This document shows positions 1 through 46,100 of a stretch of 46,100 nucleotides of DNA, piece after piece. Below the pieces are notes generated by a model. That model had not been told where the DNA came from, did not search any database, and was given only the letters and a program-made list of their open reading frames with translations. This DNA is from Halobellus clavatus (GTDB lineage: Archaea > Halobacteriota > Halobacteria > Halobacteriales > Haloferacaceae), in NCBI RefSeq assembly GCF_900107195.1, contig NZ_FNPB01000020.1, positions 1 through 46,100 of the forward strand. Reading direction: 5' to 3'. Made by a program: the position numbers and the translations under genes. How positions within the stretch are numbered: position 1 is the stretch's first letter; each line of letters starts with the position of its first letter.

Positions 1-222
1 CAACCGTTGATAGAAGCCACCCGGTGAGATCGTCTCATCAGCCGTGGAGTTGTAACTGCGTCTGAAGCCAGCGAGTGTTCGGCTCTCGCCTGCGGCGAAG
101 CCGAACACGAGCGCCCACACGAGGACTGGTACCTGTAGCTTGCCCTCTCGCTCGACCACGCCGAGTTCCTCGGCGTGCTCTTCGAGGAACTCGGAAGGAA
201 ACAGTGTAGTAAGCCGACGCAT
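1..222 (-). CDS. IS4-family (ISH8-like) transposase, N-terminal part, runs off the window
   Basis: The frame reads leftwards from an ATG at 222 and stays open to base 1, giving 74 residues that begin MRRLTTLFPSEFLEEHAEEL and contain GESRTLAGFRR. This resembles the N-terminus of haloarchaeal ISH8-type IS4-family DDE transposases, which move the element by cut and paste. The DDE catalytic domain lies outside the window, so activity cannot be judged. About 120 bp without a gene separate its start codon from the left-end hairpin of the next insertion sequence, so the two elements are almost back to back. Identification rests on sequence resemblance only. Confidence 0.7.
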   Translation of the reverse strand, partial: MRRLTTLFPSEFLEEHAEELGVVEREGKLQVPVLVWALVFGFAAGESRTLAGFRRSYNSTADETISPGGFYQRL

Positions 223-548
223 GATTCTCGATGAGGAGGCTTCTGTGTGCACAGCGGTTGCCTCCTCATTCCTCTCGAAAAGAAGCCTCGATAAGCCGTC
301 ACTGTCACGTGGTTCTCCTCTTAGCTAAAGACGGATAAGGCGCTAAGCCCCCACCCTCAACGGAGCGACCGAAGGGAGCGGAGTAGGGTGGGGATACAGC
401 GTCCCCAGAAATCAAAGATTTCTGGTGTGCGAACGAGACGCAGAGCGTCTCGTCAACGCCGTCATCATCTGTTCATACAGCGATACGGTTGCAGGCCCAC
501 AGGCCCACGTAGTGGCAACGTTTTTTCATTGGGGTACCGTACAACAGT

Positions 549-965
549 ATGAACCCAATGGAATATGACCTCGATTCGGGAGCGCATTCGACGTACTCCC
601 TGCACTACCACCTGATACTCACTACGAAGTATCGGCGTGGAGTGCTAACCGAGGAGCGAACCCAATTTATTCGCGGGATTATCAGCGGGTTCACGGATAA
701 TTACGGCGTCAAACTGACGAGCCTCGACGGAGAGGACGACCACGTTCACATCCTGTTCCGAGCGAAACCCACCACGGACCTCGTGAAGTTCATCAACACG
801 GTCAAGGGCGCGACCGCCCGCCGTATCCGAAACGAGTACGAGGATGAACTAAAAACCGAAATGTGGGGCGACTCGTTCTGGAACGACTCGTACTGCCTCA
901 TTTCGACGGGGCAGGTGTCGCTGGATGTGCTGAAACAGTACGTCGAAGACCAGCGGGAGAGCTGA
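549..965 (+). CDS. tnpA: IS200/IS605 transposase TnpA (Y1 HUH nuclease)
   Basis: The product has 138 residues, normal for the small Y1 transposases that cut and rejoin single-stranded element ends. The HUH metal-binding motif is visible as DDHVHILF at about residues 63-70, and the nucleophilic tyrosine is probably in the helix VLKQYVEDQ near the C-terminus. It begins with ATG 549, about 150 bases inside the left-end hairpin. Its stop overlaps the tnpB start (TGATG at 963-967), so the two are translationally coupled. It is the only tnpA in the window and could mobilise the five tnpB-only elements and the PATE-type elements in trans, at least those with similar ends. It looks intact. Confidence 0.93.
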   Translation: MNPMEYDLDSGAHSTYSLHYHLILTTKYRRGVLTEERTQFIRGIISGFTDNYGVKLTSLDGEDDHVHILFRAKPTTDLVKFINTVKGATARRIRNEYEDELKTEMWGDSFWNDSYCLISTGQVSLDVLKQYVEDQRES

Positions 966-2209
966 TGTACTACGCCTACAAGTACCGCCTCAAGCCGTCC
1001 GACGCCCACCGAAAGGAGTTGGACCGCCACCGCGATATTTGTCGGCAACTGTACAACCACGCGCTCTACCGCCTCAACGAGTACCAAGACGAGCACGGCG
1101 AACTTCCATCCATGACCACGCTTCGGTCGGAACTCCCCGACCTCAAGCAGTGGTGGGATGGCCTCTCCGACGTGTACTCGAAGGTTCTCCAAACCGTTGT
1201 GGAACGCCTGTTCAACAACCTCAAAGGACTCTCCGCGCTCAAGGAGAACGGCTACGGTGTCGGTCAACTCAAATGGAAGCCGCCACGGGAGTTCCGCAGT
1301 TTCACGTACAGTCAGTCTGGCTTCAAGCTCGACAAGAAGGGCGGTCAGGCTGTGCTGTCCCTCTCGAAACTCGCGGACATACCGATTCGGCTTCACCGCG
1401 CCATCCCCGACGACGCGAACCTCAAACAGGTCACGGTCAAGAAGGAACCGACGGGCGAGTGGTTCGCCACGTTCGGAGTCCAAATGGACCGTGAACCGCC
1501 CGAACCGCCTGAGAATCCCGAGCGGTGCGTCGGCATTGACGTGGGGATTCTCAAGTACGCCCACGACACCGACGGGACCGCCGTCGGGTCGCTCGACCTC
1601 TCGGACGAACGGGACCGTCTGGAACGCGAACAGCGGTCCCTCTCACGGAAGGAACACGGGTCGAACAATTGGGAGAAGCAACGGCGGCGGGTCGCTGAGT
1701 GTCACGCCGATCTCCGACGGAAGCGCCGCGACTTCCTGCACAAGCTCTCGAACTATTACGCTCGGGAGTACGACCTCGTGGCGGTCGAAGACCTGAATGT
1801 GAAAGGGATGCTCGAATCACCGTCGAACAGCCGCAACACGGCGTCTGCCGCGTGGCAAACGTTCCTCTCGTTGCTCGAATACAAGTGCGAGCGTGAAGGA
1901 ACGCACTTCGTCGCCGTGAATCCGAGAGGGACGACCAAGGAGTGCGCGTCGTGCGGCGTTTCGACCGACAAGCCGTTGTGGGTCCGTGAACATTCCTGTC
2001 CTGCCTGCGGGTTTGAGGCGGACAGGGACGCGAACGCGGCGTGGAACATCCGTTCTCGCGGCCTCAAGGACGTAGGAGTGGGACACTCCGAACGAACGCC
2101 TGTGGAGACTGCGTTTCCTGTGGATACCGATTCAGTATCTGCAAAGCGCGTCATAGAAGCAGGAAGCCCTACCCTCAAGGAGCGAACGGCGTCAGCCGTG
2201 AGCGAGTAG
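965..2209 (+). CDS. tnpB: TnpB RNA-guided nuclease (IS1341-type OrfB)
   Basis: The product has 414 residues from the ATG at 965 that overlaps the tnpA stop; upstream in-frame starts lie inside tnpA and are not used. The RuvC-like catalytic residues are present: Asp in GIDVGILK (about 192), Glu in VAVEDLNVK (about 275) and Asp in DRDANAAWNI (about 355). A four-cysteine zinc finger (CASC...CPAC) lies between the last two. TnpB proteins are Cas12-like nucleases that use an RNA from the 3' end of their own element to cut matching DNA, which favours element retention. The protein resembles the one at 18632 (both have RKEHGSNNWEKQ) although the two elements have different right ends. It appears intact. 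Confidence 0.95.
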   Translation: MYYAYKYRLKPSDAHRKELDRHRDICRQLYNHALYRLNEYQDEHGELPSMTTLRSELPDLKQWWDGLSDVYSKVLQTVVERLFNNLKGLSALKENGYGVGQLKWKPPREFRSFTYSQSGFKLDKKGGQAVLSLSKLADIPIRLHRAIPDDANLKQVTVKKEPTGEWFATFGVQMDREPPEPPENPERCVGIDVGILKYAHDTDGTAVGSLDLSDERDRLEREQRSLSRKEHGSNNWEKQRRRVAECHADLRRKRRDFLHKLSNYYAREYDLVAVEDLNVKGMLESPSNSRNTASAAWQTFLSLLEYKCEREGTHFVAVNPRGTTKECASCGVSTDKPLWVREHSCPACGFEADRDANAAWNIRSRGLKDVGVGHSERTPVETAFPVDTDSVSAKRVIEAGSPTLKERTASAVSE

Positions 2210-2224
2210 GATAGGGTAGTTCAC
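2060..2224 (+). ncRNA. Candidate omegaRNA (reRNA) of the first tnpB
   Basis: Stem-loops overlap the tnpB 3' end: GGAGT-GGGAC-ACTCC at 2075-2089, GATAC/GTATC at 2123-2139, then the right-end hairpin at 2169-2219. The scaffold would end near 2224 and the guide would be the next bases (ATCGCCCGACGCGTAGTCGG). The same layout with different but still pairing stems occurs at 5574-5645 and 19760-19824. A guide RNA at this position is established for TnpB elements, and sense overlapping transcripts of haloarchaeal IS1341-type genes are known; its existence here is inferred. Confidence 0.5.
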
Positions 2225-2611
2225 ATCGCCCGACGCGTAGTCGGCCTCGAAATCGACGGTGAACGCATCCGAGCCGTACGCGGCGTGGTAGGCACGATGT
2301 CGTTCGAGTGACCCCGTCGCCTTGAAGTGGAAGAACGCAGCTGAGGTGTAGGGCTTGCTCTGGGTCTCGACTTGCGTCTCGACAGAGGCCGGGAGCGCGA
2401 TTTGTGGTGTGTCCGTGTCGATACTCGCAGCGAACTTCTTCGCTTTCTCGACGGTCGCTTGCGAATGTGCCGGTGTCTCGCCGGTGAGCAGGTTTACCGG
2501 CGTCTCGGTATCGTCGGTGAACAGGACATCGTGGAAGGTTCGTGTCCCGAGGACCGCGTCGGGATCTAACTCGCAATCGTGGAATGGATCGTCGTCTGGT
2601 TTCTCGGGCAT
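2192..2611 (-). pseudogene. Hypothetical protein, C-terminus replaced by insertion sequence
   Basis: A leftward gene starts at ATG 2611 (MPEKPDDDPFHDCELDPDAV). It is acidic and haloarchaeal in style, with no motif I recognise. Its frame runs into the right end of the IS200/IS605 element at about 2224, and the last ten or so residues (NYPILLAHG, then stop at 2192) are encoded by the element's terminal hairpin. The genuine C-terminus is therefore lost; an ISH8-like fragment lies on the other side of the element and I cannot find the missing part. The remaining 130 residues may still be made. The 230 bp between it and the Fic gene hold no gene that I can see. Confidence 0.55.
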
Positions 2612-2856
2612 CAAATCACGAGCCTACGGTGGGGCTCAGTCCTTTCTGCCCCAGAAAAACCACCATCTGCTTCGACACAGATCGGTCTACGAATGTATAG
2701 AGGCAAGCCATGCCACGCAAATCTACTGGCGAAGCTCTGGCTGATTTGGATAGGCTATTCGAGACAGAGCTATCTTAGAGTATACTTCCACAAATTTGGA
2801 TAGGGGATTGGCCATATCGTTATCTATATCTGTGTCAGGGCGTGAATTGGATAACA

Positions 2857-4017
2857 ATGCGGCCTGAAGACTTTGCTGAAAACCCGCCTGGCGAGGTTGA
2901 GATGGTCGATGGGATTTTTGCCTTCAGCCCGGATCCGCTCCCACCGGATCTTGGCGCGACCCATGACCTCCTTACCGAGAACGGGGATGCGATGTACGCC
3001 GTGGGCCAGCTCTCGGATTTGGACACGTGGCTCGATTCACCGGAGGTCATTCTGAGTCCGCTCATCCACCGCGAGGCTGTGGATTCCTCGAATATTGAGA
3101 CGACGACGCGGCTCACACTCTCGGATATTTATCGGCGAGAAGCTGGCGAGGAGCCTGGGACGACTGCAACAGAGCGTGCTGACATCACGGAGGCCCAGAA
3201 TTATGTTGAGGCGATCACAACAGGGATCGAATCGCTTCGGGAGGGTGCTGCGTTGGATCGGGAGTTACTGTGTCGGCTACACGAAATTTTGCTACAGGGG
3301 GCCCGTGGTGAGCAGAAGAACCCAGGCGAATTTCGTGAGGATCTTGTGGGTATCGATGAACCAGGGACACCACTTAGTGAGGCACGATTTGTCCCAGCAC
3401 CACCGGCGAGCATTCCGTATGCTCTCCGGAGTCTGCTCCAGTACATCCGATCAGGGCCGACATACGCACCGTTAGTCGATTTGGCGCTTATCCATTATCA
3501 ATTTGAGACGATCCATCCATTTCAGGACGGTAACGGACGGCTCGGTCGCCTCCTTGTGATGCTGGCGCTCTACAAGTGGGATCTGCTACCTGGCCCGTAT
3601 CTCTATCCCTCGTCGTATTTCAACGCGAACCGTGATGCCTATCTCAACAGACTTCTAGCCGTGAGTCGCGACGGGGCCTGGACGGAGTGGGTGTCGTTCT
3701 TCGTGGGGGCGATTGCCGAACAGGGTCGTGAGGCGTATACTGTTGCTCGAGAACTGCTTGCTCTCCGTGATCGCTACCGGGAGCAGTACCAGAGCCAAGG
3801 TGTCGTCATTCGGGAACTCATCGATTTTATTATCGAACATCCCTATCTCACCGAACCACAGGCAGTCTCGGCGCTCGACCGGTCACAACCGGCGGTCAAT
3901 CAGGCTATCCGGCGCCTCTGGGATGACGATGTGTTGCGAGAGACAACTGGTCAACAGCGCAACCGCCGATATGAAGCCCCCGCCGTACTGGAGGTCGTCG
4001 AACCGTACAATCCTTAA
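2857..4017 (+). CDS. Fic family protein (probable AMP-transferase, self-inhibited class)
   Basis: The product has 386 residues from ATG 2857. The GTG at 2842 is in frame, but a TATA-like TTATCTATAT at 2819-2828 lies about 30 bases before the ATG, fitting a leaderless transcript. The Fic active-site motif is complete: HPFQDGNGRLGR at about residues 220-231. Upstream, SSNIE at about 77-81 matches the (S/T)xxxE part of the inhibitory helix of N-terminally self-inhibited Fic proteins, although the usual following Gly or Asn is Thr. The C-terminal 70 residues look like a winged helix (LTEPQAVSALDRSQPAVNQA). Fic domains usually transfer AMP to a protein hydroxyl; some act as toxins. No separate antitoxin gene is adjacent. 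It converges with the next gene, overlapping it by four bases. Confidence 0.9.
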   Translation: MRPEDFAENPPGEVEMVDGIFAFSPDPLPPDLGATHDLLTENGDAMYAVGQLSDLDTWLDSPEVILSPLIHREAVDSSNIETTTRLTLSDIYRREAGEEPGTTATERADITEAQNYVEAITTGIESLREGAALDRELLCRLHEILLQGARGEQKNPGEFREDLVGIDEPGTPLSEARFVPAPPASIPYALRSLLQYIRSGPTYAPLVDLALIHYQFETIHPFQDGNGRLGRLLVMLALYKWDLLPGPYLYPSSYFNANRDAYLNRLLAVSRDGAWTEWVSFFVGAIAEQGREAYTVARELLALRDRYREQYQSQGVVIRELIDFIIEHPYLTEPQAVSALDRSQPAVNQAIRRLWDDDVLRETTGQQRNRRYEAPAVLEVVEPYNP

Positions 4018-4664
4018 TCAGGACGAACCGGGTTGTGAGCGGAGTTGGGGATGAGCAACTCCTGGCGCTTCCCTACCCACTCGCCGAGTTTCTGCTTGAG
4101 ATACTGTCTCGCCGTCGACGGCGTGAAGACGCCCTTGTCGAGCATATCGCCGACGACGTCTTTGAGGGCCGCGAACTGGCCCTGCAGGTGGCCGTCGCCG
4201 ACCGGCTCGCCGTCGTGCCATCGGACGGTCGCGAGCGCGCCGTTTCCGACCGTCTCGCCGTGGTCGACTGTCTCCGAGTCGTACTGCAGGCCAAACCACA
4301 GCGTCCGGTAGGCGGTCACCTCGAATGTCGTCGACACCACGAAGAACGCCTCGTGATGGAGATAGTCGAGATGGTCCGCGACGATCTCGTCGAGGGTAAG
4401 CCCGGTGGCGCGGGGCTTCGGCTCGACGACCGTCGATGGTCGATCCTTGTCGGCGAGGTAGCCGTCGACGGCGTCTGCCTCGAGGCCATCGGCCAACTCC
4501 GTGAAGAGCTGTTTCGCCCACTTGGAGTCGGTGTCGTCGCCACCGAACGGTGTTTCGGCCGTGATGCGGTACTTCATTTTCAGGTCTGCAGCACCCCAGT
4601 GAGTGTAGTGGAGCGTGTACTGTCCATCAGTTCGTTCGTACGCAACGAGTGCGAGGTGGCCCAT
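4014..4664 (-). CDS. DUF6735-like haloarchaeal plasmid protein
   Basis: The product has 216 residues. I chose ATG 4664 (MGHLALVAYERTDGQYTLHY) because this N-terminus, with the following HWGAADL, matches the haloarchaeal family I remember as DUF6735; the frame is open further upstream but without a recognisable sequence. The function of the family is unknown. The protein is soluble, without signal peptide or membrane segment. It opens a leftward plasmid gene block. About 35-65 bases upstream lies a GC hairpin followed by GTTGTTCGTCC (minus strand, 4717-4730), a layout shared with the genes starting at 5112, 5409, 9194, 30214 and 37070 that may be a common promoter and leader. Confidence 0.75.
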   Translation of the reverse strand: MGHLALVAYERTDGQYTLHYTHWGAADLKMKYRITAETPFGGDDTDSKWAKQLFTELADGLEADAVDGYLADKDRPSTVVEPKPRATGLTLDEIVADHLDYLHHEAFFVVSTTFEVTAYRTLWFGLQYDSETVDHGETVGNGALATVRWHDGEPVGDGHLQGQFAALKDVVGDMLDKGVFTPSTARQYLKQKLGEWVGKRQELLIPNSAHNPVRPD

Positions 4665-4731
4665 TGAACAATCACCTCGTAGGACGACCCACGACTGGAT
4701 GCCCCGCACCCCTCCCGGGGGACGAACAACG

Positions 4732-5112
4732 CTACTCGTCGATCGGGTCGGGGGAACTGAGGTCCGCGTACAGGACCTCACCGTCGCGGACGACGTACCG
4801 TTTCGCCAGCACGGGAAATCGACACTTGGTAAATCCGGCTGTCTGAATGTCGAATTCTTCGTTCGGTTCGAGATACTCCGCGAGCGACCGGAGGAACTCG
4901 TGGGTGACGATGCCACCGTCGTAGTCAGGAAGCCCGTTCTCACGAGCCTCGTACACGTCGAAGCTGTCGTAGCCCCAGATGACCAGTTCGCCGTCGTCGT
5001 CCACCTCCCAGTTGAGCGTCCCGAAGCGGTGGTTCTCACAGAGTTCGCGGACTGCCTGTGGGTCTGTTACGAGCGCGCCGGTCGATGCCGTTGCGGCTTG
5101 GAGTGTTACCAT
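4732..5112 (-). CDS. Conserved haloarchaeal plasmid protein of unknown function
   Basis: The product has 126 residues from ATG 5112 (MVTLQAATASTGALVTDPQA). It contains the segments RFGTLNWEVDDDGELVIWGY, DFLR-like helices and QTAGFTKCRFPVLAKR, which I recall from other haloarchaeal plasmids, but I know no function. The single Cys-containing TKCRFP stretch is the best-conserved-looking part. A hairpin plus GTTGTTTACCCC (minus strand, about 5155-5168) sits upstream, as for its neighbour at 4664. It belongs to a leftward gene string, 67 bases before the next gene start. The frame stays open upstream to 5202, but that extension is Arg/Ser-rich shadow sequence. Confidence 0.72.
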   Translation of the reverse strand: MVTLQAATASTGALVTDPQAVRELCENHRFGTLNWEVDDDGELVIWGYDSFDVYEARENGLPDYDGGIVTHEFLRSLAEYLEPNEEFDIQTAGFTKCRFPVLAKRYVVRDGEVLYADLSSPDPIDE

Positions 5113-5220
5113 AGATTGTTCTCGGGAGCGTTCTCGCGCCCCCGCACCCCCCTTCAGGGGTAAACAACTGCTCAGGCTGTGGCGGCCACAGGACGCCCGC
5201 ATTGCCGACGTGTCGTGCGG

Positions 5221-5409
5221 TCAGGACTCTCCGTTGATGTCGATGTCCGCTGTCGTATCCGGTCGGGTGAGGAGTTCTGCCTGCTCCAGAAGCGTCGTTG
5301 CTGTGCTGATCCGCTCTCGGTCGGCGGGCTCCAATTGCTCGCCGTCGATACTGGTGAGATTGCTGAGCGCGCGGTGCAGCCGGTAGCCGGGTGTGTCTCG
5401 TGGGTCCAT
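5221..5409 (-). CDS. Small acidic protein of unknown function
   Basis: The product has 62 residues from ATG 5409 (MDPRDTPGYRLHRALSNLTS). It is acidic, helical and without a recognised domain. It lies in line with the other leftward plasmid genes, about 110 bases before the next start. A hairpin and GTGTTTTTCG (minus strand, 5436-5445) lie 30-37 bases upstream, like those in front of neighbouring genes. The competing longer reading frame over the same bases (Arg- and Pro-rich) looks like a shadow. Calling it real rests on its composition and the upstream motif. Confidence 0.55.
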   Translation of the reverse strand: MDPRDTPGYRLHRALSNLTSIDGEQLEPADRERISTATTLLEQAELLTRPDTTADIDINGES

Positions 5410-5496
5410 ATGCGCGCCTCCGCCGATTCTCGGCGTCGAAAAACACTGGTGGGCAGTCAGTAGGGCAGTCTGAGGTTGGTCGCAAGCTGGCTTCTG

Positions 5497-5537
5497 TTAA
5501 CCAACAAAACCGAGCCGAGACCAGAGATGTTGGTTAA
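5497..5537. repeat. Long-spaced inverted repeat, family A, copy 1
   Basis: TTAACCAACA at 5497-5506 faces TGTTGGTTAA at 5528-5537, with 21 bases between them. Identical arms with the same spacing occur at 14945 and 38230, and with one mismatch and a 23-base spacer at 15724. The spacer sequences are unrelated, so the arms are the conserved part. Arm centres are 31 bp apart, close to three helical turns. I read it as a protein-binding site of unknown partner. Confidence 0.7.
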
Positions 5538-5559
5538 TCCGCCGCCGTCTTTGAGCGCG

Positions 5560-5750
5560 GATTGGGAAAGCTAGGGCTGGGACAGCCCGAAGTACAACGC
5601 CTGCTGGAGTCTGGAGCCTCTGCGGGTAACGACCATTCCCGGTCGGTATCTGCAAGCACCGTCGTTGAAACAGGAAGTCCAACGCGAGAGCAAGGGAGCC
5701 CCGACCTCAAGGAAGCGGCGGTAGCCGCTGAGTAGGTCGAGATAGTTCAC
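5560..5750 (+). ncRNA. Coding-dead tnpB 3' scar with omegaRNA-like structure and IS right end
   Basis: No reading frame remains, but the order of elements matches the 3' ends of the tnpB genes at 965 and 18632: GGGCT-GGGAC-AGCCC at 5574-5588, the words CCGAA and ACGCCTG, CGACC/GGTCG at 5630-5645, GTATCTGCAA, CAGGAAG, and a right-end hairpin ending GATAGTTCAC at 5750. The stems differ in sequence from both relatives yet still pair, and the GGGAC loop is identical. It is either a decayed element or a free-standing guide RNA gene with guide TGGCCGGCTTCGGGTTCGGG. The right end supplies the stop codon of the convergent gene at 5747-6631. Confidence 0.5.
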
Positions 5751-6631
5751 TGGCCGGCTTCGGGTTCGGGCCCGTAGCGGGGCGTCCCGCACCGCTGACA
5801 GCCCCACATCGGCTGCCCAGTCCACTCGTCGTCAGGGACGGTCTCGAACTCACGAAACCGATGTTCGGTCTCTCGACCGCACTCCTGGCACTCGAGATGA
5901 GTTCTGTTCGGCCGCTCGTGTCGTGAGTGTCCAGTACTATTCTCTGCACCGGATTGTTGGAGGGCAATCGCTGGAACCAGCCACACCGCGTCGTCGGTGT
6001 CGTCGAGGACTTCAGTAAGCCGTGACGTGTCGCGGATGCCGTCCCCACGCTGGTCGTAGAGCCGCGTCGGGGCCTGCTCCTGGCGCTCCGACGCTTCCTG
6101 CCCGTGCCACCCTGTCCGGTCACGGGCGGCTCTGAGAAGCTGCTCACCCTCTGCTGAGTCAAGTTGTACCGCAGCGGGGAGCGGAGGCCATCGGTCGGCC
6201 AGTTGGGGCGCAGGCGGTTCGTCGAGATCGTAGAGCAGCGTATAGTCGTCGACGGCGGGCTCCGCGTCGTTTGAGGTCAGGAGGTTTGCGGCGGCCCCGC
6301 CCTTCGCGACGGCGCCGTAGAACGTGGTCGACTCGACGACCAGATGGATGATGCCGAAGAGCGTCGGATCTGCCGTCTCGTCCATCCTGATGGCTTCGTT
6401 TCCGAGATGATTTGTCAGGCAGAACCGGCACTTTGCTTGGCCGGCGGGGATTGACGCGCCACAGGACTCACACTCGGTCGCAGCTGCTGTCGGGTCGTCT
6501 GGATAGCCCGCGTCGATGCTCCCAGATCGCTGCCGCCGTGGCTCGCCACCACCGGTGAGCTGGTCGTCGGGAACGTGGGTGGCTTCGCCGATCGGCCGGA
6601 GGGCTTCATAGTCAGAGTAACGCCCGGTCAT
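5747..6631 (-). CDS. Zinc-ribbon haloarchaeal protein ('biosurfactant protein 1' family)
   Basis: The product has 294 residues from ATG 6631 (MTGRYSDYEALRPIGEATHV); an in-frame start at 6652 is possible. An N-terminal CESC...CRFC pair (about residues 55-75) and a C-terminal CQEC...CQRC pair (about 245-290) look like two zinc ribbons, separated by a domain with AVDDYTLLYDLDEPPA. Haloarchaeal homologues are often labelled biosurfactant protein 1; I know no experiment supporting that and treat the function as unknown. Zinc ribbons suggest nucleic acid or protein binding. Its stop codon lies inside the right end of the adjoining insertion-sequence scar (5747-5749), so only the last residues were affected by that insertion. 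Confidence 0.75.
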   Translation of the reverse strand: MTGRYSDYEALRPIGEATHVPDDQLTGGGEPRRQRSGSIDAGYPDDPTAAATECESCGASIPAGQAKCRFCLTNHLGNEAIRMDETADPTLFGIIHLVVESTTFYGAVAKGGAAANLLTSNDAEPAVDDYTLLYDLDEPPAPQLADRWPPLPAAVQLDSAEGEQLLRAARDRTGWHGQEASERQEQAPTRLYDQRGDGIRDTSRLTEVLDDTDDAVWLVPAIALQQSGAENSTGHSRHERPNRTHLECQECGRETEHRFREFETVPDDEWTGQPMWGCQRCGTPRYGPEPEAGQ

Positions 6632-6725
6632 AGAGTCGTCTGACCGTATCATGCTACGTCTTTAGTTTTAAACGATGGTCCTCAAATCGCTCATTCAACA
6701 GGAATACAACCCAACGGCGTGGGCG

Positions 6726-7298
6726 TTAGACAGCCAGTTCGTCCAGCGCGTCGCGGTGGGTCCGCACGGTGACCACCGAGACGTTCGCAACGTCAGCGAC
6801 GTCCGACTGGGTGAGCCACATCCCGTCTTCGCGTCCGGCCTTGTACAGACAGGCTGCGGCGAACCCGGATGGTCGAACCCCCGTGGTTGCTCCGGTCGAT
6901 TCGGATGCTTCCGCCAACTGCCGAGCCCGCTGCCGGATCTGATCGGAGACGTCGAGCTCCGAGGCCAACCGCGGAACGAACGCACTCGGCGTCACGGGTT
7001 GGGCCGGCAGGCCAAGTTCCGTATTCAGCGTCGTGTATGCGTTCGTCACCCGCGATTGCTCGACGCGCGCCGACTCGGTGATGTCGTCGAGCGTTCGCGG
7101 CCGCCCGTTACACCGACACGCTCCGTAGACACTTGCGGCGGCCATCGCCTCGATTGAGCGGCCCTGGAGGAGGTCCTCGTTCTGAGCGCTGCGGAAGAGC
7201 TGGCAGGCCTGGTCACGGATCGTCTCGGATAGTTCGAGCGCACTACTGATCCGGCGGACTTCACTAAGCCCGTGTGCGAGGTTGCGTTCAGCTTTCGA
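6726..7298 (-). pseudogene. tfb: Transcription factor B, 3' part of a split gene
   Basis: This frame has no start of its own. It enters from the tnpB element at 7299 with SKAERNLAHGLSEVRRISSA and carries the two cyclin-like repeats that in TFB contact TBP, the BRE and RNA polymerase. It continues exactly the 118 residues at 8841-9194, and joining them gives about 308 residues, normal for TFB. An internal ATG at 7145 could give a 139-residue fragment lacking the zinc ribbon and most of the first cyclin repeat, not a working factor. The C-terminal helix-turn-helix (VADVANVSVVTVRTHRDALD) is intact. No substitution or frameshift is visible apart from the insertion, so the split is recent. Confidence 0.85.
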
Positions 7299-7545
7299 GT
7301 AAACTACCCCACCCTACTCCCTCGGCGCATACGCGCCTCGGTCCTTGAGGGTGGGGCCACCGATGGAGCAGTGCTCCATCGAGGCCTCGAAAGACGCGTC
7401 GCGTCTTTCGGTGGCTTTGATGTGGACTCCCGGCAATCAGTCACCAGCAATCTGCCGGTGACTCTTCCCGTTCAACGTCCCACCAGTTATACGCAGGTCT
7501 ACTTCTGCGTCTCCGCTCCCCGACTTGGGCGAGGAACGGAGTCTG
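7299..7545 (-). ncRNA. Candidate omegaRNA of the tnpB element inside tfb
   Basis: Reading leftwards there is a long stem in the tnpB 3' coding end (7511-7520 with 7531-7541), a 10-bp stem at 7440-7462, the conserved word GGGAGTCCAC (7422-7431), then two near-perfect palindromes at 7388-7410 and 7361-7381, and the right-end hairpin (7307-7315 with 7348-7356) ending GTAGTTTAC at 7299. The stem just before GGGAGTCCAC is also present, with different sequence, at 17414-17427 and 29541-29558. A guide taken from the flank would be TCGAAAGCTGAACGCAACCT, which lies in tfb. Confidence 0.45.
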
Positions 7546-8684
7546 TGTGTCCGCTTCCGGGCGTACCGTAGCCCGATGTTCTTCGCGCCGTTGTAGTCAG
7601 CGTTCACCTCGTACCCGCATTTCTGGCACTCGAAGTGTTCTCCGTGGCGGTTGTCCTCGTGCGTGAATCCACAGTCCGTTCGTGAACAGCGTTGGGACGT
7701 GTGGTTCGGCTCAACTTGCTCCACGGAGACGCCCTGTTCGGGCGCTTTGTAGGAGACGTACTCGACGAGGCGTCGGAACGCCCAGACGTGGTGCCACGTC
7801 GCCTGCGGAAGTCGATCTCGAATATCAGTCAAGTCCTCGAACGCGATAACGTCGCAGTCGTGAGTGAGGGCTTCCGTGACGAGTTCGTTGGCGACCGTGT
7901 GGATGTACTGTTTCCGCCATGCTTCTTCGCGCTTCCCGAGTCGGAGCAGAGCGTTGTGCGCGGCTTGTGTGCCACGCTGTTGCATCTCACCACGCCGCTT
8001 CTCGAACTCACGACACCAGTGGTCGTAGTCGTCTCCCTGCCAGAACGTACCGGTCGATGAGACTGCCAACGAGTTGACGCCGAGGTCGATACCGAGGACC
8101 GTTTGGTCGGGGTGCCCGGCATCTGCCGAAACCTCTGCGTCACCGTCTATTCGCCGCGTCGAGAGTTGGATGTAGAACTCGTCGTCCACCACGTCGTATC
8201 GAACCGTACTTTCGCGGAACTCGTAGTCCTCAGAGAGTATGTATCGTTCGTAGGGTGTCGGGCTATCTGCCGGGAGGACGAACGACGGTTCGACCCGACC
8301 CTCAACAGTTGCCAGCGACACCTTGTTACGGTAGAAGGTCGCGCTCCGTGCGTCGTAGTCCATCGTTTCGGCGGTGAACGTGGGGCGAGAGACACGCTGT
8401 CCTTTCTTCCAGCGTTCGACACACGCTTTGACGGCTTCGACGGCGCGTTTGATGGCGGCTTGGACGAGTTGTGCCTGTAGGTCTGTCTCCTCTCGGAGGT
8501 CGGCGTAGAGCGCGTCACGAACCTCTCGCTTGTTGGTTCTGCACTCGGTGTACGAGGTGTCGGACCAACAGTAGTCGGCAGTTCGGTTCGCGCAGTACAG
8601 ATATTGCTCGGCAGTTCGGTGGAGTGCATCACGTTGCTCGTCGGAAAGGTCGAGCTTCACGACGGCGGTTCGACGCACCTCCAT
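7437..8684 (-). CDS. tnpB: TnpB RNA-guided nuclease
   Basis: The product has 415 residues from ATG 8684. Catalytic residues are Asp200 (VLGIDLGVN), Glu283 (IAFEDLTD) and Asp363 (NADYNGAKNI). A zinc finger (CSRTDC...CQKC) spans about residues 333-357. The N-terminus EVRRTAVVKLDLSDEQR belongs to the same branch as the fragment at 33596 and the decayed copy at 16940. It is the only gene of the element that splits tfb. The family cuts DNA matching the guide carried next to the right end, so it could cut an uninterrupted tfb copy and drive repair from the interrupted one. It is intact by motif and length. Confidence 0.95.
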   Translation of the reverse strand: MEVRRTAVVKLDLSDEQRDALHRTAEQYLYCANRTADYCWSDTSYTECRTNKREVRDALYADLREETDLQAQLVQAAIKRAVEAVKACVERWKKGQRVSRPTFTAETMDYDARSATFYRNKVSLATVEGRVEPSFVLPADSPTPYERYILSEDYEFRESTVRYDVVDDEFYIQLSTRRIDGDAEVSADAGHPDQTVLGIDLGVNSLAVSSTGTFWQGDDYDHWCREFEKRRGEMQQRGTQAAHNALLRLGKREEAWRKQYIHTVANELVTEALTHDCDVIAFEDLTDIRDRLPQATWHHVWAFRRLVEYVSYKAPEQGVSVEQVEPNHTSQRCSRTDCGFTHEDNRHGEHFECQKCGYEVNADYNGAKNIGLRYARKRTHRLRSSPKSGSGDAEVDLRITGGTLNGKSHRQIAGD

Positions 8685-8840
8685 ACTTCAGAGAGAACCC
8701 TACGGTACTTATACGTTCGGGAGTCGGTCGGTCGGAGTATGCTGGTTGTGTCGTACCATGTCGGTTTTCTTTCCGGCTTACTCACTCCCTTCGCTACGCT
8801 TCGGTCGTTCCTTGAGGTCGGAGGCTCCACCTCGAAAACG

Positions 8841-9194
8841 CTGAAACCGTCCACGCGTCTGTTCACGGCGCATTCGGAACAGCCGGCGTCGCTTCTGTCC
8901 CGAGAGTTCGTTCCCGTTCGCATCGGTCCCGCGGCCGATTTCCGTCGACAACCCACGATCGTGCCGCGCCGCGGTCAACGGAGCGCCAGTTCGTTCGCGC
9001 TCGTCTTCGTCGAACGCCCGCCATTCTGGCCCGTGGTCGATCCGCTGCTCGTCGATGACGAGCCCACACTCCTCGCAGACGGTTTCAATCGCATTGGTGG
9101 TGACCAGGCCGTCGCACTCGGGACACTGGTTCGCACTCGATTCCGTCTGGACGTCTTCGTCGAACGCCGTCTCGTAGATGTCTCTGGTTGCCAT
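8841..9194 (-). pseudogene. tfb: Transcription factor B, 5' part of a split gene
   Basis: It encodes the first 118 residues of TFB from ATG 9194. The zinc ribbon is complete (CPEC at about 24-27, CEEC at about 40-43), followed by the B-reader/linker region (GPEWRAFDEDE, GLSTEIGRGTD, RRRLFRMRREQTRGRFQ). The frame then runs into the left end of the tnpB element and stops at 8778. The rest of the protein is encoded at 6726-7298. The upstream DNA holds a hairpin and GTGTATTTGCCCCC (minus strand, about 9249-9266), similar to the motif before other leftward genes here. If translated, it could give a zinc-ribbon fragment able to bind polymerase but not promoter DNA. Confidence 0.85.
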
Positions 9195-9289
9195 GAATAC
9201 ACACGAGGGGATACACGCAAATCGCGCCTCTCGGAATGCCCCTCACCCATTAGGGGGCAAATACACACCACGGAGGACGGCGCTGATAC

Positions 9290-9465
9290 CGATGGACTGC
9301 GGTGGCGAAAGCCCGGCCGCGCAACGGCGCTGTGCGCCGTGAGCAGCCCGGACCGTGGAGGTGGTGGGAGGTGGCGGTGACCGCGTACACACCAGCAAAA
9401 AAGGGCGCGTCGCCCCGGCTATTCCCACCAGCGGCCGCGATCTGGCAATTCGAAATGAGTCCGCT
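9290..9465 (-). other. Relic copy of the 3' tail and terminator of the OB-fold gene
   Basis: The minus strand reads HFELPDRGRWWE then stop at about 9413-9455, matching the end of the OB-fold protein encoded at 11454 (HFPERGRWWEA). Homology continues beyond the stop: both have a T-rich tract followed by GCTGG, then CCATGG/CCACGG and GCCCGG words (about 9300-9405 versus 11335-11440). The relic lies just upstream of the split tfb. In the relic, a GGGGCG...CGCCC hairpin followed by six T (9397-9413, minus strand) looks like a terminator. The rest of 9195-9494 holds no gene. Confidence 0.5.
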
Positions 9466-9494
9466 CGATCAGTACCCGAACACGGATATCTCGC

Positions 9495-9911
9495 TCAGTA
9501 GTCCTCGAGGGCGTGCTTTTCCTGTTGAATGAACCTGGTGGCGGCGTCGATCAGGTCGGCACCTAGGCCGGTCAACTCGTAATACGAGTACAGCCCTTTA
9601 GTATCCGGCCTGGATTGCTTTCGATTCTCGACGAGACCGGCATCGACCAGCCGATCCAGATGGTAGTGGAGTCCGTTCTCACTCCGACCGAGCGCTTCAC
9701 CGAGTTCTTTGGCGCTCATCTTCTCTTCGTCTCGTAGCGTATAGAGGACGGCGAATCGGTTCCGCTCGGCGATTTCTTCGAACAGCTCCAAATACTCCTC
9801 GAGCCCGAGCAGGTTGTCTCCGTCGAACAGACCGGCGGTTACCGCTGCGATCGCGTCGGAACGTGCCTCCTCGTTGGGGTCTGGTCGTGGTGGAGAGGAG
9901 CTGTTGGCCAT
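9495..9911 (-). CDS. Winged-helix transcriptional regulator (ArsR-like)
   Basis: The product has 138 residues from ATG 9911. A winged helix covers about residues 45-110: RFAVLYTLRDEEKMSAKELG, then the recognition region GRSENGLHYHLDRLVDAGLV, and a wing with YSYYELTGLG. The arrangement matches haloarchaeal ArsR-type regulators that bind DNA as dimers. No metal-binding cysteines are present, so the ligand is unknown. A perfect inverted repeat upstream (9944-9963) is a good candidate operator for self-regulation. It resembles the regulator at 15844-16236 in layout (NGLHYHLD versus HNFHYHLDE). No obvious target operon follows. Confidence 0.85.
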   Translation of the reverse strand: MANSSSPPRPDPNEEARSDAIAAVTAGLFDGDNLLGLEEYLELFEEIAERNRFAVLYTLRDEEKMSAKELGEALGRSENGLHYHLDRLVDAGLVENRKQSRPDTKGLYSYYELTGLGADLIDAATRFIQQEKHALEDY

Positions 9912-9943
9912 GCGTGCGTCAGCCTACGGTGGCCCTCCCTATC

Positions 9944-9963
9944 AGGTTAACGGTTATTAACCT
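9944..9963. promoter_or_regulatory. Candidate operator of the regulator at 9495-9911
   Basis: AGGTTAA at 9944-9950 and TTAACCT at 9957-9963 form a perfect 7-6-7 inverted repeat. It lies 33-52 bases before the ATG of a winged-helix gene, where the archaeal promoter should be. An operator role is inferred from position and symmetry. Confidence 0.5.
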
Positions 9964-10009
9964 CGGATTCGCGTTGTAGTGCAATCGCCAACCAGGTGCG
10001 TTTATACGG

Positions 10010-10520
10010 TGAGCAGGCGCGTATCCACCGCCTGAAGGCCGTGGATACGCGCCGTCATGCTGGGCAACAGCTGCCGTCTGACCGCTTGTGCCGAGTTTCC
10101 CACGCGGGAGTTTAAGTGACAGGCCGACCTACAAAAGAGTAGGAATCGGGTGGAACGGAGCGGATTCCGTCCCGTCCTTCGGAGGTGGCCTGTCCACCCC
10201 TGTAACGAGGTAATATCCGGAAGGGCAGGCAGTGAACGCACATGCTAGAAGCGTGTGCCCGTGCTGACTGCTCGTAGCGAACCCGAAGGTACCCCCAAAT
10301 CTGCCGACGCCTGCTGGCGTCCCCGTGGCAAAAACAACACCGGGACGCCATACACGGTCGAGGATAGGGGTAACGGCGGCTTGGCACCGCCAGCAGTCCA
10401 CCACACCGATGCTGTGGGACTACCCGTGCCCGAAAGGTGTGGTAGTCCAGTGATTGGACTGCGAACCTGAAACTCCCACCGCTCGGGATTCCTCCGCGTA
10501 AACGCGGAGGAGGATGTCAA
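10010..10520 (+). mobile_element. PATE-type non-autonomous element, copy 1 (about 510 bp)
   Basis: The left end has a long hairpin (GCGTATCCAC with GTGGATACGC, around 10021-10050) and the right end GGATTCCTCCGCG...CGCGGAGGAGGATGTCAA, ending TCAA at 10520. There is no credible protein inside. Copy 2 at 16309 aligns with it along its length, and copy 3 at 34020 with its right part. Near the right end are GGCGG-CTTGGCA-CCGCC (10375-10391) and GGACTACC/GGTAGTCC (10417-10448), whose stems differ in the other copies but keep pairing. This matches the palindrome-associated elements known from haloarchaea. The right end resembles that of the tnpB element at 39624, so the part from about 10365 may be a guide RNA scaffold with guide ACGCGGAGCGTGAGCAGTTT. 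Confidence 0.72.
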
Positions 10521-11239
10521 ACGCGGAGCGTGAGCAGTTTGACCCAATGCGAACGTACGACGGGGACCCGATGCGCGATGTCCTCCTCGATCGGCTCGAC
10601 CCAACCGCGCACACCGAGTTCCTCGTCTACGTGATGGGGCCGTACACGACGATTCGACTCGACTACTTTCTCCGCGACGACGCTACTGTCGACGAAAGCG
10701 ATGTCGATCTAGGGGCGTTCGGCGACGCGGAAGCCGATCTCCTCGACGAACTGCGCGAGACCGTCGAGTGGCTGCGGACGGAGCTGGGCGTGAACGCGTT
10801 TCTCGCCGTCGACCCAGCCATCCCGACGGAGACCCATCCGGAGGAGACGGATCAGGAGCGGATGAACGTAATCAGCCAGTCGAAGGCGTACGCCGAGGCG
10901 AGCAACGCCGTCGTGTTCGTCCTCCCAAAAGCGGGCGTCCGCGATGGTGTCGATATCGAAATCGGCGCTGTGCTCTCCGGCTTCGATCTTGGGCACGGGG
11001 AGGGGACTCCACAGAAGCCACCCCAGCGATTTCACGTCTTCCGCGAACACGGCGTCGCGAGTGCAACGCTCGATGCTGTCCCTCACGAGTACGAAGTCGC
11101 ACTCACCGAGTACGGCACGCGCTCAGAACTCCAAGACCAACTCGCACGATTTCTCGCGGGGATACTTCGCTCGGAACGCCGTGGCGACCTACCGCCTGTT
11201 GACGACGACTCCGCGACCACTGACGGAGCGGGCGAGTAA
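10514..11239 (+). CDS. DUF7509-like protein with deoxyribosyltransferase-type fold signs
   Basis: The product has 241 residues from ATG 10514; an internal ATG at 10547 is possible. Features are VYVMGPYTT (about 39-47), SQSKAYAEASNAVVFVLP (about 121-138) and GVDIEIGAVLSGF (about 144-156). The order GP(Y)...S..A...VVF.LP...G...EIG recalls nucleoside 2-deoxyribosyltransferase-like folds, and the sequence resembles a haloarchaeal family I recall as DUF7509. No enzyme activity is established. The start codon and the GGAGGA before it belong to the right end of the PATE-type element that ends at 10520, so the element either inserted exactly at the old start or donated a new one. It stands alone, facing the leftward OB-fold gene. 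Confidence 0.75.
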   Translation: MSNAEREQFDPMRTYDGDPMRDVLLDRLDPTAHTEFLVYVMGPYTTIRLDYFLRDDATVDESDVDLGAFGDAEADLLDELRETVEWLRTELGVNAFLAVDPAIPTETHPEETDQERMNVISQSKAYAEASNAVVFVLPKAGVRDGVDIEIGAVLSGFDLGHGEGTPQKPPQRFHVFREHGVASATLDAVPHEYEVALTEYGTRSELQDQLARFLAGILRSERRGDLPPVDDDSATTDGAGE

Positions 11240-11419
11240 TCCGACGGCTCGACCGAAACGTCGCCGCTGGAATGTTCCCCATCCAGAGCCCCTTCTAAGG
11301 CCCTGAATAAGGATGAGTTCCTCACGGATACTGTGGTGAAAGCCCGGCAGCGCAGCGCCCGAAGGGCGTACGCAGCCCGGACCATGGAGGCGGGTGGGGC
11401 GGCGGGAAGCGGGTGAACG

Positions 11420-11442
11420 GGCACCAGCAAAAAAAGAAGACT
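11420..11442 (-). terminator. T-rich terminator after the OB-fold gene
   Basis: On the minus strand TCTTCTTTTTTTGCTGG follows the stop codon at 11454 by about 15 bases. A run of seven T after a coding end fits archaeal termination. The relic copy at 9397-9413 keeps the same feature. Confidence 0.55.
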
Positions 11443-11453
11443 ACGTCGACTGG

Positions 11454-12320
11454 CTATGCTTCCCACCAGCGGCCGCGCTCTGGGAAGTGGATATCCGACC
11501 ACCCGGTCAGCGCGATTGAGCACCGACCTTCGTACCAGTTCTTCGCTGCCGCCCGGAACCGCACTGTCTGCCCTTCTCGAACCATCGTCTGCCCGGATTT
11601 CTCCCAGCAGGTGAACTTGATCTTCCCACTGTCGTCCTCGATCAGCCCGACTTGTTGTATATTTGAACTTGAGGGGGTCCAGAGCTTGGTGATTTCACCC
11701 TGGACCGTCACTTCCCCGACGGGCACGTCCGGCACATCCGCGATGGGCACGATTGCCCCCGGCGCCGCCTTCAGTTCCTCGAGGGTCTCCAGCACCGCCT
11801 TCGTGACATCCCGCCCGCGCTGCACCTTCTCGGCCAGCTGCTTCGCGACGACTGCTCTCGCCCAGCCGCCCTGCACTTCGTCGCTGATCCGCATCGCCTG
11901 CTTGTTGACCGCCGCGAGTTCATCTTGCGTCAGCATCTCCCGGGGATCCGTACGCTCCACCGGTTCGGGCTCGTCCCGGCCACACTGCTTGGTGACGACC
12001 TCCCGCGTCCGCTTCGCGCGTCCCTCCTGCTCACTGAATTCCGCCTGGGCACTGATGTGCTCCAGCTCGGCTTCCCGGGCCTCGATGCGCTCCTCCTGTT
12101 CGAGAGTCTTCCCGAACATGTGATCCGGGCCTTCCTCGACCCGCGCGTCCGGATGGTTGGAATCGACTTTCGCCTGCACTTCCATGTCGACCGTCGCCCG
12201 GAACTCCGGGGTCTCGTCGACGACCTCGAATCCGTCCTCGTCGACCTCGACTTCATCGTGTTTCTCGAAAGCCTGTTCATCGACCGAAACTACTTCACTT
12301 GAGACGTTCTTACTTGACAT
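11454..12320 (-). CDS. OB-fold single-strand DNA-binding (RPA-like) protein
   Basis: The product has 288 residues from ATG 12320. The N-terminal half is very acidic and helical, with a probable coiled coil (EQEERIEAREAELEHISAQA). The C-terminal 100 residues look like an OB fold: VGEVTVQGEITKLW, then VGLIEDDSGKIKFTCWEKSG, and a last strand SIALTGWSDIHF. That pattern (TVQGEI, LIEDDSGKI.FT.W) is typical of archaeal RPA-type OB domains that bind single-stranded DNA in replication and repair. It has one OB fold and no zinc finger, unlike full RPA large subunits. A 600-bp GC-rich leader shared with the intact tfb lies directly upstream. A role in plasmid replication is inferred. Confidence 0.8.
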   Translation of the reverse strand: MSSKNVSSEVVSVDEQAFEKHDEVEVDEDGFEVVDETPEFRATVDMEVQAKVDSNHPDARVEEGPDHMFGKTLEQEERIEAREAELEHISAQAEFSEQEGRAKRTREVVTKQCGRDEPEPVERTDPREMLTQDELAAVNKQAMRISDEVQGGWARAVVAKQLAEKVQRGRDVTKAVLETLEELKAAPGAIVPIADVPDVPVGEVTVQGEITKLWTPSSSNIQQVGLIEDDSGKIKFTCWEKSGQTMVREGQTVRFRAAAKNWYEGRCSIALTGWSDIHFPERGRWWEA

Positions 12321-12935
12321 TGGAACTCACAGGTTCCTGAAGGCGCTCACGCGCCCGACACCGCGATGCTCCAACATCGCGGATTTACTCGACGACAACG
12401 ACCGACAGAACCATCTGCGCGCTCTCGCTCGCGCCTTCGCGAGCGCCCTGTGGGCGCGAGCGAGAGCGCGCCTGAGGCGGACGACTATCCAGCCCCGCGC
12501 GCCGACCCGCCCGGAGCGAGCAGCCAGCGGGATATGCCCGCTCGTGTCCGGCCCGATGTGCGGGTCCGTGTCCAGGGCGACTGTCGCCGAGAACGCGCGC
12601 CGCGGTGTGGCGCGCGACAGCGCAGGCGGCACAAAGCGCTGGAACGCGAAAGCCCGCAAGGGGCGCAACCGACGGGGATACCCGCTGGCGCCGAGGGCAC
12701 ATCCATTTTAGCCCGGAACGGGCGCGGGCGGTGCGGAGAGCGCCCGCACGCCCGGAATGGTCGGTCGCGAGCGACGCGGAGGGCGGCAGCGGCGAGCGGG
12801 GCGGGCCGTAGAGAAACACCGTTCAACCGAGCCCGCCGCTCAGTGACACAGCCGATATCCTGGTGGACTCAGAAAGGGCGAGGCCGCCTCGGTCGTCCCC
12901 CGACCCCGCTAGCACCGGAGGAACGAGGAGCGCAG
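12321..12935 (-). repeat. Duplicated GC-rich leader, copy 1 (upstream of the OB-fold gene)
   Basis: About 600 bp directly upstream of ATG 12320 align with 27168-27735, directly upstream of tfb. The most similar block, with few or no differences, runs about 12695-12790 (copy 2: 27440-27535). A hairpin with perfect 19-bp arms lies at 12417-12435 and 12453-12471, and smaller hairpins flank it. On the minus strand GTGTTTCTC near 12812-12820 resembles the motif in front of other leftward genes, so transcription might begin there and leave a leader of several hundred bases. Long rightward frames over this DNA are low-complexity Arg/Ala/Gly sequence and I do not accept them as genes. Confidence 0.7.
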
Positions 12936-12983
12936 CGTGGGGCGCGGGATGCCGAGCGGCCGAGGGCTTTCACGAGACGCGTC

Positions 12984-13313
12984 TCAGTCGTCTCCCTGCG
13001 CGTTCAACTCCCGAAGGGTCCAGACAGCGGTCGTGCCAATCCGAACACCATCGAAATTGCGCATATCGAGGTTGACCGTGGCTGTCCGAAACGGATAGTC
13101 CTCAACGAGGACACGATGGATGACGGTCCGGACGGCGTCTTCACTATATTGATCGACGACAGCAGCCATGGCCTCGTCGAAATGTGCGTTGTGGTGGTCC
13201 TCACGCGGTTTCCGTGCTCGATCAAGGACGAGTGTGATCACATCGTCGACCGATGCATGGGCTGGATTCTCCGTCCGCTCTCGAACGTCGTAGAGCGCGT
13301 CAGTCTCGGTCAT
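12984..13313 (-). CDS. Hypothetical protein in an operon with a ribbon-helix-helix gene
   Basis: The product has 109 residues from ATG 13313 (MTETDALYDVRERTENPAHA). It is acidic and appears mixed alpha/beta, ending VNLDMRNFDGVRIGTTAVWT, with no motif I recognise. It lies 27 bases downstream of a ribbon-helix-helix gene on the same strand and probably shares its transcript. The order small DNA-binding protein then small partner is typical of type II toxin-antitoxin pairs, but this partner does not look like RelE, MazF, PIN or HEPN, so the toxin role is only a possibility. Confidence 0.65.
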   Translation of the reverse strand: MTETDALYDVRERTENPAHASVDDVITLVLDRARKPREDHHNAHFDEAMAAVVDQYSEDAVRTVIHRVLVEDYPFRTATVNLDMRNFDGVRIGTTAVWTLRELNAQGDD

Positions 13314-13340
13314 GGGTAGTACCTATCCACTGTCGACGTT

Positions 13341-13673
13341 TCACGCGTCGGACCCGTACACCTGCTCGGACGTCTCCTCTCGTGCTTCTTCGACGGCTCG
13401 TTCGAGGTCGTCTGCATCGACTTTCTCGCCGAGTGCTGTAAGCTCGGCGGCGATCTCACTAGCAGACTCGTGGCTCTGTTCAGCTTCAGCGAGCAGCTGC
13501 TCCAGCCGGAGCGTGGCGATCGCTGTATTGTCATTAAGCTCGCGGAGATGGGCGCGGCAGGCCTCTTTGATGAACTCGCTCTTGTTGGTGTAGATCCCCG
13601 TTTCATCGAGGAACCGCTCGATCTCGGTGTCGAGCTCGACCGGGAACTTGACGCTGACACTCGCGTATTTCAT
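13341..13673 (-). CDS. Ribbon-helix-helix (CopG-like) antitoxin-type regulator
   Basis: The product has 110 residues from ATG 13673. Residues 1-45 form the RHH fold: the strand YASVSVKFPVELDTEIERFL, then GIYTNKSEFIKEACRAHLRE. The remainder (about 50-105) is an acidic helical tail with EQLLAEAEQSHESASEIAAE, which could bind a partner. RHH proteins bind operators as dimers through the N-terminal strand and commonly neutralise a toxin. A perfect 7-4-7 inverted repeat begins two bases upstream of the start codon (13675-13692), a likely self-regulatory operator. The gene at 12984 follows in the same direction. Confidence 0.85.
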   Translation of the reverse strand: MKYASVSVKFPVELDTEIERFLDETGIYTNKSEFIKEACRAHLRELNDNTAIATLRLEQLLAEAEQSHESASEIAAELTALGEKVDADDLERAVEEAREETSEQVYGSDA

Positions 13674-13674
13674 T

Positions 13675-13692
13675 GTAGTACCATCGTACTAC
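13675..13692. promoter_or_regulatory. Candidate operator of the RHH gene
   Basis: GTAGTAC (13675-13681) and GTACTAC (13686-13692) form a perfect inverted repeat with a 4-base centre, immediately upstream of the RHH start codon. Short symmetric sites at this position are typical for RHH antitoxins. TTGAATAC about 10 bases further upstream may be the TATA region. Confidence 0.55.
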
Positions 13693-13729
13693 GAGTATTT
13701 GAATACTGGCTGCCCGTGAGGGGAGGTTC

Positions 13730-13829
13730 TCAGGACGAGATGTAGTCGATCAACTGGCTGGCCACATCCTTGGTGCGATCGTCGACGAGAGAGGTCAGGT
13801 AGTGCTCGGCAAGTCCTCGAACGCAGTCA
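13730..13829 (-). pseudogene. C-terminal fragment of an unidentified gene
   Basis: A GTG overlaps the stop of the upstream winged-helix gene (GTGA at about 13827) and starts a frame that ends after eleven codons (TAFEDLPSTT). The next frame continues LAEHYLTSLVDDRTKDVASQ and ends IDYISS at 13730. This looks like a coupled downstream partner broken by a frameshift or deletion. I cannot name the family; the pairing with a winged-helix gene suggests a toxin or effector. Confidence 0.35.
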
Positions 13830-14186
13830 CTGTACGTCCTCCATCTTGTCGGTCTGGAGTTCCTCGAGACGCTCCTCACCGTAGTGTTCGTCTGCCGTCT
13901 CGTGGTGTCGGTGGAGCCGGTAGGCGGATTGGAGCCGTTCCTTGTCGTCCGTGATCGCCCAGTACGGGCGCTTGTGCCGCACGAGACCGCGTTCCTTCAA
14001 TCGCGAGAGAATCGCACTGACGGCGTCTGTATCCAGCCCGAGTTGTTCGGCGATCGTTGCCGCCTTCCATGCCCGGTCGTCATTCTTGTCGAGGAACAGC
14101 ACGATCCGCTCGGTATCATTCCGTTCCTCGAATTCGTCGGCATCAGCGTTCTCGAACTCGTCGATATCGATGGCACCGCTCGACAT
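13827..14186 (-). CDS. Winged-helix (MarR-like) regulator
   Basis: The product has 119 residues from ATG 14186. After an acidic start (SSGAIDIDEFENADADEFEE) comes a winged helix at about 25-90: TERIVLFLDKND, the recognition helix IAEQLGLDTDAVSAILSRLK, and a wing RHKRPYWAI. The C-terminal helix (HETADEHYGEERLEELQTDK) may dimerise or bind a partner. It is followed, with overlapping stop and start, by the broken fragment at 13730. It resembles small haloarchaeal regulators that accompany toxins, but no intact toxin remains here. Confidence 0.8.
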   Translation of the reverse strand: MSSGAIDIDEFENADADEFEERNDTERIVLFLDKNDDRAWKAATIAEQLGLDTDAVSAILSRLKERGLVRHKRPYWAITDDKERLQSAYRLHRHHETADEHYGEERLEELQTDKMEDVQ

Positions 14187-14308
14187 AACCTAGTGTTGGG
14201 GCTGTTGGAAAATAGCCGTTTGGGATGTTTGCTACCGTGGATGGGGTGGTTCCTTCTTGCGCTCAGATACATCCCTGGCGGGACGTGCTGCCGACTATGA
14301 GTCACTGA

Positions 14309-14845
14309 TCACTCCAGTTTAATTTCACATTGCGTAACAGTAGCCCGAATTTCGTTTGGATCGAATTCCGGATTACTGCCTGTGGGCGGGGCTGTCTGCG
14401 CTGGATAAGGGACAATCCACTCGTCACTACCTGATGGGTGGACTGTTGTGACGAAGCATTCGAGATAGTCCCCTACTGTGAGTTGATGGGCGTCGAAGAA
14501 GGAGGGCGGGATCGGAAGTGTCCCGGCAACCTCCTCGACGAGGTCGACTGGTTCTTCGTGACGATGCTGTTCTGTCACTTCCTCCGGTGGAAAGTCCGCA
14601 TACGGTTCGATTGCGGCGGAGCCGTAGGGCTCATACAGCTCCCATTTGACTTTTTCTCCGATCGCACAAGTGCGATCACCAGTGTCGTTGACTGTTTTGA
14701 CGACGATCAGCCGCACCTGGTTCGGTGGGACGGCTTCATCTCGTGGGACGATCGGCAGGTTGTAGTCGATTCCCAGTCGCTTCCAGAAGCAAATGTGCGG
14801 CGCATCTGGCGTCCCACGAATCCGTTCAAGGATATGGTAGCCCAT
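14309..14845 (-). CDS. Hypothetical protein
   Basis: The product has 178 residues from ATG 14845 (MGYHILERIRGTPDAPHICF). It appears mostly beta, with Pro-rich stretches (PIPPSFFDAHQLTVGDYLEC, PAQTAPPTGSNPEFD), no signal peptide, no membrane segment and no recognised domain. LTVGDYLECFV resembles a swapped-hairpin AbrB-like or beta-barrel element, but that is weak. Codon use and acidity agree with a real haloarchaeal gene. It stands alone; the region upstream (14846-15099) carries a family A inverted repeat. Confidence 0.6.
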   Translation of the reverse strand: MGYHILERIRGTPDAPHICFWKRLGIDYNLPIVPRDEAVPPNQVRLIVVKTVNDTGDRTCAIGEKVKWELYEPYGSAAIEPYADFPPEEVTEQHRHEEPVDLVEEVAGTLPIPPSFFDAHQLTVGDYLECFVTTVHPSGSDEWIVPYPAQTAPPTGSNPEFDPNEIRATVTQCEIKLE

Positions 14846-14944
14846 ATCCGTCGATTCGCAGGTCTCGGTGTTAGTCGATGGGGCTGGCGGGCTGTACGGT
14901 ATCTGGGTATCCCTCTACGAGAGTCGGAGTTGAAAAAGCATTTA

Positions 14945-14985
14945 TTAACCAACAAGCGCGAACTAATCGAGCATCTGTTGGTTAA
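14945..14985. repeat. Long-spaced inverted repeat, family A, copy 2
   Basis: TTAACCAACA at 14945-14954 and TGTTGGTTAA at 14976-14985 with a 21-base spacer. Together with copy 3 it brackets the UPF0175 gene and its broken toxin. It lies between a leftward gene start (14845) and a rightward one (15100), about 100 bases from each. Confidence 0.7.
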
Positions 14986-15099
14986 TATTCATCTCGTATC
15001 CTCTAACTTCCTTCAGTGGCCGTGGACGGGCTTCACCCCACAGGAGCCTTCCTAGGAAGCACCGAAGCGTTTGTACACTTTGCATACGAAGTAAACAGT

Positions 15100-15390
15100 A
15101 TGGGGACGATCTCGACACGCGTTCCCGACGAGCTGGAAGCCGAACTCGAGGCATATCTCGAGGAGGAAAAGCTCGACCGGAGCACGGCCGTTCGGAAACT
15201 CCTCTCCGAGGGGCTCGAAGAGTGGCGTCGCGAACAGGCACTCGATCAGCTTGCGGCCGGATCCATCACATTCAGCAAGGCGGCTGAGCTGGCCGGGATG
15301 TCGGTCTGGGATTTCGCCCAGCTCGCCAAAGAACGTGATATCACCTGGGTAGCGGACGACCATCTCGACGCAGATCTTGAGGCGTTGTGA
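15100..15390 (+). CDS. UPF0175-type antitoxin with ribbon-helix-helix start
   Basis: The product has 96 residues from ATG 15100 (MGTISTRVPDELEAELEAYL). The N-terminal half is a ribbon-helix-helix (TISTRVPDELEAEL, DRSTAVRKLLSEGLEEWRRE). The C-terminal half has the UPF0175 signature ALDQLAAGSITFSKAAELAG followed by MSVWDFAQLAKERDI. UPF0175 proteins usually precede a DUF3368 PIN-domain ribonuclease and act as its antitoxin. Here only the C-terminus of that partner survives downstream (15397-15537). The frame is open upstream to 15016, but the chosen start follows a plausible promoter (TTTGCATACG near 15080) and fits the RHH start. Confidence 0.85.
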   Translation: MGTISTRVPDELEAELEAYLEEEKLDRSTAVRKLLSEGLEEWRREQALDQLAAGSITFSKAAELAGMSVWDFAQLAKERDITWVADDHLDADLEAL

Positions 15391-15396
15391 ATGTGA

Positions 15397-15537
15397 ATGT
15401 TGAAACTCGCTAGCGAGGGAACGCTCAGTGTCGACGATGCCCGAACCGTAATTGATGCGATGATCGACGAGGGCAGGTACTGCGCTCCCGATGTCTACGC
15501 GAAGATCATCCAGAAACTCGACTCGCTGGCAGACTGA
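15397..15537 (+). pseudogene. C-terminal remnant of a DUF3368 PIN-domain toxin
   Basis: The frame begins ATG 15397 and encodes 46 residues with LASEGTLSVDDARTVIDAMI and APDVYAKIIQKL. These match the end of DUF3368 PIN proteins, which typically have GT.G.L..A...GL......DE....G.....Y...L. The N-terminal PIN domain with its acidic metal-binding residues is absent, so no ribonuclease activity is possible. It follows the UPF0175 gene after six bases, as in intact pairs. I infer that a deletion removed most of the toxin and left the antitoxin. Confidence 0.6.
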
Positions 15538-15723
15538 TCTGCCCCCGCTGCAGCACAGAGGGAACAATCCATAGCGAGAGTCCGTTCTTCTTTCGGTCTG
15601 TTCGCGTGCCATCACAAATATAATATTAGTCTGATACTATCCACTCGACTATATGTGGACTTTCGCCTCGCTACCACTGCAACTGACCGAATCTATAGCA
15701 CGTCGGTGACTTTCCCGAGTGTG

Positions 15724-15766
15724 TTAACCAACGTCACGAATTCACGACCTACATTTTGTTGGTTAA
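15724..15766. repeat. Long-spaced inverted repeat, family A, copy 3
   Basis: TTAACCAACG at 15724-15733 (last base differs from the other copies) and TGTTGGTTAA at 15757-15766, with a 23-base spacer. It lies in a 300-bp region without genes between the broken toxin and the regulator at 15844. The rest of that region (15538-15723) is AT-rich near 15615-15650 and shows no other feature. Confidence 0.6.
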
Positions 15767-15843
15767 TGTCTGGAGCACCATCTTGGTAGATGAACGACTG
15801 GAGTAGTCGCTGGAGACAGACGACAAGAATGTCCTCTGGCAGC

Positions 15844-16236
15844 TTACGAATAGGCGTCGTTGAACTCCCGTTCACGGCGCATCAGCTCCTCGGCACCGTG
15901 CTCAAGAATACCCCGCCCCATTGCCGTCGGCCGATAGTACGTGTAAAAACCCTGGCTGTCAGCGGTCCGTCGCTGGCGCTTGTCGACGAGCCCGACGTCG
16001 ACGAGTTCGTCAAGATGGTAGTGGAAATTGTGGGACTCGACATCGACCGCAGTCTTGAGATCGGCAGCACTCAGTTCGTCGTTGGCGACGAGCGTGCGAA
16101 GGATTCGGAACCGCGTCGGGTGGCCGATCGCCTGTTGCATCGCGAGGTACTCCTCGAGCGTCAGCCCGCTCTCTTCGGGAAGCGGCGGGTCCGGCTGACG
16201 AACCTCCTCTGTTGGCTGGCGATCGGTTTCGAACAT
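15844..16236 (-). CDS. Winged-helix transcriptional regulator (ArsR-like)
   Basis: The product has 130 residues from ATG 16236 (MFETDRQPTEEVRQPDPPLP); the longer frame would need a TTG at 16251. A winged helix covers about 40-105: AIGHPTRFRILRTLVANDEL, SAADLKTAVDVESHNFHYHL, DELVDVGLVDKRQRR. The HPTRFRIL...HYHLDELVD pattern is the standard ArsR-type core. No cysteine metal site is present. The palindrome at 16257-16273 just upstream is a likely operator. The protein is related to the regulator at 9495-9911, including the tyrosine-rich wing (FYTYYRPTAMG versus YSYYELTGLG). Confidence 0.85.
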   Translation of the reverse strand: MFETDRQPTEEVRQPDPPLPEESGLTLEEYLAMQQAIGHPTRFRILRTLVANDELSAADLKTAVDVESHNFHYHLDELVDVGLVDKRQRRTADSQGFYTYYRPTAMGRGILEHGAEELMRREREFNDAYS

Positions 16237-16256
16237 CTGGAGGTGGCCCAATCCGG

Positions 16257-16273
16257 ATATGGTATGGCCATAT
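16257..16273. promoter_or_regulatory. Candidate operator and promoter of the regulator at 15844
   Basis: ATATGG (16257-16262) and CCATAT (16268-16273) form a perfect inverted repeat with a 5-base centre. It overlaps the TATA-like ATATAC of the leftward promoter, about 20-37 bases before ATG 16236, so a bound repressor would block TBP. Confidence 0.5.
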
Positions 16274-16308
16274 ACTTAGTCATTCTCGACTACGCTCTTG
16301 TGAAGCGG

Positions 16309-16824
16309 ATTATATGCGGAACAGGCGCAATACCACGGCCTTCAGGCCGTGGATACGCGCCGTCACTTAGTGACACGTTCCACCGACAATTGCAGAGCCG
16401 AGTTTCTAATCCATACGTTCAAGTGGCAAAAACCGCTATACCGTGGTACGGTCAGGTCGGAACGGAGCGGATTCCGAACGACCTTCGGAGGCGGCCAGCC
16501 CGCCACCCAATGAGACAATATCCGGAACGCCGACGTGGTGAACGCGAATCCCAGACAGGTTCGTCTTGTGCCCCGTCGGTCGAGCAAGCTTCAAGATACC
16601 TCCGAGTCCGGCGACGTGTCAGCGACTCCCTGCTGGCACAAACAACAGATGGGAGTCAACGACGCCGAGGATAGGAGTACCAGCCGCTTGGCACGGCTAG
16701 ACAGCCACCGACCACGACGACTGGGTTAGACGCGGACTCCCGTGAAGTGGCGGCGTCTATGGTTGCAGACCTGAAACTCCCACCGCTCGGGATTCCTCCG
16801 CGTGAACGCGGAGGAGGATGTCAA
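16309..16824 (+). mobile_element. PATE-type non-autonomous element, copy 2 (about 515 bp)
   Basis: It aligns with copy 1 (10010-10520). The left-end hairpin has the CCACGGCCTTCAGGCCGTGG core (about 16331-16350). Shared internal words include GGAACGGAGCGGATTCCG and AATATCCGGAA, and both end GCGGAGGAGGATGTCAA (here 16824). The RNA-like hairpins are AGCCG-CTTGGCA-CGGCT (16682-16698) and TAGACGC/GCGTCTA (16727-16759); their stems differ from copy 1 while pairing and loop are kept. There is no protein-coding potential. It lies directly next to a decayed tnpB of another type. A guide taken from the right flank would be TGGTGAGGCCTCTCCGGACT. Confidence 0.72.
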
Positions 16825-16939
16825 TGGTGAGGCCTCTCCGGACTGAGTGAACTCGGTCGATCGCTTCTTTCAACCTGTCTCGCTCCCGCTCTGGTGAGTC
16901 CGGCCGTCGTGCAGAGCTACAACAAAATCGCCCGACAGC

Positions 16940-17431
16940 TCGCCACCAACAATGTTCTACGCAAGAACGTACGGGATATACCTGCATCGTGCCGCCAACG
17001 AGATCGTGGCTGAAGCCCTCGAACACGACTGTTCGCATATCGTGTTCGGGGACCTGACCGACATTCGTGAGACTATGCCAGAGGCATCGTGGCACCATCT
17101 GTGGACGTTCCGCCGCCTCTACGAGTACGTCGAAGACTAAGCTAGAGAACAAGGCGTCAAAGCCCGTGCAAGTGGGCCCACGGAACACGTCAAAACGGTG
17201 TTCGACCTGGGGTTTGCTCACGACGACAACCGCCACGGCGAGGATTTCGAATGTCAGGATTGCGGCTACCAGAACCACGCCAAATACAATGCTTCCAAGA
17301 ACCTCGGTGTTCAGTCTCTTCGGTGTCAGCAAAACGCAGACGACGGAGGCGCACCCGTAGACGTGCGCTTGAATCGCGGGACGCTGAACGTGAGTGAAGA
17401 GTTCGACCTTCCTGCCTCATTCGAGGCGTAG
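16940..17431 (+). pseudogene. tnpB: Decayed tnpB, C-terminal half
   Basis: The sequence from about 16952 matches the second half of the TnpB encoded at 7437: [20 protein letters not shown], then [18 protein letters not shown] followed by a stop, then a shifted frame with AHDDNRHGEDFECQDCGYQN. Catalytic residues are lost: the FEDLTDIR motif reads FGDLTDIR, and the last Asp in NADYN reads NHAKYN. The first CxxC of the zinc finger is missing. The N-terminal half is absent, replaced by 100 bases of unrecognised sequence after the PATE-type element. Its 3' end keeps an omegaRNA-like structure and the right-end hairpin. Confidence 0.85.
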
Positions 17432-17513
17432 AACGGGAGTCCACGCGAAAGCCCTACCCTCAACGAGCGAGTGGGGCCATTGCCCCCGAGCGAAGTAGGG
17501 TAGAGTAGTTTAC
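17395..17513 (+). ncRNA. Omegarna-like 3' end and right end of the decayed tnpB element
   Basis: GCCTC/GAGGC (17414-17427) lies just before the conserved GGGAGTCCAC (17435-17444), as in the elements at 7299 and 28190, with a different but pairing stem. The right-end hairpin CTACCCT...AGGGTAG follows, and the element ends GTAGTTTAC at 17513. The last bases supply the TAA stop of the convergent regulator at 17510-17854. Since the neighbouring protein is dead, this RNA could only act with another TnpB. Confidence 0.4.
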
Positions 17514-17854
17514 TCACCGGCTGCGTTCAGCGCACTGTTCAACTCGAAAAGCTCCTGAACGGCATCGCTCTTGGCGACTCGATACCGGCGGGGTGACGAG
17601 TTCGCTACTTCCTCGACGATCTCGGTTTCTACCAGAAGGTCGATGTACTTGCTCACTGTCTGCCGGGTAACGCCAGCATGATCCGCGAGCTCCGTCTTGG
17701 TGAACTCTCGGCCCGGGGGGAGCGTGAGAATGGCGTCGATGAGGATTGGGACACTCTCGTGCTGAAAGAGATACAAGACACCGCTCGGATTCTCCAGGCG
17801 GGCCTCCTTGGTGTCCTTCTCCGCTGCTGGGTGTTTCTGAGGTGATTCGCTCAT
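17510..17854 (-). CDS. Winged-helix regulator
   Basis: The product has 114 residues from ATG 17854. The helix-turn-helix lies at about 45-80: TLPPGREFTKTELADHAGVT then RQTVSKYIDLLVETEIVEEV, followed by a wing SSPRRYRVAKSD. An N-terminal segment (VLYLFQHESVPILIDAIL) probably forms dimer contacts. It is divergent from the gene at 17949, and a perfect 16-bp palindrome lies between their promoters, so it probably represses itself and perhaps its neighbour. Its TAA stop is part of an insertion-sequence right end (17513), with no visible loss of the C-terminus beyond a few residues. Confidence 0.82.
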   Translation of the reverse strand: MSESPQKHPAAEKDTKEARLENPSGVLYLFQHESVPILIDAILTLPPGREFTKTELADHAGVTRQTVSKYIDLLVETEIVEEVANSSPRRYRVAKSDAVQELFELNSALNAAGE

Positions 17855-17897
17855 ACTGCTGGTTTACCGGTGATAACACATAACTGTTGTCCCGGGC

Positions 17898-17913
17898 GTT
17901 AATGCGCATTAAC
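17898..17913. promoter_or_regulatory. Palindromic operator between divergent genes
   Basis: GTTAATGCGCATTAAC is a perfect 16-bp palindrome. It lies 44 bases upstream of the regulator start (17854) and 36 bases upstream of the rightward start (17949), so it could control both promoters. Binding by the regulator encoded at 17510 is inferred. Confidence 0.6.
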
Positions 17914-17948
17914 ACACTCTTATCAAAGAGGCATAGAAAGAGGGGAAT

Positions 17949-18266
17949 ATGCGTAAGCCGTCGGTGAAATGTGCGCTCCTCGCAGCAATGATAGCCGAGC
18001 ATCGGTGGGGATCGCCTATCGTTGAAGAGAACCTCCTCTCTATTGCTGCTATCGAGACGAGTGACTACCCCACCGCCAGCGACGTCTTCGACGAGCTGCG
18101 GTCCAAGCCCTACATCACGAATCAAGGGAACCGAGGAATCGAACTCGACAACAGCGAGTTCGGTCACCTAGCCGATGTCCTCTACCACGAGTGCGACTGG
18201 GAACCGTTTGAGATCAAAAGCCGCCTGAAACACTACGAGGGCTGGGAAACCCACGACTGGGCGTGA
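17949..18266 (+). CDS. Conserved haloarchaeal protein of unknown function
   Basis: The product has 105 residues from ATG 17949 (MRKPSVKCALLAAMIAEHRW). The C-terminal half (IELDNSEFGHLADVLYHECD, then EPFEIKSRLKHYEGWETHDW) is the part I recall from other haloarchaeal proteins of this size. No function is known to me. It has no membrane segment and is mostly helical. It is transcribed divergently from a winged-helix regulator and shares the palindrome at 17898 with it. The 95 bases after it, before the next element, hold nothing I recognise. Confidence 0.72.
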   Translation: MRKPSVKCALLAAMIAEHRWGSPIVEENLLSIAAIETSDYPTASDVFDELRSKPYITNQGNRGIELDNSEFGHLADVLYHECDWEPFEIKSRLKHYEGWETHDWA

Positions 18267-18491
18267 CCGTGTTCAGACTTACGTAGGCAGATCGTACCCC
18301 CTCGTTTGAGTTCCCGGTGGGACGACTATAGCCCAACTGCGCGTGATCTACAGGCGGTTCGAGGCGAGTGCTTCGGGGCTTGACCCCGAGGGTGAAGCCG
18401 ACAGTGGCCGACCAGCCGCCGGGTTGTCTCTCCCGGCCCACAGGCTCACGGTATCGAAACGCTCACTTCGATCGAAACTGAATAGGTGTGT

Positions 18492-18626
18492 ATGGATCAG
18501 ACTGAGATGGAATGTTACCCGACTGTCCGTGACCGGGGACAGGTCACGATCCCCGAAGATGTGCGCGAACCACTCGGTATCGAACCGGGCGACCGAATCA
18601 AACTCACTGTCGAACGACTGGACTAA
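18492..18626 (+). CDS. AbrB/SpoVT-type DNA-binding protein, 44 residues
   Basis: ATG 18492 opens a 44-residue frame ending TAA 18626. The sequence TVRDRGQVTIPEDVREPLGI then EPGDRIKLTVERL is a complete swapped-hairpin AbrB/MazE motif (RGQVTIP..VRE.LGI.PGD.I). Such proteins bind DNA as dimers and often act as antitoxins or autorepressors. The gene lies wholly inside the IS boundaries and ends five bases before the tnpB start codon, so the two are almost certainly co-transcribed. A role in controlling tnpB or its RNA is an inference. It is below usual gene-calling length limits and easily missed. Confidence 0.75.
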   Translation: MDQTEMECYPTVRDRGQVTIPEDVREPLGIEPGDRIKLTVERLD

Positions 18627-18631
18627 CCCGC

Positions 18632-19864
18632 ATGGACGTAACGCTTCGCTGTCGTGCATATCCCGACGAGGAAACCGCCAGCGAAGCGTGGCGTCACATC
18701 GAAATCCATCGACAGATACGGAACCACGCCATCCGCGACTACTACTCACACGACGACGGAAACAGGCCAACCGCCTACGACCAGCACCGCAAACTCACCG
18801 ACTGGAAACAGCGGTGGCCGCTCTTTTCGGAAGTCTCGGCACACGCCGCTCAACAGACCGTTTCGGAGATACACAAGAACGTCGAGACGCAGAAGGGGCG
18901 GCGGAAAAACGGCCACAAAACGGGTCGATTGAAGTGGCAGGGAAGCGGCGAACGTCGGTCAGTCGCGTATCAGTCCGAAGGCTTCGACGTGAATCACACC
19001 ACGGGCCAAGACGGATACGCAACACTCCGCCTCTCAAAAATCGGCTACATCCCGATTCGAGCGCACCGAGAGCTTCCCGCGACAGAGAACATCAAGCGCG
19101 TCGTGTTGAAGAAGGAGCGAACCGGCGACTGGTTCGTGTGTCTCGTCACGGAACGCCCGGACGAGGACCTTCCCGAAAAGCCCGACCCCAGTACGCTCGA
19201 CCCTGTCGATTGCGTGGGCGTAGACCTCGGGATCCTCTCGTACATCCATACCAGCGACGATACGGCAGTAGATATGCTCGACCTGTCCGACGACTACGAC
19301 CGCTACGGGCGCGAACAGCGGAAACTCGACCGGAAAGAACACGGGTCGAACAACTGGGAGAAACAACGCCAGACTGTCGCCGCGGCGAAGCGGCAAATCA
19401 AACGGAAAGTGCTGGACTACCAGCACAAACTCACGACGTGGCTGGTTCGAGAGTACGATCTGGTGGCCGTCGAGGATCTGGACGTGAAGTCGATGCTGGA
19501 AACTAGCCAGAACGCCAAGACCAAGCAGGACGCTGCATGGTCACGGTTTCTGGACCTCTTGGAGTACAAAGCCGACCTGCATGGCACTCACGTCGTTCGA
19601 GTCGAACCAGCCGGAACCACGAAAGAGTGTTCGGAGTGCGGTGTGGAAACATCGAAACCACTCTGGATTCGAGAACATTCCTGTCCGGCGTGCGGTCACA
19701 CCGAGGACAGAGACCTGAACGCGGCAAAGAATATCCTCTCTCGCGGTCACGAGCAGATAGGGGCGGGACGCTCCGAATCAACGCCTGTGCAGACTGCGCT
19801 CTCTACGGGAACCAACTCGGTTCCTGCAAAGCGCGTCGTGGAAGCAGGAAGCCCCGAGGCTTGA
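18632..19864 (+). CDS. tnpB: TnpB RNA-guided nuclease
   Basis: The product has 410 residues from ATG 18632. Catalytic residues are Asp198 (CVGVDLGIL), Glu281 (LVAVEDLDV) and Asp361 (DRDLNAAKNI). The zinc finger is CSEC (about 333-336) with CPAC (about 351-354). The protein belongs to the branch of the TnpB at 965: both have RKEHGSNNWEKQ and end with a S..AKRV.EAGSP segment encoded by the same RNA-like structure. It is preceded by an AbrB-like gene in apparent operon. It looks active by motif and length. Confidence 0.95.
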   Translation: MDVTLRCRAYPDEETASEAWRHIEIHRQIRNHAIRDYYSHDDGNRPTAYDQHRKLTDWKQRWPLFSEVSAHAAQQTVSEIHKNVETQKGRRKNGHKTGRLKWQGSGERRSVAYQSEGFDVNHTTGQDGYATLRLSKIGYIPIRAHRELPATENIKRVVLKKERTGDWFVCLVTERPDEDLPEKPDPSTLDPVDCVGVDLGILSYIHTSDDTAVDMLDLSDDYDRYGREQRKLDRKEHGSNNWEKQRQTVAAAKRQIKRKVLDYQHKLTTWLVREYDLVAVEDLDVKSMLETSQNAKTKQDAAWSRFLDLLEYKADLHGTHVVRVEPAGTTKECSECGVETSKPLWIREHSCPACGHTEDRDLNAAKNILSRGHEQIGAGRSESTPVQTALSTGTNSVPAKRVVEAGSPEA

Positions 19865-19881
19865 CCTCGGGGTGGGTTCAC
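19745..19881 (+). ncRNA. Candidate omegaRNA of the tnpB element with AbrB gene
   Basis: GGGGC-GGGAC-GCTCC (19760-19774), GGAACC/GGTTCC (19808-19824), the words TCTGCAAAGCG and GAAGCAGGAAGCCC, then the right-end hairpin. These align in order with 2075-2224 and 5574-5750 while the stems change in compensating ways. The expected guide is AATGCCGATCATAACAGTCA from 19882. Confidence 0.5.
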
Positions 19882-20006
19882 AATGCCGATCATAACAGTC
19901 AGTTTCACATTACGAAAAGGCGGCTGCAGCCCGTGGTCTGTCGCGGAGCTGTCGGCTTCCTCTCCGGCTCGAAACCGCTGACTCGTTTCTCGGCTTACTC
20001 AGCTGC

Positions 20007-20444
20007 TTATCCCGGACGTGGCGCTTGTGCATACTTATCGATCTCGGGCGTGGTGTCCAGCCGCGTATACATATCCTGCAACGTCGCTTCAGCTCGTAAG
20101 AGGCCTGCCTCCGATAGCAACGCTCGTCCCTCCTCGGTCAGCCCGTAGAAGCGCCAGGGAAGATCACGTTGTCGACGGTCGTCGGGAAGCACCCGTTCCT
20201 CGACGATACCGTCCTCGATCAAGATCTCGAGATGCTCGCGGATCGTACTCTGGCTCTTGCTGGGGTTCACGTAGCTGAGTTCCTTGAGCGAGGGAAGCTG
20301 CTTCGGATGGGATAGGATATTCTGAATCAAAACGAAGCGGGTCTCCTGAGTGACGGTGTTGAGACGCTGGCGCTGAGTTTCAACGGTACTGTCTATCCCG
20401 GAGAGCGTCCGTGGCGTATCCGAGTTCGAGGGATCAGATGGCAT
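20007..20444 (-). CDS. Winged-helix transcriptional regulator
   Basis: The product has 145 residues from ATG 20444. A helix-turn-helix lies at about 30-85: TQETRFVLIQNILSHPKQLP, SLKELSYVNPSKSQSTIREH, LEILIEDGIVEERVL, then a wing (DDRRQRDLPWRFYGLTEEGR). The C-terminal helix may dimerise. The pattern fits haloarchaeal regulators of the ArsR/PadR fold class; the ligand is unknown. The region before it (19882-20006) holds no gene, and the 110 bases upstream of its start separate it from a DUF6788-like gene. Confidence 0.82.
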   Translation of the reverse strand: MPSDPSNSDTPRTLSGIDSTVETQRQRLNTVTQETRFVLIQNILSHPKQLPSLKELSYVNPSKSQSTIREHLEILIEDGIVEERVLPDDRRQRDLPWRFYGLTEEGRALLSEAGLLRAEATLQDMYTRLDTTPEIDKYAQAPRPG

Positions 20445-20558
20445 AGTAGGCGTTCATAATCATAGGCCGACCGTCGATTCACCCCAAGCTATGGCCGCTT
20501 GAACATTAACTACTTTGGCGAGCACCAAATTGGTATAGACCGAGCCGAAGAGAGACGA

Positions 20559-20897
20559 TCATTCCGTGACCGCTCCTTTGTACTCCCAGTCGAGACTATC
20601 CCCTTGTCGGCGGACGATGTACTTGTAGGGGCCATGGAGCTCGCCAGATTGGCACTTGCAGTTGTCTTTGCCACAGCTGACTTTCTTGATCACCACAGTC
20701 CCCCCGCTCGATTCTTCGACGGCTTCGATCGTCTCGCCTTCGCCGGCGTCGATATCTTCGGCAGCGACGTCCTGGCGGTACTCGAGGAGATCGTCGATCC
20801 AGTCCCGGAGGGTGCGTAAGTCTGCGTCGTCTTGCTTCGGGACGCCCTCAGCGAGATACTGCGGGAGCGAATCGGGAGCCGGTGGTCGAGGGGTCAT
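20559..20897 (-). CDS. DUF6788-like protein
   Basis: The product has 112 residues from ATG 20897 (MTPRPPAPDSLPQYLAEGVP). The C-terminal half has the motif SCGKDNCKCQSGELHGPYKY followed by RRQGDSLDWEYKG, which matches the small DUF6788-type pattern C.K..C.C..G..HGPY.Y. The cysteines suggest metal binding. Function is unknown. Its promoter region is framed by a family B inverted repeat (20900-20945), whose spacer holds the TATA-like CATTTATTC on the minus strand about 30 bases before the ATG. This suggests repression through that repeat. Confidence 0.75.
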   Translation of the reverse strand: MTPRPPAPDSLPQYLAEGVPKQDDADLRTLRDWIDDLLEYRQDVAAEDIDAGEGETIEAVEESSGGTVVIKKVSCGKDNCKCQSGELHGPYKYIVRRQGDSLDWEYKGAVTE

Positions 20898-20899
20898 TG

Positions 20900-20945
20900 T
20901 CTTACCAAACAACACGGACTACTAGAGAATAAATGTTTGGTAAGA
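20900..20945. repeat. Long-spaced inverted repeat, family B, copy 1
   Basis: TCTTACCAAACA at 20900-20911 and TGTTTGGTAAGA at 20934-20945 with a 22-base spacer. Copies at 22922 and 24117 share the right arm exactly. The spacer contains the likely TATA element of the leftward gene starting at 20897. The arms resemble those of family A (TTAACCAACA). Confidence 0.7.
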
Positions 20946-21210
20946 TTTGAGAGCAACCCTCCAGCATTTCCGGAGCAATCACTATCGAGAGTCGCTGAAT
21001 CGGCTGATTATCGAGAATTCAGTAGCTCGGGAGGTTTGGTATCCACCCTTCCGCCAGTTCCGGATCTTTACGTTTCCATGATACTAGAGACTGAAACGGT
21101 GGTGGGTGTGACCGCTCGAACCAACCACGATGATCGAAGGAGGAGTTCGGGACATAGAAACCAGACCGGGCCGCGATTGAGACTACCACGGGATGTGGTA
21201 GGAAGACAGA

Positions 21211-21500
21211 GACACACCACTCTTGCAAGTGAAGCCCAGAATTCGAGACAGGGGAGAAAGTAGTACAGAGAAGCAATTGGGGGATACAAACGTCGGTACC
21301 AGCACAAAGAGAGCCTCTAGGACGTGAATTCTTACAACACCACCACCCAGATATGTCAGCGCTTTAGTTGAAATTGTGGACTGTTGCTCTAGTCACTACT
21401 ACTAGTCTAGTGCTTCACTTGTAACAGTGGTGTGTCTGTGTCCTTCACTTGAAACAGATGTAGGGGTGGTTTTATATAGGGGACGTGAGAAAGCGGTGAC
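21211..21500 (+). other. Origin region, upstream ORB cluster and orc1 promoter
   Basis: Three ORB-like repeats with the core TTCACTTG followed by AGTGGTGTG or a variant: one inverted at 21211-21234, and two direct at 21413-21436 and 21443-21468. The second direct copy is a variant (ATGTAGGGGTG). Just after it, TTTTATATA (21470-21478) is the orc1 TATA element about 25 bases before ATG 21501, so the initiator probably controls its own promoter. The bases between 21240 and 21410 are relatively AT-rich and could contain the unwinding element. The adjoining stretch from 20946 to 21210 shows no gene. Confidence 0.75.
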
Positions 21501-22727
21501 ATGCGTCGATTCGAGCGGAAGCAGAACATCTTCCGCAACAAAGACGCCCTTGGAGAATCCTACCAACCCGACCAAATCGAGGAGCGAGATGAGGAGATCG
21601 AGGAGTATATCGACGCCCTCCAACCCGTCGTTGACGGTTGGGAACCAAACAACATTTTCCTCTACGGGAATACCGGCGTCGGGAAGACCGCCGTCACCGA
21701 CTACCTTCTCGACAGACTCCAGGACGATGTCGCTGACTACGATGACGTTGACCTGTCGGTTATATCGGTGAATTGCAAGACACTGAATTCCTCTTATCAA
21801 GTCGCCGTAGAACTCGTGAACAAGCTTCGTCCTGCTGGCGGTGAAATCAGTTCTACTGGTTATCCCCAACAAACTGTCTTCAAGAAATTGTACGAGGAAC
21901 TCGAGGCAATCGGTGGGACGATTCTGATCGTCTTGGACGAGGTCGACTCGATTGGTGATCGAGACGAATTGCTGTACGAACTTCCACGAGCTCGGGCGAA
22001 CAACAACCTCGACTCGACGAAAGTCGGTGTAATCGGAATCAGTAACGACTTCAAATTCCGCGATCAGCTGGATCCTCGCGTTCAAGACACACTCTGTGAA
22101 CGGGAACTGCAGTTCCCACCATATGATGCGCCTGAGCTGGAGAACATTCTCGAGTCCCGTGCCGAAATCGCAATCGCCGAGGGTGCCGTTGAGCAGGGTG
22201 TGTTGAACTTCTGTGCGGCTCTCGCTGCTCGCGACAGTGGAAGTGCCCGACAAGCGCTTGACCTCCTTCGATTAGCGGGCGAGATTGCGGAAAATCGCGA
22301 AGCGGACCTCATCGAGCGTGACCACGTTGAGGCAGCACGATCTCGTCTGGAACAGGAACGTGTGGAGGAAGGAATGCGAGAACTGACGACGCACGGGCGT
22401 CTCGCACTGTTAGCCGTTATCTCGAAAGCCGCCAAGGACGAGACGCCATCCCGAACGCGGGAGATCTACGAGGAATACACCGCACTCTGTGATTCCTCTG
22501 GGACCGACTCGCTCGCCCAACGATCCGTGCATAATCATCTGTCCGATCTTCGGATGCTCGGGATTCTGTCGGCCTACGAGAACCGGAGCGGTTCTCGTGG
22601 GAACTACTACAGCTATGAACTGGACGTTCCGTTCACAAGTGCGATTGAAGCGATGTCCGACGTTCTGCGGTTAGAAAGCGAAATAGAGACGATCCGAGAA
22701 ATCGCGTCGATGAACAACGTCGCATAG
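21501..22727 (+). CDS. orc1: Orc1/Cdc6 replication initiator
   Basis: The product has 408 residues from ATG 21501, which sits about 25 bases after a TATA element. AAA+ motifs are clear: Walker A GNTGVGKTA (about 56-64), Walker B ILIVLDEVDS (about 141-150), sensor 1 GISND (about 179-183), and sensor 2 DSGSARQALDLL near 245-256. The last 110 residues form the winged helix that contacts ORB DNA (SVHNHLSDLRMLGILSAYEN). It loads the replicative helicase at the plasmid origin. ORB-like repeats lie on both sides, one overlapping its stop codon, which marks this as the replicon's own origin gene. Length and motifs indicate a functional protein. Confidence 0.96.
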   Translation: MRRFERKQNIFRNKDALGESYQPDQIEERDEEIEEYIDALQPVVDGWEPNNIFLYGNTGVGKTAVTDYLLDRLQDDVADYDDVDLSVISVNCKTLNSSYQVAVELVNKLRPAGGEISSTGYPQQTVFKKLYEELEAIGGTILIVLDEVDSIGDRDELLYELPRARANNNLDSTKVGVIGISNDFKFRDQLDPRVQDTLCERELQFPPYDAPELENILESRAEIAIAEGAVEQGVLNFCAALAARDSGSARQALDLLRLAGEIAENREADLIERDHVEAARSRLEQERVEEGMRELTTHGRLALLAVISKAAKDETPSRTREIYEEYTALCDSSGTDSLAQRSVHNHLSDLRMLGILSAYENRSGSRGNYYSYELDVPFTSAIEAMSDVLRLESEIETIREIASMNNVA

Positions 22728-22860
22728 ACACACCACTCTTGCAAGTGAAGTCGCTGCTGTCGAGTGATTTTGCCTGTTCACTTGCAATAGTGGTGTGGTC
22801 AGTTCTGACTGTGTTCACTCGCAGCTGTGGTGTGCTTCACTTGTAACCGTGGTGTGTGTC
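22727..22860 (+). other. Downstream ORB cluster
   Basis: Four ORB-like repeats: one inverted at 22727-22750 (same sequence as 21211-21234, overlapping the orc1 stop) and three direct at 22776-22800, 22813-22834 and 22835-22860. The core is TTCACT(T/C)G followed by GTGGTGTG. With the upstream cluster this makes seven sites flanking orc1 in mixed orientation, as in haloarchaeal origins. The following 22861-22985 is AT-rich and may melt. Confidence 0.75.
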
Positions 22861-22921
22861 TTTGGGATGATCAGTGCTGGTGATTTTGTTCCGTCAGAAG
22901 GTAATGTCACTTGATTCAGGC

Positions 22922-22966
22922 TCTTACCTAACACCGGTGGAATACCTATACATCTGTTTGGTAAGA
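22922..22966. repeat. Long-spaced inverted repeat, family B, copy 2
   Basis: TCTTACCTAACA at 22922-22933 (one mismatch to copy 1) and TGTTTGGTAAGA at 22955-22966 with a 21-base spacer that contains the TATA-like CCTATAC. It lies downstream of the origin repeats in a stretch (22861-23037) without a convincing gene. Confidence 0.65.
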
Positions 22967-23037
22967 TACAAAGACATAGCGACAGAGGTGTTTATCCGCA
23001 ACATCGTCGAAAAAAGGATGATCACGACATCAGCGCG

Positions 23038-24021
23038 TTACCGATCTGCCTGTGAATCGGCATAGAATTCTTTTGCTGAATCGAAGCCGGTGAGATCCTC
23101 AATCCGCGCTTCGAGAGCTTCAATTTCGTCGCGCAGTTCCGCAGCTTCCTCACTCTCACTCGCTGCCAGCTGCTCTTTGAGCCCTTGCAGGCGCGTCTCT
23201 TTCACGTCTTCGTCAACCTCGGCTTTCCGGACGTAGGCCCGCTCGTCAACGTCGTAGACGTCCTCCTCCCGAAGATTGGTCACGTCGAGAGCGTCATTGA
23301 CCTTGTCCGGCTCAATACCGAGGACCCGCTCGCGATCGATGCCCGCATCCTCGAGGACAGCGAGAACCTCCTCGTCGTCTTTCAGTGACTTCGAACGCCG
23401 GCTCGTGCGCTGGATCGAGCCGTACTGAGCGTGTACCGGCTGGCCGTGTTGTACCCGGTCGAGTAAGACGTCCGCGACGTCTTGTCGGAGATCATCCGCG
23501 CCACGCTGAACGTCCGACAGCAGCGTATAGAGGTCGATGAGTCCATCCGTCTCGAGATCCGCCATCGCGGTGGGATCGTGGCGTTCTAGGGCGTCGATCA
23601 GCAGGAGCGCATCCGCATAAACATCGATGTCGGGTTCGGCTCTGTCTGTCTGCTCCGATGGCTCGTCGTTGAGACCGTGTGTTGTGGTCGGAGCGTCGGT
23701 TTCGCGGAGCACGCCGGCGTCTACATCGATCTCGATGCGAGGATGGAGCGTGAGGACGGCCGCGTACGGCTCGGCGTCCGGTGGGAGCCGATCAAGGTCG
23801 AAGCCACCGGCTGTATCTTGGAGCCGTCGATAGAGCGTTTCGAACTGCTCACGCTGGAGTGGTTGGGAATCGCCCGACTCCAGGAATTCGATGATGATGC
23901 GGTGCTCTTGGGTATCGGTGATGTGAAATCGCGTGTCCGAGAGTGGCGTGACGAGGGTGGCAGTTGAGGCGAGTTCCTCGGCTTCTTCGAGAAGGGTATG
24001 CCACCTCGCACTGTACGTCAT
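23038..24021 (-). CDS. Conserved haloarchaeal plasmid protein with C-terminal coiled coil
   Basis: The product has 327 residues from ATG 24021 (MTYSARWHTLLEEAEELAST). The first 100 residues look like a compact alpha/beta domain (ARLVTP-like STATLVTPLSDTRFHITDTQ, HRIIIEFLE). The middle contains DDEEVLAVLEDAGIDRERVL and the C-terminus a coiled coil (KEQLAASESEEAAELRDEIE). I recall similar proteins on haloarchaeal plasmids near replication genes but know no function. Family B inverted repeats lie on each side (22922 and 24117). The coiled coil suggests assembly with itself or a partner. Confidence 0.75.
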   Translation of the reverse strand: MTYSARWHTLLEEAEELASTATLVTPLSDTRFHITDTQEHRIIIEFLESGDSQPLQREQFETLYRRLQDTAGGFDLDRLPPDAEPYAAVLTLHPRIEIDVDAGVLRETDAPTTTHGLNDEPSEQTDRAEPDIDVYADALLLIDALERHDPTAMADLETDGLIDLYTLLSDVQRGADDLRQDVADVLLDRVQHGQPVHAQYGSIQRTSRRSKSLKDDEEVLAVLEDAGIDRERVLGIEPDKVNDALDVTNLREEDVYDVDERAYVRKAEVDEDVKETRLQGLKEQLAASESEEAAELRDEIEALEARIEDLTGFDSAKEFYADSQADR

Positions 24022-24116
24022 ATCCCTCATATGATTCTGAGGCCACAAAACTCCGTGTCTTCTTCGGAACCGTTGGTATGACTGACGAGTGGACTGCCGC
24101 TCTGTATGGATACTTA

Positions 24117-24163
24117 TCTTACCAAATTATACATTCGACATTCTAAGACTCTGTTTGGTAAGA
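24117..24163. repeat. Long-spaced inverted repeat, family B, copy 3
   Basis: TCTTACCAAATT at 24117-24128 (two mismatches to copy 1) and TGTTTGGTAAGA at 24152-24163. The spacer holds TATACATT, TATA-like. It lies in a 220-bp region (24022-24242) between two leftward genes; no gene is visible there. Confidence 0.6.
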
Positions 24164-24242
24164 AAGCGACACAACGGAACAAGCACGGTCATCTGTGGGT
24201 GTTCAGGAGTCTCTGGATCTCCAGTCTTGCTCTTGGAGCAGT

Positions 24243-24818
24243 CTACTCGAAGACATCTCGGAGACCCTCTGGAAGCAACGAGCCCGGTTTCTGCGCGTGA
24301 AAGGCGACGTTCTCGCGAGCTTGATTGATGTGCTTCTGGACGCTCTCGTCGTTGTGGTTCTCGGCCAGCGTCTCTAGCTCAGCCAGCATCGTCTGTAGTT
24401 CGTCCTCAGCGCCGATCAGTTCAGCTGCGACTGCCAATTCCTTGAGGCCCTTGGCTGCGGCGCGTCGCACCCGTCCATCGTCGTCGACGAGCGCGTCGAG
24501 GTAGAACTCGCGAAGTCGGTGACGATGCGTCGCGATCTCATCGAGCGTCCAGTCGTCCGGTAATACTGCGTCGGTGCGATCAGCTCCGACCGTTCGAAAC
24601 GCAAGCCCCGGATACAGGGCGGCCGCAAAGCGAACGACAGACTGACGCTGATAGCCATTGTCACTCGCGTAGAGGTCACGACACCGCTCGAAGCAGTCAT
24701 CGAACAGGGCCGCTCGCTCTTCAAGTTCCATGTCGTCGACAGAGTCGATTGCACGGTTCACGCGGTCGGTGTCACCCGAAGACAGCGCAGCGGCGAACGC
24801 GTCGGCTGTTTGGTCCAT
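24243..24818 (-). CDS. HEAT-repeat-like helical protein of unknown function
   Basis: The product has 191 residues from ATG 24818 (MDQTADAFAAALSSGDTDRV). It is nearly all helical; the middle (YLDALVDDDGRVRRAAAKGL then KELAVAAELIGAEDEL) resembles a HEAT or ARM repeat, with the typical DD..VR.AA..L pattern. Such proteins serve as binding platforms. Sequence upstream to 24926 is open but Arg- and Pro-rich, so I placed the start at the acidic N-terminus. A small divergent gene relic begins at 24989. No function can be assigned. Confidence 0.7.
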   Translation of the reverse strand: MDQTADAFAAALSSGDTDRVNRAIDSVDDMELEERAALFDDCFERCRDLYASDNGYQRQSVVRFAAALYPGLAFRTVGADRTDAVLPDDWTLDEIATHRHRLREFYLDALVDDDGRVRRAAAKGLKELAVAAELIGAEDELQTMLAELETLAENHNDESVQKHINQARENVAFHAQKPGSLLPEGLRDVFE

Positions 24819-24988
24819 GGTCGTCTGTTTGCTGGCGACCTGTGTAACTCCTCGGACTACGAGGTGTAGCGGATACGGCAGTGCCTGTGGGCGTGAAATC
24901 CATCGTCGCTGATGAGAACTATACACGTCGGTTGTTTAGCCGTCACGGCGTCCGGATATACTTGTACAAACGGGTAGTAGCGGCTACT

Positions 24989-25285
24989 ATGACGGACGAC
25001 GAAGCGCCGGTGTAGCAGTGTACGCTGGATACGGCGCTGGATATCCCGAAGGCGCTTGAGGCAGCTGCGATCGAGTATCTCGATGTCGACGAGCATCGGA
25101 CGATCGTGATCTACCAGAGTGCCATTCTTATGATCACGGCTACTGAAGGCCAGACAACGGCCGCACGGGCGTTCGATGTTGCACTCTGGGAGCCGCCAGT
25201 AGAGGATTTCGATCGTGACCCTGTCGACCTTCTCACGACGTTCATCGACGAACTTGTAGCAACGACAGGCGCGTCTCGCCGGTGA
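24989..25285 (+). pseudogene. Small hypothetical gene with an in-frame stop at codon 9
   Basis: ATG 24989 follows a TATA-like GGATATACTTG by about 28 bases. The frame reads MTDDEAPV, then TAG at 25013-25015, then 89 more codons of good haloarchaeal protein (CTLDTALDIPKALEAAAIEY, FDVALWEPPVEDFDRDPVDL) to TGA 25285. A TGG to TAG change would explain it, as a Trp fits before QCTLD. No downstream ATG or GTG lies near enough to rescue most of the protein. It is either a fresh pseudogene or a base error. Confidence 0.5.
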
Positions 25286-25891
25286 TCAGTCCTTCTTGAG
25301 CGGCGTGGGAATCCCGCCTACAGTAAAGCGAGCGACCGCTCCACATCTTGTACACTCGTCGACGAACGCACAGACTCGAAGCGGGGTTTCTACCTCACGA
25401 ATGCCACTGCACACGGAGCACTCGAACGTGGTACGATACCGGACTGACGGACGGTGGTGTTGTCGCCGTGGGTGTGGGTTTGACGCTGCTGTCGACGTCG
25501 ATGTGTCTTCTCGGGGTGTCTCGGACTGGTCGTGATCGAGCTGCCAGGCCGAATCGGGAAGCGTGTCGTAGATACGATCCGGCTTACTGATGCCCATATC
25601 GAGAGCACCAGGCTCGGCTGGCTCGCGTGCGTCGTCTGAACGGGATCCATCGACTGAGCTCCCGTCGACGTGTGACGCATCTCGGTGCCCCAGAGGATCC
25701 GTCTGTGCCCACGCACCGAGTTCGACGGCCTCTGCCTCCTCGTAGAGCACGCCGTCGATGGCAGCCGCCAGTTCCGCGAGTGGCTCGGAAATCTCGGACT
25801 CCCCGTGTTTCTCGACAGCGTTCTCGAACAACCATTCTCGGAGCGTCGCTGCAGCCTCTCTATCGACTGTGTACGATGGAACAGCGTTCAT
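25286..25891 (-). CDS. Hypothetical protein with C-terminal zinc ribbon
   Basis: The product has 201 residues from ATG 25891 (MNAVPSYTVDREAAATLREW). The longer open frame upstream is Arg-rich shadow and overlaps the tfb terminator region. The N-terminal 60 residues are helical and acidic (ELAAAIDGVLYEEAEAVELG). A long Ser/Asp/His-rich linker follows, then CSVC...CTRC in the last 45 residues forms a zinc ribbon (FECSVCSGIREVETPL). Zinc ribbons of this form occur in many small haloarchaeal plasmid proteins. No function can be named. Its stop overlaps the end of the pseudogene on the other strand. Confidence 0.7.
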   Translation of the reverse strand: MNAVPSYTVDREAAATLREWLFENAVEKHGESEISEPLAELAAAIDGVLYEEAEAVELGAWAQTDPLGHRDASHVDGSSVDGSRSDDAREPAEPGALDMGISKPDRIYDTLPDSAWQLDHDQSETPREDTSTSTAASNPHPRRQHHRPSVRYRTTFECSVCSGIREVETPLRVCAFVDECTRCGAVARFTVGGIPTPLKKD

Positions 25892-26049
25892 TCGTCTCTC
25901 ACTCCGTTCCTCTTGGATGCGACAAACCACACACCGTCTCCACCGACGTGAACGAGACTCTATTCTGGTGTTAGTGAGGTTGTGGCTGCGCGCGCAGCGA
26001 CCGCAGGGAGCGAGCACGGAGCGGTGGGTGGGGTGGAGGGGCGTCCACG

Positions 26050-26087
26050 GGCGGAGGTCGCCATAAAAAACGGGGGTAGCGCCCCGC
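26050..26087 (-). terminator. Terminator after tfb
   Basis: Just after the tfb stop (26088) the minus strand reads GGGGCGCTACCCCCGTTTTTT, a short GC hairpin followed by six T. The rest of 25892-26049 is GC-rich and shows no gene. Confidence 0.6.
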
Positions 26088-27167
26088 TCAGCGCAGGGTG
26101 TCCCGTTCCTCTTCGAGGCCGACACCCGGGTCGTCGGTGCCGTGTTCGGCTTCGTAGGCGTCGACGAGCTCCCGACTGTACCGCGCGATCCGGTTTCGGG
26201 ACGTCGGCACGATCGTACTCGCCGCCGCGGCGACCTGTGCCTGGGTGAGGTGCTTACGCGACAGCAGCCGATCCGCCGCATACAGCGCCGACGCCGCGAC
26301 GGTGCACCGTGGCGTTCCCGGCCCGACCGGCACCTGATCGCCGAGTTTCATCAGGTGTTGGGCCAGCCGCCACGTCCGCACCGCTCGCGCCCCGGGGATG
26401 GCGTCTTCATCGAGCGCGTCGACGACCGCCATCACGGCGTTGGGCCTGACGAGCGGCGCGTCGAACCCGCATTCACACCGGATCTTCCGCGCCGCAGCGC
26501 ACACCCGCTCGTGGGGCGCTTTGGTGTGCGTCGCGACCGCGACGTCGATCTCGTCCCTGTCGACCGATGAGGCTCGCGCGGCCAGGAGGACGGCGCCGCC
26601 GGCGAGTGCCTCCCAGGCCATCCGCCCGCCCGGCAGCCGCGCTTCCGAGGCGCTTCGGAGGAACTGTGCTGCCATCTTGACGACGTGGTCCGGCAAGCTC
26701 AGGTTGCCGCCGATCATCTCGACGTCCCGCAGCCCCTCGTTGAGTCGCTTCGTTCGCTTGCGCTTCTCGCCGAACTGCATCCGCTTGTGCCACTTCCGGA
26801 GGCGCTGGACCTTCTCCCACTGCTCGTTGCTCAGGGGATTACCCCGACCGTCGGTGTTCCGCCCGATCTTCGTGTGTAGGCCCTTGTCCGTCCGCAGCGG
26901 GTCCACCGTCTCGATGCTCTGGTCGGCGTCTCCGACCAGGCCCAGGTCGTTCAGCGTTGGGCTCAGGTCGACCCACTCGTCGGCGACGATCAGCCCGCAG
27001 TCCGTGCAGAACGACTGCTCGTCTTCGGTGATCACCTGACCCTCACACTCCGGACAGGCCGACCGCCCCGACGGTTCGTGTTCGACCGTTGGCTCGTGAT
27101 CGCGCTTTTCGGTGGTCGTATGCTGTCCGTCCGAAACCGTCTTTTCGCTCGCGTTGTTACTCAACAT
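26088..27167 (-). CDS. tfb: Transcription initiation factor B (TFB)
   Basis: The product has 359 residues from ATG 27167. The zinc ribbon is CPEC (38-41) with CTDC (54-57). The linker carries PLRTDKGLHTKIGRNTDGRG and KVQRLRKWHKRMQFGEKRKR, corresponding to the B-reader and B-linker. Two cyclin-like repeats follow (about 150-245 and 250-345), ending with an HTH (TQAQVAAAASTIVPTSRNRI). TFB recruits RNA polymerase to TBP-bound promoters; haloarchaea keep several variants that divide promoters between them. It is about 50 residues longer than the split TFB at 6726-9194 and divergent from it, so it is not a simple replacement. A GC-rich leader of 600 bp shared with the OB-fold gene lies upstream. 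Confidence 0.93.
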   Translation of the reverse strand: MLSNNASEKTVSDGQHTTTEKRDHEPTVEHEPSGRSACPECEGQVITEDEQSFCTDCGLIVADEWVDLSPTLNDLGLVGDADQSIETVDPLRTDKGLHTKIGRNTDGRGNPLSNEQWEKVQRLRKWHKRMQFGEKRKRTKRLNEGLRDVEMIGGNLSLPDHVVKMAAQFLRSASEARLPGGRMAWEALAGGAVLLAARASSVDRDEIDVAVATHTKAPHERVCAAARKIRCECGFDAPLVRPNAVMAVVDALDEDAIPGARAVRTWRLAQHLMKLGDQVPVGPGTPRCTVAASALYAADRLLSRKHLTQAQVAAAASTIVPTSRNRIARYSRELVDAYEAEHGTDDPGVGLEEERDTLR

Positions 27168-27735
27168 TGGTCTTAGTCAGACCTGAAGGCGCTCACCACA
27201 GCGCCCGACGCCCCGTGTTCCAGCACGGGGTTTCCTCGATGTCACGACCGACAGAGCCGTCTGCGCGCTCTCGCTCGCGCCTTCGCGAGCGCCCTCCTGG
27301 GCGCGAGCGAGAGCGCGCCCGCACGGAGGGAACAACCAGCGCCGCGCGCCGACCCGCCCGGAGCGAGCGACCAGCGGAGAAAGCGTGGGGGGTGAGCAGC
27401 CACGCCGCGCAACCCCTCGCGCTTTCCCGCTGGCGTCGAGGGCACATGCATTTTAGCCCGGAACGGGCGCGGGCGGTGCGGAGAGCGCCCGCACGCCCGG
27501 AATGGTCGGTCGCGAGCGACGCGGAGGGCGGAACGCGGCGAGCGGGGCGGGCCGTAGAGAACCACTGGTCAACCGGGACCGACGGTTAGTGACACAGCCG
27601 ACATCCTGGCGGACTCAGAAAGGGCGAGGCCGTCTCGGTCACCGGGAGACGATGTGTCCCGAGCACACGGCGCGAAGCGCCGTGAACGTCCCCCGACCCC
27701 GCAAGCACCATAGGCGCGAAGAGCGCAGCGGAGAC
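27168..27735 (-). repeat. Duplicated GC-rich leader, copy 2 (upstream of tfb)
   Basis: It aligns with 12321-12935. It shows the same hairpin with perfect 19-bp arms (27263-27281 and 27300-27318), the near-identical 95-bp block (about 27440-27535), and the shared words GACACAGCCGA and GACTCAGAAAGGGCGAGGCC. Between the hairpin and the block the copies differ in length by roughly 85 bases. As in copy 1, the gene starts immediately after it. No credible protein lies in it. The sequence from 27736 to 27812 shows nothing I recognise. Confidence 0.7.
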
Positions 27736-27812
27736 TGAAAACGAGAGGGGACAGCCTCGGTAACGATGCCGAGACTCACGAGGGCGGAGGTGTCTGCGAT
27801 AAGCCGCGACAT

Positions 27813-28115
27813 CTACGCGTCGGCGACCTCGTCGATGAGGTCCTCGTCCAACTGCTGTTTCAACAGGCGGAGGTTTGCCGCCTCCTCGGCGCCGACGAGC
27901 GCTTTGAGTTGCTCGAAGGTGATCTCATCGTCGTAATAGGCGGCAGCGATCTCCTGGGTGAGTGCGTCGTCGTGAGCGGCGTCTTGGAGGTACTCCCGAA
28001 GCGCGGTCACGAGAACGTCGGTCCGGTCTTCCCCGAGGACTGTGGCCAGTGCGTCGGCCCGGTCGATGAGCCGATCAGGAGCCCGAAACTGCACGCGCTT
28101 CTTATCGGTGCTCAT
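27813..28115 (-). CDS. Ribbon-helix-helix antitoxin-type regulator
   Basis: The product has 100 residues from ATG 28115 (MSTDKKRVQFRAPDRLIDRA). The RHH is KRVQFRAPDRLIDRADALAT with LGEDRTDVLVTALREYLQDA. The C-terminal half (DALTQEIAAAYYDDEITFEQ, LKALVGAEEAANLRLLKQQL) matches the protein encoded at 34534-34933, which has the same motif without an RHH. This half is probably a toxin- or partner-binding module. A 5-2-5 inverted repeat lies directly upstream of the start. No partner gene follows; the stop is near the GC-rich leader. Confidence 0.82.
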   Translation of the reverse strand: MSTDKKRVQFRAPDRLIDRADALATVLGEDRTDVLVTALREYLQDAAHDDALTQEIAAAYYDDEITFEQLKALVGAEEAANLRLLKQQLDEDLIDEVADA

Positions 28116-28127
28116 AATGTGTACATT
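28116..28127. promoter_or_regulatory. Candidate operator of the RHH gene at 27813
   Basis: AATGT-GT-ACATT, perfectly symmetric, begins at the base before the start codon. A related ACGATGTGAG lies upstream. Self-binding by the RHH protein is inferred from position. Confidence 0.45.
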
Positions 28128-28315
28128 GTGACCCAACGCAGTTATCCGTTTTCGTGTGTACGATGTGAGCCTCACAGCGGTAACAGCGCGGAAGCCCACC
28201 CTTCAGGGGTGGGAGGAAGCGCGTAAGCTCCGAGCGGCAATCCACCGACTACGGCAGGGCTGACTCCCCAACACCATTCAAAAATATGAATAAAGAGTAG
28301 CTACTACTGTGAGGT

Positions 28316-29608
28316 ATGGCGTGGGAGGTAACTCGAACGGTACGGGTTCGCCTTGACGTACCCGACGACCGCAAGAGCGACCTCCACGCCACCAACAGCA
28401 AGTTTCAGTACTGTGCCAACCGCACCGCAGACTGGGCGTGGCGCTATCCCGACGAGGACTGTGTCACCAGCAAGAGCGAAGCCGAAGCCGCCATCTACGA
28501 TGAACTTCGCCACGAGACGGACCGCCTCCACGCCAACCTCGTCCAAAAAGCCATCAAACGCGCCACCGACGATATTAGCAATTGCGTTGACCGACTTGCC
28601 GAGGGTGAGAACACCAGCAAGCCCCACTACGACACGTTCAGCATCGTCTACGACAAGCGAGCCGCCACCTACTACCGCGACAAGGTGAGCCTCGCCACCG
28701 TCAACGGTAGAGTCGAGTGTGAGTACGACCTACCGGAGAATCCCGAAGGCACACCACACGGCCAGTACCTGCTGAACGAGGATTACTCGTTTTCGACCAG
28801 TACCATCCACTACGACGGCGAATCCGACAAGTTCTACCTGCACGCGGCGATGGAACGGGAACTCGACGTTGCCAGTCCTGAGAAAGCCGAGGATTCGAGC
28901 GTCCTTGGCGTGGACTGTAACGTTGACGACCATATTGCCGTGACCAGTACAGGACGGTTCGTCGGCAACGCCGACTACCTCAACCACCAGCGCCGTGAGT
29001 TCGAGAAACGCCGTGCCAGCCTGCAACAGACGGGCACGCGAAGCGCCCACCTGACCTACCACCGAATTGGGGACCGGTTCGGGCGCTGGAGCGAGGACTA
29101 CCTGCATCGGTGTTCCAAACAACTCGTCGCGGAAGCCAAGCGTCACGGCTGCACCCACATCGCGTTCGAGGACCTGGAACAGATTCGAGAGCGCATCAGC
29201 GACGGCAAGAAGTTCCAACAGTGGGCCTTCCGTGCGTTGCAGGAGCAAGTCGCATACAAAGCCGAGGAACACGGCATCGTGGTTGAGACAGTCGAACCGT
29301 CCTACACGAGCCAGCAATGCTCGAAGTGTGGGTGTACGCTCGAGGAAAACCGTGACGGGCAACATTTCGCCTGCTTGGACTGTTCGTACTCGGTGAACGC
29401 CGACTACAACGCGGCGAAAAACGTGGCCCGAAAACTCGCGGTGAAACTCCAGCGGGGGCAGAAGTCCCCCGCTGGAGGGGCGTTCTGTCAGTACGCCCTG
29501 AAGTCAGGGATCATGACCGTGAACGCGACTGACGTGGCGTCCGACACTCCCGTGTCGGCAGAACGGGAGTCCACCGACAAGCCAAAGACTTCAGCCGTTG
29601 GTAGCTGA
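28316..29608 (+). CDS. tnpB: TnpB RNA-guided nuclease
   Basis: The product has 430 residues from ATG 28316. Catalytic residues are Asp200 (LGVDCNVDD), Glu285 (IAFEDLEQI) and Asp363 (NADYNAAKNV). The zinc finger is CSKC (335-338) with CLDC (353-356). The first motif reads GVDCNVDD instead of GVDLGVN, an unusual change around the catalytic Asp. It is in the same broad branch as the TnpB at 7437. The last 60 codons overlap an RNA-like structure including a hairpin with perfect 12-bp arms (29447-29458 with 29466-29477), which shapes the protein sequence there (QRGQKSPAGGAF). It is otherwise intact. Confidence 0.95.
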   Translation: MAWEVTRTVRVRLDVPDDRKSDLHATNSKFQYCANRTADWAWRYPDEDCVTSKSEAEAAIYDELRHETDRLHANLVQKAIKRATDDISNCVDRLAEGENTSKPHYDTFSIVYDKRAATYYRDKVSLATVNGRVECEYDLPENPEGTPHGQYLLNEDYSFSTSTIHYDGESDKFYLHAAMERELDVASPEKAEDSSVLGVDCNVDDHIAVTSTGRFVGNADYLNHQRREFEKRRASLQQTGTRSAHLTYHRIGDRFGRWSEDYLHRCSKQLVAEAKRHGCTHIAFEDLEQIRERISDGKKFQQWAFRALQEQVAYKAEEHGIVVETVEPSYTSQQCSKCGCTLEENRDGQHFACLDCSYSVNADYNAAKNVARKLAVKLQRGQKSPAGGAFCQYALKSGIMTVNATDVASDTPVSAERESTDKPKTSAVGS

Positions 29609-29609
29609 C
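29440..29609 (+). ncRNA. Candidate omegaRNA of the tnpB element at 28190
   Basis: It contains a 12-bp hairpin (29447-29477), then CCGACAC/GTGTCGG (29541-29558) placed just before the conserved GGGAGTCCAC (29565-29574), then the right end. The same order with other stems is seen at 7440-7422 (minus) and 17414-17444. The expected guide is AAGATGTTCTTCGAGGTCAC. Confidence 0.45.
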
Positions 29610-29924
29610 AAGATGTTCTTCGAGGTCACGCGTCCAGTGCGTGGCGGGCCCACCGGAGCTACAGCGAGCACACAGTTGGAGCGGGCCCTCGAGATGGCCG
29701 AGTTCTACGCGGAACCGGGTAAGTGCCGTGAGCGCGTCGACGACGAGCCCACAGCCGTCGCAGGCGTGGTGGTCGCGCTCGTCGGGATCCGACCACGTCT
29801 GGGTGGCGCAGTCGACACAGATTGGGTGCGTCACCCGTTCGTCTTTCCCCCACGTATGCGCCTCGCCCATCTCTGCACCGGGCGGCGCATCGCAGAACGC
29901 ACACCCGGAGAGTGTCTGTTGCAT
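29511..29924 (-). CDS. Four-CxxC zinc protein, C-terminus altered by insertion
   Basis: The frame starts at ATG 29924 and encodes CAFC, CVDC, CDGC and CARC pairs (about residues 8-90), probably two zinc ribbons; the family may be what I recall as DUF7558. Native sequence ends at HLVS near 29610, where the tnpB element begins; the last 30 or so residues to 29511 are translated element DNA. A second copy at 36446-36780 continues HLVTAPAG to a normal stop, showing that only a few native residues are missing. The start overlaps the stop of the upstream partner (TGATG). It is probably functional, but the tail is foreign. Confidence 0.7.
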   Translation of the reverse strand: MQQTLSGCAFCDAPPGAEMGEAHTWGKDERVTHPICVDCATQTWSDPDERDHHACDGCGLVVDALTALTRFRVELGHLEGPLQLCARCSSGGPATHWTRDLEEHLVSYQRLKSLACRWTPVLPTRECRTPRQSRSRS

Positions 29925-30214
29925 CAGTTGTCCTCCGCGTCGGCGTCGGTGGCGGCCTGCCAGCCACGATGGAACACGGCGAGCTGGGTTATCGACTCGA
30001 AGGGCTTGCTACTGGGCTCGTGGACGAGAATGCGTTGGTCAGGGATCGGCGCCACCACATCGTCCTCGACGAGGTCGCCAACGAGATGGCGGGCAGTCGC
30101 CTCGTCGATGTCCGCCGTCGCGACTCGGGACGCATCCTGGTCCTGTGCAACGAGTTCGGTTTCGAGCCGGTCGTAGTCGCCTGTCGTGTCGTCGATGGTA
30201 TCTTGACCAGACAT
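29924..30214 (-). CDS. Small acidic partner protein, copy A
   Basis: The product has 96 residues from ATG 30214 (MSGQDTIDDTTGDYDRLETE). It is clearly homologous to the protein encoded at 36780-37070 (shared TADI/VD.A.AR, LVGDLVEDDVV, ITQLAVFHRGW). Function is unknown. It is translationally coupled to the zinc protein that follows, and the pair is duplicated as a unit. Upstream (30215-30276) are a hairpin GCGCGCTTCG-like stem and GTGTTTATCGG on the minus strand, the layout also seen before several other leftward genes. The 190 bases beyond hold no gene. Confidence 0.72.
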   Translation of the reverse strand: MSGQDTIDDTTGDYDRLETELVAQDQDASRVATADIDEATARHLVGDLVEDDVVAPIPDQRILVHEPSSKPFESITQLAVFHRGWQAATDADAEDN

Positions 30215-30409
30215 AGGAACTCACTCTTTTGCACGCGCTTCGAGCGCGCCTCACGCCTCCTGGCGCCGATAAACACGCCTGCGGTGTGGGCACGATGTCC
30301 TACGTCAGCGATCTGCCTTCAGCTAGCCTCGTTCCTGGTTGGAAGAGAGCATGACGCTACTCCAACACCTACTGTGAGCCACCCCTTGCTGTCGGTCCCT
30401 GTCGGTCTG

Positions 30410-30660
30410 TTAGAGTGCGATCACGAGCCCGGTCACGAGTGTAACAAATCCGAGTGCCAGCCACGTCGTCCGCGCTGCAAGGCGCTGCCAAACCCGCCTC
30501 CCCAGCTGGCGGAGTTGATCATGGAGGGCTGCCCGCCGTTCCGTTTCGAGGACCGCAACTTCGTCGTAGTAGTCGCGGCGATCTGCGGGAAGCGTCCGGA
30601 GTGTCGTCTGGCACTCACTGCAGGTGTATTGGCCGTGGTGAATCGCCAGACGTAGCGTGA
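30410..30660 (-). pseudogene. 3' fragment of a zinc-ribbon membrane protein
   Basis: The frame enters from the IS5-family element without a start: EITLRLAIHHGQYTCSECQT, then TLRTLPADRRDYYDEVAVLE, and a C-terminal hydrophobic segment WLALGFVTLVTGLVIAL before TAA at 30410. It has a half zinc ribbon (CSEC) and one membrane anchor. The N-terminal part is missing, and I do not see it on the other side of the insertion sequence, where a different gene ends naturally at 31520. A deletion probably came with the insertion. Confidence 0.55.
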
Positions 30661-30662
30661 TT

Positions 30663-31496
30663 TCATGGTTTCATCGCTTGCTTGATGTTGTGAACCGCAC
30701 ACATCAGGACGAGTTCACGAAACTCACCGTACCAAGTTCGCGCACGCACGGCGTCGCCGAGCGTGCGCTTGATCGCCGAGAAGACGGTTTCACACATCGC
30801 TCTCTGGCGGTATCGAGGCCCATCGATCCGCGCGTTGTGCGCGTGATCGATGGACCGGTACTCACGATGTTTGATCAGCGGTCTCACGCCCTCTTCGCGG
30901 AGTTTCTCGCGTAAATCCATCCAATCGTAGCCTTTGTCCGCAGCGAGGCTGGCGAGGTCGCCCGCGTTGCGGAGGGCGACCTGCCAGCCGAGTTGTGTGT
31001 CGTGACGTTTCTCGGTCGTACAGTGAACGTCCAGAATCGCGTGGCTTTCTGTGTCCACGAGAGCAGTTGTTTTGAGCGTCTGGACGCGGTAATTCGTCCG
31101 ACGGCAGTAGTGCTTGCTCGCGTTTTCGCGGTCAAAGAATGTCGCGTCGATAGCGGCGTGACCGCTCGGGTCGTGCAGCTGCGCCGAGAGGCGCAGCAGC
31201 ACTCGCCAGAGTGCTGTCTTGATCCTGTCAAACCACTTTACTAGCGTGGAGTGATGCGGGAGATCGGCCGGTTCGAGGCCGATCTCCCCGAGAATATGTG
31301 GCATTTCGCTCAGCAGATCCAACGCCTCTCGGTAGGACTTCTCCAAGTAAACCCGAAGACAATGGAGCGACACAACAGCGTAATCGGCGAAGCCGCCACC
31401 CCCCTCGGGGGCGGCGACTTCGCCTCGGCCACCGACAGCATTTTTAGCTAACTGAACCGCTTTCTTCGTGAAGCGGGAAATCTTCGACATAGGCAT
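30663..31496 (-). CDS. IS5-family transposase (ISH type)
   Basis: The product has 277 residues from ATG 31496 (a second ATG lies six bases in). Visible motifs of the DDE fold are AAIDATFFDRENASKHY-like sequence around 115-130 (first Asp in IDATFF), LAADKGYDWMDLREKLREEG near 190-210 (second Asp in ADKGYD), and the C-terminal RYRQRAMCETVFSAIKRTLG near 235-255, where the Glu completes DDE. The protein is full length. I could not define the inverted repeats of the element with confidence; the insert spans roughly 30660-31515. It interrupted the gene fragment at 30410. Confidence 0.9.
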   Translation of the reverse strand: MPMSKISRFTKKAVQLAKNAVGGRGEVAAPEGGGGFADYAVVSLHCLRVYLEKSYREALDLLSEMPHILGEIGLEPADLPHHSTLVKWFDRIKTALWRVLLRLSAQLHDPSGHAAIDATFFDRENASKHYCRRTNYRVQTLKTTALVDTESHAILDVHCTTEKRHDTQLGWQVALRNAGDLASLAADKGYDWMDLREKLREEGVRPLIKHREYRSIDHAHNARIDGPRYRQRAMCETVFSAIKRTLGDAVRARTWYGEFRELVLMCAVHNIKQAMKP

Positions 31497-31519
31497 CGGC
31501 GGTTTCCCGCTTCATTCCA

Positions 31520-31699
31520 CTAGTTCTGACGGTCGAAGACGACGCTGTCCAGCGATTCACCAGAGCCGGTGTATTCGAACTCTGCCCGGACGTGCTGGCG
31601 GCGGAATTCTTGCTCGCCGCCCTCGTCGTAGCCTGTGATCTCGTACACGAGGAGTTTTGAGACGAAGCGACGGGCCCCGCACTCCGGACATTGGTTCAT
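31520..31699 (-). CDS. Zinc-finger-like hypothetical protein, possibly 5' truncated
   Basis: From ATG 31699 it gives 59 residues: MNQCPECGARRFVSKLLVYE, YDEGGEQEFRRQHVRAEFEY, ending SVVFDRQN. Only one CxxC is present. The open frame continues upstream to the right end of the tnpB element at 31836 with a Ser/Thr/Pro-rich stretch (SETTSASPSENHTRPPRETE), so the original protein may have been longer and lost its start to that insertion. It is boxed between two insertion sequences. Function unknown. Confidence 0.5.
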   Translation of the reverse strand: MNQCPECGARRFVSKLLVYEITGYDEGGEQEFRRQHVRAEFEYTGSGESLDSVVFDRQN

Positions 31700-31835
31700 T
31701 CTGAGCGGTGGCGTTCCATCCTCGCTGCTCGTATCGTCTGGCCAGGATGTCTGTGGCTCTGTGTCCTCGGTCTCTCGGGGTGGCCTCGTGTGGTTTTCTG
31801 ACGGCGATGCACTCGTTGTCTCGGAGTTACTGAAC

Positions 31836-32000
31836 GTGAACCGCCTCGGGGTCAAGCCCCGAGACTTCCCGTGGATTAGTCGGACACTCCCATCCGACCA
31901 TCGGCAAGGTTTCCTCGAACGGTCGGGTGGGTCACGGTCGGGGCGTCCACGGCCCCCGATGCCTGCCGTCGCACCTTCCGCACTTGGGGAAGGCTGTTGA
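31836..32000 (-). ncRNA. Candidate omegaRNA of the tnpB element at 31836
   Basis: The 3' coding end carries TCGGGG/CCCCGA, CCTTCC/GGAAGG and CGACC/GGTCG pairings on the minus strand (about 31890-31985), followed by the right-end hairpin CTCGGGG-CTTGA-CCCCGAG and GGTTCAC at 31836. The guide would read GTTCAGTAACTCCGAGACAA. I have no second copy of this type to test the pairings, so the call is by analogy. Confidence 0.35.
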
Positions 32001-33162
32001 GAGCAGGCACATTCCAGTCCTGATGCTTCTCGATGCCTTTCACGGCGATGTTGACGCTTGCACCACGGTCGCTGTGGTCTTGATGCCCGCACGAGCGACA
32101 CTTGAACCGCTTCTTGTTGCGATTACCACGCTCCGTGTGTCCGCACATCGGACACCGCTGACTCGTGTACGCAGGGTCAATCCACGCGGTCGGGATTCCT
32201 TCGAATGACGCCTTGTACGACGTATAGAACTGGAGGGCGCGGAATGGAAGGTGGTGCAAACGCCGATTCATCCGCGTACCGTAGTCGATACTGTCGCGCA
32301 TCTCTTTGAGGTCTTCAAAGACGATGCACGGCGTCTCGAACTGACGGCTCCACTCCACGATATGACGGCTCACCTTGTGGAGTCGGTCGCGGACAAACCG
32401 TTCTTCCCGCCCTTCCAGAGTATCGTGAATACTGTTCTTCCCCGCGTTCTGCACGCGCTTCCGCATCGTGAAGTAGCGATGGCGCTCGAACTTGATTTCG
32501 GGAAAGTCGATGACTAGCGTGTCCTCGACGCCATTCTCGGAGAAAGCGGTGAGAGCCACATTATCCTCGTTCACATCGATGCCGATGACAGTTCGTGAGT
32601 CCTGCTTGTCTCGGACGGTCTGCTCGGTGTTGCGGATGTTGACGTGGAGTTCAGGGTCACCGTCCCGCCAGAGGGTTTCGCTGGTCGTGACCTTCCACTC
32701 GTCGCCTGTGAGCGCGGACTTCAGGAGGTCAAGATGGGCGTCACTTCCTTCGAGGATGCCCTTAATGTGATTGTAGGGCTTCGCGCTGATACGGAACGCC
32801 ACGTCGCCGTCGCTGGTGAGTGACAGGGTGTATCCCTCCGTGAAGTTCGCCCGAAGCGGGTACGGGCCGTTCTTAGTGTGGCTGGGTTTGCCGAAGTCGT
32901 CGTACTCGTAGTAGTTATCCATCGCGTCGAGTGCTTTGACGACGATGCGTTGAGTCGTGTTCTTCACGAGGTCGGCATCGTCTTCGAGGCGCGGAGAAAT
33001 CGCGTCCCAGTCCACGTCTTCCTTAGCGAGGCGGATGGTTTCGTTATACACTCGGCGGGCTTCAAGGGTGGCGTCATACAGCAGTCCCTCGTTGTCACTC
33101 TGGATATCTAATTGGAAATCCAGTGTCTTCACGAGGGTCTTGTTGTCCATTTTCTGGGGCAT
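31876..33162 (-). CDS. tnpB: TnpB RNA-guided nuclease
   Basis: The product has 428 residues from ATG 33162 (a second ATG at codon 5 is possible). Catalytic residues are Asp196 (VIGIDVNED), Glu283 (IVFEDLKEM) and Asp365 (QDHSDRGASVNI). The zinc finger is CPMC (337-340) with CRSC (355-358). It is a different branch from the TnpBs at 965 and 18632: the linker FERHRYFTMRKRVQNAGKNS and the helical DYGTRMNRRLHHLPFRALQF differ. The usual Asn after the last catalytic Asp-Arg is Gly (DRGAS). It is probably active; the change at that position deserves note. Confidence 0.94.
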   Translation of the reverse strand: MPQKMDNKTLVKTLDFQLDIQSDNEGLLYDATLEARRVYNETIRLAKEDVDWDAISPRLEDDADLVKNTTQRIVVKALDAMDNYYEYDDFGKPSHTKNGPYPLRANFTEGYTLSLTSDGDVAFRISAKPYNHIKGILEGSDAHLDLLKSALTGDEWKVTTSETLWRDGDPELHVNIRNTEQTVRDKQDSRTVIGIDVNEDNVALTAFSENGVEDTLVIDFPEIKFERHRYFTMRKRVQNAGKNSIHDTLEGREERFVRDRLHKVSRHIVEWSRQFETPCIVFEDLKEMRDSIDYGTRMNRRLHHLPFRALQFYTSYKASFEGIPTAWIDPAYTSQRCPMCGHTERGNRNKKRFKCRSCGHQDHSDRGASVNIAVKGIEKHQDWNVPALNSLPQVRKVRRQASGAVDAPTVTHPTVRGNLADGRMGVSD

Positions 33163-33264
33163 TCTTTGTCAGAGTTGTATCGATCATAAGCCCATGCCAT
33201 ACAGGGTGAAAGTGAAACCCAGTGTCGGCTTCACCCTCGGGGTCAAGTCCCGAGGCACTCGCCT

Positions 33265-33595
33265 TGAGTTATCTGTAGACATGGATTCACCTGTGACTGC
33301 ACTCAGCTGACACCAGATTGGACACCACGGCGACTCTCGTGGTGGTGCCCATCGTGCTGAGCGCCGTCACCCTTGGTCGGCGCGAAAAACGCTACTGCGG
33401 GGGCAGTCGTCCCACCTAAGTAAGCGAGGGAGTCCCGCCCTTCCCGTGAGCGGGAGTGTTCCGAAACCTGCTGTCGGAACCGAGCGCCGAACAGGGTGGG
33501 CGAGAATCGCATAAGTTCTCGTGATTATCTGCCACATCACTGCCCGGCCAACTCCCTGACTTGTATATGTAGACAGTGCCACTTGTGGAGTGTAG
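33265..33595. other. Hairpin-rich stretch without a credible gene
   Basis: Between a tnpB element's left end and a tnpB fragment lie several inverted repeats, for example GTTCCG/CGGAAC at about 33459-33481 and CCCG...CGGG around 33433-33452. A minus-strand frame of 69 residues (start 33512) is low in acidic residues and I do not accept it. The sequence may be another decayed element end with RNA-like structure. CTTGTATATGTAG at 33560-33572 could be the TATA region of the fragment at 33596. Confidence 0.35.
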
Positions 33596-33913
33596 ATGGA
33601 GATTCAGCGTACCGCCGTCGTCAAACTTTCCGTCCCCGACGAGCGCCGCGACGACCTGAAACGCACCATGAACACGTTTCGGGACGCCGCACAGCGGTTT
33701 GCCGATCGGGGATGGGACGGAGACGACGAGAAATCCTCGCGAGAACTGGTCGCGTTGGCCCACGAGGAGTTCGAGTCGTACGATCCATCATACTATGAAA
33801 CGCAACTGGTCAGAGCTGTCGAGAGCGTATTGTCACCTCTCGGCTGGGATCGGAACGACATCCGACGAGAGCTCAACGGAACACGTGTAGTCGGTATCAC
33901 GGACTGGACCTGA
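33596..33913 (+). pseudogene. tnpB: TnpB N-terminal fragment
   Basis: The first 45 residues (MEIQRTAVVKLSVPDERRDD, then LKRTMNTFRDAAQRFADRGW) match the N-terminus of the TnpB branch at 7437 (MEVRRTAVVKLDLSDEQRDA). After DGDDE the sequence becomes unrelated (SSRELVALAHEEFESYDPSY, ending TRVVGITDWT), so most of tnpB was deleted and joined to another piece. No RuvC or zinc finger remains. The last part might be a fragment of a different gene. The region from 33914 to 34019 shows no gene, only AT-rich sequence before the third PATE-type copy. Confidence 0.7.
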
Positions 33914-34019
33914 CGAACCTCCCCCCCTTTTTCGAGTTGTAAACTCGTGGCGTCGGGGAGGGCGGAAAACATCCGTCTCAACATCAATAGCGACGACGAT
34001 AGTGAAAGTAACTCCGAGT

Positions 34020-34190
34020 CTTCGCCTGTTTTGGGTGGGGATAGGAGTACCGGCTGGTTGGCACAGCCATCGGTCTACTTTCATGACCTCTCCCGAGGAT
34101 TCCAACCTCGGGCAGAGGTGGTGGACTGCAAACCTTAATATCCCAACTGCGGTCGGGATTCCTTCGCCTTCAGGCGGAGGAGGATGTCAA
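34020..34190 (+). mobile_element. PATE-type element, right part only (copy 3)
   Basis: It aligns with the last 150-170 bases of copies 1 and 2: GGGGATAGGAGTACC, then GGCTG-GTTGGCA-CAGCC (34052-34068), then a nested hairpin ACCTCT[CCCGAGG/CCTCGGG]AGAGGT (34086-34119), GGACTGCAAACCT, CGGGATTCC, and the right end GGCGGAGGAGGATGTCAA closing at 34190. The stems differ from both other copies yet pair. The left end is missing. Survival of just this portion next to a tnpB fragment fits a unit whose working part is the RNA and the right end. Expected guide: GCGCTTTGACGCCGACTGGA. Confidence 0.65.
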
Positions 34191-34209
34191 GCGCTTTGAC
34201 GCCGACTGG

Positions 34210-34447
34210 ATGTCTCGCGCTGATGACCGAATTCTGGAGCATCTTGCTGAAGGCGGCCCTGAAACCCCGAAGGAAATGGCGGACAGCGATCGCGTGCGCT
34301 TTTCCCGCCAACACATCAACGCCCGCTGCAAGACGCTGGTCACCTATGGCCTCCTCGTCCACCTTGGCAACGGCGTACGATATCACGCGAGAGGGCAAGC
34401 AGTATCTTGCTGGCGAGCTCGACGCTCGTGATCTGAAGGGCGAATGA
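34210..34447 (+). pseudogene. Winged-helix (phage-repressor-like) regulator with a frameshift
   Basis: From ATG 34210: MSRADDRILEHLAEGGPETP, KEMADSDRVRFSRQHINARC, KTLVTYGLLVHLGNGV, a compact winged helix of the haloarchaeal PhiH1-repressor-like type. Near 34372-34380 the expected continuation (YDITREGKQYLAGELDARDL) moves to another frame, so one base has been lost or gained; the unshifted reading ends within 20 residues. The frame carrying the tail begins at the ATG of the PATE-type right end (34184). It is either a recent pseudogene or a sequencing error. About 90 bases after it hold no gene. Confidence 0.6.
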
Positions 34448-34533
34448 ACCCAGCTGACGATAGCCTGTGATCGAAAACTAGCTAGTCGCCCGTTTCGCCC
34501 GACTCCGAAACGGGAACGCATAAAAAGGACCGC

Positions 34534-34933
34534 TCACTCGTCTTTGAGCGCTGCGTAGATCTTCGCGTGGCGGTGTCCGTCGATCTTTCCCATCTCGAGG
34601 GCGATCTCGCGCCGCTCGGCGTCGCTCTCGGCCGCCTGATACCGCTCATACAGCTGGCGGACCTCGTCGTCGACCGTCCTTGCGGCATCCTCGGGGACAT
34701 CACCGTTGGCGGGGGGCAGCGATATCAAGTGGCTCGTCCTTGACATCCGCTTTGAGCAGACGCAGTCGCTGGGCAGTTTCAGCGCCCAACAACTGCTTAA
34801 CTGACTCGTACTTGAGTTGGTCGTCGTAGTATGTCGTCGCAACGAACTCCTGGAAGGTCTCGCTGTCGACGGTGATTTCATCATCGTAGTAAGCGGCCGC
34901 GATCTCCTGCGAAAGCGCATCCTCGTCGGTCAT
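34534..34933 (-). pseudogene. Operon gene with a frameshift in a run of six C
   Basis: ATG 34933 starts MTDEDALSQEIAAAYYDDEI, then YYDDQLKYESVKQLLGAETA and LLKADVKDEPLDIAA. At the six-base homopolymer 34711-34716 (G on the plus strand) the frame breaks; removing one base joins it to PANGDVPEDAARTVDDEVRQ, ending HAKIYAALKDE at 34534, about 132 residues in total. The EIAAAYYDDEIT...LLGAE.A..LRLLK module also forms the C-terminus of the RHH protein at 27813. The start overlaps the previous gene's stop (ATGA), so it belongs to a three-gene operon with the nucleotidyltransferase. Slippage at the C run could switch length. Confidence 0.65.
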
Positions 34934-35160
34934 CGGTCGCGCAGCCGATCGCGAACGGCCGCGAACCGAACGGGATCTGTGTCGCCGGCCGCAGCCATCT
35001 CGTTAGCCGACTGGAGCTGCGAGTCGATGAGCCGATTCTGTTGGCGTGACCACTCACTATCGTCGTGCGTCCGAACGTACTCGGCCCACTGTTTGATCAT
35101 CGCACGCCGTTGCTCGGTATTCCGCCGATGATCGTCTTCAAACTCGTTTGAGTTCAACAT
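34930..35160 (-). CDS. Small helical protein in the nucleotidyltransferase operon
   Basis: The product has 76 residues from ATG 35160 (MLNSNEFEDDHRRNTEQRRA). It is charged and helical, with no recognised domain. It overlaps the end of the nucleotidyltransferase gene by 23 bases and the start of the next gene by four (ATGA), which indicates tight translational coupling. Position between a nucleotidyltransferase and a protein with an antitoxin-like module suggests a regulatory or neutralising partner, but nothing in the sequence proves it. Confidence 0.65.
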   Translation of the reverse strand: MLNSNEFEDDHRRNTEQRRAMIKQWAEYVRTHDDSEWSRQQNRLIDSQLQSANEMAAAGDTDPVRFAAVRDRLRDR

Positions 35161-35749
35161 AGTAGTCCTCCACTCCAAGCTCGTTGACATACGTTTCGAG
35201 CTGCTCCGTGTTAAATCGTTCCTCGAAAGTCAGGTATAGGTGAAGTGCATCCTCGAAGTCCTTCCCGCTGAGGCTGTCTGCAGCTTGTGCAAGCCGGAGT
35301 TTGTACGCGATTTGGAGTTCAAGCGGACTGATCTCGATCTGCCCCTCATCGAATGTCACCGTAAGGGGGTTCGAGATGGCCTCACGCTCAACGTCGTTTG
35401 AAACAAACCACGTCTCGAAGTTTGGGTACATCTCCCCTTCCTCAGCAATTCGGATTCGGCTGCCCTCGCTCAACATCGAATACATTTCATCAAGGGGCAT
35501 CGCCATCCCCCAGTACCCTCGATCTTTGAGTTCCGTTACTAACTGCTCAGTCTCCGCTTCGGATAATGACTCCAGAATGACGTCGATATCTTCTGTTGAC
35601 CGAGATCGCCCAGTGAGGATCGCGACGTACCCACTAACGATGACGTAGTTAACATCGCAAGCGTCGAGGATCTGTGTGAACTCAAGTACATCTTTGTCGA
35701 GCTCTGAAAGCTCCCGTGAAACCGTGAGTGTGCCGTCACTGAGTTCCAT
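35138..35749 (-). CDS. Nucleotidyltransferase-fold protein (AbiEii/DUF6036-like)
   Basis: The product has 203 residues from ATG 35749. The nucleotidyltransferase core is visible: VNYVIVSGYVAILTGRSRST then EDIDVIL, with Ser39-Gly40 and the metal-binding Asp54-x-Asp56. Later segments (LTVTFDEGQIEISPLELQIA, KDFEDALHLYLTF) resemble the C-terminal helices of AbiEii and DUF6036 proteins, which occur as toxins or partners in toxin-antitoxin and abortive infection pairs. It is the first gene of a leftward three-gene operon. No HEPN or AbiEi-like partner is present, so the pairing is unusual. Target and nucleotide are unknown. Confidence 0.8.
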   Translation of the reverse strand: MELSDGTLTVSRELSELDKDVLEFTQILDACDVNYVIVSGYVAILTGRSRSTEDIDVILESLSEAETEQLVTELKDRGYWGMAMPLDEMYSMLSEGSRIRIAEEGEMYPNFETWFVSNDVEREAISNPLTVTFDEGQIEISPLELQIAYKLRLAQAADSLSGKDFEDALHLYLTFEERFNTEQLETYVNELGVEDYYVELKRV

Positions 35750-35818
35750 CAGTTCTCTCCATGGAACGCCGATAAACTACACACTGCGTCATTTGTGTCG
35801 GGACGCCCGTTTCGATGC

Positions 35819-36397
35819 TCATACGTTGGCTCCTTCTTCGGTATCATGACGTACATCCTCACCGATTCCGTAGTGCTCGAGGACGACGGGCCGCAACGCC
35901 TGCAGAATCATCTCCGCGGCCAGCGGCGAAATATCGAGGTCCTCGGCCATCAGGCGGTGGGTCACCTCGCCGCGCTCCCGAGCAACCGCGTAGGTGAGCG
36001 CGGTCGCGAGGCCGGCGACGCCGTGGCGGTCGATGTAGGTATCGATGTCCGAATTCGTCTCGCGACGGCCGACGGCGTCGATGAGCGCCGGCGAGATCGT
36101 GTACTCGCGGTCGCCGGCAGCCGTCGTCACGGTGAGGTCGATCTCCCGTGCGGTATACTTGCGTGGCTGCTCGTCGTCGGTGACGTCGAGGACGCCGGCG
36201 TCGACGAGCCGGTTGACGTAGCTGTAGGCGGTTCCCTGGGCGAGTTCGAGGTCGTCCATCACGTTCTGGACGGTCGCCTCGCCCTCCCGAGCGAGGTATG
36301 CGTACAGCTGAGCCAGCTGAGGCTCCTCGAGGAGGTCCGCGACCGAGAGGAAGTCCTGGACGATGTCGCCGTCGGCGCGATTTGAGGTGCGTGACAC
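35819..36397 (-). CDS. Winged-helix regulator (DUF7437-like)
   Basis: The product has 192 residues from GTG 36397 (read as MSRTSNRADGDIVQDFLSVA). The helix-turn-helix covers about 22-75: EEPQLAQLYAYLAREGEATV, QNVMDDLELAQGTAYSYVNR, LVDAGVLDVTDDEQPRKY. The C-terminal 110 residues (PALIDAVGRRETNSDIDTYI, MAEDLDISPLAAEMILQALR) form a second helical domain; I recall the family as DUF7437. A TATA-like TCTATACTG on the minus strand (about 36432-36440) is suitably placed. It stands alone between the nucleotidyltransferase operon and the damaged zinc-protein pair. Regulated targets are unknown. Confidence 0.78.
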   Translation of the reverse strand: MSRTSNRADGDIVQDFLSVADLLEEPQLAQLYAYLAREGEATVQNVMDDLELAQGTAYSYVNRLVDAGVLDVTDDEQPRKYTAREIDLTVTTAAGDREYTISPALIDAVGRRETNSDIDTYIDRHGVAGLATALTYAVARERGEVTHRLMAEDLDISPLAAEMILQALRPVVLEHYGIGEDVRHDTEEGANV

Positions 36398-36445
36398 GGG
36401 TGCTCTTGATTACAGTTTACAGCGAATCAGTATAGAGTGTTTGGG

Positions 36446-36780
36446 TCACCCTGCCGGCGCCGTGACGAGATGGTCTTCGAGGTCGCGTGTCCAGTACGTC
36501 GCGAGCCCGCCCGGACTACAGCGGGCGCACAGCTGTACCGGGCCTTCGAGATGACCCAGTTCCACGCGGAAGCGCGTCAGCGCCGCGAGCGCGTCGACGA
36601 CGAGCCCACACTGTCGCAGACGTAGTGATCACGTTCGTCGGGATCCGGCTCCGTCTGGATCGTGCAGTCGACGCGGATTGGGTGGGTGACCCGCTCGTCT
36701 TCGCCCCAGGTATGCGCCTCGCCAGTCTTGGTACCGGGTGGCGCGTCGCAGAACGCACACCCTGTGAGCGTCTGCTGCAT
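36446..36780 (-). pseudogene. Four-CxxC zinc protein, frameshifted copy B
   Basis: ATG 36780 overlaps the upstream stop (TGATG). It starts MQQTLTGCAFCDAPPGTKTG, like copy A at 29924. After HYVCDS (about 36608) one base is missing and the frame leaves the family sequence; the next frame continues CGLVVDALAALTRFRVELGH, CARCSPGG, and ends HLVTAPAG at 36446. The second CxxC has also changed (CVDC in copy A reads VDCT here). Copy A is damaged at its end by an insertion sequence and this one by a frameshift, so neither copy is perfect. Confidence 0.7.
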
Positions 36781-37070
36781 CACTCGCCCTCCGCGTCGGC
36801 GTCGCGACCGGCCGTCCAGCCACGGTGGAAGACGGCCAGCTGCGTCGCCGAGTCGAAGGTAGTGCCACTCGGTTGATGAACGAGGACGCGATCCTCGGGA
36901 ACGGGTGTGACGACGTCCGCGTCGATGAGGTCGTCGACCAGGCTGCGGGCCATCGCGTCGTCGACGTCCGCCGTGTCGACGCCGTCGGCGTCTCGGTCCT
37001 GGGCGAGCTGTTCCTTCTCGAACTGTTCGTAGTCGGCACTCGTGTCGTCGTGCGAATCAGGACCAGACAT
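36780..37070 (-). CDS. Small acidic partner protein, copy B
   Basis: The product has 96 residues from ATG 37070 (MSGPDSHDDTSADYEQFEKE). It is the paralogue of 29924-30214, with the same length and ending (TQLAVFHRGWTAGRDADAEG). Function unknown. It is coupled to the frameshifted zinc-protein gene. Upstream, GTGTTTGTCC (minus strand, about 37121-37130), a GCGC-rich hairpin and GTGATTCACC before the ATG repeat the arrangement in front of copy A, so the duplication includes the promoter. Confidence 0.72.
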   Translation of the reverse strand: MSGPDSHDDTSADYEQFEKEQLAQDRDADGVDTADVDDAMARSLVDDLIDADVVTPVPEDRVLVHQPSGTTFDSATQLAVFHRGWTAGRDADAEGE

Positions 37071-37151
37071 GGTGAATCACGCCGCGAACGCTGTCGCGCG
37101 CTGCACGCCTTTCCGCGCGGACAAACACTCCACGTGAGACCGTAGCCCTTA

Positions 37152-37583
37152 CTAGCTCCAGAGGGTCGCGATCCGGTCTTCGATCTCGTCGAGGACGAGC
37201 GCAACAACATCACGGTGGTCGTCTGGCCACGATGCGTCCTCGCCGGGCGTCGGGGCGGTGGGTGGGAGGTGGAAATGGTCCCGTGTATTGTGTGGATTCC
37301 GGTGACGGTCCCACCGACACTCCCAGGCGTGGTCCGCGTACTGCTCTCGATAGTGGAGTTTGAAGTCGTCGTTCGTGTACCAACGGACCGTCAACTGCGC
37401 CTCCTCGACGGTTGTCGGGTAGTACGACGGGGCAAAGACGGCGTGGAGTTCCAGATGGCCGCTGGCGTCGGTGACGGTCGCTCGGGAGATCTGCCTCGTC
37501 GCTTGGAGCCGCGTCTGGAGGAACTCGAGGATGGGACGATCGATGGGGGCAGGGCTCCCGCCATCGCCTGTCGGTGGCACCAT
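37152..37583 (-). CDS. TumE-like (DUF6516) toxin-type protein
   Basis: The product has 143 residues from ATG 37583 (MVPPTGDGGSPAPIDRPILE). The core LTVRWYTNDDFKLHYREQYA, then WECRWDRHRNPHNTRDHFHL and a C-terminal helix DVVALVLDEIEDRIATLW, matches the TumE/DUF6516 layout: a beta-rich core with the histidine-rich H.N.HNTR.HFH motif. TumE proteins are paired with a small partner in type II-like toxin-antitoxin systems. The gene begins nine bases after the end of a winged-helix gene, with which it surely shares a transcript. Toxicity is inferred from family resemblance. Confidence 0.7.
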   Translation of the reverse strand: MVPPTGDGGSPAPIDRPILEFLQTRLQATRQISRATVTDASGHLELHAVFAPSYYPTTVEEAQLTVRWYTNDDFKLHYREQYADHAWECRWDRHRNPHNTRDHFHLPPTAPTPGEDASWPDDHRDVVALVLDEIEDRIATLWS

Positions 37584-37591
37584 CGAGCGGG

Positions 37592-38125
37592 CTACCCGGA
37601 CGCCTGTTCGCGCTCGCCACCCGTGCGTTGCTGGCGTGCGCGTTCGTAGCGCTCTCGCTCCTCGCGGGCGGTCGCCCAATCGGCGAGGTCGCTGTACACG
37701 TCGTCGATGGTTCGCTCGTCGCTGTCCTCCACGGCGTCGACGGCGTCGACGGCGGCCGGTGACGCGGCGTCGTATGCCTCTTCATACTCGGTGATGCGCG
37801 TCGTCAGCTCACGAACGCGATCCTGCAGGTCCTCGACGGAATGGTCGGCTGCGAGCTGGTTGATGCGTCGCCACTCGAAGTACGCGTCGTTGCGCTCGTA
37901 GGTGGCTGGATGGCCGTCGTGCCGGGTGACGATGCCGAGGTCGTCGAACCACCCCAGATACTTCCGGGCGGTCTTGGGGTCACAGTCGGCGCTGTCGGCG
38001 ATCGCGCTCGCCGTCGTCGGCTCGCGGGTCTGCAGGATGGTGCCGTAGATGCGCTGTTCGACGTCGTCGCTGCTGAACGGCTCCTCGAACGGGGGCGGCC
38101 CATCGGCGGCGTCTGTCTCGGACAT
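37592..38125 (-). CDS. Winged-helix regulator with coiled-coil tail (DUF7342-like)
   Basis: The product has 177 residues from ATG 38125. The winged helix lies at about 22-80: DVEQRIYGTILQTREPTTAS, AIADSADCDPKTARKYLGWF, DDLGIVTRHDGHPATYERND. A long charged helix follows (EDLQDRVRELTTRITEYEEA, DVYSDLADWATAREERERYE). I recall this as the DUF7342 family. The promoter is visible as GGATATAGTTC on the plus strand (about 38146-38156). It sits nine bases before the TumE-like gene and is its probable antitoxin or regulator. A family A inverted repeat lies 105 bases upstream. Confidence 0.78.
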   Translation of the reverse strand: MSETDAADGPPPFEEPFSSDDVEQRIYGTILQTREPTTASAIADSADCDPKTARKYLGWFDDLGIVTRHDGHPATYERNDAYFEWRRINQLAADHSVEDLQDRVRELTTRITEYEEAYDAASPAAVDAVDAVEDSDERTIDDVYSDLADWATAREERERYERARQQRTGGEREQASG

Positions 38126-38229
38126 ACGTGGGATTGCAGAGCGAAGGATATAGTTCTTACTTCGAGGAATAGTTTCCTGAACTACCGGATCCTGCGGTAG
38201 TCCCCGGTTTGTGGCGGGATTGAGCGTAG

Positions 38230-38270
38230 TTAACCAACAAATAGCGCGATATTGGGCGTCTGTTGGTTAA
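38230..38270. repeat. Long-spaced inverted repeat, family A, copy 4
   Basis: TTAACCAACA at 38230-38239 and TGTTGGTTAA at 38261-38270, spacer 21 bases. It lies between the 3' end of the primase-like gene (38337) and the promoter of the winged-helix gene (38125). Confidence 0.7.
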
Positions 38271-38336
38271 TTTTCTTGGAGTGCGGAACCAGAACGCTTG
38301 AGGGAGGGCTTCTCGGATGGTGGTGAAGTGGCATCA

Positions 38337-39605
38337 CTACTCGGACTGGCCACCGAAGAATCGATGCAACAGCGAGGCTGGCTCTGAGTCATCACCGGTC
38401 TCGCCCGCAGTACCGGAGTCTTCTTTGTGGGACTGCACAGTTTCCCCGTCACGGGCTGTGAGTTCATCGGTGAGTCGTTCGATTTCTGCTTCGAGGGTCT
38501 CGATCCGCTCAGTCTTCTGTTCAAGTGTTGCCTCGAGTTCGTCGACGCGCTCGCTCAATAGCCGGTTTTTCTCCGCCAGATACGCACGACTCCGGTCTGC
38601 GTCGCCAGGCGTCCCGCCAGTTGCGACCCCGTCAGGTACGCCGTGGGGATCTGCGGCGTCGTCGCCGGCGTCCGGGTCGTAGAACTCCGACGTGGTCGCA
38701 ATCGCTCGCTCGATGGTCTTCTCGCCGTACGTCGACCCGTCAGCGTAGTGGACCTCGTCCCACTTCTCCCGCATCAATCCCGACTGGCGGAACAGCTGCT
38801 CCATTTGGGTCCGGTCACCACCGGTCCAGAACGCCAGCAAACAGCACAGCGCCATGTCGGCCTCGGACTGACTGTCGTAGCCGACCGTATTCCCGTTCCA
38901 GAGCCGCTCGAACTTCTCGCCGTTCGATGCGTTTCGCGCTTTCTCGAGGAGGTCCTCGTCTTCGAGGTCGACGTCGACGTTGACGTCGACCGCATCGGTC
39001 GTCGGTGACTCGTCGTCGACGCCACCACGCTGCTCAAACTCGGAGGCTGTGTCACGCTCTGTGTCCTGGACGTACTCGCGGTGAATCGCTGTGAGCGCGT
39101 CCTGCCGGCGTGCAACGCGCGTTGGTGTCCACTCGACGTGATCGCCAGTGACGGTGAAAAAGCGTGCTGTGTCGTACAATTCGACGCTCCCGCGCCGGTT
39201 CCGCCCCTCGGGGAGTGCGCCAGTGATCAGGACGTGATAGCCGGTACCGGACGGTGACACCTCGGTGTAGGAGTCGAGTCGCTCAATGATGTCCAGCGCT
39301 GCGTCGTCGACGTCGCCGGTTTCCGGGTCGCGGCAGTCGTCCAGATCGACGCCGACGATGGGATCGTCGTCAGTAAACACGAACCCAATACCATCGGCGT
39401 GCTCTGTCTCGCTGTAGTCGAGTGCTGCCTCAAAACTCGCCCAGGTCTCCGACGCTGTTGCTGACGCGAACCCCCCAGCCCCTGGCGTCACCGGAATCTT
39501 CGTCGGTTTGCCGTCTCGCTTCTCTTCTCGCCAGCACACCCATTGGTCGCGGTCGCGCAATGTCTCCGGAATTACCTCGGGCGAATCGATCATAGGTTCA
39601 CTCAT
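38337..39605 (-). CDS. Primase-polymerase-like protein (NrS-1 polymerase type)
   Basis: The product has 422 residues from ATG 39605; ATG 39593 is an alternative. The N-terminal half shows the archaeo-eukaryotic primase pattern of plasmid and phage enzymes: QWVCWREEKRDGKPTKIPVT, the acidic pair in IVGVDLDDCRDPETG (about 100-115), the TEVSPSGTGYHVLI strand and YDTARFFTVTGD. The middle (ADMALCCLLAFWTGGDRTQM, LFRQSGLMREKWDE) matches the helical domain that follows in NrS-1-type polymerases. The C-terminus is a coiled coil (LSERVDELEATLEQKTERIE) instead of a helicase. It probably primes plasmid replication. A tnpB element sits about 20 bases before its start codon. Confidence 0.8.
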   Translation of the reverse strand: MSEPMIDSPEVIPETLRDRDQWVCWREEKRDGKPTKIPVTPGAGGFASATASETWASFEAALDYSETEHADGIGFVFTDDDPIVGVDLDDCRDPETGDVDDAALDIIERLDSYTEVSPSGTGYHVLITGALPEGRNRRGSVELYDTARFFTVTGDHVEWTPTRVARRQDALTAIHREYVQDTERDTASEFEQRGGVDDESPTTDAVDVNVDVDLEDEDLLEKARNASNGEKFERLWNGNTVGYDSQSEADMALCCLLAFWTGGDRTQMEQLFRQSGLMREKWDEVHYADGSTYGEKTIERAIATTSEFYDPDAGDDAADPHGVPDGVATGGTPGDADRSRAYLAEKNRLLSERVDELEATLEQKTERIETLEAEIERLTDELTARDGETVQSHKEDSGTAGETGDDSEPASLLHRFFGGQSE

Positions 39606-39623
39606 CCTCACATAGCACCTCGC

Positions 39624-39815
39624 GTGACATCCTCCCCGGCGCAACGCCGGGGTTCCCCTACGAGGGGAATCCGGGCTAACAGGTTTCAGTCCGAGTACGC
39701 CGAGAGCGTCATCTGTCCGGTTCTCGGACTCGTCTCTCGGTGGACTGTGGCGCTGTCACAGGCGCTCCCATCCTGTGGCGAGTCATCGCGTCCGGGTTCC
39801 CAACGGACGCTCTCT
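39624..39815 (-). ncRNA. Candidate omegaRNA of the tnpB element at 39624
   Basis: On the minus strand: GCGTCCG-TTGGGAACC-CGGACGC (39788-39810), then CCGAGAG/CTCTCGG (39700-39740) enclosing GTCC/GGAC, then CTGAAACCTG, CCCGGATTCC, the right-end hairpin with CCCCGGCG/CGCCGGGG, and GGAGGATGTCA at about 39625. The PATE-type elements have the same order: a TTGG-loop hairpin, a long second hairpin, CTGAAACT, CGGGATTCC and GGAGGATGTCAA. This links them to this tnpB type. Confidence 0.5.
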
Positions 39816-40921
39816 CCCCACGGGTCTACGCGACCGGCGATGTTCGCCGCTGCGTTGATATCTGCCTGGAACTCCGAGATATGGCAGTCGTCGTACGGAC
39901 ACACAAACTCCGCTTGTTGACTCCGCTGACCGAGACGACCACAAGCGTGGCACGTCTGCGAGGTGTACGCCGCGTTGACGTATGCGACTGGAATGCCTTC
40001 TTCCGTCGCTTTGTCTTCGATGCGACCCTGCAACCGAGCGAACGCCCAGTTGTGGAGCCGGCGGTTCATCCACTTACTGTAGTCGAGATGCTCACGGATG
40101 TACGACAGGTCTTCGAGAACGATAACAGGATTCTCGAAGGACTCGGCGTATTCGACGGCTTGCCGAGACGCTTTCTCGACAATATCGGTGAGGGCGTTCT
40201 GGTAGTAGTGGAAGCGTCCGTCCACGCGCCACTCGGCGACGTCTCTCGACTGTAGTCGCCGTAGTGTGGTGAACATCTCTTTGCGGAGGCGTCGCGCTCG
40301 ACTGCCATTGACGAGCATCGGTTTCCGTGGCACGTCGCATTTGAGGGCACAGCCCGTAATCAATGCGCTCTCACCGACGTCGAAACCGATGTACGTCGGA
40401 TCGTCCGATTCGGTCGGTTCTTCGACCGAATATTCGACGGTGACATGCAACTCCCACGACGTACGACATTGCTGTAATCGAAGTTCGCCCGCTGTCGCGC
40501 CCTCGTCAAGCAGGTCGAACCACAGGGATTCCTGCTCGGGATTAATCCGAAGTGGAATCCAGAAGTTCGTCCCGCGTCCCGATTGCGGAACCTGCCACAC
40601 GAATCCGTATTCGCGCTCCTCCGAGTAGTCGAACTTGGCCGCTCGGTTTACCAGCCGAACCGGGTGTTCGTCGTCCAACTCCTCAGCGTTGTACGTATCG
40701 CGAAGTTTCGGAACGTAGGATTTGAGCGCGTCTTTGGCTTGGTACGGCAGGTCGTAGGGTGTCACGATGTCGTTGACAGCGGACATCGTGCTTGCCCCGG
40801 CGTCGAAGGCGTCTTGGAGTGCGTCGTGGTAGGTGTCCAAGAGACGCTGTAGGCGTTGCTCTTTACCCGTTGTAGGTGTGGCGAGCGTGGCCTGTAGCGT
40901 TTTTGTCACCGTCTTGGACAC
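39686..40921 (-). CDS. tnpB: TnpB RNA-guided nuclease
   Basis: The product has 411 residues from GTG 40921 (read as MSKTVTKTLQATLATPTTGK). Catalytic residues are Asp181 (YIGFDVGES), Glu270 (PVIVLEDLSY) and Asp354 (FQADINAAANI). The zinc finger is CHAC (324-327) with CPYDDC (341-346). It forms its own branch here, with KWMNRRLHNWAFARLQGRIE resembling the TnpB at 31876 in that segment. Its right end is the closest relative of the PATE-type ends, so it is the likely nuclease partner for RNAs from those elements. Intact by motif and length. Confidence 0.94.
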   Translation of the reverse strand: MSKTVTKTLQATLATPTTGKEQRLQRLLDTYHDALQDAFDAGASTMSAVNDIVTPYDLPYQAKDALKSYVPKLRDTYNAEELDDEHPVRLVNRAAKFDYSEEREYGFVWQVPQSGRGTNFWIPLRINPEQESLWFDLLDEGATAGELRLQQCRTSWELHVTVEYSVEEPTESDDPTYIGFDVGESALITGCALKCDVPRKPMLVNGSRARRLRKEMFTTLRRLQSRDVAEWRVDGRFHYYQNALTDIVEKASRQAVEYAESFENPVIVLEDLSYIREHLDYSKWMNRRLHNWAFARLQGRIEDKATEEGIPVAYVNAAYTSQTCHACGRLGQRSQQAEFVCPYDDCHISEFQADINAAANIAGRVDPWGESVRWEPGRDDSPQDGSACDSATVHRETSPRTGQMTLSAYSD

Positions 40922-40975
40922 AGTGTTCGATAGTCAACCGACACACATAAACGTAACGTTAATGTAACTCTCTGT

Positions 40976-41116
40976 ATGAAGTACGTCAAGATAGAGTTTG
41001 AGGACGAATCGCAGTACGAGAGTTTGAAAAAGACAAAGAAACACCACGGTCTAACATGGAAAGGAATGCTACTCCAAGCTCAGAAGCAGTTAGATTCTGC
41101 CCCGGACACCGAGTAG
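40976..41116 (+). CDS. Small 46-residue protein divergent from tnpB
   Basis: ATG 40976 to TAG 41116 encodes MKYVKIEFEDESQYESLKKT, KKHHGLTWKGMLLQAQKQLD and a short tail. A first strand then two helices with the GLTWKGMLL.A segment looks like a ribbon-helix-helix-type fold. It diverges from tnpB with 54 bases between the start codons; that gap contains ACGTAACGTTAATGTAAC, which could be a shared operator. I recall similar small frames beside haloarchaeal tnpB genes, but cannot confirm it. It is shorter than usual calling limits. Confidence 0.55.
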   Translation: MKYVKIEFEDESQYESLKKTKKHHGLTWKGMLLQAQKQLDSAPDTE

Positions 41117-41275
41117 AGGTTGGTCAGCATCATATCGCAATCCTTCCCCCCGTGAACGACCGAATTTCTTGTTCGGAAAATTGACTCTGAGCCAGCACAG
41201 AATTCACGCTGCTGTACGTCGCGATCCAATCCCTTGGTCCCAACGGGGACCCCCCGTTCTATCTTAGTTGGTTGT

Positions 41276-41453
41276 TGGGTGGAACACCCGCTATAGCAGG
41301 TTAAAAATCGCTGGACGTGAGCGTGTTCCACCCATTTCGGCCGTTTCGTAGCTGTTCCACCCATTGAAGATTTGGGTGGAACATGCCGCAGTCGGGTGAT
41401 TTCCGACCTTCGAGTTTGATTGGATGAGGTCATGATTCAGCTTGGGTGGAACA
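41276..41453. repeat. Five-copy TGGGTGGAACA cluster
   Basis: The 11-mer occurs at 41276-41286 (forward), 41324-41334 (inverted), 41353-41363 (inverted), 41373-41383 (forward) and 41443-41453 (forward). The pair 41353-41383 is a perfect inverted repeat with a 9-base centre. The region 41117-41503 holds no gene apart from these repeats and the hairpin AACGGGG/CCCCGTT at 41242-41258. Iterons, a partition site, a transfer origin or an operator array are all possible. Confidence 0.7.
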
Positions 41454-41503
41454 ACTCCCGAGAACTCGCGATGAAACAGGGAATTGGACCGTGTACGTCC
41501 ATT

Positions 41504-44500
41504 TCATGGCTGAAAGTCCTCTTCAGACCGGATGCGGACACCAGTGTAATGCCGGACGGGTTCCCCGTCGATTCGCTTCTTCGTGGAGTCCACCTTGATG
41601 TGGGTGTTGAGCTTCCGTGTGAACCAGCTCTTGTTCAGCGGATCCTCGATGTCATGAGTCTCTGCCCAGTCGTTGTAGAGGCCGAATACGTCATCTTTCG
41701 GCACGGCTCCATCTGCGTCTTCGATAAGATATTCGTCGACGAACGATTCGAACGACGGTGGCGATGAGATTTCCTGCTGTTCCTCGACCGTGCTATCTGG
41801 TTGAGGAGTCTGGTCAGGTTCTTCAGCGGCCGCTGAACCAGATGATACTGGGTGGAGCGACCCATCGGTGATTGCCGAGAGTGGCCGCTTCTCACCGTCT
41901 TCATACACGACCGATTCCGCCTCATCGTGAAGGATAACGATGCCGTAGGTCGAACGTGTGTAGTCTGGTACGGGGAGTTCGGCTTCGGGGACGAATGGCT
42001 TCTTGATACGCACCCAGTCGTCCTCAAACGCCGATTTCGTCTCGTAGATCTGTTGCTCACCGTGCTCGTATACGACGTACTCGTCGGCAGCGTGGTCGTA
42101 GCTGTAGATGGCTGGCACACGATCCTTCGAGAGGTTTCCAAGCGACGGGAGGCGGATGTGTTCCGTCCCGCTGGTATCACGGAGGACGATCTCGTCGCCA
42201 TCACGCTGCCAGATATTGTGAGTCCCGTTCTCGTCGTCGGTTGCCGGTCGCACGGCCGTCACTCCACCTTCTTCGGTCGCCCCGCCGTTGAATGTGAGAT
42301 TCGAGTCAGTCGTGTAGAACCGCGTCTCGTCATTCTGGAGGGTGCGAACGGGTGGTGTGAGAATGCCGTCAACGCGCTTGGCCCACTCAATTTCGTCGTT
42401 TCCAGGTTGAACGACAAACAGCGGGATATCCCCTGCTGCTTGGGCCTTCCGGAGGTTCGTGAGTACCTTTGCGGGATTCTCGGGCGTCGTCGTCTCGACC
42501 TCGATAGCGAATCGGTCGTCAACCTCGGGATGGCTCGCCCTCGCGTCAGGTTTCTCGCTGCCATCCTGGGCGAGGATTGAGACGGTGCAGCCGAGTTCGG
42601 TGAGTTCTTCTTCGATCTGGAGGAGTGCCGTATCGTGGTCATGTCCGCCGGCAGCCTGCACGCCCCCAGTCTCGGGTGTCGCGATGTCTTCGCCAGCGTC
42701 GGTCAATCGAATCCGTATTTCGTCTGCTTCAATATCGACGGTCGTATCGAGATGGCGTGATCGCTCGCGGATATCTGCTAGTTCCTCATACGACGGTGGT
42801 TCGGCATCAACCTCCTCGAAGAGCCGTCTGAGGTCCTCGTCAACCGATTCGACATCTACCCAGCCGTTCTCTTCCCGACAGCCGTCTCGAAGCTGGCGGC
42901 TTCGAACTACCTTCGCTAGCGCGACGTCTAGGTCGTCGCTTTCGATGCTGAGTACCTCGTGTAATTCGGCAGGTGCGCTCGCTGTGGACACATCTGATTC
43001 CGCTGGCACCCCGTAGTCGTCACTGATGTCTTCGTGCATCGAGGCGAGCGTCTCAGTGAACTGTTCTTCTTCACGCTGTGTCAGCGGGTACTCGCTCTCG
43101 GGATGGCCCGGTGGGATTTCGAGCGGTGTGAGACTGAACGGATACGGCCCGGTTTCTCCGAATACTGGGCTCGGGACGCTGCCGATCCACTCGCCACGGG
43201 GTAACGAGCGAATCCGGTTGGCGAAATCTTCCGGGTCCATCTCCTCGTGGGCCATCGCCCGAGCCAGTTCTCGGTCGACGTTGATCTTGCTGACGAGTGA
43301 GGTCCCGATGTTGTTCAGGGCGTTCAGGTAGACTTTCCGCCCACCTTCAGCTTCCAGTTGCTCGGGGAACTGCATTGAGAGGCCCACTGAAAGCCGGAAT
43401 CCTCGTCCTTTCTCGAGGAGGTCGTTCATGATATCGGAGACCACGACTGAGGCCGCTTCGTCGACGAGAAGGTTCACGACGTAGTCATCGGAGTACTGGG
43501 TGAGGTCGCGCTTGCGGTCTTTGAGCGCGTCGTCGAGATTGGTGAGGATCATGCCCGTCATAATCCGGGCGGCCTCGTCGCGAAGATCGCCGAGGTCGAA
43601 CAGGATGACTTGGTTATCGTCGAGCACTTCTCGGAAGTCGAACTGGTTCTCGGTGTTGTTGAAGATGCGGCGCAGGTGGGGGTTCTGTGAGATGTAGTTG
43701 AGGCGGTGTGTGACCCCACCCATCACGTTGTCGAAGGTGGTCGAATCGTGTTGGAATTGCCGCCGGATCATGCGGGAGACCTCCTCGTCGCTCGATCGGG
43801 GTGCGTCTGCGAGATTCGGCTGTGGCGGGCCGGCTTCCCACAGCTGGTCGATGACGTGTTCGAGCTGTCGGTGGGCGAAGTAATCGGTTGACTCCCGGTA
43901 CTGGCCGTTTTCACGGCCGTATTCCTCGTCGAACAGCGCGGTGATGAGCGTCTTGATGAGAGTTGGAGCGACCGTCGCCCGCTTGTATCGGTCCTCATCC
44001 ATGACGAGCTTCAGGATCTCTTCGTAGTGGTCGGCTTTCCGCCGGACTGCATCCTCACGGCGGCGGCCACTCTCCAGCGAGGGTTCGAGATCGAAAAAGG
44101 AGAATCCGGGAAGCACGTCCGGGATCGGGAAGTAGACGACGTTCTCCTTGAGGTCGGTCATCCCGAATCGGCGCGCGTGGGCCCGCATGTAATTCTGCGC
44201 CATCTCGTCGTTTTTCGGAAGGACGAGGATGGTCGGTCCCTCAGTGTTGTCGTACAACGAGAGCATATCGTTGAGGAGCGCCTTTGACTTGCCTGAGCCG
44301 GTGGTACCGAATCGTCCGTAATGCATCGGCAGTAAGCGGGGCGGAATGCGTGTCGGGACATCTTCGGGGTCGCCAGTGTCGTCGAGGGCATACCCGATAG
44401 CCATCCCGTCACGGAACTCGCTCATAATGTCCTGGTGAGGCCGGGCGAGCGGATTCCGACTCTGTTGTTCCGCACGCGTTCCACGTTCGCCTTCCACGGA

Positions 44501-45823
44501 GAGTTGGTCCGAAGAGGGAACGACGAGGAAGTTCGCGAGTTCGCGGCCGCTCAGGACGAATTCGGATCGAGTCTTGCCACGGCCGGTCGTAAGCTCGCGG
44601 TCCAAAAGCCGTTGCAGCGCGGTTCGTGCGTGCTGCTCTTTCTTCGCCTGCCGCAAGCCGTTGTCGCGCACCCGTTCGGCCTCCACTTCGTAGCACGGCC
44701 CATCGAGTGTATCGAAGACGGGGGCAAGTGACTCCAACCGCTCGTCGAGTTCCTCACGCTCGTCGTCACTGGATGGAACGCCAAGGGCGCGAATATTTGC
44801 GGTAAACGAGCGCTTCGCGTTTTTCGCCTCGATAGCTCCGACACGATCTGCTTGTGTGTCACTCAACTCCTCCCGGCTTCGGCGGTCAGAGCCGTCGTCA
44901 AACTCCAGGAGTGGCCCCAAAAACCGCTGCGCCCAGGTATCCCGCCCCTCGATGATGTCTTCCGTACGAACTTCAGCATCGCTCTGCCAGCTCGCCCGTC
45001 GCTGGAAGACGACGTGGAACGCCAGTGGCGCACTCGCCTCCGTCAAGTCATCGACGAGCGACGCGAGCGCGCCACCAGGCTGGTCGACGGCATCGGGACT
45101 CTCGTCTACATCGTCGCCAGTGAACGGCGAGAGCGAAGACATCCAGTCCTGTTTCCGAATCGCCGAGCCCTGCCACCGGACGCCGAGTGGGGAGACGGTA
45201 TCAGTCGCTGGCCGGGCAAGTACTGTTCCCTCTGACGTCATCGTTGGTTTCGCCAGCGTTGTGACCGGCTCATCTCTGGGAATCGCATCTGGTGGGGCGA
45301 GTTCGAGGGCAGTATCCCCAATCTCGATGATGTGGTCGACAGATGGGTCAGCGACCGTCTCTCCATCCGCGGCTGATTCGGCTTCTACTAGCTCGGATTG
45401 ATTGTTGTCGTCAGTCGCCAGCTCGTATTGCTCGTCAGGACCGAATTCGTACTGGAGGTCGTCCGACTCATACTGCTCGACGAATGTCTCCTGGTCGAAT
45501 TCGACGGGCTGCACGAGTCGCGATGCAACGTCGACCTCGGTGCGTTCGATGTCGAATGTCTCGGGATAGATCGACCGGAGACGCTTCTCGAGAGTGTCCA
45601 GATGCTCGTTGGCCCCGTAGTAGAATTCGACGGGCTCATCCGCACCGTCACTGAGTGCGAGGAATTCGAACCGGGGCGGTGTCTCGCTATGTAGTGGATT
45701 CAGTTTGTCGACCAGCCCTGTCGAGTCCCTTGCGGTCAGTTTGTGGAGGCTTTCCAGTGCCTGGGGCACACGCTCCGGCGTGAGCTGTTCAGATGTCGGC
45801 GTCACGCGAAGGTACTCACGCAT
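41504..45823 (-). CDS. HerA/VirB4-like ATPase, very large
   Basis: The product has 1439 residues from ATG 45823 (MREYLRVTPTSEQLTPERVP); ATG 45829 is an alternative, and both overlap the upstream gene by 8-14 bases. Walker A is FGTTGSGKSKALLN near residue 500, preceded by PMHYGRFG, and Walker B is NLLVDEAASV near 785, as in HerA/FtsK/VirB4 hexameric translocases. The sequence SMQFPEQLEAEGG after it is typical of that family. The first 480 residues are acidic and family-specific, and the last 500 include a possible restriction-like region (DDRFAIEVETTTPENPAKVL). Such haloarchaeal plasmid ATPases are thought to drive DNA transfer. It is the largest gene here and points to a conjugation-like module continuing to the right. 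Confidence 0.9.
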   Translation of the reverse strand: MREYLRVTPTSEQLTPERVPQALESLHKLTARDSTGLVDKLNPLHSETPPRFEFLALSDGADEPVEFYYGANEHLDTLEKRLRSIYPETFDIERTEVDVASRLVQPVEFDQETFVEQYESDDLQYEFGPDEQYELATDDNNQSELVEAESAADGETVADPSVDHIIEIGDTALELAPPDAIPRDEPVTTLAKPTMTSEGTVLARPATDTVSPLGVRWQGSAIRKQDWMSSLSPFTGDDVDESPDAVDQPGGALASLVDDLTEASAPLAFHVVFQRRASWQSDAEVRTEDIIEGRDTWAQRFLGPLLEFDDGSDRRSREELSDTQADRVGAIEAKNAKRSFTANIRALGVPSSDDEREELDERLESLAPVFDTLDGPCYEVEAERVRDNGLRQAKKEQHARTALQRLLDRELTTGRGKTRSEFVLSGRELANFLVVPSSDQLSVEGERGTRAEQQSRNPLARPHQDIMSEFRDGMAIGYALDDTGDPEDVPTRIPPRLLPMHYGRFGTTGSGKSKALLNDMLSLYDNTEGPTILVLPKNDEMAQNYMRAHARRFGMTDLKENVVYFPIPDVLPGFSFFDLEPSLESGRRREDAVRRKADHYEEILKLVMDEDRYKRATVAPTLIKTLITALFDEEYGRENGQYRESTDYFAHRQLEHVIDQLWEAGPPQPNLADAPRSSDEEVSRMIRRQFQHDSTTFDNVMGGVTHRLNYISQNPHLRRIFNNTENQFDFREVLDDNQVILFDLGDLRDEAARIMTGMILTNLDDALKDRKRDLTQYSDDYVVNLLVDEAASVVVSDIMNDLLEKGRGFRLSVGLSMQFPEQLEAEGGRKVYLNALNNIGTSLVSKINVDRELARAMAHEEMDPEDFANRIRSLPRGEWIGSVPSPVFGETGPYPFSLTPLEIPPGHPESEYPLTQREEEQFTETLASMHEDISDDYGVPAESDVSTASAPAELHEVLSIESDDLDVALAKVVRSRQLRDGCREENGWVDVESVDEDLRRLFEEVDAEPPSYEELADIRERSRHLDTTVDIEADEIRIRLTDAGEDIATPETGGVQAAGGHDHDTALLQIEEELTELGCTVSILAQDGSEKPDARASHPEVDDRFAIEVETTTPENPAKVLTNLRKAQAAGDIPLFVVQPGNDEIEWAKRVDGILTPPVRTLQNDETRFYTTDSNLTFNGGATEEGGVTAVRPATDDENGTHNIWQRDGDEIVLRDTSGTEHIRLPSLGNLSKDRVPAIYSYDHAADEYVVYEHGEQQIYETKSAFEDDWVRIKKPFVPEAELPVPDYTRSTYGIVILHDEAESVVYEDGEKRPLSAITDGSLHPVSSGSAAAEEPDQTPQPDSTVEEQQEISSPPSFESFVDEYLIEDADGAVPKDDVFGLYNDWAETHDIEDPLNKSWFTRKLNTHIKVDSTKKRIDGEPVRHYTGVRIRSEEDFQP

Positions 45824-46100
45824 CGTCATCACCTTCCTCTGAGTCCCCATCGGTCTCCGCTGGCGTCCGCTCGGGTGCAGTTTCTCCATTCCCGGTTGCT
45901 CGGGCTTCGAGGTCATCCTGGAATGTCTGGATATCCGGATTCACAGCGTCTTCACCAGCACCGGGGAGTGAGGTTCGCCGTTGCTCGGTCGGCTCGAAGT
46001 CGATGACCTGCTTCTCCTTGGGCATCGCTTTGACCTGGATGCCGCGCCACTCGCCGTCGACGCCCACGAGTGCCTCGGAGAAGCCGGCGTCCTCGTTGCC
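45816..46100 (-). CDS. Gene preceding the ATPase, 3' part only
   Basis: The frame enters at the right edge of the window (NEDAGFSEALVGVDGEWRGI) and ends at 45816 with a very acidic tail (GDSEEGDDDA). Visible sequence includes QVKAMPKEKQVIDFEPTEQR and a long disordered, Glu/Pro-rich C-terminus. No domain can be named from this part. It overlaps the start of the ATPase gene, so the two are coupled, as expected for components of one transfer apparatus. The start lies outside the window. Confidence 0.7.
   Translation of the reverse strand, partial: GNEDAGFSEALVGVDGEWRGIQVKAMPKEKQVIDFEPTEQRRTSLPGAGEDAVNPDIQTFQDDLEARATGNGETAPERTPAETDGDSEEGDDDA

What the first reader, a model, noticed from the sequence alone, without database searches (positions are those of the whole stretch)
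18492..19864. AbrB-like gene packaged with tnpB in one mobile element
A 44-residue AbrB/MazE-type gene ends five bases before tnpB and lies inside the element ends. Antitoxin-like DNA-binding proteins are not standard cargo of IS1341-type elements. It might repress tnpB or its RNA, limiting self-cutting, or form an addiction-like pair with the nuclease. The gene is short enough to be missed by routine annotation.
Basis: partly seen in the sequence, partly recalled or inferred. Interest (0 to 1): 0.65.

Follow-up and report, generated by a model that had tools for sequence, protein, structure and literature searches.

The report
Repressor gene packaged with TnpB nuclease
A small jumping gene of salt-loving archaea carries, just before its RNA-guided DNA-cutting enzyme TnpB, a tiny DNA-binding protein gene that related elements swap, promoter and all, for other small genes, so it is probably a built-in off-switch that keeps the cutter in check.

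Summary
A 44-aa AbrB/MazE-domain gene (18492-18626) ends five bases before an intact tnpB (18632-19864). Both lie inside one IS200/IS605-type element, 18352-19881. A plasmid of Natrinema pellirubrum holds the exact empty site (196/200 flank bases identical, no target duplication), so the pair moved as one unit. The pair is a conserved lineage: 25 of 391 sampled haloarchaeal genomes carry this AbrB, and 27 of 29 loci read have a tnpB directly behind it. AbrB dN/dS is about 0.12. The main new result is that close TnpB relatives carry unrelated small genes in the same slot (two ribbon-helix-helix-like families, or DUF2080). The slot gene changed at least 12 times on the TnpB tree; one AbrB clade is rejected (p 3e-7). 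Between types, element ends and tnpB stay alike, while promoter and small gene change together. Most types have their own repeat before the start codon; elements without a slot gene have none. Best reading: a swappable self-repressor/operator cassette that limits tnpB (and probably its guide RNA). Addiction is not supported: the protein lacks a toxin-binding tail, and tnpB persists without it. RefSeq already annotates the gene; no paper found describes the arrangement. DNA binding and repression are inferred.

The parts
18347..18351 (+). TCTAC, flanking target / TnpB recognition motif (TAM) left of the element, not part of it
   Evidence: Conserved TCTAC or TGTAC before the left end in unrelated sites; it stays at the empty site in pNATPE01
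18352..18403 (+). left end of the element with near-terminal palindrome (CGGGGCTTGACCCCG)
   Evidence: Identity to other copies starts here; empty-site junction
18453..18476 (+). candidate operator: ATCGAA repeated with 18-bp period (18453-18458, 18471-18476) between left end and abrB start
   Evidence: Repeat kept in the same position in 10 non-redundant relatives, as good in 6/300 column permutations; binding not shown
18492..18626 (+). abrB-type gene, 44 aa, MazE/AbrB DNA-binding domain alone
18632..19864 (+). tnpB, RNA-guided endonuclease, 410 aa; RuvC residues D198, E281, D361 kept
19840..19881 (+). right end with near-terminal palindrome, ends ...GGGTTCAC; overlaps the tnpB 3' end, where the guide RNA scaffold is expected
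   Evidence: Identity between copies stops after GTTCAC; empty-site junction; the RNA itself is inferred, no Rfam hit here
19882..19901 (+). expected guide: flank read just past the right end (AATGCCGATCATAACAGTCA)
   Evidence: Equals the sequence 3' of TCTAC at the empty site in pNATPE01; role inferred from TnpB biology

Best explanation
The element is a TnpB-only (IS1341-type) member of the IS200/IS605 family that carries its own small repressor. The 44-aa AbrB protein forms a dimer (inferred from the family) and binds repeats between the promoter and its own start codon. It thereby represses the abrB-tnpB operon, and with it the guide RNA made from the 3' end of the tnpB transcript. Low TnpB limits stray cutting. 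On arrival in a cell without repressor, a short burst of TnpB could favour homing (inferred). Promoter, operator and repressor gene form one cassette that related elements exchange for cassettes with other small, probably DNA-binding, proteins. Shown: the pair, its mobility as a unit, conservation, cassette exchange, type-specific repeats. Inferred: DNA binding, repression, guide-RNA control, burst on entry.
For: Conserved abrB-tnpB order with a 3-22 nt gap in most copies. dN/dS 0.12. Empty site. Other small genes in the same slot: RHH1-like, RHH2-like and DUF2080; both RHH-like families occur only before tnpB at high score. Twelve changes of slot gene on the TnpB tree; one AbrB clade rejected, p-AU 3e-7. 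In close relatives, left end, tnpB 5' part and right end are as alike across types (0.72, 0.82, 0.92) as within a type (0.70, 0.81, 0.91), while promoter (0.29 vs 0.53) and small gene (0.34 vs 0.76) change together. Anchored repeats: AbrB clade B 0/300, RHH2 0/300, RHH1 1/300, AbrB clade A 6/300; control elements without slot gene 174-175/300. Size and sequence match free-standing archaeal AbrB proteins 5itm and 2l66.
Against: The per-sequence repeat test without anchoring was not significant, and AbrB clade C shows no clear repeat (27/300). The RHH1 and RHH2 folds are not confirmed: no family hit, weak structure matches. Promoters are inferred from sequence. No expression or binding data exist for these genes. 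Relatives without any slot gene exist, so the repressor is not essential.
Confidence: 0.6

Rival explanations
1. Addiction pair: AbrB is an antitoxin that binds and neutralises TnpB, so losing the element frees the nuclease.
For: MazE-family domain, operon order antitoxin-then-toxin, short gap. A DUF2080 protein has been validated as an antitoxin of a nuclease toxin (PMC10440598).
Against: No C-terminal toxin-binding tail: the domain spans residues 11-41 of 44. Related TnpBs stand with no small gene (L066 and the L073-L117 group). Unrelated small proteins serve closely related TnpBs, hard to square with a specific protein-protein contact. One AbrB copy is kept without tnpB.
Confidence: 0.1
2. 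Transposition control: the small protein binds the element ends and helps or blocks excision by a TnpA supplied in trans.
For: It lies inside the element and close to the left end; AbrB and RHH proteins bind DNA (established knowledge of these families).
Against: Ends are as alike across slot types as within one type, while promoter-proximal DNA changes with the protein. A protein that reads the ends should covary with them.
Confidence: 0.1
3. The small ORF is mainly a leader for translational coupling that sets tnpB expression; its protein sequence matters little.
For: The stop lies 3-22 nt before the tnpB start in most copies.
Against: Strong purifying selection on the protein, known DNA-binding domain, and slot-type-specific repeats.
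Confidence: 0.1
4. Cargo or host-directed regulator: AbrB acts on host promoters or on rival elements, and tnpB only hitchhikes.
For: An AbrB-only copy between element ends exists (L123). Other AbrB proteins regulate host genes (established knowledge).
Against: The family is otherwise found only before tnpB or its remnants, and small gene and own promoter travel together.
Confidence: 0.1

Closest known systems
IS1341-type (TnpB-only) IS200/IS605 elements of haloarchaea (PMC3119063)
   Same: tnpB without tnpA, near-terminal palindromes, no inverted terminal repeats, no target duplication
   Different: A small DNA-binding protein gene sits inside the element before tnpB and is exchanged between elements; the passages of that paper read here do not mention such a gene
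DUF2080 family transposase-associated protein (NF033496 / PF09853)
   Same: About 50-aa gene directly before tnpB in archaeal elements, sometimes also with tnpA
   Different: Sequence unrelated to AbrB44 in profile comparison; much commoner (70 of 167 family genomes); no function reported in the papers found, except one DUF2080 antitoxin (PMC10440598)
MazE/AbrB type II antitoxins
   Same: Same DNA-binding domain (PF04014); autorepression of the operon is the likely shared trait
   Different: No toxin-binding tail, no toxin gene; partner is an RNA-guided nuclease in a mobile element
Free-standing archaeal AbrB proteins (PDB 5itm, 5itj, 2l66)
   Same: Single AbrB domain of 48-54 residues, best solved relatives (E 2e-5)
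   Different: Not known to me to be linked to TnpB elements
TldR (TnpB-derived repressors; from memory)
   Same: Transcription control linked to the TnpB family
   Different: There the dead TnpB is the repressor; here TnpB keeps its RuvC residues and is the presumed target of control

Membership tests
IS200/IS605 family, IS1341-type | TnpB with RuvC triad and zinc ribbon | tested here: met
   NF040570 E 2.5e-76, Cas12f1-like TNB domain; D198, E281, D361 invariant
IS200/IS605 family, IS1341-type | near-terminal palindromes, insertion 3' of a short motif, no target duplication | tested here: met
IS200/IS605 family, IS1341-type | no tnpA in the element | tested here: met
   Only abrB and tnpB reading frames are supported between 18352 and 19881
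IS200/IS605 family, IS1341-type | guide RNA from the 3' end | tested here: inconclusive
   Rfam sot families hit other elements of the window, not this one; the 3' end is strongly conserved
AbrB/MazE/SpoVT DNA-binding domain | PF04014 / TIGR01439 over curated cut-off | tested here: met
   35.6 bits vs 24.7; 37.5 vs 28.3
Type II toxin-antitoxin (MazE-like antitoxin) | C-terminal toxin-binding segment | tested here: not met
   Domain covers residues 11-41 of 44
Type II toxin-antitoxin (MazE-like antitoxin) | partner toxic without it | not testable with these tools
   Related tnpB exist without small gene, which argues against
DUF2080 transposase-associated proteins | sequence match to NF033496 | tested here: not met
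   Not among the hits of the window protein; profile comparison probability 0.6%
Autorepressor | binds own promoter and lowers transcription | not testable with these tools
   Indirect: type-specific repeats and cassette exchange

The most novel reading that the evidence does not exclude
Haloarchaeal TnpB homing elements carry exchangeable promoter-operator-repressor cassettes built on unrelated small DNA-binding proteins. The cassettes set copy number and could define immunity groups, as in temperate phages: the resident repressor blocks a newcomer of the same type, and a naive cell gives a burst of TnpB.
Probability: 0.3. Interest if true: 0.82.

Novelty: new variant of a known kind. Interest (0 to 1): 0.62.

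Why it matters
TnpB is the ancestor of Cas12, and how its elements keep a self-cutting nuclease in check is not settled. A 2011 study of haloarchaea noted that many distinct TnpB elements coexist, each apparently under stringent copy number control, without naming a cause in the passages read (PMC3119063). A dedicated, swappable repressor cassette would be such a cause and is directly testable with a 44-aa protein and a 50-bp promoter.

Tried and rejected
Unanchored inverted- and direct-repeat test per sequence: not significant; an anchored test was then tried and repeated with a control set. It was chosen after the sequences had been looked at, so it is not blind. Profile comparison of AbrB44 with DUF2080, and of RHH1 with RHH2: no link. 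Structures of RHH1/RHH2 from shallow alignments: mean pLDDT about 71; Foldseek gave only weak matches for RHH2 (VapB, CopG, AtaR, NikR among them, all E above 1) and none for RHH1. Viral and phage collections: no AbrB44. Literature: no paper found that links AbrB or a ribbon-helix-helix protein to TnpB; only open-access PMC papers were searched. The first tree held a frameshifted row (L042); it was rebuilt without it.

Full report
Observation. The window holds a 44-aa ORF at 18492-18626 (+) and a 410-aa tnpB at 18632-19864. The small protein is an AbrB/MazE-type domain (PF04014 8.7e-9; TIGR01439 1.4e-9), and the large one is an RNA-guided TnpB (NF040570 2.5e-76) with a complete RuvC triad. The window's own genome has one copy of this AbrB; the other TnpB matches in that genome lie elsewhere, without it.

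Element limits. Near-identical copies elsewhere agree from AGGCGG after TCTAC up to GTTCAC. The plasmid pNATPE01 of Natrinema pellirubrum holds the unoccupied site...GCGTGATCTAC|AATGCCGATC..., 196 of 200 bases identical to the joined window flanks. The element is therefore 18352-19881, 1530 bp, inserted 3' of TCTAC without target duplication (the junction is ambiguous by a base or two of shared sequence). The AbrB gene moved with tnpB. The flank just past the right end, the expected guide, equals the target sequence at that empty site, as known TnpB biology predicts.

Conservation. Of 391 haloarchaeal genomes, 25 carry this AbrB at E 1e-8 or better; 27 of 29 loci read have a tnpB directly downstream, and the two exceptions (both in genome G226) are weaker matches. 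A profile search in the window's family separates this AbrB (most hits above 80 bits, fragments and remnants 54-70) from ordinary chromosomal AbrBs (below 39 bits). It was not found outside haloarchaea in a phylum sample, nor in viral or phage collections. Genome G129 carries five copies of the AbrB, each with an intact TnpB of this clade directly behind it, so the pair multiplies together. Median dN/dS of AbrB is 0.12. RefSeq names the pair AbrB/MazE/SpoVT protein and TnpB on plasmids of Halorientalis and Halobellus.

A slot with exchangeable genes. Of the 80 nearest TnpB loci, only part carry AbrB. Several others have a different small gene that ends 0-6 nt before tnpB: RHH1 (MSKRYTVTVPDEDGEWLDDQPHLSPSGLLQKAIQEQREKEESD), RHH2 (MEERHLRVDLTDEDKQRAKEYAEAHGLRMPRAYGDLIRAGLDNED) or DUF2080. 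The RHH labels rest on the beta-alpha-alpha sequence pattern; no family hit and only weak fold matches support them. RHH1 and RHH2 proteins at high score occur only before tnpB, apart from contig ends. On a TnpB tree of 44 rows the slot gene needs 12 changes, AbrB against the rest 9, and the AU test rejects a single AbrB clade (p 3e-7). Sister or near-sister TnpBs differ in slot gene, for example L069 (AbrB) and L070 (RHH1), or L056 (AbrB) and L062 (RHH1).

What is exchanged. In nine close relatives, within-type and cross-type identities are: left end 0.70 and 0.72; first 300 nt of tnpB 0.81 and 0.82; right end 0.91 and 0.92; promoter region 0.53 and 0.29; small gene 0.76 and 0.34. The unit that moves is therefore the stretch from the end of the left-end palindrome to the tnpB start, promoter included.

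Candidate operators. With sequences anchored at the start codon or TATA box and columns permuted as null, repeats were found in AbrB clade B (CAGTAT, 10-bp period, 0/300), RHH2 (TGCTAAC, 12-bp period, 0/300), RHH1 (ACACG-N8-CGTGT, 1/300) and AbrB clade A, the window's own (ATCGAA, 18-bp period, 6/300). AbrB clade C was weak (27/300). Elements without a slot gene gave nothing (174-175/300). An unanchored per-sequence test did not reach significance, and ten set-by-kind tests were made, so the window's own repeat taken alone is weak and the comparative case carries the weight.

Mechanism. Joint exchange of promoter and small gene, with ends and nuclease unchanged, fits autorepression best. It argues against end binding, since ends do not follow the protein, and against a specific antitoxin contact, since unrelated proteins serve closely related TnpBs. 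The AbrB protein has no tail beyond its DNA-binding domain and matches free-standing archaeal AbrB proteins of known structure. Guide RNA in related haloarchaeal elements is thought to be processed from the tnpB transcript (PMC8303175; PMC12558985), so operon repression would lower it too; that step is inferred.

Orphan AbrB. L123 holds left end, intact AbrB and a right-end-like palindrome with GTTCAC but no tnpB. Part of its right half resembles other elements, so it may be a recombinant remnant. It is a single case.

Prior knowledge. DUF2080 is already called a transposase-associated protein, and one DUF2080 protein was validated as an antitoxin (PMC10440598). No paper found links AbrB or ribbon-helix-helix proteins to TnpB elements; the search covered open-access papers only. 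The arrangement is best filed as a new variant of the IS1341-type elements.

Noticed in passing
window 34006-34181 (+), 16594-16815 (+), 10332-10511 (+), 31890-32012 (-): Matches to TnpB-associated sense overlapping RNAs (three sot0042, one sot2652): the window holds remnants or copies of several other TnpB elements; only 34006-34181 passes the Rfam cut-off.
   Followed up: no
window 17510-20294: 98% and 97% identical to Natrinema pellirubrum plasmid pNATPE01 on the two sides of the element: this part is shared plasmid backbone.
   Followed up: partly
L123:1402-1730: AbrB gene between element ends without tnpB, perhaps a mini-element or recombinant remnant.
   Followed up: partly
L176:5356-7229: In the plasmid with the empty site, a DUF2080 gene sits two bases before a TnpB-like gene, about 500 bases from the empty site.
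   Followed up: partly
L168:1501-1709 (minus strand): Two tandem copies of the RHH2-like motif before one broken tnpB.
   Followed up: no
L181:1477-1835: DUF2080 with tnpB behind it and a divergent tnpA-like frame: a full IS605-type element with a slot gene.
   Followed up: no
L161-L167: 55-aa distant relatives of RHH2 (about 50% identity) with no TnpB of this clade nearby, possible free-living relatives of the slot protein.
   Followed up: no
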